Below are positions 1 to 33,325 of a stretch of DNA of 33,325 bases, piece after piece (position 1 is the stretch's first letter; the number at the start of each line of letters is the position of its first letter). Source of the DNA: an uncultured Lachnospiraceae bacterium. GTDB lineage: Bacteria; Bacillota; Clostridia; Lachnospirales; Lachnospiraceae. A program made the position numbers and the translations under genes. Below the pieces are notes generated by a model. The model was not told the origin of the DNA. It searched no databases and saw nothing but the letters and a program-made list of their open reading frames with translations. The stretch lies in the NCBI GenBank assembly GCA_947588845.1, contig CANQAR010000045.1:1-33325 (forward strand), read 5' to 3'.

Positions 1-415
1 CCAGGATCCTGGCGTAAGTGAGGAAGCGGTGTATGGTATAACAGTCGAACGTCACTTTCCGGCCGCATGTCTTTTCCTGGAAGAAATCCTTAAGCCGGAG
101 GTCCTTCATGAGGTCCTGGAGGAAAAAATACCCGATATTCAGCCAGGCGGAGGAAGAAGCCGGGTTATCCGTATGCGGCACCCGTTCATTGAAATCAGCG
201 GATAAGGTGAAATCAACTTTTCCGACGCGGTATTCTTCATTCATTTTCCGGATTTCTTCTTTTACATATGCCAAAGGATCGTCCGTGATCTTCAGAAGGT
301 CGGAATGTCTGCCGAAACTCTTAACATTTCTGGTAGTCGTTTTCTTTCCGTTGCGGATTCCCTGCTGGGCATAATAAATGGGATCCCTGCTGTTTTTATT
401 GTAGAAGAGCTTCAT
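1..415 (-). CDS. Transposase N-terminus, IS1634-like (cut by window edge)
   Basis: Reading the minus strand from the ATG at 415-413, the frame stays open to the window edge (about 138 codons), so this is the N-terminal part of a longer protein. It begins MKLFYNKNSRDPIYYAQQGI and continues through a motif like VKEEIRKMNEEYR and a stretch with SAWLNIGYFFLQ. This resembles the N-terminal region of IS1634-type DDE transposases of clostridia (IS4 superfamily); the catalytic residues would lie outside the window. An AGGCGGTG sequence sits just upstream of the ATG as a ribosome binding site. An AT-rich tract follows upstream at 430-480, which may hold the element end, but I could not define the terminal inverted repeat. 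The family name is from memory of similar proteins; that it is a transposase is fairly likely, the exact family less so. Confidence 0.65.
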   Translation of the reverse strand, partial: MKLFYNKNSRDPIYYAQQGIRNGKKTTTRNVKSFGRHSDLLKITDDPLAYVKEEIRKMNEEYRVGKVDFTLSADFNERVPHTDNPASSSAWLNIGYFFLQDLMKDLRLKDFFQEKTCGRKVTFDCYTIHRFLTYARIL

Positions 416-495
416 GTTGTCACCGCCTGTAAACGTCATATAAGATATATATACAACATATACAACAAAATGTCAAGAAAAATTTGACAAAAAAA

Positions 496-531
496 TCCAG
501 GCTTTATGCGGCCTGGAGAGATTTTTCTTTT
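496..531 (+). terminator. Terminator-like hairpin
   Basis: The stem TCCAGGC (496-502) pairs with GCCTGGA (511-517) across an 8-nt loop and is followed by a T-rich run ending near 531. This is the form of an intrinsic terminator for plus-strand transcription. It lies upstream of the transporter promoter and may insulate it from the insertion sequence. Confidence 0.5.
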
Positions 532-706
532 CTTCAACTGTCGAAGACCCGTGTATGAATATACATACATTAACAGACCCCTTTGCCCTGCTTTTACTAT
601 AATATAAAATTCAGAAAAATGCAATAATATAAAATAATTATGGAAAATGAAAAAATATTGTTGATTTTGCACAATTAAATTCTGTAAAATCTGATACAGC
701 ATCGGC

Positions 707-735
707 TTGACTTTTCTTTTTGGGGCCTGTATGAT
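707..735 (+). promoter_or_regulatory. Putative sigma-A promoter for the transporter pair
   Basis: TTGACT at 707-712 and TATGAT at 730-735 are separated by exactly 17 bases, each matching the vegetative consensus at five of six positions. Transcription would start near 742 and give a leader of about 120 bases before the ATG at 862. Confidence 0.6.
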
Positions 736-861
736 ACGATAAGACTAAGGGATTGTTTTGGAAAAAACAGTCTGCGGCGCATAAAGATGCGGGAAATTTA
801 TCAAAAACTGACAGAAAGGCGGAGCCTCGTCTAGCGTAATGGCTTCGGACAGTTCGTTATT

Positions 862-2160
862 ATGAAGGATAAAAAATTATTCTCTCTGATCCGCGTGATG
901 CTGGAGATCGGCCTGATCGGTTTTGGCGGAGGGACGGCGTTGATCCCCGTCATCGAGAAGAAGACGGTGGAGCAGTATGAAATTACGAGTGAGAATGAAT
1001 TTAATAAGGAAGTAATGATTGCGAGCATCACTCCCGGCGCGCTTCCGGTGGAGGTCGCGACGGGGATCGGTTATCATACGGCCGGGAATGTCGGCATGGC
1101 GGCTTCCGCCATTTCCATGGCGCTTCCCGGTTCCTTTTTGATGCTCTTTTTCCTTGTACTGCTTTCGGGGATACCGGCGGCGGTTCAGAGGCCGATCCGT
1201 ATTCTGGCGGCGGTCATTTCCGTCTATATTATTTTTGTGCTCGTCCGGTATGCGTTCGGGACGCTGAAGCAGGCGCACAGCAGCCGGGAGAGGTATCTTT
1301 ACCTGTTTATCATTCTGGCGGTTTTTCTGCTTTCCGGAGAGCAGAATATCTATGATTTATTTCATATTGAAAACACGCCGGTGTTTTCCGTGTCCACAAT
1401 TCAGATTCTGGGAGCGGCGTTTTTTGTGATTCTGTTTACCAGAGGATATCTGCGGATGTTTAAACGGTCCGTTCCGGCAATGATTCTTGCCGCCTGTTAT
1501 TTTCTCTGTGCGGGCGACGCGCATCTGATTCCGTATGCCGCAAAGCCGTATCTGGTAGGGCTGATGACTGTGCTTGCGGGGATCGGACTGGTTCAGGCGA
1601 TCATGGAGGCTCCGCACAACAATAAGAAATTTCCGGTAAAAAAGCTGGTTCGCTCCATGTGTTTCTGGGGAGCGATTGTTCTACTTTTGTCGCTTCCCGC
1701 TCTTTTGATGCTGTCCGGTGTATTTTCCTTTATGCGGACAGGTTTTCTCTCCTCGTTTATGTCATTCGGCGGCGGAGACGCGTACCTCACCGTGGCGAGA
1801 GGACTGTTTGTGGACAGCGGTATAATCAGCCATTCAGATTTTTACGGGACGGTCGTGACCGCGGCCAATGTACTGCCGGGATCGATCCTGTGCAAGATCC
1901 TGACCGGGATCGGGTATATGCTTGGCTATGAGGCGAACGGTTCCGTGCTGGAAGGTATCAGTATGGGACTGTGCGGGTTTATCACGAGCGTGGCGGCTTC
2001 CGGCACGATCTACATGCTGGTCTGGGCGCTCTATGAGAAATACCGGAAGCTGCGGATTTTTGATGTGGTGAAGCATTTTATCCGGCCGATTATATCCGGG
2101 CTGCTTCTGAATGTGGGCGTGTCGCTGTTGTATCTCACGGTGATACAGACCCTACTATGA
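862..2160 (+). CDS. chrA: Chromate transporter family (CHR) protein, two-domain
   Basis: This is a 432-residue polytopic membrane protein of the chromate ion transporter (CHR) family, which exports or exchanges oxyanions; the true substrate in anaerobes is usually unknown. It has the two-repeat form: the first half has GLIGFGGGTALIPVIEKK near residues 17-34, and the second half has the matching SFGGGDAY motif near residue 300, followed by a VLPGS segment. The FGGG motif in each half is the family hallmark. The start at 862 has no strong ribosome binding site; an 8-codon frame at 839-865 overlaps it as ATGA, so translation may be coupled. There is an in-frame stop (TAG, 832-834) upstream and no better start. 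The MATE exporter follows after 18 bases, so the two are probably one operon. Confidence 0.8.
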   Translation: MKDKKLFSLIRVMLEIGLIGFGGGTALIPVIEKKTVEQYEITSENEFNKEVMIASITPGALPVEVATGIGYHTAGNVGMAASAISMALPGSFLMLFFLVLLSGIPAAVQRPIRILAAVISVYIIFVLVRYAFGTLKQAHSSRERYLYLFIILAVFLLSGEQNIYDLFHIENTPVFSVSTIQILGAAFFVILFTRGYLRMFKRSVPAMILAACYFLCAGDAHLIPYAAKPYLVGLMTVLAGIGLVQAIMEAPHNNKKFPVKKLVRSMCFWGAIVLLLSLPALLMLSGVFSFMRTGFLSSFMSFGGGDAYLTVARGLFVDSGIISHSDFYGTVVTAANVLPGSILCKILTGIGYMLGYEANGSVLEGISMGLCGFITSVAASGTIYMLVWALYEKYRKLRIFDVVKHFIRPIISGLLLNVGVSLLYLTVIQTLL

Positions 2161-2178
2161 AAAAAGGAAAGGAAATTT

Positions 2179-3549
2179 ATGAATCATTCAATAAAGACAA
2201 AGACTCCGGCAGGCGCCGCCTACCGGAACATTCTCCACCTCGCGCTGCCGATTGTGATCCAGAATCTGTTCAGCGCGGCGATCAGCTCCGCGGACGTTAT
2301 TATGCTGAACTCGGTCGGACAGTCTTCGATCTCAGCGGTGTCTCTGGCCGCTCAGTACACGAATGTGCTGTTTATGATCCTGTACGGACTCGGAACAGGT
2401 GCGACGCTGCTCTGCGCGCAGTACTGGGGAAAAGGCGATATCCGCGCGATTGAGAAGGTGGAGGGACTCGCTCTCCGTTTTTCCGTTGCGCTGTCCATGT
2501 TTGCCGCGGCGCTGGCCGCCGGGATACCGGGGATGATGATGCGCCTGTTTACCGAGGACCAGGAGCTGGTCACGATCGGAGCGGGCTATCTTCGCCTTAT
2601 CAGCGTCGGCTATCTCTGCTGGGGAATCTCGGAGATTTATCTCTCCGTGCTTCGCAGTATTGAGCGTGTCAAGATCAGTACGGCGCTCAATGTCAGCGCT
2701 CTGCTTCTGAATATTTTTCTGAATGCTGTGTTTATCTATGGATGGTTCGGGATGCCCCGGCTTGGGGCAAGAGGAGTGGCGCTTGCGACCACGATGTCGA
2801 GGATCGTGCAGCTTGCCGCCTGCTTTGCTGTCTCATCCCGTTCCCGCGACGTGCATCTGCGCCTGAGGATGATGTTTGAGAAAGGCGGAGTTTTGCTGAA
2901 CGATTTTGTGCGGCTTGCTTTGCCGGCCATGGCGAATGACGTGATATGGAGCCTCGGTTTTTCGATGTATTCCGTGATCATGGGACATATGGGGACGGAT
3001 GTCGTCGCCGCCAATTCTCTTGTGGTTGTTGTCCGGAACATCAGCACAGTATTCTGTTTCGCGGTCGCGAGCGCGGGCGGAATCTACATAGGCAAGGAGA
3101 TCGGGGCGAATGAGCCGGAGAAAGCGCGGGCGGATGCCTCGCGGACGATGAAGCTGACGGTTGCTACAGGACTTTTTGGAGGGCTGATCGTGCTGGCGCT
3201 GATGCCGGTGATGCAGAACTATGCTTCCCTGACAGAACAGGCCATGGGATATCTGCGCGTAATGATGTGGATCAATACATACTACATTATGGGAACCGCG
3301 GTCAACACAACTCTGATCGCGGGCGTATTCCGCGCGGGAGGCAATACCCGCTTTGGCCTGATCTGCGATACAATCGATATGTGGGTCTATGCGGTTCCGC
3401 TTGGATTTTTTGCGGCTTTCGTGCTGAAGCTTCCGCCGATGTGGGTGTATTTTCTGATTTGTACTGATGAATTTGTGAAATGGCCGTGGGTGATCCGGCA
3501 TTACCGGAGCGGGAAGTGGCTGAAGAATATCACGCGGGAGGATGTTTAA
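2179..3549 (+). CDS. MATE family efflux transporter
   Basis: This 456-residue protein is the right length for a 12-helix MATE (multidrug and toxin extrusion) antiporter, which exports drugs or metabolites across the inner membrane using a sodium or proton gradient. The N-terminus has the typical helix-1 pattern ILHLALPIVIQNLFSAAISS, and the second half repeats the pattern around LALPAMANDVIWSLGFSMYS. The motif GTGATLLCAQYWGKGD near residues 73-88 is characteristic of bacterial MATE proteins. GGAAAGGAAATTT just before the ATG serves as ribosome binding site. It lies 18 bases behind the chromate-transporter gene and 38 bases before the accessory block. Substrate cannot be predicted. Confidence 0.9.
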   Translation: MNHSIKTKTPAGAAYRNILHLALPIVIQNLFSAAISSADVIMLNSVGQSSISAVSLAAQYTNVLFMILYGLGTGATLLCAQYWGKGDIRAIEKVEGLALRFSVALSMFAAALAAGIPGMMMRLFTEDQELVTIGAGYLRLISVGYLCWGISEIYLSVLRSIERVKISTALNVSALLLNIFLNAVFIYGWFGMPRLGARGVALATTMSRIVQLAACFAVSSRSRDVHLRLRMMFEKGGVLLNDFVRLALPAMANDVIWSLGFSMYSVIMGHMGTDVVAANSLVVVVRNISTVFCFAVASAGGIYIGKEIGANEPEKARADASRTMKLTVATGLFGGLIVLALMPVMQNYASLTEQAMGYLRVMMWINTYYIMGTAVNTTLIAGVFRAGGNTRFGLICDTIDMWVYAVPLGFFAAFVLKLPPMWVYFLICTDEFVKWPWVIRHYRSGKWLKNITREDV

Positions 3550-3587
3550 TTTGCAGGATACGATGGCAGGAAAGGGTGTGAAGCGGA

Positions 3588-4016
3588 TTGCGGCTTACAG
3601 CAGATAAGAGAGAGTACCGGAAAGGATATACACGACATTTGACGGCTTACCGCAGTCTGTCCTCTGAAAATAAATATAGTCGAAGACTGCTTCTGTTTTA
3701 CAGCGTCGAATGTGGGTTAAAATATCTGCTGATGGACAGATGGGGAATTTTGAGCGTCAGTGAAATAGAATCCGATAAAGAAAAGGAGGGTCTCTTAGGG
3801 ACGCATAATCTGAGAGAAATCCTGAAAGCTTTGGGGCAGCAGGGAATGGTCAGCTTTTCTTCTTTTAAAACGTGTCATGGTGATTTCGTGAATATTGCAG
3901 AGTATCATCAGTTTTACAGGTATGGGATAAGGCCGGATGATAAAACGTCGGAAAAAGAAGAAAAATTTGAAGATGAACTGAGACAGGTGGCAGACTGGAT
4001 TAATGAGGTGATATAA
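3588..4016 (+). CDS. Small HEPN-like protein of accessory block
   Basis: This 142-residue protein opens the AT-richer block and lies 5 bases before the large NTPase gene, so the two are almost certainly co-translated. The pattern suggests a HEPN-type helical bundle: a helix pair ending in FYSVECGLKYLLM, then GTHNLREILKALG, then YHQFYRYGIR, and a closing amphipathic helix. This resembles HEPN proteins that accompany nucleotidyltransferases or act as RNases. The catalytic R-x(4-6)-H motif of active HEPN RNases is not obvious, so it may be a non-catalytic sensor or partner. The start is uncertain: TTG at 3588 follows an in-frame TGA at 3579-3581, and the next in-frame ATG is about 48 codons in. 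A different frame from ATG 3563 stops at 3607. HEPN assignment is an inference from pattern, not a search. Confidence 0.6.
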   Translation: MRLTADKREYRKGYTRHLTAYRSLSSENKYSRRLLLFYSVECGLKYLLMDRWGILSVSEIESDKEKEGLLGTHNLREILKALGQQGMVSFSSFKTCHGDFVNIAEYHQFYRYGIRPDDKTSEKEEKFEDELRQVADWINEVI

Positions 4017-4021
4017 AATAT

Positions 4022-6712
4022 ATGGAAGAAATTAAAAAATTATTTTCCTGGAAAGATGTTGAGAGGATTGCCCTGATGAATGAGGACAAATGGATTACAT
4101 TTGCAAATCGTATTGTTGTCTACACAGATTCTATGGAAATTTCTCTGAAAGATACACAGTACAAAAAACAGATGTCAAAAGTATTAGAAGACCTTTTTGA
4201 CGGACATTATGACAGAAAAAATAAAATAGTGCTGCTTGATCTGTGTGATGAAAAGATCAGCGTTGATTTTGATGGGGAAGAATTGCCGCGCAGCGGTAAA
4301 AAGATTCCGTTATTCAGAAAAATGATGTATCAGCAGTCTGCGTATGACGATGAAATGCCGAAGCAATGGGCATCGGACATACCTCTGATTGTTTTTCATT
4401 CATACAAAGGAGGTGTTGGCAGAACGTTGTCTCTGCTGGCATTTGCAAAAGCATGGGTTTCTGTACAGCCGAAGAATAAAAATAAACTGTTGATTGTGGA
4501 TTCTGATATCGAGGCTCCGGGATTGACATGGCTGCAGGAAGAGGGAAGCGAACAGCACTACAGCTATCTTGATTTTCTGGAAATGATTCAAAGCAGGAGA
4601 CAGGAGTTCCATCTGGATGAGATTACCGAACAGATCAGGAAGTCGGCGATTAAAATTTCAAATTCTAAAGAAGTAACAGAGCAGTATTTTATCCCTGCTT
4701 ACAGATATAAAGAACAGCTGCTTGATGTTTATTCCAAACCAGAAAATATTGTGACGAATATAAGCCGTGAGTATATCATACCGGAAGTCCTGATCAAGAT
4801 CGGCGAAAAGCTGGGAGTAAATGCAATACTGGTTGATCTGCGGGCCGGCTTAAGCGAATATTCCGCTCCGTTTTTATTTGATGCGAGAGTTAAAAAATAT
4901 TTTGTGACTTCCACATCTACCCAATCGGTTGAGGGGATCGGCATTATATTGGAAGAAGCAACAAAAGGGCTGAAAATTCAGGAATCTGCTCTTGAACCGG
5001 AAGTTTTTCTGACAATGATTCCGGATGAATTTGAAACGGACAAAAGAAGCAAAATTATGAGTCAGATTGCAGATTATTATGTTTGTGGCGAGAAGAACGA
5101 AGAGAAGAATAATGAAGAGAATAATGAAGAGAATAATGAAGAGAATAATGAAGAGAATAATGAAGATATAATGACAAATAGTTTTATCACGGAGCTGCAG
5201 TTTGATAGAAATCTGATTCATCTGGGTAATCTCCAGGACATTATGAGATCATTGGGGGGAAGCGAAGAATATTATGGCAGAATAGAAAAGCTTGTAAAAG
5301 ATAAGTATGTTGTTTTGGAGGAAACTGCAGATCAGGAAATTGAGGATGATCGTGAAGAGGTAATCAGAAATATTCATAATTTTGCAGAAAAGCAGGTGAC
5401 GGCGGAGGGAAATCAGACGTTTGGCATGCTGATCACTGATGCAATCAGCAATCTGAAAAGGAAATACAGAAGTGAAATTCCCTGTGCGGTTCTGCTGGGG
5501 GCAAAAGGATCCGGAAAAACATTTTTATATTGCGAGTTTTTAAAAAGGTTTACCTGGCAGAGATTTTGTATGGCAGTGGATACCAGTGAATCAGGGCAGC
5601 AGGATGCCTGCTTTGTTCCGGTTTTTGCGTCGAAAAATTCAGGTGATATAGCAGATTTGTTAAAGAATTGTATGGCCAATGCCAATCGTTATTTGACAAA
5701 TTATGAGATCAATGAGACAATCTGGCTGAATAATGAAGAAAAACTGGGTGATTTTATCCTTAGCAGTCATAATACGAGGGAATGGAGAAAATTCTGGGAA
5801 GAATTTCTGGTAAAATCAGTGGATGAAAGGCTTCAGAACTTTGCGGAATTGAACACGGGCCTGACGAAGAGGAAGAAAAAACTGATTTTTCTTATAGATG
5901 GTCTGGAGGAAACGCTGCAGGAAACCATAGCAGACAAATCACAGCAGTCGGCAGTTTCTGTTTTGTGTCAGGATATTGTGAAATCGATCGGCCTGCGGTA
6001 TAAAAATATCGGAATTATTATTTTTCTCCGGAAAGATATGGCACGAAACTCAATCAAAGTCAACTTTGAGCAGTTTAACCAGCTTTACAGTTCAATCGAG
6101 TTGAAATGGACAAGAGAAGAGGCGTTGAGGCTGGCTTTGTGGCTTGTGGCTCAGGCGCAGAAGGGTTTTTATACGGAGGATACGCCAATTGAAAGCGCTC
6201 TTCCGGATCTGGTTGAAAAACAGCTTCAAAAATTATGGGGGATAAAGCTGGGAAGAGTTTCTTCCAACGAAGCGTATTCTTCCAGATGGATACTGGCTGC
6301 TTTATCTGATTTTAACGGACAGCTGCAGGCAAGAGATATTGTGCGTTTTTTGGAGTACGCTACGGATACCGCAGGAAAACCGGTTTATAAAGACAGGTAC
6401 ATTATGCCGGCAGAGATCAGGAGTGCCGTGCCCAAATGCTCGCAGAAAAAGATTGATGAGATCAAAGATGAAATAAAGTATTTAAGACCCGTGCTGGAAA
6501 AACTGGAAAGGCTGGATGATGACAAAAAGATGCTGCCGTTTACTGCGGAGAAGGTCGATTTAAGCGCCAGCGAACAGGCTCTGATGAGTCGGGAGGGATA
6601 TCTGAGTGTTCAGGGAGAAAAATACTATCTTCCGGAGATTATCAGACATGCACTTGGTTTCAGATATGAAAAAGGAGCCAGACCGAAAGTTCTGTCACTT
6701 TCCAGGAATTGA
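4022..6712 (+). CDS. Large two-NTPase protein with KGGVGRT variant P-loop
   Basis: This 896-residue protein has two nucleotide-binding modules. The first is a MinD/ParA-like (SIMIBI) ATPase: K129-GGVGRT-135 is the deviant Walker A motif with the signature lysine kept but the usual GKT changed to GRT; DSDIEAPG near 160-168 is the switch segment, and ILVDLRAGLS (D272) is the Walker B region. The second has a classic P-loop GAKGSGKT at 493-500 and a Walker B FLIDGLEE with D626, in the style of AAA+ or STAND ATPases. About 115 residues precede the first domain and roughly 200 follow the second; I recognise neither. A low-complexity (NNEE)n spacer sits at residues 359-382. There are no membrane helices. 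Its neighbours are a HEPN-like protein and a PD-(D/E)XK protein. The sequence is visibly AT-richer than its flanks (21 of 60 G+C at 4201-4260 against 36 of 60 at 2521-2580), suggesting transfer. Defence or conflict function is inference. Confidence 0.8.
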   Translation: MEEIKKLFSWKDVERIALMNEDKWITFANRIVVYTDSMEISLKDTQYKKQMSKVLEDLFDGHYDRKNKIVLLDLCDEKISVDFDGEELPRSGKKIPLFRKMMYQQSAYDDEMPKQWASDIPLIVFHSYKGGVGRTLSLLAFAKAWVSVQPKNKNKLLIVDSDIEAPGLTWLQEEGSEQHYSYLDFLEMIQSRRQEFHLDEITEQIRKSAIKISNSKEVTEQYFIPAYRYKEQLLDVYSKPENIVTNISREYIIPEVLIKIGEKLGVNAILVDLRAGLSEYSAPFLFDARVKKYFVTSTSTQSVEGIGIILEEATKGLKIQESALEPEVFLTMIPDEFETDKRSKIMSQIADYYVCGEKNEEKNNEENNEENNEENNEENNEDIMTNSFITELQFDRNLIHLGNLQDIMRSLGGSEEYYGRIEKLVKDKYVVLEETADQEIEDDREEVIRNIHNFAEKQVTAEGNQTFGMLITDAISNLKRKYRSEIPCAVLLGAKGSGKTFLYCEFLKRFTWQRFCMAVDTSESGQQDACFVPVFASKNSGDIADLLKNCMANANRYLTNYEINETIWLNNEEKLGDFILSSHNTREWRKFWEEFLVKSVDERLQNFAELNTGLTKRKKKLIFLIDGLEETLQETIADKSQQSAVSVLCQDIVKSIGLRYKNIGIIIFLRKDMARNSIKVNFEQFNQLYSSIELKWTREEALRLALWLVAQAQKGFYTEDTPIESALPDLVEKQLQKLWGIKLGRVSSNEAYSSRWILAALSDFNGQLQARDIVRFLEYATDTAGKPVYKDRYIMPAEIRSAVPKCSQKKIDEIKDEIKYLRPVLEKLERLDDDKKMLPFTAEKVDLSASEQALMSREGYLSVQGEKYYLPEIIRHALGFRYEKGARPKVLSLSRN
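5096..5167 (+). repeat. 12-bp tandem repeat inside the NTPase gene
   Basis: Four perfect copies of AATAATGAAGAG run from 5108 to 5155, with a degenerate copy before (5096-5107) and one ending in GAT after (5156-5167). They encode an Asn-Asn-Glu-Glu spacer between the two ATPase modules. The unit is a multiple of three, so copy-number changes would alter linker length without a frameshift. Confidence 0.9.
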
Positions 6713-6762
6713 CAGCTGATAAAAAATCTGCCCGAAACAGAGTTCAGGGAAGGAGGCTCGAC

Positions 6763-8463
6763 ATGGCACGGACGGCCGCCATCGGCAAACAGGATTTTGA
6801 GAAAGTTATAACGGAAAACTGTTTTTACGTGGATAAGACCAGGTTTATAAAAGAATGGTGGGAGAGAAAGGACGACGTGACGCTGATCACCCGTCCGCGC
6901 CGTTTTGGGAAAACCCTGAATATGAGCATGCTCGAAAAGTTTTTTTCACTGGAATACGAAGGCAGAGGGGATCTGTTTAAGAATCTTTTCATATGGAAAG
7001 AAGAGAAATACCGCATTTTGCAGGGAACTTATCCGGTGATCAGCCTGACGTTTGCAAACGTGAAAGAAACAGATTTTGCAAAGACGAAGCGGCGGATCAA
7101 TCAGATTATCTCAGAACTCTACAATAAAAACAGTTTTCTTTTAAAGAGCGATTTTTTGACGGAGGAAGAGGAGTCATATTTTCGGAGTGTCTCCGCGGAT
7201 ATGGATGAGGTATCCGCGACAATGGCCATTCACAGGATGACAGGATTTCTTGCCCGCTATTATGGGAAAAAGGTGATCCTGCTGCTGGATGAGTATGATA
7301 CGCCCATGCAGGAAGCGTATATAAACGGATACTGGGAAGAACTGACATCTTTTACGCGCAGTCTGTTTCATGCGGCGTTTAAGACCAATCCTTACCTGGA
7401 GCGGGCTGTCATGACAGGAATCACGAGGGTGAGCAGGGAATCGGTCTTTTCTGACTTGAATAATCTGAAAGTTGTCACGACGACATCCGATGAATATGCA
7501 GACTGCTTTGGCCTGACGGAGCAGGAGGTATTCGACGCGCTGGATGAGTATGGACTGTCTGACCGGAAACAGGAAGTAAAGCGCTGGTATGACGGTTTTA
7601 CGTTCGGCGGTGTCAGAGATATCTATAATCCCTGGTCGATCGTTAATTACCTGGACACGGGAAAGGTAAGCGCGTACTGGGCGAACAGCAGCAGCAATGG
7701 GCTGATCAGCAGGCTGGTGCGCGAGGGAAGGCCGGAAATCAAAAAGGATTTTGAGGAACTGATGAACGGGAAAATTCTCGAGAAAGTGATTGATGAGCAG
7801 ATTGTCTATCAGCAGCTGTCAGAGGACGAAGATGCAGTCTGGAGTCTGCTGCTTGCGGGAGGCTATTTGCGGCTGGAGGGATGCATCTCAGATCCGTGGT
7901 CTTTGGAAACGGTGTACCGCTTATCTCTGACAAATCTGGAAGTGCGCTTTACGTTTGCCAGAATGATCCGAGGATGGTTTGCGGGAAGCAGAACAGAGTA
8001 TCATGGATTTGTGAAAGCGCTGTTGCAGGATGATCTTCAGGCCATGAATGTATACATGAATCGTGTGGCTCTTGAAACATTCAGTTATTTTGATACAGGA
8101 AACAGATACTCAAAACATGCGGAGCCTGAACGTTTTTATCATGGATTTGTTCTGGGGCTTCTTGTGGATCTGGCGGGCAGGTATGCTGTTGTTTCCAACC
8201 GGGAGAGCGGTCTGGGAAGATATGATGTGATGCTGGAACCAGTGTCTTCGGAGGATCCGGCTGTGATCATGGAATTTAAAGTCCGGGATCCCCGCAGTGA
8301 AGAAACGCTGCAGGAAACGGTGAAAAAAGCGTTGAAACAGATTGATGACAAAAAATATGAGACGAATCTGATTCAAAAAGGAATCCCGTCAGACCGGATC
8401 AGAAAATACGGATTTGCGTTTGAAGGGAAGAAAGTGCTGATTGGAAAGTCCGAAACAAAGTGA
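6763..8463 (+). CDS. AAA-ATPase-like / PD-(D/E)XK nuclease family protein
   Basis: This 566-residue protein matches the widespread pairing of an AAA-ATPase-like N-terminus (Pfam AAA-ATPase_like) with a PDDEXK_9-type C-terminus. It has the family opening IGKQDFEKVITEN..YVDKT, a Walker A of the form RPRRFGKT (residues 44-51), and Walker B ILLLDEYDTPM (D176, E177). The C-terminus has D488 in GRYDVML and E504-F-K506, the D...ExK pattern of restriction-like nucleases. Cellular function of the family is unproven; it is common in gut Clostridia and Bacteroidota. I chose ATG 6763 because AGGAGG (6751-6756) sits 6 bases before it; a frame extension to TTG 6709 would overlap the previous stop but lacks such a site. 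Base composition is intermediate between the NTPase gene and holA. It may belong to the accessory block or be an independent passenger. Confidence 0.85.
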   Translation: MARTAAIGKQDFEKVITENCFYVDKTRFIKEWWERKDDVTLITRPRRFGKTLNMSMLEKFFSLEYEGRGDLFKNLFIWKEEKYRILQGTYPVISLTFANVKETDFAKTKRRINQIISELYNKNSFLLKSDFLTEEEESYFRSVSADMDEVSATMAIHRMTGFLARYYGKKVILLLDEYDTPMQEAYINGYWEELTSFTRSLFHAAFKTNPYLERAVMTGITRVSRESVFSDLNNLKVVTTTSDEYADCFGLTEQEVFDALDEYGLSDRKQEVKRWYDGFTFGGVRDIYNPWSIVNYLDTGKVSAYWANSSSNGLISRLVREGRPEIKKDFEELMNGKILEKVIDEQIVYQQLSEDEDAVWSLLLAGGYLRLEGCISDPWSLETVYRLSLTNLEVRFTFARMIRGWFAGSRTEYHGFVKALLQDDLQAMNVYMNRVALETFSYFDTGNRYSKHAEPERFYHGFVLGLLVDLAGRYAVVSNRESGLGRYDVMLEPVSSEDPAVIMEFKVRDPRSEETLQETVKKALKQIDDKKYETNLIQKGIPSDRIRKYGFAFEGKKVLIGKSETK

Positions 8464-8600
8464 AGGGGGCATACATGGAAAATGCCGCTTTCGCGCAGCC
8501 AAGCCTGATGTGAGAACGGATCCAGGGCATATTTTCTTCCGTTGATTTTTGCGGACGATGAACCTGACGGCGCCATGTTTTTGGAAAAGGAGAGATTTCC

Positions 8601-9584
8601 ATGAAAAATCTGAATGAGGATATCAAAACCCGGAATTTCCGTCCTGTATACCTGTTCTACGGAGATGAGGCGTATCTGAAATCCGTGTATAAAAACAGGC
8701 TGAAGAATGCGGTGCTTTCCGAGGGAGATACGATGAACCTGACGGTATTTGAGGGAAAGGACTGCGATCCCGGTCGGATCATCGCGCAGGCGGAGACGAT
8801 GCCTTTTTTTGCGGACCGCCGGCTGATTATCGTGGAAAACAGCGGATTTTTTAAGAGCGCTTCACCGGAGCTTGCCGGGTACATTCCGCAGATGCCGTCC
8901 GAGACGATTCTGCTGTTTGTTGAGAATGAGGTGGAAAAGCGTGGGAAACTTTACAAGACGGTGAACAGCTGCGGCAGGGTCACGGAAATGGCGCGGCAGG
9001 ATGCAAAGACACTGACGTCCTGGGTGCTTGGGACGCTCAAAAGGGAAAAGAAACGCATTCAGAGATCCACACTGGATCTGTTTCTGGCATCCACCGGAAA
9101 TGACATGGAAAATATCTCGAACGAGCTTGAAAAACTGCTGTGCTACACTGCCGGAAGCGATGCGATTCACAGGGAAGATGTGGAAGCAGTCTGTACCGTC
9201 ACGACGGAAAACAAAGTTTTTGACATGATCAATGCCATGGCCGAAAAGAAACAGAAGAAGGCGCTTGATATGTTTTATGACCTGCTTTCCAACAAAGAGC
9301 GCCCACTTGGGATTCTGTATCTGATGGCGCGGCAGTTCAATCAGCTCTGTCAGATCAAGGAACTGCGCGAGCAGGGGTTTGACCGCGAGATCATCGCGCA
9401 GAAGATGGGTGTGCAGTCTTTTGTCATCAGAAGAGGGATGAACCAGGCCGCATATTTTGAAAAAGAAGCGCTGCGGCAGGCGGTTGTGGACTGTGTGGAG
9501 GCCGAGACTGCCGTGAAGACGGGGCGGATGGGAGATCAGATGGCCGTGGAGATGATCCTGGTCAGGTACAGTGCTTCTGTATAG
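8601..9584 (+). CDS. holA: DNA polymerase III subunit delta
   Basis: At 327 residues this is the usual size for HolA, the clamp-loader subunit that opens the beta sliding clamp at the replication fork. The N-terminus PVYLFYGDEAYLKSVYKNRL matches the family opening, and the middle segment with GNDMENISNELEKL and the later NKERPLGILYLMARQFNQL are typical. A GGAAAAGGAGAG site precedes the ATG at 8601. In Clostridia holA normally follows comEC and precedes rpsT; rpsT is present on the opposite strand, but comEC is not upstream here, where the accessory block lies instead. The 3-prime end, including the stop codon, is part of a 20-bp direct repeat that recurs at 9916-9935. Confidence 0.93.
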   Translation: MKNLNEDIKTRNFRPVYLFYGDEAYLKSVYKNRLKNAVLSEGDTMNLTVFEGKDCDPGRIIAQAETMPFFADRRLIIVENSGFFKSASPELAGYIPQMPSETILLFVENEVEKRGKLYKTVNSCGRVTEMARQDAKTLTSWVLGTLKREKKRIQRSTLDLFLASTGNDMENISNELEKLLCYTAGSDAIHREDVEAVCTVTTENKVFDMINAMAEKKQKKALDMFYDLLSNKERPLGILYLMARQFNQLCQIKELREQGFDREIIAQKMGVQSFVIRRGMNQAAYFEKEALRQAVVDCVEAETAVKTGRMGDQMAVEMILVRYSASV

Positions 9585-9935
9585 AGACTGGGCTTTTTGG
9601 GAGTAAAAGCCCACGGGTCGCTTCGTGCTTTCGCACTCCCGCGGTCTTCGCTCCGCTTCGGTCGGTGCTAAGCGAACGGCGCTGTGTGCCAGTGGCACGC
9701 GCTCAGTGCGGACCGAGCCGGAAGGCGAGAACCACTGGACGTTCAGCACATCTGCCCATATTCGCAAAGTCTACACTTTGTTTCGGTCGGCGTCAAACGT
9801 GTGCCACTGGCACACGACGCCGTGCTGTTCACATTCGTTCGCATCACTGTTTTGCTCATACGGGTTAGCGTCTCTCGTACAGAACCAGTCTGGCAAGCAA
9901 ACTTGCCGCCTGTTCCTGTATAGAGACTGGGCTTT
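9577..9935. mobile_element. 319-bp structured insert between 20-bp direct repeats
   Basis: The same 20 bases occur at 9577-9596 (covering the holA stop codon) and at 9916-9935, enclosing 319 bases with no credible gene. The insert is dense in inverted repeats: GGGCTTTT/AAAAGCCC near 9590-9612, GTGCCA/TGGCAC around 9687-9699, a perfect GTGTGCCA-C-TGGCACAC near 9799-9815, and GGCAAG/CTTGCC near 9892-9907. CCAGTCT near 9885 is inverted relative to the AGACTGG of the flanking repeat. Part of it (about 9656-9678 and 9733-9748) matches, inverted, the hairpin module at 26551-26602. This looks like a small non-autonomous element or a partial duplication; the mechanism is unknown. Confidence 0.65.
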
Positions 9936-9939
9936 ATAA

Positions 9940-9974
9940 AAAATAGAGCAGCCGGCATGACGGTACCGGCTGCT
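9940..9974 (-). terminator. Intrinsic terminator of rpsT
   Basis: On the minus strand AGCAGCCGG (9974-9966) pairs with CCGGCTGCT (9955-9947) and is followed by C, then TATTTTTT. It lies 20 bases past the rpsT stop and could also slow plus-strand transcription coming from holA. Confidence 0.85.
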
Positions 9975-9995
9975 TTATCGTTGTCTAATCTATTC

Positions 9996-10259
9996 TTATG
10001 CCAGGGTGTTGACTGCTTTGGTCAGGCGGGAAACTTTTCTGGCTGCTGTGTTCTTATGATAGATGCCTTTTTTCGCAGTCTTGTCAATAAGAGAAACTGC
10101 AGCCACCAGCGCTGCCTGAGCAGCGGCCTTGTCGTTCGCTGCGACAGCGGCCTCGACCTTCTTGGACGCAGTCTTTACAGCAGACTTAGCAGATTTGTTG
10201 CGCTCATTTCTTTTCTTCGCAACATCAATTCTCTTCTTAGCAGATTTAATATTAGCCAA
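9996..10259 (-). CDS. rpsT: Small ribosomal subunit protein S20 (TTG start)
   Basis: The 87-residue product reads (M)ANIKSAKKRIDVAKKRNERN and ends in KVSRLTKAVNTLA, the standard bacterial S20 sequence, a basic protein binding 16S rRNA in the 30S subunit. The start is TTG at 10259-10257: it sits 7 bases after GGAGGT and gives the universal ANIKSAKKR N-terminus, while the frame upstream lacks S20 similarity. E. coli rpsT also uses a UUG start, which there matters for autoregulation, so a weak start may be a conserved control feature. The gene has its own promoter (10387-10415), a hairpin in its leader, and a terminator. Confidence 0.96.
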   Translation of the reverse strand: MANIKSAKKRIDVAKKRNERNKSAKSAVKTASKKVEAAVAANDKAAAQAALVAAVSLIDKTAKKGIYHKNTAARKVSRLTKAVNTLA

Positions 10260-10341
10260 CCTGTACACCTCCAAACATTTGTATTTAATAAAGTAATGGA
10301 CAGAAAACAGACCTCCCACACCACGGAGGCGGTTTCCGCGG

Positions 10342-10374
10342 TTTCGCCGGACTGCACACGGACGTCCGGCGAAA
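10342..10374 (-). promoter_or_regulatory. Leader hairpin of rpsT
   Basis: An 11-bp perfect inverted repeat, TTTCGCCGGAC at 10342-10352 with GTCCGGCGAAA at 10364-10374, lies in the roughly 120-base rpsT leader between promoter and ribosome binding site. No T-run follows on the minus strand, so it is not a simple terminator. It may stabilise the mRNA or be a site for S20 feedback, but that is speculation. Confidence 0.5.
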
Positions 10375-10386
10375 ACATACTCATAT

Positions 10387-10415
10387 AGTTTAGTGCAAAC
10401 TCCTTTTTCTGTCAA
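10387..10415 (-). promoter_or_regulatory. Sigma-A promoter of rpsT
   Basis: On the minus strand TTGACA (10415-10410) is a perfect -35 box, followed after 17 bases by TAAACT (10392-10387). Transcription would begin near 10380. It overlaps the putative sporulation promoter of gpr on the other strand. Confidence 0.75.
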
Positions 10416-10424
10416 TACATAATT
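10395..10424 (+). promoter_or_regulatory. Putative sigma-G/sigma-F promoter of gpr
   Basis: GCAAA (10395-10399) and CATAATT (10418-10424), 18 bases apart, match the forespore sigma consensus (GHATR, N18, CATWHTA) at 4 of 5 and 6 of 7 positions. In Bacillus, gpr is transcribed by sigma-F and sigma-G, so the site is in the expected place. Confidence 0.45.
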
Positions 10425-10480
10425 CTGAAAAACCTGTAAAAAATAAGCAAAGGAAAAGGTTATTACAAAGGAGAGAGCTT

Positions 10481-11488
10481 ATGGTTGGGGATTTTCAGAT
10501 CAGGACAGACCTCGCGCTCGAGGCGCGGGAATCTTACGATGCAGACGACGCAAGAATCCGTGGAGTGAAAGTAGAGGAACACGAGGACACGGAGCGGGAG
10601 ATTTTCACGACAGTTGTGCGGATTGAGACGGAGAACGGGGCAAAAGCGATGGGTAAGCCGGTGGGTACCTACATCACGCTGGAGGCTCCGAACATGTCGA
10701 TGCCGGACGAAGGGTATCACCGGGAGATATCAGAAGTGCTTTCCCACCACATCCGGGAACTGATGGGAGAAGGCGAACATTCCGTTCTGGTGGTCGGCCT
10801 TGGAAACCGGGATGTGACGCCGGATGCACTGGGTCCGAATGTTGTGAACAATCTGCATATTACGCGGCATATGGTGCGCGAGTACGGTCGGGCTTCTCTT
10901 GAATCGGAAGACACGGAGATCGTCAGTGCGATCATTCCGGGCGTTATGGCACAGACGGGAATGGAGACGCTGGAGATTGTAAAAGGGGTGGTGGAAGAGA
11001 CGAAGCCGGATTTTGTGATCGTGGTCGACGCTCTGGCGGCGCGCAGCACAAAGCGGCTGAACAGAACGATCCAGATCACGGATACCGGGATCAATCCTGG
11101 TTCAGGGGTTGGAAATCACCGCCACGGGATCAACCGTCAGGTACTGGGAATTCCCGTGATTGCCGTGGGAGTGCCGACCGTTGTGGATGCGGCGACGATT
11201 GTGAATGATACGATGGAAGAGCTGGTATCCGAGATGGACCGGACCGCGGACATGCAGAGGCTGGGAGGAACACTCGGTACATTGGACCGCGCGGAGAAGC
11301 ATCAGATGATACAGGAATTGATCTCCCCCCATCTGAACACCATGTTTGTGACGCCGAAGGACATTGATGAGACGGTAAAATATCTGAGTTTTACAATATC
11401 AGAGGGGATTAATATTGCGCTTTCGGGGAAAGATCCCATAAAAGACAGAGAACAGGAAGCAGAATCAGGGACGGGCCAGCTGGTATGA
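10481..11488 (+). CDS. gpr: Germination protease GPR (A25 family)
   Basis: This 335-residue protein is the spore protease that degrades small acid-soluble proteins at germination. It is made as an inactive precursor in the forespore; the first residues up to about FQIRTDLALEA include the propeptide junction typical of the family. The conserved segments LVVGLGNRDVTPDALGP (about residues 103-119) and FVIVVDALAARSTKRL (about 178-193) hold the aspartates implicated in catalysis (here about D115 and D183). A good AAAGGAGAGAGC site precedes the ATG. It lies divergent from rpsT and upstream of spoIIP, the usual clostridial order. Confidence 0.95.
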   Translation: MVGDFQIRTDLALEARESYDADDARIRGVKVEEHEDTEREIFTTVVRIETENGAKAMGKPVGTYITLEAPNMSMPDEGYHREISEVLSHHIRELMGEGEHSVLVVGLGNRDVTPDALGPNVVNNLHITRHMVREYGRASLESEDTEIVSAIIPGVMAQTGMETLEIVKGVVEETKPDFVIVVDALAARSTKRLNRTIQITDTGINPGSGVGNHRHGINRQVLGIPVIAVGVPTVVDAATIVNDTMEELVSEMDRTADMQRLGGTLGTLDRAEKHQMIQELISPHLNTMFVTPKDIDETVKYLSFTISEGINIALSGKDPIKDREQEAESGTGQLV

Positions 11489-11521
11489 GCAATCAGCTTT
11501 CATCTGGGGCGATGTCCTGCC

Positions 11522-11551
11522 GTCATAAAATTCTTTTGGAAAACATATACT
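11522..11551 (+). promoter_or_regulatory. Putative sigma-E promoter of spoIIP
   Basis: GTCATAAA (11522-11529) and CATATACT (11544-11551), separated by 14 bases, fit the mother-cell sigma-E pattern (GKCATATT, N13-15, CATAYAMT): the -10 matches fully and the -35 at six of eight positions. Bacillus spoIIP is sigma-E dependent, so the position is biologically sensible. Confidence 0.5.
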
Positions 11552-11598
11552 GGAATTTGAGGACAAACTGTTTCCCTGTTGTATGATTCTGGCGAGAG

Positions 11599-13074
11599 GT
11601 GATTGTTACGCGCAACGACAGCTGGCTGCAGAGAGTACTGTATCTGATCATTGCAGTACTTGGGGTTTATATTGTATACAAAAGCGGGGCGATCCTTTTG
11701 AGAGACAGGGAAACACATCCGGTATCCGGTTCGGGCGTGGTTCAGAAGAATGTGGAAGATACGGCAGTGCGCACTCTGGCGCCGGGATATGCGGCGGCAG
11801 TGGAAGGAAAAGGGAGAGAAGGCTGGCTCGCGGGCTTTATGGAGCCGCTCGTCCCGGTCTACAGTTATATGGCAGAGGCGCGGGGAGGCGGAGGCGAGAC
11901 AGACACCGGGCAGGAAGAGCCTGCCGCGGAACCAGGTCAGGAAACGGCGGAGAGCAGCGGGGAAGGTGCCGATGCGTCTCAGCCTGCCGCAGAGCCAGGT
12001 CAGGAAACTGTGGAGAACGGCGGGGAAGGTGCCGATGCGCCCCGGACTGCTGTGGAGCCAGGTCAGGAAACTGTGGAGAGCGGCGGAAAATCTGCGGGAA
12101 GATCCGGTACAAAAGCGGGGCAGAAAACTGCGGAGGAAACCGCCGGGCTGTCTGCTGATGCGTCAGAGGAACAGGAGAAAATGTCTGCCGATGAACGGAC
12201 TCAGGGAGATTCCGCATTGCCGTCTGAGGAAAGCGCAGCTGCCGGGGATACGGAGCAGGATGGACAGACTATGGAAGTGTTTGGGCGCAGAAATGGTCTT
12301 CCTCTTTCCCTGCTGAAACAGATCCGGGATTTTGATTATCTGCTGTCCGGCTATTATACGCTTGACGAGAGCACGTCGATTGACAGCAGTCTGCTTGACG
12401 CGCAGGATCTGCTCTCAAGAGATCTCAGTATTCAGAAAAATGTGAACGAACCTCAGATTCTGATCTATCACACACATTCGCAGGAAGAATTTGCGGATTC
12501 CGTGGAAGGTGATGTGAGTACATCGATCGTGGGAATGGGAGAGGTGCTCACAGAGCTGCTCCGCGATAAGTACGGCTATCAGGTGATCCATGATACAGGT
12601 GTTTATGATCTGGTGAACGGTGTTCTGGACCGAAGCGCCGCGTACGACTACGCGAGAGAATCGGTGGAACAGATCCTTGCGGAAAATCCCGCCATTGAGG
12701 TTGTGATTGATCTGCACCGGGACGGAGTGGACGGTTATAAGTTTGTGACGGAGGTCAACGGAAAGCCGACTTCAAAAATTATGTTTTTCAACGGACTGTC
12801 GAGGGATGCATATGGAAATCCGCTGACCGGGCTTGAAAATCCGTATATCGAGGATAATCTGGCATTTTCCCTGCAGATGCAGCTGCTCGCAAGGCAGCAG
12901 TATCCTGATTTTACGCGAAATATTTATTTAAAAGCGGAGCGGTACAATCTCCATCTGCGCGCCCGGTCCCTGCTGATCGAAGCGGGGACGCAGCTGAACA
13001 CGGTGGAGGAAGAGCGAAATGCGATGGAACCGCTCGCGGCGCTGCTTGCGCAGGTGCTGGGAGGGGCCGGGTAA
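11599..13074 (+). CDS. spoIIP: Stage II sporulation protein P
   Basis: SpoIIP is a membrane-anchored peptidoglycan amidase/endopeptidase that works with SpoIID and SpoIIM in engulfment of the forespore. The 491-residue protein has one N-terminal membrane segment (VLYLIIAVLGVYIVYKSGAILL, about residues 11-32). A long Glu/Ala/Gly-rich linker follows (about 85-230) and includes a 21-residue tandem repeat. The catalytic domain has the signature ILIYHTHSQEEF (H291, H293, E296) and later EVVIDLHRDG. The start is taken as GTG 11599, which gives a short cytoplasmic tail before the membrane helix; its ribosome binding site is weak, so the start is uncertain by a few codons. The unusually long linker makes it larger than Bacillus SpoIIP. 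Confidence 0.93.
   Translation: MIVTRNDSWLQRVLYLIIAVLGVYIVYKSGAILLRDRETHPVSGSGVVQKNVEDTAVRTLAPGYAAAVEGKGREGWLAGFMEPLVPVYSYMAEARGGGGETDTGQEEPAAEPGQETAESSGEGADASQPAAEPGQETVENGGEGADAPRTAVEPGQETVESGGKSAGRSGTKAGQKTAEETAGLSADASEEQEKMSADERTQGDSALPSEESAAAGDTEQDGQTMEVFGRRNGLPLSLLKQIRDFDYLLSGYYTLDESTSIDSSLLDAQDLLSRDLSIQKNVNEPQILIYHTHSQEEFADSVEGDVSTSIVGMGEVLTELLRDKYGYQVIHDTGVYDLVNGVLDRSAAYDYARESVEQILAENPAIEVVIDLHRDGVDGYKFVTEVNGKPTSKIMFFNGLSRDAYGNPLTGLENPYIEDNLAFSLQMQLLARQQYPDFTRNIYLKAERYNLHLRARSLLIEAGTQLNTVEEERNAMEPLAALLAQVLGGAG
11929..12117 (+). repeat. 63-bp tandem repeat in spoIIP linker
   Basis: Three units begin at 11929, 11992 and 12055, a 63-base (21-codon) period, each opening with a GAR CCA GGT CAG GAA AC sequence and encoding EPGQET.ES.GEGADA. 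Units 1 and 2 are closest; unit 3 decays in its second half. The repeat lies in the low-complexity linker between membrane anchor and enzyme domain. Confidence 0.85.
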
Positions 13075-13117
13075 TTACAGTTTACTCCCCCACCGAATTC
13101 GAGGTGATTTCCAGGCA

Positions 13118-13292
13118 AACCATGGAATTCTCTCCGATCATTCCATGGTTGAATACGGCGTTCGCTGACAGACATGCAAGCATGTCTTGCAGCTCACTTC
13201 CCGCACAGATTGCCCGGAAATCCCGAGGTCTGAGGCGCGGACCATGGAATTCTCTTTGTTCATTCCATGGTCTGTGCATACCTGAGTATGCA
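13118..13292. repeat. Cluster of perfect hairpins between spoIIP and lepA
   Basis: Two hairpins share one stem: AACCATGGAAT/ATTCCATGGTT at 13118-13150 and GACCATGGAAT/ATTCCATGGTC at 13240-13272, both with an 11-base loop starting TCTCT. Between them AGACATGC-AA-GCATGTCT is perfect (13170-13187), and after them TGCATAC-CTGA-GTATGCA (13275-13292). A weaker inverted pair, GATTTCCAGGCA near 13106 and TGCCCGGAAATC near 13211, encloses the first half. No gene is credible here; open frames across it are by-products of the palindromes. Confidence 0.8.
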
Positions 13293-13313
13293 GAAAAGCC
13301 TCCAGTTTTTCTA

Positions 13314-13343
13314 TGGACAAGTCAGACAGAAGTATGATAAAAT
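13314..13343 (+). promoter_or_regulatory. Possible promoter for lepA
   Basis: TGGACA (13314-13319) and TAAAAT (13338-13343) are 18 bases apart. It lies after the hairpin cluster and before the lepA leader repeat, so transcription from it would include that repeat. Confidence 0.4.
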
Positions 13344-13375
13344 AGCATGATTTACAGCGGAGGATCTTTCTTTGA

Positions 13376-13459
13376 TCGAGTAGGAGGCGTTTTTTCCTCC
13401 TGTTCGCCGCGCGGCCCGTGTGCTGCGGCAGCAGCTGATTTCCTTGTGCGGGCCTGCGC
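13376..13459 (+). repeat. Leader repeat R2, copy A (before lepA)
   Basis: This 84-base segment matches the reverse complement of 28415-28500 at about 74 of 86 aligned positions with two single-base gaps. It contains AGGAGGCG-T6-CCTCCT, the palindrome GCCGCGCGGC, and a GCTGC/GCAGC motif, so it could fold strongly as RNA. It lies in the lepA leader, about 95 bases before the GTG start. Confidence 0.75.
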
Positions 13460-13553
13460 ATAAAATGCGGCCGTGCTTTGTGAAAGCATCGGGCACAGAT
13501 TGGGAAGATCCCGGAAAAAGGGAAAGAAAAGAGACAGTTCAGGAGGAGTTTAC

Positions 13554-15365
13554 GTGGCGACAGACCAGAGCAGAATCAGAAATTTTTGTATTATCGCACA
13601 TATCGATCACGGCAAATCGACGCTGGCGGACCGCATCATTGAGATGACAGGTCTGCTGACCAGCCGTGAAATGCAGAATCAGATACTTGACAACATGGAG
13701 CTGGAGCGCGAGCGCGGCATCACGATCAAATCCCAGGCGGTTCGCATCGTGTACAAGGCGGACGACGGAGAGGAATATATTTTCAATCTGATTGACACTC
13801 CGGGGCATGTGGACTTTAATTATGAAGTTTCGCGCAGTCTTGCGGCCTGCGACGGGGCGATCCTGGTGGTTGACGCGGCGCAGGGAATCGAGGCGCAGAC
13901 GCTGGCGAATGTATACCTTGCGCTGGATCATGACCTCGATGTTTTTCCGGTCATCAACAAGATTGACCTGCCGAGCGCTGATCCGCAGCGTGTGATCAGC
14001 GAGATCGAGGATATCATCGGCATTGAAGCGCAGGACGCGCCGCAGATTTCTGCGAAGACAGGGCTGAATGTGGAGGAGGTGCTCCGTCAGATCGTGGAGA
14101 AGATACCGGCGCCAGGCGGTGATCCGAATGCCCCGCTGCAGGCGCTGATCTTTGACTCCGTCTATGATTCCTACAAGGGAGTTATCATCTTCATCCGTCT
14201 CATGGAAGGTACGGTCAGCAAGGGAACTCCGATCCTGATGATGGCGACCGGGGCACAGGCCGAGGTGGTGGAAGTTGGATATTTCGGCGCAGGGCAGTTT
14301 ATTCCGTGCGACGAGCTGAGCGCCGGCATGGTTGGCTACATCACGGCGAGCCTCAAGAATGTCAAGGATACCCGTGTGGGCGACACGGTGACAAACGCGA
14401 AAAATCCGTGCGTGCAGCCGCTTCCCGGATACAAGAAGGTAAATCCGATGGTATACTGCGGCGTGTATCCTGCGGATGGTGCAAAATATCCGGATCTGAG
14501 AGATGCGCTTGAGAAGCTGCAGCTGAACGACGCTTCCCTGCAGTTTGAGCCGGAGATGTCGGTGGCGCTTGGCTTTGGTTTCCGCTGCGGCTTCCTTGGC
14601 CTGCTTCATCTGGAAATCATTCAGGAACGTCTTGAGCGCGAGTATAATCTCGATCTTGTTACCACGGCGCCGAGCGTTATTTATAAGGTACATAAAACAG
14701 ACGGGGAAGTTATTGATCTGACGAATCCGACGAATCTGCCGGATCCTTCAGAGATCGAGTACATGGAGGAACCGGTCGTGGCGGCCGAAATCATGGTGAC
14801 GACGGAGTATATCGGTTCGATCATGGAGCTGTGTCAGGAGCGGCGCGGCATCTATGAGAGCATGGAGTACATTGAGGAGAAGCGGGCGCTTCTGAAATAT
14901 ACGCTTCCGCTCAATGAGATTATCTATGACTTCTTTGACGCGCTGAAGTCGCGCTCCCGCGGCTATGCGTCGTTCGACTACGAGATGAAGGGATACATGC
15001 GTTCAGAGCTCGTGAAACTTGATATTCTGGTGAACCGTGAGGAAGTTGATGCGCTCTCGTTCATCGTGTTTGCGGGCGGAGCGTATGAGCGCGGCCGGAA
15101 AATGTGCGAGAAGCTGAAAGAGGAGATTCCGCGTCAGCTCTTCGAGATTCCGATCCAGGCGGCGATCGGGAGCAAGATTATTGCCCGGGAGACCGTCAAG
15201 GCGATGCGCAAGGACGTGCTCGCGAAGTGCTACGGCGGCGATATCACGCGAAAGAAGAAACTACTTGAGAAGCAGAAGGAAGGAAAGAAGCGCATGCGGC
15301 AGATCGGAAATGTCGAGATTCCGCAGAAAGCGTTTATGAGTGTGCTGAAACTGGACGATAAGTAA
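13554..15365 (+). CDS. lepA: Elongation factor 4 (LepA)
   Basis: LepA/EF4 is a ribosome-bound translational GTPase that influences elongation and ribosome assembly. The 603-residue protein has the expected G motifs: [15 protein letters not shown] (G1, about residues 13-27), RERGITIK (G2), DTPGHVDF (G3) and [10 protein letters not shown] (G4), followed by the EF-G-like domains and the LepA-specific C-terminus ending near [17 protein letters not shown] chose GTG 13554 because AGGAGG (13541-13546) is 7 bases upstream and the protein then begins [16 protein letters not shown] as expected; the frame is open further upstream to 13473, but that part lacks LepA similarity. Its leader contains repeat R2. 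hemW follows. Confidence 0.97.
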
Positions 15366-15366
15366 A

Positions 15367-15476
15367 AAACAGGACTGCTGCAGAATGTGTGTTCGACAGG
15401 ATGGCGGAGTGAAATGAGATGGAAATGCCAGTCATGCCGGCCCGAACGGAATGGATGTTTTGCGGCAGTCCTGTTT
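15367..15476 (+). other. Long-range 15-bp stem between lepA and hemW
   Basis: AAACAGGACTGCTGC at 15367-15381 pairs with GCGGCAGTCCTGTTT at 15462-15476 over 15 positions, with a single G-U pair, enclosing 80 bases. It begins just two bases after the lepA stop. The arms lack a following T-run, so it is not a standard terminator. It could be a processing signal, an RNA-stability element or a small repeat. Confidence 0.6.
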
Positions 15477-15503
15477 CACTCGTGACAAAAAGGACAGAGA
15501 GAT

Positions 15504-16919
15504 ATGGTAAAAAGAGAACTTGAGCTTTATATTCATATACCTTTTTGTGTCAGAAAATGTGCATACTGCGATTTCCTGTCCGCTCCGGCGCCGCAGGAGA
15601 CCATGCGCGCGTATGTCGATGTCCTGTGCCGGGAGATCCTCGAATTTCCGTGGGCAGAGCAGTATGAGGTATCCACTGTCTTTTTCGGCGGAGGAACGCC
15701 GTCCATACTGCCGCCGGAGCTTATGGAGAAAATCCTGCATGCCATACACGAAAAATTTGATTTTGTGCAGGACGGGAATGAAAAAGACAGGGCGAGGAAA
15801 TGCTCAGCCAGGCAGCAGGATGCAGACGACGGGCCGGAAAAACCATCCAAGAAGATATTTCCGTATGGTGAGACAGGAAGAATTTCAGAACAGGATCAGG
15901 AAATCGGATGTGCGCAGGAACTTCCGGAAATCACAATCGAGTGTAATCCCGGTACTGCGGATGAAAAAAAGCTGACCGCATGGCGGCGTATGGGAATCAA
16001 CCGCCTGAGTCTTGGCCTGCAGTCTGCGGACAATGAGGAACTGCGCCGTCTTGGCAGAATCCATACGTGGGAAGATTTTCTTGCGACTTACCATGATGCG
16101 CGCCAGGCAGGTTTTGAGAATATCAACGTTGACCTGATGTCCGCGCTGCCCGGACAGACTGTGAGTTCGTGGAAGCGGACGCTGGAGAAAGTACTTGCCC
16201 TTAAACCGGAACATATTTCAGCGTACAGCCTGATTATTGAAGAAGGAACGCCGTTTTACGATCGATACCACGAAGATGCCCGCAGGCGGGATGCAGGGGA
16301 GCCCTGCCGGGAGCTGCCTTCCGAGGAGGAAGAGCGGGAGATGTATCGGCTGACGGAGCAGTATCTGCAGGAGGCAGGTATGTACCGGTATGAGATTTCA
16401 AACTATGCCCTGCCCGGATATGAATGCCGCCACAACTGCGGTTACTGGAGGCGGACTGAGTATGCCGGATTCGGCCTGGGGGCCGCTTCGCTTCTTTCCC
16501 AGCAGGAGGCTGTATCCTGTGGGCCGGAGGGAAGTTCGCGGGCTGCTTTGGGCTGGTGCCGCACGATTGACGCTGGCAGGGATGAAATGCAGCCCCATAC
16601 AGTTTCTCTGAAAAATTATCGCAGCAAAAATCCGGAAGATCTGGACGCTTATCTGGCGTATGATTTTTCAGGCAGGCAGGTGGAAGAATTGTCCAGGAGG
16701 GATCAGATGGAGGAATTTATGTTCCTGGGGCTGCGCATGACGAAAGGCGTGTCGGAGAGAGTATTTGAGGAAACTTTTGGCATTCCGATTGGTCAGGTTT
16801 ACGGAGCAGAACTGGAAAAACTTGAGGGACAGAAGCTGCTGTGCAGAAAGAACGGAAGAATATTCCTGAGTCCGCGCGGGACGGACCTTGCGAATTACGT
16901 CATGGCGGAATTTCTGTGA
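15504..16919 (+). CDS. hemW: Radical SAM heme chaperone HemW (enlarged)
   Basis: HemW is a coproporphyrinogen-oxidase-like radical SAM protein that binds heme and a 4Fe-4S cluster. The cluster motif C15-VRK-C19-AY-C22 follows HIPF, and FFGGGTPSIL (about 60-69), ITIECNPGT and NRLSLGLQS fit the family well. At 471 residues it is about 90 longer than usual: a charged, low-complexity insertion lies at about residues 88-138, between KFDFV and LPEITIECNPGT, and a second one near 330-370. The start ATG 15504 places the cluster motif at the usual distance; AGGACAGAGAG precedes it. It follows lepA as in many clostridia, but hrcA-grpE-dnaK, often next, is absent from the following positions. Confidence 0.92.
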   Translation: MVKRELELYIHIPFCVRKCAYCDFLSAPAPQETMRAYVDVLCREILEFPWAEQYEVSTVFFGGGTPSILPPELMEKILHAIHEKFDFVQDGNEKDRARKCSARQQDADDGPEKPSKKIFPYGETGRISEQDQEIGCAQELPEITIECNPGTADEKKLTAWRRMGINRLSLGLQSADNEELRRLGRIHTWEDFLATYHDARQAGFENINVDLMSALPGQTVSSWKRTLEKVLALKPEHISAYSLIIEEGTPFYDRYHEDARRRDAGEPCRELPSEEEEREMYRLTEQYLQEAGMYRYEISNYALPGYECRHNCGYWRRTEYAGFGLGAASLLSQQEAVSCGPEGSSRAALGWCRTIDAGRDEMQPHTVSLKNYRSKNPEDLDAYLAYDFSGRQVEELSRRDQMEEFMFLGLRMTKGVSERVFEETFGIPIGQVYGAELEKLEGQKLLCRKNGRIFLSPRGTDLANYVMAEFL

Positions 16920-17011
16920 AAAACACTCCGCCGGATCCGTTGTTTTCAAAAAATGAAAATTCTCTTAAGGAAAGCTGACAGAAATTTACATTCTTTTAAT
17001 TATTGCAATGG

Positions 17012-17040
17012 TTGTTTTTTAAGATAAAGCGCGATAAAAT
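17012..17040 (+). promoter_or_regulatory. Putative promoter of the PLC-SPFH operon
   Basis: TTGTTT (17012-17017) and TAAAAT (17035-17040) are 17 bases apart within an AT-rich upstream region. Transcription would start about 55 bases before the ATG at 17103. Confidence 0.5.
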
Positions 17041-17102
17041 AGTGAAGGTTATTCAAAAAATCAAATGCTCTATGAGTATAGGGGCAAGGGGAGGAATACA
17101 TA

Positions 17103-17714
17103 ATGCGCAAAAAATCACACATTGCTCTGGCGCGTTATCTGGTCAGGAATAGCTGCAATCTTGATCTGTTTCAGCATAAAAAAGTATTTTATTTTGGGTC
17201 GATCCAGCCGGATCTGAATCCGGGGATGATCTCCACGCCGCATGAGTTTGAATCTTCCTACGGGAAATTAAAGGAAACGATCCTGGAACTGACTGCGGGT
17301 TTCCACGGAGGAACGGATTCCGCATCATTCTGGAGAAATCTCGGGATCGTGCTCCATTACATAGCGGATTACTTTACATTTCCGCACAATTCCAACTATG
17401 AGGGAACGCTGAAAGACCATTGTCTTCATGAGCGGGATATGAAATATTATCTGCGTTATTTTGTGCAGACGCCGGAGGCTGCCGTGATCCTGCACAGACA
17501 GAAGTACAGGGAAAAATGGGCGGAGACGCCGGAAGATCTGTTCCGCTATATAGAAGAAGCGCACTGGTGTTATCTGCGCCGGAGTCATTCTGTGGAGGAT
17601 GACTGCAGATGGATTGTGGAGATATGTTCCTACAGCATGGAATCTCTGCTGTATATGGCAGGTCAGATGGAAAATGCTTCCGCGTTCGCAGGAACCGCAG
17701 CAAAGGCGGCATAA
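17103..17714 (+). CDS. Zinc-dependent phospholipase C family protein
   Basis: The 203-residue protein fits the bacterial zinc-dependent phospholipase C family (Pfam Zn_dep_PLPC). It starts MRKKSHIALARYLV, has GSIQPDLNP near residues 34-42, and then LHYIADYFTFPHN (about 84-96), a helix with His and Asp ligands, and DHCLHERDM. No signal peptide is evident, so unlike secreted clostridial alpha-toxins this protein should be cytoplasmic; many such short homologues of unknown substrate occur in Lachnospiraceae. GAGGAATACATA precedes the ATG. Only 27 bases separate it from the SPFH gene, implying an operon with a membrane-linked role. Enzyme activity is unproven. Confidence 0.8.
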   Translation: MRKKSHIALARYLVRNSCNLDLFQHKKVFYFGSIQPDLNPGMISTPHEFESSYGKLKETILELTAGFHGGTDSASFWRNLGIVLHYIADYFTFPHNSNYEGTLKDHCLHERDMKYYLRYFVQTPEAAVILHRQKYREKWAETPEDLFRYIEEAHWCYLRRSHSVEDDCRWIVEICSYSMESLLYMAGQMENASAFAGTAAKAA

Positions 17715-17741
17715 GAGGCTGCTGCCGGAAAAGGAGTTTTT

Positions 17742-19175
17742 ATGGGACTGATCAAAGCTTTTGCGGGAGCTGTCGGAAGTACGCTCGCGGATCAATGGAA
17801 GGAATATTTTTACTGTGAGGCCATGCCCGCGGATGTGCTTGTCCGCCGGGGAAGGAAACGCGCGTCAGGCCGCCTTTTCGGGCGGGGCGGATCTGATTCC
17901 GTCATCACGGACGGTTCCGCAATCGCGGTGGCTGACGGACAGTGCATGATGATTGTGGAGCAGGGCAAGGTTGTCGAGGTCGGCGCCGAGCCGGGCATAT
18001 ATACATACGACAGTTCGCTTGCGCCGACGGTCTTTTCCGGAGATCTCGGGGACGGGGTACGGAGGACTTTTGAGGAAATCGGAAAGCGGTTTGCGTACGG
18101 AGGGCATGCGGCGGCCGATCAGAGGGTTTATTATTTTAACACAAAGGAGATCATGGGAAATAAATACGGGACGGCGGCGCCTGTTCCGTTCCGCGTGATT
18201 GATCCGAATATCGGACTGGATGTGGATATCGCGATCCGCTGCAATGGAGAGTATTCTTATCGGATTGAGGATCCGATTCTGTTTTACACGAATGTCTGCG
18301 GCAACGTTTCGGATGAATTTGACCGCTCGCAAATTGAGAGTCAGCTGAAGAGCGAACTGATGACGGCGCTTCAGCCGGCTTTTGCCAGAATCTCCGCACT
18401 GGGGATCCGTTACAGCGCGCTTCCGGGCTGTACGATGGAGATTGCCGACGCGCTGAACGATGTCCTGACGAAAAAATGGAGAAATCAGAGAGGTATTGTG
18501 ATCGCTTCCTTCGGCGTGAATTCTGTGTCCGCGTCCAAAGAGGATGAGGACATGGTTAAACAGCTCCAGAAGAGCGCAGTGATGCGGGATCCGTCGATGG
18601 CCGCAGCCCAGCTTGTCGGGGCGCAGGCCGACGCAATGCGCGCGGCCGCCGCGAACAGGAATGGGGCCATGACCGGCTTTATGGGCATGGGCATGGCGTC
18701 ACAGGCCGGCGGTATGAACGCGGCAGATTTGTTTGCGATGGGGCAGCAGGGCGTTTATGGCCGCGGAAACGGATCTATGATGAGTCGGCAGGGCGCGGCA
18801 GGAGACAGAAGCGGAGCTGCTTCAGAAATGGGCGAAGATTCTGAAGGATACAGAACGCCGCAGAGCGGGGATCGAGGCGCTTCCCCACGGGACAACGGAC
18901 ATGCGGCTTCCGGCTGGACCTGCAGTTGCGGGGCAGTCAATACAGGAAAATTCTGTACGGAATGCGGACAGCCCAGGCCGGCAGAGGGCTGGACCTGCAA
19001 ATGCGGAACGGTCAACACAGGAAAATTCTGTTCAGAGTGCGGTGCGAGACGGCCGGTTGGAGCGCCCGTATATCAATGCGACAAATGCGGCTGGCGTCCC
19101 GAGGATCCGTCCAGACCGCCCAGATTCTGCCCCGAATGTGGAGATCCGTTTGACGAGGGAGATCTTGTCCAGTGA
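17742..19175 (+). CDS. ydjI: SPFH-domain protein with three C-terminal zinc ribbons (YdjI-like)
   Basis: This 477-residue protein resembles Bacillus subtilis YdjI, an SPFH/band-7-type scaffold recruited to membranes. The SPFH-like region covers about residues 20-270, beginning SLADQWKEYFYCEAMPADVLVRRG-like sequence and including GTAAPVPFRVIDPNIGLDV. A Met/Gly/Ala-rich segment follows (about 290-345). The C-terminus has three short zinc ribbons: CSCG..CTECG, CKCG..CSECG and CDKCG..CPECG. AAAGGAG precedes the ATG. The zinc-ribbon and TPM genes downstream are counterparts of B. subtilis YdjG and YdjH, which are known to work with YdjI in membrane targeting. The order here (I, G, H) differs from Bacillus (F, G, H, I), and no PspA homologue is next to it. 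Confidence 0.85.
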   Translation: MGLIKAFAGAVGSTLADQWKEYFYCEAMPADVLVRRGRKRASGRLFGRGGSDSVITDGSAIAVADGQCMMIVEQGKVVEVGAEPGIYTYDSSLAPTVFSGDLGDGVRRTFEEIGKRFAYGGHAAADQRVYYFNTKEIMGNKYGTAAPVPFRVIDPNIGLDVDIAIRCNGEYSYRIEDPILFYTNVCGNVSDEFDRSQIESQLKSELMTALQPAFARISALGIRYSALPGCTMEIADALNDVLTKKWRNQRGIVIASFGVNSVSASKEDEDMVKQLQKSAVMRDPSMAAAQLVGAQADAMRAAAANRNGAMTGFMGMGMASQAGGMNAADLFAMGQQGVYGRGNGSMMSRQGAAGDRSGAASEMGEDSEGYRTPQSGDRGASPRDNGHAASGWTCSCGAVNTGKFCTECGQPRPAEGWTCKCGTVNTGKFCSECGARRPVGAPVYQCDKCGWRPEDPSRPPRFCPECGDPFDEGDLVQ

Positions 19176-19256
19176 AAGTACAGAGATTTTTGCGGTGCGG
19201 TTCAAACATAAGTTTCCGGTTAATGAGAAATATCACAGAATAAATATGTGTGGCTT

Positions 19257-19294
19257 ATCGCCGGGCAACGTCTGATGTCCGGCGATTTGTATTT
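19257..19294 (+). terminator. Terminator or attenuator between ydjI-like and ydjG-like genes
   Basis: ATCGCCGGGCA (19257-19267) pairs with TGTCCGGCGAT (19276-19286) over 11 positions with one G-U pair and an 8-base loop, and is followed by TTGTATTT. The T-rich tail is imperfect, so it may reduce rather than stop readthrough into the next gene. Confidence 0.6.
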
Positions 19295-19334
19295 CCGTGA
19301 AGGCAAAGTGAAGGAAAGGGAAGGAGGGAATGCG

Positions 19335-20414
19335 ATGTCAGGCATTTTGGAATATAAATGTCCCTGCTGTGGCGGGGCAATAACGTTTGACAGCAGAGCC
19401 CAGAAAATGAAATGTCCTTACTGTGACACGGAATTTGACATGGATACACTGCGTCAATTTGAGGAGGAAGAGATTCGGGAGGATTCCGGTCCGGACTGGA
19501 GGACAGCGGAAAAGGAGAGAGAGGAACTCCGGGACGAAGGAGATGGACTCGTCTCCTATGTCTGCGAGTCCTGCGGCGGTGAGATTATCGCGGAGCAGAC
19601 GATGGCGGCGTCAAGGTGTCCCTGCTGTGACAATCCCGTCATTGTCATGAAACAGCTGAGCGGCATGGCAAAACCGGATCTGGTGATCCCGTTTAAGCTC
19701 GACAAAAAGCAGGCGAAGGAAAATCTGAAGAGGCATCTGAAGAACAAAATGCTGCTTCCGCGCTCCTTCCGGACAGAAAGCAAACTGGAAGAAGTCAAGG
19801 GAGTTTATGTCCCATTCTGGCTGTTTGACTGTGAGGCTCAGGCAGACCTGCGCTACCGGGCGACGCGGATCCGCCACTGGACGAGCGGCGATTATAATTA
19901 TACGGAAACATCGCATTATCTGGTCAGCCGTACCGGGGATCTGGCCTTTGATTACGTGCCGGTGGACGGTTCGGAGAAAATGGCAAATGACCTGATGGAG
20001 TCGATCGAACCGTTCCGTTATGAGGATGCGGTGGATTTTCAGACTGCGTATCTGTCCGGCTATCTGGCTGACAAATATGATGTTTCTTCCAGTGAATGCT
20101 ATGCCCGCGCGAATGAGCGCATTGCGGAGAGCACGGAGCGGGTATTTGCGGATACCGTTATAGGTTATGCGACCTGCATTCCGGAGAAAAAGGACATCCG
20201 TCTTCGGCAGGGACGGGTCAGCTACGCGCTGCTTCCGGTCTGGATTTTACATACAAAATACAGGGGAAAGCTGTATACATTTGCGATGAACGGACAGACA
20301 GGAAAATTTGTGGGGGATCTGCCGATGGATGCGGGACGGGCGTTCGCGGCAGCGGGGAGTGCGTTTCTGTCGGCAGCGCTTATTGCGCTGCTGGTTATGA
20401 TGGTATTGCTGTGA
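19335..20414 (+). CDS. ydjG: Zinc-ribbon membrane protein (YdjG-like)
   Basis: This 359-residue protein has two N-terminal zinc ribbons, CPCCGG..CPYCD (about residues 9-29) and CESCGG..CPCCD (about 77-103), of the TFIIB type. A central region of mostly charged and aromatic sequence follows (PFWLFDCEAQADLRYRA and similar), and a single membrane helix ends the protein (SAALIALLVMMVLL). This architecture matches YdjG-type proteins, which with a TPM protein recruit the SPFH protein to the membrane in Bacillus. I chose ATG 19335 because AAGGAGGG (19321-19328) is 6 bases before it; the frame is open upstream to 19248 but lacks the zinc-ribbon context and a good site. Confidence 0.82.
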   Translation: MSGILEYKCPCCGGAITFDSRAQKMKCPYCDTEFDMDTLRQFEEEEIREDSGPDWRTAEKEREELRDEGDGLVSYVCESCGGEIIAEQTMAASRCPCCDNPVIVMKQLSGMAKPDLVIPFKLDKKQAKENLKRHLKNKMLLPRSFRTESKLEEVKGVYVPFWLFDCEAQADLRYRATRIRHWTSGDYNYTETSHYLVSRTGDLAFDYVPVDGSEKMANDLMESIEPFRYEDAVDFQTAYLSGYLADKYDVSSSECYARANERIAESTERVFADTVIGYATCIPEKKDIRLRQGRVSYALLPVWILHTKYRGKLYTFAMNGQTGKFVGDLPMDAGRAFAAAGSAFLSAALIALLVMMVLL

Positions 20415-20504
20415 GGAAACCAATATTTCTGCACTGAGTATGCGAAATATGTCTGAGATATAAGATTTTTCTTATTATTTGTGCCGACAATCAGGAGGCG
20501 GCGA

Positions 20505-21341
20505 ATGGAGATATTTATGAAAAAGATACGATTTACCGGGGCAGCCATGTGCGTTCTTCTTGCCGTTACATTTCTTTGTACAGCCGGGCAGCAGGTCCTT
20601 GCGGCCGGCGACAAAGTGGTCGATATGGCCGGACTGCTCTCAGAAAAACAGGAAGAACGGCTTGAGAAGCGGCTGAGTGAAGTCGCGGAAAAATACAGCT
20701 GTGATGTGGCCGTGGTCACAACTGATTCAACCGGCGGTTTGTCCCCGATGAGGTATGCGGATGATTATTATGAAAATAACGGATACGGCGTCGGACCGAA
20801 CCGGGACGGCCTTCTTTTGCTGATCAGCATGGAAGAACGCGACTGGTGGATCACGACGTGGGGCAGCGCGATCGATACCTTTACGGATTACGGGATAGAG
20901 GTGATCGGTGATGAGATCGTCGGGGAACTGGGTAATGCTGATTACTATGAAGCATTTATGGAGTTTGCCGACCTGACGGAGAATTTTATGAAGCAGGCGC
21001 AGCAGGGAGAGCCGTATGATGTGTATCACGAATACAAGGCGCCGTTTCCGTTTGCCGGAAAGCTTGCGATCGCCTGTGGAATCGGGTTCCTGGCAGCTTT
21101 GTTTACACTGCTCGGCTTTCGGGCGCAGCTTCGCAGCGTGTCGTACGAGAAAGGAGCGCGCCAGTACGTCAAACAGGGAAGTTTCCATCTGACACGCTCG
21201 AAAGATCTTTATCTCTATCGTACCGTCACGCGGACGAAGATTGAGAGGCCGGAGCCATCCGGACATGGCGGCGGGGGCGGAAGTCATACGCATACGACCT
21301 CCGGCGGAAGCACGGCTGGAGGCGGCGGGGGGAAATTCTGA
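20505..21341 (+). CDS. ydjH: TPM-domain membrane protein (YdjH-like)
   Basis: The 278-residue protein has a signal-type N-terminus (KKIRFTGAAMCVLLAVTFLC), then a TPM domain (about residues 35-165, with DMAGLLSEKQEERLEKRL, YGVGPNRDGLLLLISMEERDWWITTWG). TPM domains are extracytoplasmic and occur in membrane maintenance and photosystem repair proteins. A transmembrane helix follows (KLAIACGIGFLAALFTLLGF, about 180-200), then a cytoplasmic tail ending in a Gly/His/Thr-rich stretch. I chose ATG 20505, 6 bases after AGGAGG (20493-20498); ATG 20517 is an alternative. With the two genes before it this forms a YdjI/G/H-like set. Confidence 0.85.
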   Translation: MEIFMKKIRFTGAAMCVLLAVTFLCTAGQQVLAAGDKVVDMAGLLSEKQEERLEKRLSEVAEKYSCDVAVVTTDSTGGLSPMRYADDYYENNGYGVGPNRDGLLLLISMEERDWWITTWGSAIDTFTDYGIEVIGDEIVGELGNADYYEAFMEFADLTENFMKQAQQGEPYDVYHEYKAPFPFAGKLAIACGIGFLAALFTLLGFRAQLRSVSYEKGARQYVKQGSFHLTRSKDLYLYRTVTRTKIERPEPSGHGGGGGSHTHTTSGGSTAGGGGGKF

Positions 21342-21364
21342 AGTACGGGATTCTGAAAGTTTTT

Positions 21365-21395
21365 AAGCCCCTTGACTGAGAATGACAAGGGGCTT
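21365..21395. terminator. Hairpin between convergent genes
   Basis: AAGCCCCTTG (21365-21374) pairs perfectly with CAAGGGGCTT (21386-21395) across an 11-base loop. It lies between the ends of the TPM gene and the ABC-F gene and probably terminates both, although neither side has a long T-run. Confidence 0.6.
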
Positions 21396-21478
21396 GATTC
21401 ATATAAGGAGAAGCTTATCTCCTGATCCTCCGGGGATCCTGCGTTTACATGGACGGATACAGTCTGTCTGGACGAAGA

Positions 21479-23116
21479 TCAGTTGTCCTCCAGCTTATCC
21501 TCCATCGTGTACACCTGTCTCTTTCTTGCCATCTCGTCGCTGTCGAGATATTCGTCGTACGTGGTGATCTTGTCGATCAGCTTTCCGTTCGGCAGAAACT
21601 CCATAATGCGGTTTGCCGTCGTCTGCACGATCTGGTGGTCACGCGAAGAGAAGAGTTCGACGCCCGGGAACTTGACCATGCCGTTGTTCAGGGCAGTGAT
21701 CGCTTCCATATCAAGATGGTTCGTCGGCTCGTCGAAGATCAGGACGTTGGCGCCCGAGATCATCATCTTCGAGAGCATGCAGCGCACGCGCTCGCCGCCG
21801 GAGAGAACCTTGAGCTGCTTGACGCCATCCTCGCCGGCGAACAGCATACGACCGAGGAAGCCGCGGACATAGGTGGCGTCCTTGATTTCGGAGTACTGGG
21901 TCAACCAGTCCGCGATGCAGAGGTCGCTGTCAAATTCCCTGGTGTTGTCCTTCGGAAAATAAGCGCGTGAGGTGGTGACGCCCCATTTGAATTTTCCTTC
22001 ATCCGGTTCTATCTCGCCCATCAGGATCTGGAAAAAGGTAGTTTTTGCCAGTTCATTTCCGCCGACAAATGCCACTTTGTCGTCATGGCCGAGCGTGAAG
22101 GTGATATTATCGAGCACTTTGACGCCGTCGATGGTCTTGGAGAGATTTTCCACCATCAGAACCTCATTTCCGATCGTGCGGTTCGGACGGAAGTCGATGT
22201 ACGGATATTTTCTGCTGGACGGTTTGATCTCCTCGAGCTGAATCTTCTCAAGTGCTCTCTTTCTTGAAGTCGCCTGCTTGGATTTGGAGGCGTTCGCGGA
22301 AAAACGGGAGATAAATTCCTGCAGTTCTTTGATTTTTTCTTCTTTTTTCTTGTTTGCTTCCTTCATCTGACGGATCAGAAGCTGGCTGGACTCGTACCAG
22401 AAATCATAGTTTCCGGCATAGAGCTGAATTTTTCCATAGTCGATATCGGCGGTGTACGTACACACCTTGTTGAGAAAGTAACGGTCATGAGACACGACGA
22501 TGACGGTATTTTTGAAGTTGATCAGAAATTCTTCCAGCCAGTTGATCGCTTCGAGGTCAAGATGGTTCGTCGGCTCGTCGAGCAGCAGAATGTCCGGATT
22601 GCCAAACAACGCCCGCGCAAGCAGCACTTTGACCTTCTCGTTTCCGTTCAGATCCTTCATCATCGCGTAGTGGAGATCCGTGTCGATGCCAAGTCCGTTC
22701 AGCAGAGAAGCCGCGTCGGACTCCGCCTCCCAGCCGTTCATCTCGGCAAATTCGCCTTCAAGTTCGCTTGCGCGGATGCCGTCCGCGTCCGTGAAATCTT
22801 CCTTGGCGTAAATTGCGTCCTTTTCTTTCATGATATCGTACAGCCGCTGATTTCCCATGATCACGGTATCCAGAACAGGAAATTCATCATACTTGAAATG
22901 GTCCTGCTCCAGTACGGAAAGGCGCTGTCCCGGAGTGACGGCGATATCTCCGTTCGTCGTCTCAAGATTTCCTGAGAGAATTTTCAGGAAAGTCGATTTG
23001 CCGGCGCCGTTTGCGCCGATCAGACCGTAACAGTTTCCTTCTGTAAATTTGATATTGACATTTTCAAATAACGCTTTCTTTCCTACCCGGTAAGTCACAT
23101 TGTTTGCACTGATCAT
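21479..23116 (-). CDS. ykpA: ABC-F family ATPase (YkpA-type)
   Basis: This 545-residue protein has two ABC ATPase domains joined by a charged linker and no membrane helices, the ABC-F form; ABC-F proteins act on the ribosome. It closely resembles the B. subtilis YkpA/E. coli YbiT group. Domain 1: Walker A GANGAGKS (residues 34-41), signature LNGNEKVKVLLARAL (degenerate; usually LSGGE), Walker B ILLLDEPTNHLD. Domain 2: Walker A is GGNELAKTT, lacking the standard glycine, while the signature VLSGGERVRCML and Walker B VLIFDEPTNHLD are intact. Such deviations are known in this subgroup. The linker KKKEEKIKELQEFISRFSANASK is typical. A promoter lies at 23181-23208. It is not one of the obvious antibiotic-resistance ABC-F lineages by these motifs. 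Confidence 0.93.
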   Translation of the reverse strand: MISANNVTYRVGKKALFENVNIKFTEGNCYGLIGANGAGKSTFLKILSGNLETTNGDIAVTPGQRLSVLEQDHFKYDEFPVLDTVIMGNQRLYDIMKEKDAIYAKEDFTDADGIRASELEGEFAEMNGWEAESDAASLLNGLGIDTDLHYAMMKDLNGNEKVKVLLARALFGNPDILLLDEPTNHLDLEAINWLEEFLINFKNTVIVVSHDRYFLNKVCTYTADIDYGKIQLYAGNYDFWYESSQLLIRQMKEANKKKEEKIKELQEFISRFSANASKSKQATSRKRALEKIQLEEIKPSSRKYPYIDFRPNRTIGNEVLMVENLSKTIDGVKVLDNITFTLGHDDKVAFVGGNELAKTTFFQILMGEIEPDEGKFKWGVTTSRAYFPKDNTREFDSDLCIADWLTQYSEIKDATYVRGFLGRMLFAGEDGVKQLKVLSGGERVRCMLSKMMISGANVLIFDEPTNHLDMEAITALNNGMVKFPGVELFSSRDHQIVQTTANRIMEFLPNGKLIDKITTYDEYLDSDEMARKRQVYTMEDKLEDN

Positions 23117-23180
23117 CTGATAACCTCGTTTTCGTAGTTAGTTTTGTTGGTTTGTTCTTCCCCTGATAAAGTTCCTTCTT

Positions 23181-23208
23181 ATTGTAACGAAAAACAGAAA
23201 AAATGCAA
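23181..23208 (-). promoter_or_regulatory. Putative promoter of the ABC-F gene
   Basis: On the minus strand TTGCAT (23208-23203) and TACAAT (23186-23181) are 16 bases apart. The start would lie about 60 bases before the ATG at 23116. Confidence 0.55.
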
Positions 23209-23249
23209 GTGTTTCCGCAGAAAAAGGAAGAGAAAAGACAAAAAGGATA

Positions 23250-23678
23250 TCAGTAAACTTCGATAAAGCGGCTGCGGAATTCGTCAAAGTATTTTCTGCC
23301 GAGAGGCAGGGTTACGCGGCAGTCAAGCGTCACGCCTTCTGTTCTCGAAAAATGCGAGATGCGGGCCAGGTTCACAGCATAGGATTTATGACACCGGACA
23401 AACCGGGACGGAGGAAGTTCTTTGAAAATCTGCGAGAAGGTCATTCTTACGGTGTAGTCTTTTGCAGGTGTGTGAACCGTCAGATCGTGGTTCAGAACTT
23501 CCAGGTAAAGGATGCTGTCAACCGGGATCTGAACATATTTGCGGTTATATTTTAAAATAATATTTTTCGACTCTGTCTGACGCTTCAAATCGGGGTTCAT
23601 CTCTTTTTCACACGGGGCTGCCATAGACTGCACAAAGTCCATCTTATCGTTACGGACAGCAATATCATATACGGGCAT
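23250..23678 (-). CDS. LytTR-type DNA-binding regulator
   Basis: The 142-residue protein has a short N-terminal segment of about 35 residues and a C-terminal LytTR DNA-binding domain (about residues 40-140): ILKYNRKYVQIPVDSILYLEV, VRMTFSQIFKELPPSRFVRCHKSYAVNLARIS, and LPLGRKYFDEFRSRFIE. There is no receiver domain, so it is not a standard response regulator. I chose ATG 23678 because AAAGGAG (23693-23687) is 8 bases upstream; the frame also opens at ATG 23699, but that lacks such a site. It is divergent from a second LytTR protein, and the 290-base gap between them holds direct repeats and a palindrome suited to regulator binding. Confidence 0.88.
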   Translation of the reverse strand: MPVYDIAVRNDKMDFVQSMAAPCEKEMNPDLKRQTESKNIILKYNRKYVQIPVDSILYLEVLNHDLTVHTPAKDYTVRMTFSQIFKELPPSRFVRCHKSYAVNLARISHFSRTEGVTLDCRVTLPLGRKYFDEFRSRFIEVY

Positions 23679-23747
23679 TCCTGTTTCTCCTTTATTCATG
23701 GTGCCGCCCTGTCTGCAGGGTATTTTGTGTCATGGAAAATTTTGTTC

Positions 23748-23763
23748 TGTGACATTAATCACA
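23748..23763. promoter_or_regulatory. Crp/Fnr-type palindrome
   Basis: TGTGA-N6-TCACA is a perfect match to the classical Crp-type operator, lying between the two divergent LytTR genes, about 70 bases before the minus-strand start. Clostridia encode several Crp/Fnr family regulators, but no cognate protein is visible in this window. Confidence 0.45.
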
Positions 23764-23836
23764 CGATCAATAAAATAGTATTTAATTTTGTTACCATAAC
23801 ATTTTCATGCTGCTTTTTCAATGTGCTCTTGTATTT

Positions 23837-23869
23837 TCACTTGTTTTTTATGTTATATCACTTGTTTTT
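23837..23869 (+). promoter_or_regulatory. Direct repeats, likely LytTR operator
   Basis: TCACTTGTTTTT occurs at 23837-23848 and again at 23858-23869, exactly 21 bases apart, about two helical turns. LytTR proteins typically bind paired direct repeats with this spacing. The second copy overlaps the -35 box of the promoter at 23862-23890, so the site should control the downstream LytTR gene, possibly by autoregulation. Confidence 0.6.
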
Positions 23870-23890
23870 CTGTGTTTCACGGTGTATAAT
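23862..23890 (+). promoter_or_regulatory. Promoter of the NTF2-like/LytTR gene
   Basis: TTGTTT (23862-23867) and a perfect TATAAT (23885-23890) are 17 bases apart. Transcription would start near 23897, about 90 bases before the ATG at 23990. The -35 lies inside the second LytTR-type repeat. Confidence 0.65.
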
Positions 23891-23989
23891 AGAAAAACAG
23901 AAAGGCCTCCGGCAGAAGGCTTTCTGTATTGCAAAGCGCTGCTGCCGGTCACAGAGTGAACAGCAGCCGCTTCAGCCTGGAGTGATCTT

Positions 23990-24838
23990 ATGAAAACAGA
24001 TGACCTGATCTTCCGTTCCATTTTCATTATAACAGAGTATTACAAAAACAATCTGGAGCCTTTTTTTGAAAGCATCAGCGAGGACATATTATGGGTTGGG
24101 CCCGCACAGGGGCAGCAGATGCAGGGCAGGGAAAATCTCATGCGGACCTGGGCGGCGGAAAAACATTCTCTGACTTTTACCATGGGTGATATCAGCGCTC
24201 TGTGCGTTTCCCCTCACAGCCGCGTGAAAGAGATTCTTCTGCATTATGATGTTTATACCCATTATCCCAGCGGCAACACGGTTATGCATGACCAGCGGCT
24301 GAACTATACATGGCGGGAGAAACGGGTGAAAACCTCTGCCGGATGGGAATACTGTACGGAGATTGTCATGCTGCAGATCAGCAACGCATGGAAGTATGAC
24401 AGCCGGGATACGATTTATCCCGTCCATTATGAAAACATGTATGAGTCAGAGCGCTTCTTCACAAAACCGGAACATTATGTGATCGTAAAAACGCCGGATA
24501 TGAGTGTACACCGTATCGCGGCGGAGCGTATTTTATATATCGAAACCGTCAAACGTTCCGCAAGGCTGCGGATACATATGAGGAACGGCACGATTGTCAT
24601 AAATGAGACGCTGCCGGAATTTGAAAGGAAGTATCCAGGTCTTTTTCTGCGCGTCCACGCCAGTTACCTGATCAATCCCGCCCATGTGCGGGAGATCCGG
24701 CGTTTTTCCGTAACCTTGTCGGATGGGACAGAGCTTTCCATTCCCGAAAAGAAATACACCCGGATCAAGAAGCTGCTCCTGCAGGAAGTCCGGGAAAAAC
24801 AGATGCCGGCATCGTCAGAGTCATACGGCAATTTGTAA
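23990..24838 (+). CDS. SnoaL/NTF2-like sensor fused to LytTR domain
   Basis: The 282-residue protein has an N-terminal half (about residues 1-135) resembling a SnoaL/NTF2-like fold: YKNNLEPFFESISEDILWVGPAQGQQMQGRENLMRTW is the typical opening of such domains, which often bind small ligands. The C-terminal half (about 155-270) is a LytTR DNA-binding domain: HYVIVKTPDMSVHRIAAERILYIETVKR, NETLPEFERKYPGLFLRVHASYLINPAHV, and LSIPEKKYTRIKKLL. It is thus a candidate one-component regulator. The N-terminal assignment is from pattern and less certain. It has its own promoter and a likely operator, and is divergent from another LytTR gene. Confidence 0.8.
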   Translation: MKTDDLIFRSIFIITEYYKNNLEPFFESISEDILWVGPAQGQQMQGRENLMRTWAAEKHSLTFTMGDISALCVSPHSRVKEILLHYDVYTHYPSGNTVMHDQRLNYTWREKRVKTSAGWEYCTEIVMLQISNAWKYDSRDTIYPVHYENMYESERFFTKPEHYVIVKTPDMSVHRIAAERILYIETVKRSARLRIHMRNGTIVINETLPEFERKYPGLFLRVHASYLINPAHVREIRRFSVTLSDGTELSIPEKKYTRIKKLLLQEVREKQMPASSESYGNL

Positions 24839-24892
24839 AAACCATGTTTTGACCTGTCATGTCGTGAACAACGAATAAATAACGTAAACTGC

Positions 24893-24921
24893 ATGGCATG
24901 TTTTTTAAAATCGGATACAAT
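24893..24921 (+). promoter_or_regulatory. Possible promoter upstream of MITE copy 1
   Basis: ATGGCA (24893-24898; four of six matches) and TACAAT (24916-24921) are 17 bases apart. If used, the transcript would run through the MITE-like element before reaching the secreted-protein gene. Confidence 0.35.
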
Positions 24922-24971
24922 TAGTTAGAAGCTGCGAGGCAAAATAATTTTTGACTCTGGCAATATATTAT

Positions 24972-25164
24972 GATGCCGGGGTCGAAAGGTCATGCGTTCC
25001 ATGTTCACATGGAAAAGCATGACACTGAGACCCCAAAAACACCGAAAAGGAGCCATTTTTCATGGAAAAATGTGCGGATTTGAGGTGTTTCAGGATTTCG
25101 GGAGCACGAAGTGCGGAGAAATCCGTGGCATCATGGGGGCAAAATACCTTTTGCCCCCAGCATC
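24972..25164 (+). mobile_element. MITE-like element, copy 1
   Basis: The 193-base element begins GATGCCGGGG and ends CCCCCAGCATC, imperfect inverted ends, and is flanked by the direct repeat ATATTAT (24965-24971 and 25165-25171), the look of a target-site duplication. Internal hairpins include TCATGC..GCATGA around CCATG-TTCA-CATGG, CATTTTTC-ATG-GAAAAATG, AAACACC..GGTGTTT, GGATTTC..GAAATCC and GGGGGCAAAA-TACC-TTTTGCCCCC. Bases 24982-25094 match copy 2 with a single mismatch. It has no coding capacity of its own; open frames across it are not credible genes. Confidence 0.8.
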
Positions 25165-25193
25165 ATATTATGATTTAGGGAGGAATCAGACAA

Positions 25194-26330
25194 ATGAAAC
25201 TTATGAAAAAAATGCTTGCGCTTTCACTGAGCGCCTCCATGTTGTCCGGCGTATGCGCTTTCGCAGAAGAAACTGCTGATGTTCACAGCTATATGCTGTC
25301 CGACGTCACCGTTGTCAGCGGAGATCAGACGTTCGATTTTTCGAACCTTTCCATTGGGATTGATGTGCCGGAGGGAGAGAACGGAGCGCTCCTGCATCTG
25401 GACGAGAACGGCGAAACTGCGGCCGAGATCGGCGTGACGATGGCCGATGGAATTTATGTGCTGCATATGGACAGTGAGATGCTGGGACACAGGGATTTTG
25501 GAGTCGATCCGGTAGTGGTGATTGAGCGCGTTCTGCAGGGAGGCATCGACGGCCTGATTGCAATGCTGGAGGATATCGATGTACACGGCACGGCGCAGGA
25601 CATTGTGGATTTTCTCCAGGATCCGTCCGCTCTGAAAGCTGAGCCGGAGACCGGAGCAGAAACGGATATGGATATGGAGATTCCGAATGTTTCCGTTGAT
25701 GGTGATTTCATGTCTGTGCTTGAGGACTGCATCAGTGAGCCGGAGACCGTCACTGTGGACGGCGCCGAGTACACGATGACTACATTCAATTACGATATGG
25801 ATCATATCGGGCAGCTTCTTGACATGATCCGTATAGACGGCGAGCAGTTCGATGTGAGCGGGGCCCTCAAAGAGGCAGGCGTGGAGTTCTCGTTTACAGG
25901 GACATTCTATGAGAATGATGAGAGACAGATGGGCGATGTCAGCGGCACCTATGATGACGGCGAGCAGAGCGGAAACTGCCAGGCCAGCTATGACACATCC
26001 CTTGTGGGAGATGACACTTCCACGGTATACACCATTGACACGACCTGGACCGGGCAGCCGGATATGTCGATAACGTTTACTGTCTCGGACGGTGTGCGCG
26101 AGAATGGAGGTTTTACTGCCGGGTCGGACGACATGGACAGCGTGGTTATGCTGACAGACATGGAAGACAGTGAGGCTGTGGCGACGCTTACGGAGACACT
26201 GAGCACACTGGCAGGAGAAGCAATGGGACGGATTCTTTCACCGGTGATGGAAGTTTTGATGGCGGATATAGACCCTGAGGCTCTTGAGGCCATGGTTGAA
26301 ACCATGGAAACGGAACTGCTTACAGAATAA
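25194..26330 (+). CDS. Secreted acidic protein of unknown function
   Basis: The 378-residue protein has a clear signal peptide (KLMKKMLALSLSASMLSGVCAFA, cleavage likely near AFA-EE). It has no lipobox of the usual form and no further membrane segment. The mature protein is strongly acidic, with repeated Asp/Glu-rich segments, a Met-Asp motif near 155-165, and a C-terminal helix rich in Glu, Met and Leu. I recognise no family and no catalytic motif. GGGAGGA, 10 bases before the ATG, is the ribosome binding site, and it lies just after MITE copy 1. The gene is bracketed by the two MITE copies in the same orientation, and no other gene shares the interval. Confidence 0.8.
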   Translation: MKLMKKMLALSLSASMLSGVCAFAEETADVHSYMLSDVTVVSGDQTFDFSNLSIGIDVPEGENGALLHLDENGETAAEIGVTMADGIYVLHMDSEMLGHRDFGVDPVVVIERVLQGGIDGLIAMLEDIDVHGTAQDIVDFLQDPSALKAEPETGAETDMDMEIPNVSVDGDFMSVLEDCISEPETVTVDGAEYTMTTFNYDMDHIGQLLDMIRIDGEQFDVSGALKEAGVEFSFTGTFYENDERQMGDVSGTYDDGEQSGNCQASYDTSLVGDDTSTVYTIDTTWTGQPDMSITFTVSDGVRENGGFTAGSDDMDSVVMLTDMEDSEAVATLTETLSTLAGEAMGRILSPVMEVLMADIDPEALEAMVETMETELLTE

Positions 26331-26381
26331 AAGAATCGGATTTTGGCTGAAAAAGGAAACGCCGTCAGACAAAAAACGTGA

Positions 26382-26410
26382 GTGAAACGGTTGGCTGTGG
26401 GAAATACTAT
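26382..26410 (+). promoter_or_regulatory. Possible promoter upstream of MITE copy 2
   Basis: GTGAAA (26382-26387) and TACTAT (26405-26410) are 17 bases apart, each matching consensus at four or more positions. It lies just before MITE copy 2; if it serves eno, the element is in the eno leader. Confidence 0.35.
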
Positions 26411-26427
26411 TGCAAAACGAATAATTT

Positions 26428-26662
26428 GATGCCAGGGTCGAAAGGTCATGCGTTCCATGTTCACATGGAAAAGCATGACACTGAGACCCAAAAAACACCG
26501 AAAAGGAGCCATTTTTCATGGAAAAATGTGCGGATTTGAGGTGTTTCAGGGTGCTGAACGTCCAGCGGACGTTCGTTTAGCACCGACCGAAGTGAAACGG
26601 AGATTTCGTGAGCACGAAGTGCGGAGAAATCCGTGGCATCATGGGGGCATGCCCCCGGCATT
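26428..26662 (+). mobile_element. MITE-like element, copy 2 (with extra hairpin)
   Basis: The 235-base element starts GATGCCAGGG, ends GCCCCCGGCATT and is flanked by AATAATTT at 26420-26427 and 26663-26670. It matches copy 1 across 26438-26550 with one mismatch, then carries 52 extra bases (26551-26602) before resuming the match. The extra piece contains the hairpin GTGCTGAACGTCC-AGC-GGACGTTCGTTTAGCAC (one part per arm) and TAGCACCGACCGAAGTG. Near the right end GGGGGCATGCCCCC is a perfect palindrome. It ends 59 bases before the eno start. Confidence 0.8.
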
Positions 26663-26721
26663 AATAATTTCGAATGGCGCGCGAAAGAGAGCGTCTGAAA
26701 AAGATCAGGAGGTTTTGCGAT

Positions 26722-28050
26722 ATGTGCAGCTATATGCCTATAACAGATGTCTTTGCAAGAGAAATACTGGATTCCAGAGGGAATCCGACGGTGGAAGTGG
26801 AGATCATGACAGAGGATGGAAACGTCGGGAGGGCGGCAGTTCCTTCCGGCGCCTCCACAGGACAGTATGAGGCAGTGGAACTGAGAGACGGGCAGGACCG
26901 CTACCGGGGAAAGGGCGTAGAACAGGCCTGCCATTTTGTAAACACGATTCTGGCCGACGCGATCATCGGTGAGAATGTATACGGACAGGCGTCCATTGAC
27001 CGGATTCTCCGGCGGGAGGACGGCACCCCCAACAAACGGAGACTGGGCGCAAACGGGATTCTCGGCGTGTCCATGGCGGCGGCTTCGGCGGCCGCGCGTT
27101 CTCTTGCCATGCCGCTTTACCGCTATCTTGGAGGAATGCATGCGCACCGTCTGCCGGTGCCCATGATGAATATTCTGAACGGCGGCTGTCATGCCGACAA
27201 CACGGTCGATCTGCAGGAATTTATGATCATGCCGGTCGGCGCGGAAGGATTTTCCCATGGTCTGCAGATGTGTGTGGAGATTTATCATACACTGAAAGAA
27301 ATTCTGCGGTCACGCGGTCTTTCCACAGGGGTCGGCGATGAGGGCGGTTTCGCTCCGGATCTCGCGGACGCGCCGGAGGTGCTTTCCCTGATCTGCGAGG
27401 CAGTTGAGAAGGCAGGATACCACATGGGAAGCCAGATTGTGATCGCGCTTGACGCGGCCGCGAGCGAACTGTATCAGGAGGACAAAAAAGCGTATTATTT
27501 TCCCGGAGAGAGCAGAATGAAGGGAACCGAAATCTACCGCGGCACCGATGAGATGATCGGTTATCTTGAAGAGCTTTGCGGAAAGTTCCCGATCGTCTCG
27601 ATTGAGGACGGGCTGGACGAAAATGACTGGGAAGGCTGGGTCAGGCTGACGCAGCGGCTTGGCGGCAGGATCCAGCTTGTCGGGGACGATCTCTTTGTGA
27701 CGAACAGGAAGCGCCTTTCGGAAGGGATCATGCGCGGCGCCGGAAACGCGATTCTGGTGAAAGTGAATCAGATCGGAACGCTGACAGAGGCATTTGACAC
27801 GATCGAGCTTGCGCATAAAAACGGATACCGGACGATCATTTCTCATCGCTCAGGGGAAACCGAGGACACCATGATCGCCGATATCGCCGTCGCTGTGGGT
27901 TCCGGGCAGATCAAGACCGGTGCGCCGTGCCGGACAGAGCGCGTGGCAAAATACAATCAGCTGCTCCGGATTGAGGACAGCGTCGGATTTTCCGCGATGT
28001 ATGAAAATCCTTTTACCCAAAGGTTCCTCCAGACGGCGGGCAGGGGATGA
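26722..28050 (+). CDS. eno: Enolase
   Basis: Enolase converts 2-phosphoglycerate to phosphoenolpyruvate in glycolysis. The 442-residue protein has all family marks: [16 protein letters not shown] near the start, [53 protein letters not shown], and the C-terminal [19 protein letters not shown] and [20 protein letters not shown] chose ATG 26722, 9 bases after AGGAGG (26707-26712); the second Met (MPITDV) four codons later is an alternative, and the open frame upstream to 26674 runs out of the MITE without a ribosome binding site. The MITE-like copy 2 lies directly upstream. Confidence 0.97.
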
Positions 28051-28082
28051 AAAATTAATATAAAGAAGTAAGAAGAAAACAG

Positions 28083-28111
28083 TTGAAATTCCAGAGTTCC
28101 TGTGTTAAACT
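28083..28111 (+). promoter_or_regulatory. Promoter of secG
   Basis: TTGAAA (28083-28088) and TAAACT (28106-28111) are 17 bases apart. It starts 33 bases past the eno stop and gives a short leader for secG. Confidence 0.65.
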
Positions 28112-28137
28112 GGCTGTGTTTGGCATAGGAGGTGTGA

Positions 28138-28371
28138 TTGGCCGTGAGGATTTTTTTGACGATTATTTTTGTATTGGCGTGCATAGCATTGGTGGTGCTT
28201 GTTCTGTCACAGCAGGGAAGAGACGCCGGACTTGGAACGATCGGAGGTATGGGCGATACCTACTGGAGCAAGAATAAGGCGCGTTCCATGGAAGGCAAGC
28301 TGGTTCTGTTTACAAAAATTCTTGCAGTGGCGTTCTTTGTAGTCGCCGCTATTCTGAACATGAATTTCTAA
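28138..28371 (+). CDS. secG: Preprotein translocase subunit SecG (TTG start)
   Basis: SecG is the small accessory membrane subunit of the SecYEG channel. The 77-residue protein has the two expected helices (RIFLTIIFVLACIALVVLVL and FTKILAVAFFVVAAILNM) separated by the conserved LSQQGRDAGLGTIGG loop and a segment with DTYWSKNKARSMEGKL. The TTG at 28138 is 5 bases after AGGAGG (28127-28132); GTG 28144 is the alternative start. It is followed by a strong terminator, and then by rnr, smpB and ssrA, the usual order in Firmicutes. Confidence 0.95.
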   Translation: MAVRIFLTIIFVLACIALVVLVLSQQGRDAGLGTIGGMGDTYWSKNKARSMEGKLVLFTKILAVAFFVVAAILNMNF

Positions 28372-28379
28372 GGCAGAGG

Positions 28380-28405
28380 GACCGATGCGATGGCATCGGT
28401 CTTTT
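28380..28405 (+). terminator. Intrinsic terminator of secG
   Basis: GACCGATGC (28380-28388) pairs perfectly with GCATCGGTC (28393-28401) across a 4-base loop and is followed by TTTT. It lies just after the secG stop. Confidence 0.9.
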
Positions 28406-28414
28406 CATGCCTGC

Positions 28415-28500
28415 GCGCAGGCCCGTGTGAGGAAAATAGCTGCTGACGCAGCACACAGACCGCGCGGCGAGCAGGAGGGAAAAAACCGCCTCCTACTCGA
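28415..28500 (-). repeat. Leader repeat R2, copy B (before rnr)
   Basis: This 86-base piece, read on the minus strand from 28500, matches copy A (13376-13459) at about 74 of 86 positions. It contains TGCTG-CGT-CAGCA, GCCGCGCGG and AGGAGGCGG-T6-CCCTCCT. CATGCCT at 28406-28412 and AGGCATG at 28517-28523 bracket it as a short inverted pair. It fills most of the secG-rnr gap. Confidence 0.75.
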
Positions 28501-28635
28501 TTCTGTGCGCAGGCCTAGGCATGGAAACCAGCGGTGCTCGTCCGGCATCGACCGCAGCGGGGCGAAGACAGAGAAGCACGGAACAATCCGTTCAAATGCC
28601 AGGATATGGATTGAAAGAAACAGGAAAGGACGGGT

Positions 28636-30801
28636 ATGAGACAAAAGGAAGAACATTTTGAGCGCCGCAAAAAGGTGCTTTACGATATGATCTGCGATAA
28701 ACAGTACAGTCCAATGAAGCTCAAGGAAATCGCGATCCTCCTCCAGGTTCCGCGGGAAAACCGCGAACAGCTCAAAGAAGTACTGGATTCCCTGATTCTT
28801 GACGGGAAAATTGAAGTGACTTCAAAGGGAAAGTACCGCAAGGCCAGGGCAAAGTTCCTTACGGGAACCTATATCGCGAATCCCAAAGGCTTTGGTTTTG
28901 TGGAAGTTGAGGGAAAGGACGAAGATATCTTTATTCCGGAGGGAGAAGCGAAAGGAGCGCTGCATCAGGATAAGGTGCAGGCGGTCATTCTGCAGAGTCC
29001 GGAAGGGAAACGGCAGGAAGGAACTGTCGTCAAAATTCTGGAGCATGGCATCACGGAAGTGATCGGGACGTACCAGCAGAACCGCACGTACGGATTTGTC
29101 GTGCCGGACAATCCCAGGATTCTCCGCGATATTTTTGTCGCGCAGGAAAACAGCCGCGGCGCGGTCAGCGGACATAAGGTCCGAGTGATCCTTACGAATT
29201 ACGGAGGAGAGGGGAAGAATCCGGAAGGAAAGGTGCAGGAGATCATTGGACATATCAATGATCCCGGTACGGATATTCTCTCAGTGGTCTGCGCTTACGG
29301 GCTTCCGATGGAATTTCCGGAAAAAGTGATGCGGCAGGCTGAACGGGTGCCGCTTGAGGTGAGCGCCGCGGACCGGGAAGGAAGAATGGATCTGCGGGAC
29401 TGGAATATGGTGACGATCGACGGGGAGGACGCGAAGGATCTGGATGACGCAGTCTCGCTTATCGTAAAAGACGGGCACTACCATCTTGGCGTGCATATTG
29501 CGGACGTTTCCAATTATGTGCAGGAAGGAAGCGCGCTTGACCGGGAGGCGCTTGAGCGCGGGACGAGCGTGTATCTGGCGGACCGTGTGATCCCGATGCT
29601 GCCGCAGCGGCTGTCAAACGGCATATGTTCGCTGAACGCGGGATCGGACCGTCTGGCAGTGAGCTGCCTGATGGAGTTTGATGAACGCGGAAGAATCGTA
29701 TCCCACAGGCTTGCGGAGTCTGTGATCTGTGTGAAGCGCAGAATGTCCTACAATGAAGTGAAACAGATTCTTGAGGATGAGAGCGGAGAACTGGCGCGGC
29801 AGTATCCGGAGCAGGCGCCAATGCTTGAGAAGATGGCGGAGCTGTCGTCCCTGCTGCGTGCGGCCAGAAGAAAGCGCGGCGCCGTGGATTTTGATTTCCC
29901 GGAAGCAAAGCTCCGTCTCGACGAGCGTGGCGTGCCTCTGGAGATCTGTCCCTATGAGCGGAATGTCGCGACAGATCTGATCGAGGATTTCATGCTTGCG
30001 GCAAATGAGACGATCGCGGAGGATTTTTACTGGCAGCAGGTGCCGTTTGTCTACCGGACGCATGAGTCGCCGGACGTGGAGCGTGTCAGGAATGTGGCCG
30101 CAATGATCTGCGCGGGCGGCGGGACGCGGAAAAACGGAGCCGGCTATGCGCTGAAGGGTCTTTCCGACGAGGTTCATCCGAAGGAGATTCAGAAGATGCT
30201 GGACCGCGTAAAGGACAGCCCAGAGGAACGCATGATCAGCCGGCTGGTGCTGCGCTCGATGAAACAGGCAGTTTATTCGGCGGAGTGCAGCGGGCATTTC
30301 GGCCTTGCGGCGTCGTATTACTGTCATTTTACGTCGCCGATCAGAAGGTACCCGGATCTGCAGATTCACCGCATCATCAAGGATGTGCTGCGCGGGCGGA
30401 TGACGGCGGAGAAAAGCGCTCACTATGAGGAGATACTGCCCGATGTCGCGAAGCAGGCGAGTGTCACGGAGCGCAGAGCGGAGGAAGCAGAGCGCGAAAC
30501 AGTGAAAATGAAAAAGGCCGAGTATATGCAGCGGCATATCGGGGAAGAATATGACGCTGTCGTGTCAGGATTAGCCTCCTACGGAATGTACGTGGAGCTT
30601 CCAAACACGGTGGAAGGACTGCTGCATGTGACAAAAATGTACGACGACCGGTATATTTATCATGAGGAAACGTACGAGATGACAGGCGTTGACACAGGCC
30701 GGACATTTTATCTGGGGGATCCGGTCCGGGTGCGCGTGCTCGGCGCGGATAAAGTACTGAAAACGGTTGATTTTGAGATGTGCGATGATTGTCTGAAATG
30801 A
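28636..30801 (+). CDS. rnr: Ribonuclease R
   Basis: RNase R is a 3-prime to 5-prime exoribonuclease that degrades structured RNA and, with SmpB and tmRNA, mRNA from stalled ribosomes. The 721-residue protein is full length: an N-terminal winged-helix segment (about 10-75), two cold-shock domains ([16 protein letters not shown] and [18 protein letters not shown]), the RNB catalytic domain with [21 protein letters not shown] aspartates (about 260-276), and a C-terminal S1 domain ([27 protein letters not shown]). The ATG 28636 follows GGAAAGGACGGGT. It begins a natural functional cluster with smpB and ssrA. Confidence 0.96.
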
Positions 30802-30850
30802 AAATTTCAAAGTGGAACAGAAAGACAGGAGCATAAAGCGGGGGAATAGT

Positions 30851-31315
30851 ATGGGAGAGAGCGTTAAACTGATTGCAAACAACAAAAAGGCGTATCATGA
30901 TTTTTTTATCGAGGAAAAGCATGAGGCGGGAATCGCGCTGCACGGCACGGAAGTGAAGTCGCTCCGCATGGGCAAATGCAGCGTCAAGGAAGCTTTTATC
31001 CGCATTGAGAAGGGAGAAGTTTTTATCTACGGAATGCATATCAGTCCGTATGAGAAAGGCAATATCTTTAATAAGGACCCGCTGCGGGTGCGCAAACTCC
31101 TGCTTCACAGAAACGAGATCGGCAAGATGGCCGGCAGGATCGCGGAAAAAGGGTACACGCTGGTTCCGCTCCGCGTCTACTTCAGAGGAAGTCTGGTCAA
31201 GGTAGAGATCGGACTGGCAAAGGGCAAGAAGCTCTACGATAAGCGGCAGGATATCGCGAAGAAGGATCAGCGCCGGGAAGCCGAGAAAAACTTCAAAGTG
31301 AAGAATCTCTATTAA
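30851..31315 (+). CDS. smpB: tmRNA-binding protein SmpB
   Basis: SmpB binds tmRNA and delivers it to stalled ribosomes. The 154-residue protein has the family sequence: [57 protein letters not shown], and the basic tail [20 protein letters not shown] that enters the mRNA channel. I chose ATG 30851, preceded by GGGGGAATAGT; an upstream GTG (30812) in the same frame has no clear site. It lies between rnr and ssrA. Confidence 0.97.
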
Positions 31316-31333
31316 TTTTTCACAGACAGTCGC

Positions 31334-31362
31334 TTGACAGGAAGGATGTTAGCGCTTATACT
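31334..31362 (+). promoter_or_regulatory. Promoter of ssrA
   Basis: A perfect TTGACA (31334-31339) and TATACT (31357-31362) are 17 bases apart, an excellent vegetative promoter. Transcription would start about 8-10 bases before the mature 5-prime end at 31378. Confidence 0.85.
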
Positions 31363-31377
31363 GAGATGGCAGGTTTC

Positions 31378-31714
31378 GGGGCAGTAAAGGTTTCGACGGG
31401 GGTTGTGAAGCTGGAGAAGCTATCCGCAGGTGATGCGTCAAATCACAAATTAAAAATAAACGCTGAAGATAATTTAGCATACGCTGCCTAAGGGCGGCTG
31501 TCTGACACAGGGCACCTGCACCTTGTGACCCAGGCATCGACTCATGCAGGAAACGACATATGTTAAGCTTTGCGCATATGGGCGTATCATGAAGCTACTA
31601 AACGCAGCAGGCTGTCAGCTGTCGGCTGCCGGAGGGAATGTCAAATAACTGACTACGATAGTAGAAGTACAGGGGATTGGCTTTCGGACACGGGTTCGAT
31701 TCCCGTCTGCTCCA
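31378..31714 (+). ncRNA. ssrA: Transfer-messenger RNA (tmRNA)
   Basis: tmRNA rescues ribosomes stalled on broken mRNA. The 5-prime GGGGCAG (31378-31384) pairs with the 3-prime CTGCTCC (31707-31713) to form the acceptor stem; the T-arm CGGG-TTCGATT-CCCG is just before the latter. The tag reading frame, after AATAAAC, is GCT GAA GAT AAT TTA GCA TAC GCT GCC TAA, giving A-E-D-N-L-A-Y-A-A. Ending in AA fits recognition by ClpXP-type proteases. The sequence after the discriminator A (31714) is TGG, so the CCA end is probably added after transcription. It has its own promoter and terminator and lies downstream of smpB, as usual. Confidence 0.95.
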
Positions 31715-31724
31715 TGGGAAAGGT

Positions 31725-31745
31725 CTGGTATTTACCAGGCTTTTT
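31725..31745 (+). terminator. Intrinsic terminator of ssrA
   Basis: CTGGT (31725-31729) pairs with ACCAG (31734-31738) across four bases, followed by GC and TTTTT with further T-rich sequence. It is 10 bases past the tmRNA end. Confidence 0.7.
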
Positions 31746-31833
31746 CTTTGCTTTTCTCACCTGCTTTGCAGCTGCATCATTTACCAGGCAGGAAAAGAGA
31801 AGAAGATTTTTGTTAAAGGAGTAAGAGCAGAGG

Positions 31834-32916
31834 ATGAAGAAAGATAAGATAAAAGTTCCCCTTGAGCTGATTATTGACGCGATTGAAATGGCAGATGATG
31901 AATGGAACCAGTATCTTGATATAGAACAGATGGAGGTTGTCAGTCTGCCGGAATATCCGTTTATGGGGGAATACGACGAGGATGAAAGGGAACTGGCTGA
32001 ACTGATTGAAGAGGAGTGGAATGTCCGCTTTTTTGGGCTTCCGTCTAAATTTGATATTCATGAATACAGTATTATGGAACGTTTTATATGGGATCTGCCG
32101 GAAGGACAGATGCAGGATTCTCTGGAAAATGCGATCAGAGGAAGAGGCGCGTTCCGCAGATTTAAGGATGCCATTATCCGATATGGGATCGAACAGAGCT
32201 GGTATGACTATCAGAAAGAGGCGTATCGGCAGCTGGCTGTTGAGTGGTGCGGGGATCATGGCTTTTCGTATGAGGACAAACATGCCGTCATTTCCGGCAA
32301 AAACCAAAAGGAAGAGATAACAGAAGAGAAAGATCCGCTTGCCTGGGAGGAAGTCAGAACGGAGCACATCATACAGGATGAGTGGATCGATTTCAGAAGA
32401 TCCGCGTACCGTTTTCCGAACGGGGAAGTGTTTGAACCATATTACAGCTACAGCCGCAGAGATTATGTGGTGATCGTGGCTTCTGATATGGATGGGAATT
32501 ATCTGTGCGTCCGTCAGTTCAGACAGGGCATTAAGAAAGTAACTACCGAATTTCCGGCAGGCGGAATAGAACGAAAAGATGGAAGGGAATATGGCCCCTC
32601 AGGTGATTTATCTGCGGAAGACGCTCTTGCGGCGGCAAAACGGGAGCTGCGGGAAGAAACAGGCTATGAGTCTGATGAGTGGCGTCATCTGCTCACAGTG
32701 CCTTCCAATGCTACGCTGGCCGATAACTATGCGTATGTTTTTGCGGCAGAAAAATGCCGGAAGGTGTCCGGACAGTCACTGGACGAGACGGAGTTTTTAA
32801 ATGTGAGAAAACTCTCAGTACAGGAAATCGAGGATATGATTGCGAAAGGGGAGTTCGAGCAGGCAGTTCATGTCATGGCCTGGCTGCTTGAACGCAGGAG
32901 AGCAGCTGGTTTCTGA
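31834..32916 (+). CDS. UPF0158-Nudix fusion protein
   Basis: The 360-residue protein joins two parts. Residues about 1-150 resemble UPF0158: LELIIDAIEMADDEWNQYLD at the start and FDIHEYSIMERFIWDLP, then YDYQKEAYRQLAVEWCGDHG. Residues about 170-355 are a Nudix hydrolase of the ADP-ribose pyrophosphatase type: FEPYYSYSRRDYVVIVA, FPAGGIE, and the Nudix box E-x7-RELREETGY. The first glycine of the box (usual Gx5E) is displaced by one position. Such enzymes hydrolyse nucleoside diphosphates linked to another group, commonly ADP-ribose or NADH. GGAGTAAGAGCAGAGG precedes the ATG. The partner role of UPF0158 is unknown. Confidence 0.83.
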   Translation: MKKDKIKVPLELIIDAIEMADDEWNQYLDIEQMEVVSLPEYPFMGEYDEDERELAELIEEEWNVRFFGLPSKFDIHEYSIMERFIWDLPEGQMQDSLENAIRGRGAFRRFKDAIIRYGIEQSWYDYQKEAYRQLAVEWCGDHGFSYEDKHAVISGKNQKEEITEEKDPLAWEEVRTEHIIQDEWIDFRRSAYRFPNGEVFEPYYSYSRRDYVVIVASDMDGNYLCVRQFRQGIKKVTTEFPAGGIERKDGREYGPSGDLSAEDALAAAKRELREETGYESDEWRHLLTVPSNATLADNYAYVFAAEKCRKVSGQSLDETEFLNVRKLSVQEIEDMIAKGEFEQAVHVMAWLLERRRAAGF

Positions 32917-32932
32917 TGAAGCCGTCGACTTG

Positions 32933-32957
32933 TCGGGAAATATTTTTCCGGTTTTTT
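32933..32957 (+). terminator. Weak terminator-like sequence
   Basis: GGAAA (32936-32940) and TTTCC (32945-32949) form a short stem, extended by C-G pairs across a bulge, followed by a T6 run at 32952-32957. It lies between the convergent Nudix and NusG-II genes and could end the former. Confidence 0.35.
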
Positions 32958-32984
32958 CATATGAATGAAGCAGATGCGGCTGGT

Positions 32985-33325
32985 TCATCCAACCGCATCA
33001 ATCGCAGTTCCGTTTTCCTCGGCGTCCGCCGCCGGTATTCCCTCGATAAAGACCGTATTTGGAAGACAGATGATAAAGCCGCCTTCCGCGGTGATCGAAG
33101 GCTGGCTCATGCAGAGCTGATCCGGGCAGTTGGCTTCGATCATTGTGGCTCGTCCGTCCCTGATTTCGCAGACATTTGTCTCATTGATGGAGATTACCTG
33201 ATCTTTTCCGAGTGAATAAGTGCCGTACTCCCGTCCGTTCACCGTGATCTGAATGCTTCCGTAATCTTTATTCTGGTGAAAAATCTTCATGCCGATCCAG
33301 AGGGCGGCCGCGATGATCAGTACGG
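32985..33325 (-). CDS. NusG domain II-containing membrane protein (cut by window edge)
   Basis: On the minus strand the frame is open from the right edge to the stop at 32985, about 113 codons. It begins with a hydrophobic segment, VLIIAAALWIGMKIF, that is clearly part of a membrane helix, so the true start lies outside the window; ATG 33290 within it is not a likely start. The rest matches NusG domain II (DUF1312) proteins: SIQITVNGREYGTYSLGKDQ, INETNVCEIRDGRATMIEANCPDQLCMSQPSI, and ICLPNTVFIEG. The paired Cys in CPDQLC is typical. Such small proteins occur with FMN-binding or Gx transporter-type proteins in Clostridia; the context is cut off here. Confidence 0.85.
   Translation of the reverse strand, partial: VLIIAAALWIGMKIFHQNKDYGSIQITVNGREYGTYSLGKDQVISINETNVCEIRDGRATMIEANCPDQLCMSQPSITAEGGFIICLPNTVFIEGIPAADAEENGTAIDAVG

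Follow-up and report, generated by a model that had tools for sequence, protein, structure and literature searches.

A HEPN-like protein and a fused double ATPase encoded by a patchily distributed gene pair, a candidate conflict module of Lachnospiraceae and other microbes

On a contig from an uncultured Lachnospiraceae bacterium, three co-directional genes separate a MATE gene from holA, and the question they raise is which of them belong together and whether they act in defence, as the original prediction suggested. The window, by which we mean the whole 33,325 nt stretch that was analysed, is contig C45 of a 5.06 Mb genome. The functional unit is most likely the gene pair at 3588-6712, the features of which are given here with those of its surroundings.

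3588..4016, + strand: small HEPN-like gene, encoding 142 aa from a TTG start
4022..6712, + strand: double ATPase gene, an ORF encoding 896 aa with matches to the PDC-M28B and PDC-M28C profiles and full-length relatives
4370..5314, + strand: SIMIBI (MinD/ParA-like) ATPase domain, residues 117-431 approximately
5483..6709, + strand: second P-loop (STAND/AAA-like) ATPase region with C-terminal extension, residues 488-896 approximately, marked by sub-threshold profiles and invariant columns
6709..8463, + strand: third gene, with PF09820 (AAA-ATPase_like) and PF08011 (PDDEXK_9), 584 aa from a TTG at 6709, a probable passenger
3550..8585, no strand: stretch missing from the nearest same-genus locus (empty site between MATE and holA), from alignment of the flanks to L150 (genome G006)

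The ORF list bore out three same-strand genes at these positions, the first two separated by 5 bases. The AT-richness ascribed to the block was also found, the GC content of the small and large genes being 0.415 and 0.405 respectively, and that of the third gene 0.469, whereas the window as a whole has 0.503, MATE 0.551 and holA 0.512. A scan for promoters and terminators returned signals no stronger than those of shuffled sequences. Elsewhere in the window, a 63 bp tandem repeat of 2.7 copies lies at 11918-12086, within a 491 aa ORF starting at 11599.

Searching the genome contigs with a family alignment produced 104 matches, the best 80 of which represent 77 loci; the single window protein, used as a query against the same contigs, found no match. 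Among these 77 large-gene loci, 71 have the small gene directly upstream, with some copies being fragments or broken. Three of the remaining six are cut by a contig end (L049, L085 and L087) and two are broken (L048 and L068), leaving L060 as the one that has no small gene although the upstream sequence is present. In the reverse direction, the small protein was detected at ten places in eight of 397 genomes of the family, that of the window included, and the large gene adjoins it at all ten (flanks of about 1.5 kb were viewed), the small gene being partial in L210 and the large gene degraded in L212. The NF047398 profile exceeds its cut-off at nine places in eight of 299 genomes of the phylum, again including the window, and a small protein of the same type is encoded upstream at each; one of these is a fragment (G277), one was found by translation (G071), and some were recognised by motif alone. 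Distances between small proteins correlate with those between their large partners (r = 0.956 over 60 pairs, reached by none of 999 permutations), a value to which shared descent of the hosts contributes. Hence the small protein nearly always accompanies the large one, a point on which the original prediction had sought a check, and as the pair recurs in many genomes it is not a chance arrangement. Most relatives of the large protein bear the label Lachnospiraceae; the other labels include Treponema, Bacteroidales, Tumebacillus, Domibacillus and Candidatus Aminicenantes, along with an actinobacterial bin and a bin assigned, by its label, to Methanothrix. Copies of the large gene are broken in L048, L068, L083, L088 and L212, hence the pair decays in some hosts.

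The large protein unites two ATPases in one chain, as had been read from its sequence. The SIMIBI domain has a Walker A motif, KGGVGRT, at residues 129-135 and a Walker-B-like DLRAG at 272-276; it scores 141 bits against NF047398 (cut-off 90), and ParA and MinD were the best matches of the protein in a structure search; both the ParA/MinD fold and the deviant Walker A are present. It differs from MinD/ParA SIMIBI ATPases in the replacement of the P-loop lysine by arginine (invariant in 50 of 50 sequences), and in having an extra N-terminal domain as well as the fused second ATPase. This latter region has its Walker A motif, GAKGSGKT, at 493-500 and a Walker-B-like DGLEE at 626-630, and approaches several profiles below threshold: NF047389 at 67.5 bits (cut-off 75) and, in Pfam, NACHT at 20.4 bits (26.7) and AAA_16 at 18.1 (32.6). 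The structure search of the whole 896 aa protein was filled by matches to the MinD half rather than to the fold of the second ATPase, and searching solved structures by sequence returned nothing useful. A 12 bp tandem repeat of 5.8 copies at 5106-5174 encodes an EENN repeat in the linker of the MinD-like domain, which is absent from all other members shown (every second row of the alignment).

The nearest entry in the profile libraries is PDC-M28, a candidate defence system in PADLOC-DB 2.0.0 with proteins A, B and C, which agrees with the claim that the block is of a defence kind. The large protein matches B over residues 44-406 (PDC-M28B, PDLC04559; E = 3.3e-14, profile positions 53-407 of 438) and C over 488-703 (PDC-M28C, PDLC04561; E = 5.7e-14), the latter with partial coverage of the profile, the best stretch being 47-249 of 480. 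As the B profile matches any ParA (396 of 398 genomes and all 14 controls), the few strong matches were used. The match of PDC-M28A (PDLC04558) to the small protein of the window is weak (E = 0.022), with 21 of 59 family members reaching E <= 1 and the best 2.7e-4; a profile-profile comparison with six distant partners gave 95.6% over 57 columns. The layout of PDC-M28 resembles that of a split relative, L120, in which a small HEPN-like gene is followed by a KGGVGR ATPase gene and then a second ATPase gene, an arrangement also present in L123/L196; the window pair, by contrast, has B and C fused in a single 896 aa chain and so takes a two-gene form. Hence the pair is a fused two-gene variant of an already known candidate kind. 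In the literature searched we found no paper on PDC-M28 by name, the system itself being a candidate only, and no experiment on the pair.

Two further arrangements occur within the same genus. In L011 (contig C118 of genome G004), the small gene is accompanied by a separate ATPase; holA is on that contig too, some 10 kb from this split form, hence cassettes of this type may have a hot spot around holA. At L012:1141-2445 on the minus strand (genome G024), a HEPN-like N-terminus is in frame with a KGGMGRT ATPase and a second ATPase gene adjoins; this one-frame form could be a fusion that occurs naturally or the product of an internal deletion.

Among published ideas, the nearest is the prediction that a HEPN protein of the MAE_18760 family and a ParA/Soj ATPase form a toxin-antitoxin dyad, as described in the available part of PMC3710099. 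Like the window pair, that dyad places a HEPN gene beside a gene for a SIMIBI ParA-like ATPase. However, the same portion of the paper lists the Rx4-6H motif and other fusions for MAE_18760, whereas the HEPN-like protein of the window is a 142 aa solo protein that has no such motif, and the ATPase beside it carries a second NTPase in the same chain.

The small protein was originally assigned a HEPN-like character and the role of a possible effector. The former holds: the predicted structure of the 142 aa protein is confident, and the model and a structure search place it in a HEPN-like helical fold. The latter is more doubtful. Motifs were counted in 62 proteins, these being the 71 small proteins less ten outside the range of 110-185 aa, with the window protein added. 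Y38, H73, R111 and Y112 are invariant, and E41, G43 and K45 are each present in 61, giving an Ex3[KR] motif as E41xxxK45; such a motif is common to many HEPN families, according to the available part of PMC3710099. The canonical Rx4-6H RNase motif is not conserved, since R111 is present in all 62, but a histidine occurs 5-7 positions beyond it in two only. Hence a HEPN nuclease effector is plausible solely by way of an atypical site. An acidic residue occupies one of these positions in 52 of the 62, in a stretch rich enough in acids for this to have arisen by chance. The accessible text of PMC3710099 reports loss of Rx4-6H in some accepted HEPN families too, and notes that HEPN-T proteins (PF05168) may bear an aspartate in place of the histidine, with a conserved histidine elsewhere. 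The small protein resembles HEPN-T, as characterised in that text, in its fold, its Ex3K motif, an acidic residue near the place of the histidine and another conserved histidine. It is unlike HEPN-T in lacking a PF05168 match: against Pfam, the window protein matched no HEPN family at E <= 1, PF05168 included, and PF05168 is absent from the 25 listed of 27 families matched by 59 alignment members. Scanned singly, three of 17 small partners exceed the PF05168 cut-off, these three being from distant relatives. Judged by its residues, the small protein may have an atypical activity despite the absence of the canonical motif.

We consider it probable, at roughly 60%, that the pair is a mobile conflict module of the toxin-antitoxin or abortive-infection-like type, with the double ATPase controlling the HEPN protein. 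The two proteins would form a complex in which the double ATPase keeps its partner in check; a signal of infection or stress would drive a nucleotide-dependent rearrangement of the ATPase, and this would release or activate the HEPN protein, the activity of which might be that of an atypical RNase or of a nucleotide-binding adaptor.

The main rival gives the HEPN protein the part of a nucleotide-binding sensor or adaptor that does no catalysis, and places the harmful output in the large protein, for instance in its highly conserved C-terminal part. This is somewhat unlikely, as no effector domain was recognised in the 896 aa protein by profile searches or by sequence searches of solved structures, and the substitution permitted in HEPN-T would accommodate the acidic residue beyond R111 within an active site.

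The surroundings of the pair in its relatives bear on whether it is indeed a conflict module. In ten of the 77 loci from the best 80 matches (L017, L018, L019, L020, L022, L024, L029, L039, L044 and L088), the flanks contain the whole or part of one host gene, which we take to be spore maturation protein A-like; the full copy in L018 (3559-4212) matches no Pfam family. In seven of these loci (L017, L018, L019, L022, L029, L039 and L044), the pair is flanked on either side by pieces of the 3' part of this gene; aligned with the full copy, a piece from L044, for example, gave 347 of 354 nucleotides and one from L017 gave 290 of 300. Three loci have at least four copies of the host gene with intervening genes, forming the tandem arrays listed below.

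L018:3559-13076, tandem array
L019:5996-15231, tandem array
L029:1627-13058, tandem array

Flanked as it is by partial copies of the host gene, the pair behaves there as a single unit within an array bounded by repeats; several of the loci concerned, being closely related, do not count as independent cases. Twenty array genes, chosen by eye, were scanned for families. The L018 array also contains an MNT and PF05168 HEPN pair, a protein with a HipA N-terminal domain and a PF09820/PF08011 protein, whilst elsewhere the arrays include a PIN toxin domain (L019), a HipA_C protein (L029), a BrnT toxin (L039) and Cas3 with Cas5 (L017). Others had matches that are not defence-like (radical SAM, DUF2284 and DUF5688), and eight of the 20, the host gene among them, matched no family at all. 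The window pair does not lie within such an array.

Whether homologues of the large gene lie in defence islands had been named as a check, and the evidence on this is divided: arrays are shared with toxin-antitoxin and cas genes, but the nearest flanks are not enriched in PADLOC families. For 44 of the 77 loci, those with long flanks, 88 proteins (one from each side) were compared with 86 proteins about five positions further out at E = 1e-8; counted as families rather than proteins, there were 39 matches near the pair and 100 far from it. Among the best 25 listed for each, the near set included Cas3, type I restriction and DrmC models, and the far set Cas4, Cas1, pAgo, Old and AriA. This test is blunt: within arrays the immediate neighbour is frequently a fragment of the repeat, and the array genes themselves are counted among the distant proteins. 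There is no gene family that adjoins the pair in the majority of loci. Individual neighbours are more suggestive of defence in some cases: the copy on a Nostoc plasmid has hsdR and a recombinase nearby, and L202, the own ATPase gene of which is broken, lies beside genes for HsdM and a specificity subunit. In Candidatus Aminicenantes (L072:6572-9307), a protein with CHAT, NB-ARC and TPR regions is encoded close upstream of the pair.

MinD/ParA-type SIMIBI ATPases are usually positioning or partition switches, and a regulatory or partition-like device on mobile DNA, in which the HEPN partner would tune a ParA-like switch, would agree with the best structural matches being ParA and MinD and with the lack of PADLOC enrichment in the nearest flanks. 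We nevertheless regard this as improbable, given that no family is recurrent beside the pair, that plasmids gave one partial match, and that arrays are shared with toxin-antitoxin and cas genes. Phages likewise gave one partial match, and of the stretches in viral contigs 31 fit a pattern and none was a relative. In the Microcystis phage Mic1 (MN013189.1, 8171-8791; L171), a short gene labelled as ParA family resembles residues 474-701 of the window protein, the second ATPase, at 25% identity.

The window locus provides an instance of the patchiness of the pair. The nearest same-genus locus, L150, has a chromate-transporter-like gene, MATE (94.5% identical) and holA (82%) in direct succession; the flanks of the window align to it up to 3549 and from 8586, with 121 unaligned bases in L150 between them, hence the block at 3550-8585 is absent there. 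This empty site substantiates the reading of the block as an insertion. The accompanying suggestion that the block occupies the usual place of comEC before holA was not supported: comEC is on contig C9 of the same genome, and a tblastn search with it at 1e-10 gave no match ahead of holA at 20 loci of the genus (for L151, L152, L160 and L169 the upstream sequence covered was shorter than 6 kb). Of 20 same-genus regions, L150 alone has the MATE and chromate-transporter pair upstream of holA, hence this site is variable in general. No long repeat pair spanning the ends of the block was found in 3300-8900. An exact 16-base repeat (8555-8570 and 8730-8745) straddles the right boundary, the first copy preceding holA and the second falling within the gene. 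Overall, the pair is a patchy, horizontally moving unit in scattered microbes.

The third gene encodes a protein exceeding the cut-offs of both PF09820 and PF08011. Its TTG start at 6709 overlaps the large gene and is doubtful; an ATG at 6764, after a purine-rich stretch resembling a ribosome binding site, is the likelier start. PF09820 is strongly expanded in the window genome, with 101 matches, some of them fragments. The original remark that the third gene might be a passenger has fared better than the proposal of a PD-(D/E)XK effector: the gene is no fixed partner of the pair, and the three-gene system was rejected, the family being scattered and relatives of the third gene occurring in the viewed flanks of seven of the 77 loci. 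That this protein is the effector of a three-gene defence system is therefore very improbable, since although the gene is co-directional, starts close behind the large gene, goes missing with the whole block from the nearest relative and has a relative as the next large ORF in L018 and L045 (856 and 888 bp away), none comes closer than 856 bp and that in L018 lies past a repeat copy, in a different array unit. The third gene is probably a passenger and, at most, a neighbour that shares this type of array.

The toxin-antitoxin or abortive-infection reading of the pair is thus favoured on account of its PDC-M28 candidacy, its composition of HEPN and NTPase, its mobility, the arrays and some defence-like neighbours; it leans also on the HEPN and ParA/Soj dyad, as set out in the available part of PMC3710099. 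Against it stand the unenriched nearest flanks, the lack of a relative among the viral contigs, the missing Rx4-6H motif, the weak match to PDC-M28A and the lack of a Pfam HEPN match for the window protein. A more specific version, which we offer tentatively and at less than even odds, is that a two-stage nucleotide switch, combining a SIMIBI KGGVGR and a STAND-like ATPase in one polypeptide, guards a HEPN-fold protein with an atypical site, in which an acidic residue would stand where Rx4-6H has its histidine, alongside E41, K45, H73 and R111. The switch and its partner would occur as a split set (HEPN, B and C), as two genes and perhaps as a HEPN-ATPase fusion; in certain gut bacteria they would move as one unit of tandem arrays at the 3' end of a host gene, beside toxin-antitoxin and CRISPR units.

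These results give the anonymous PDC-M28 a recognisable anatomy, consisting of a HEPN-like protein, a SIMIBI switch and a second ATPase, the first two of which are reciprocally tied across distant genomes, and extend the 2013 prediction of a HEPN and ParA/Soj dyad to a family in which the HEPN protein is without the usual RNase motif. As a simple two-gene cassette, the pair poses the questions of whether a HEPN protein without Rx4-6H can still be a toxin, and of what role a MinD-like ATPase has in a conflict system. The repeat-bounded arrays of its relatives point to a hot spot where more such units could be found.
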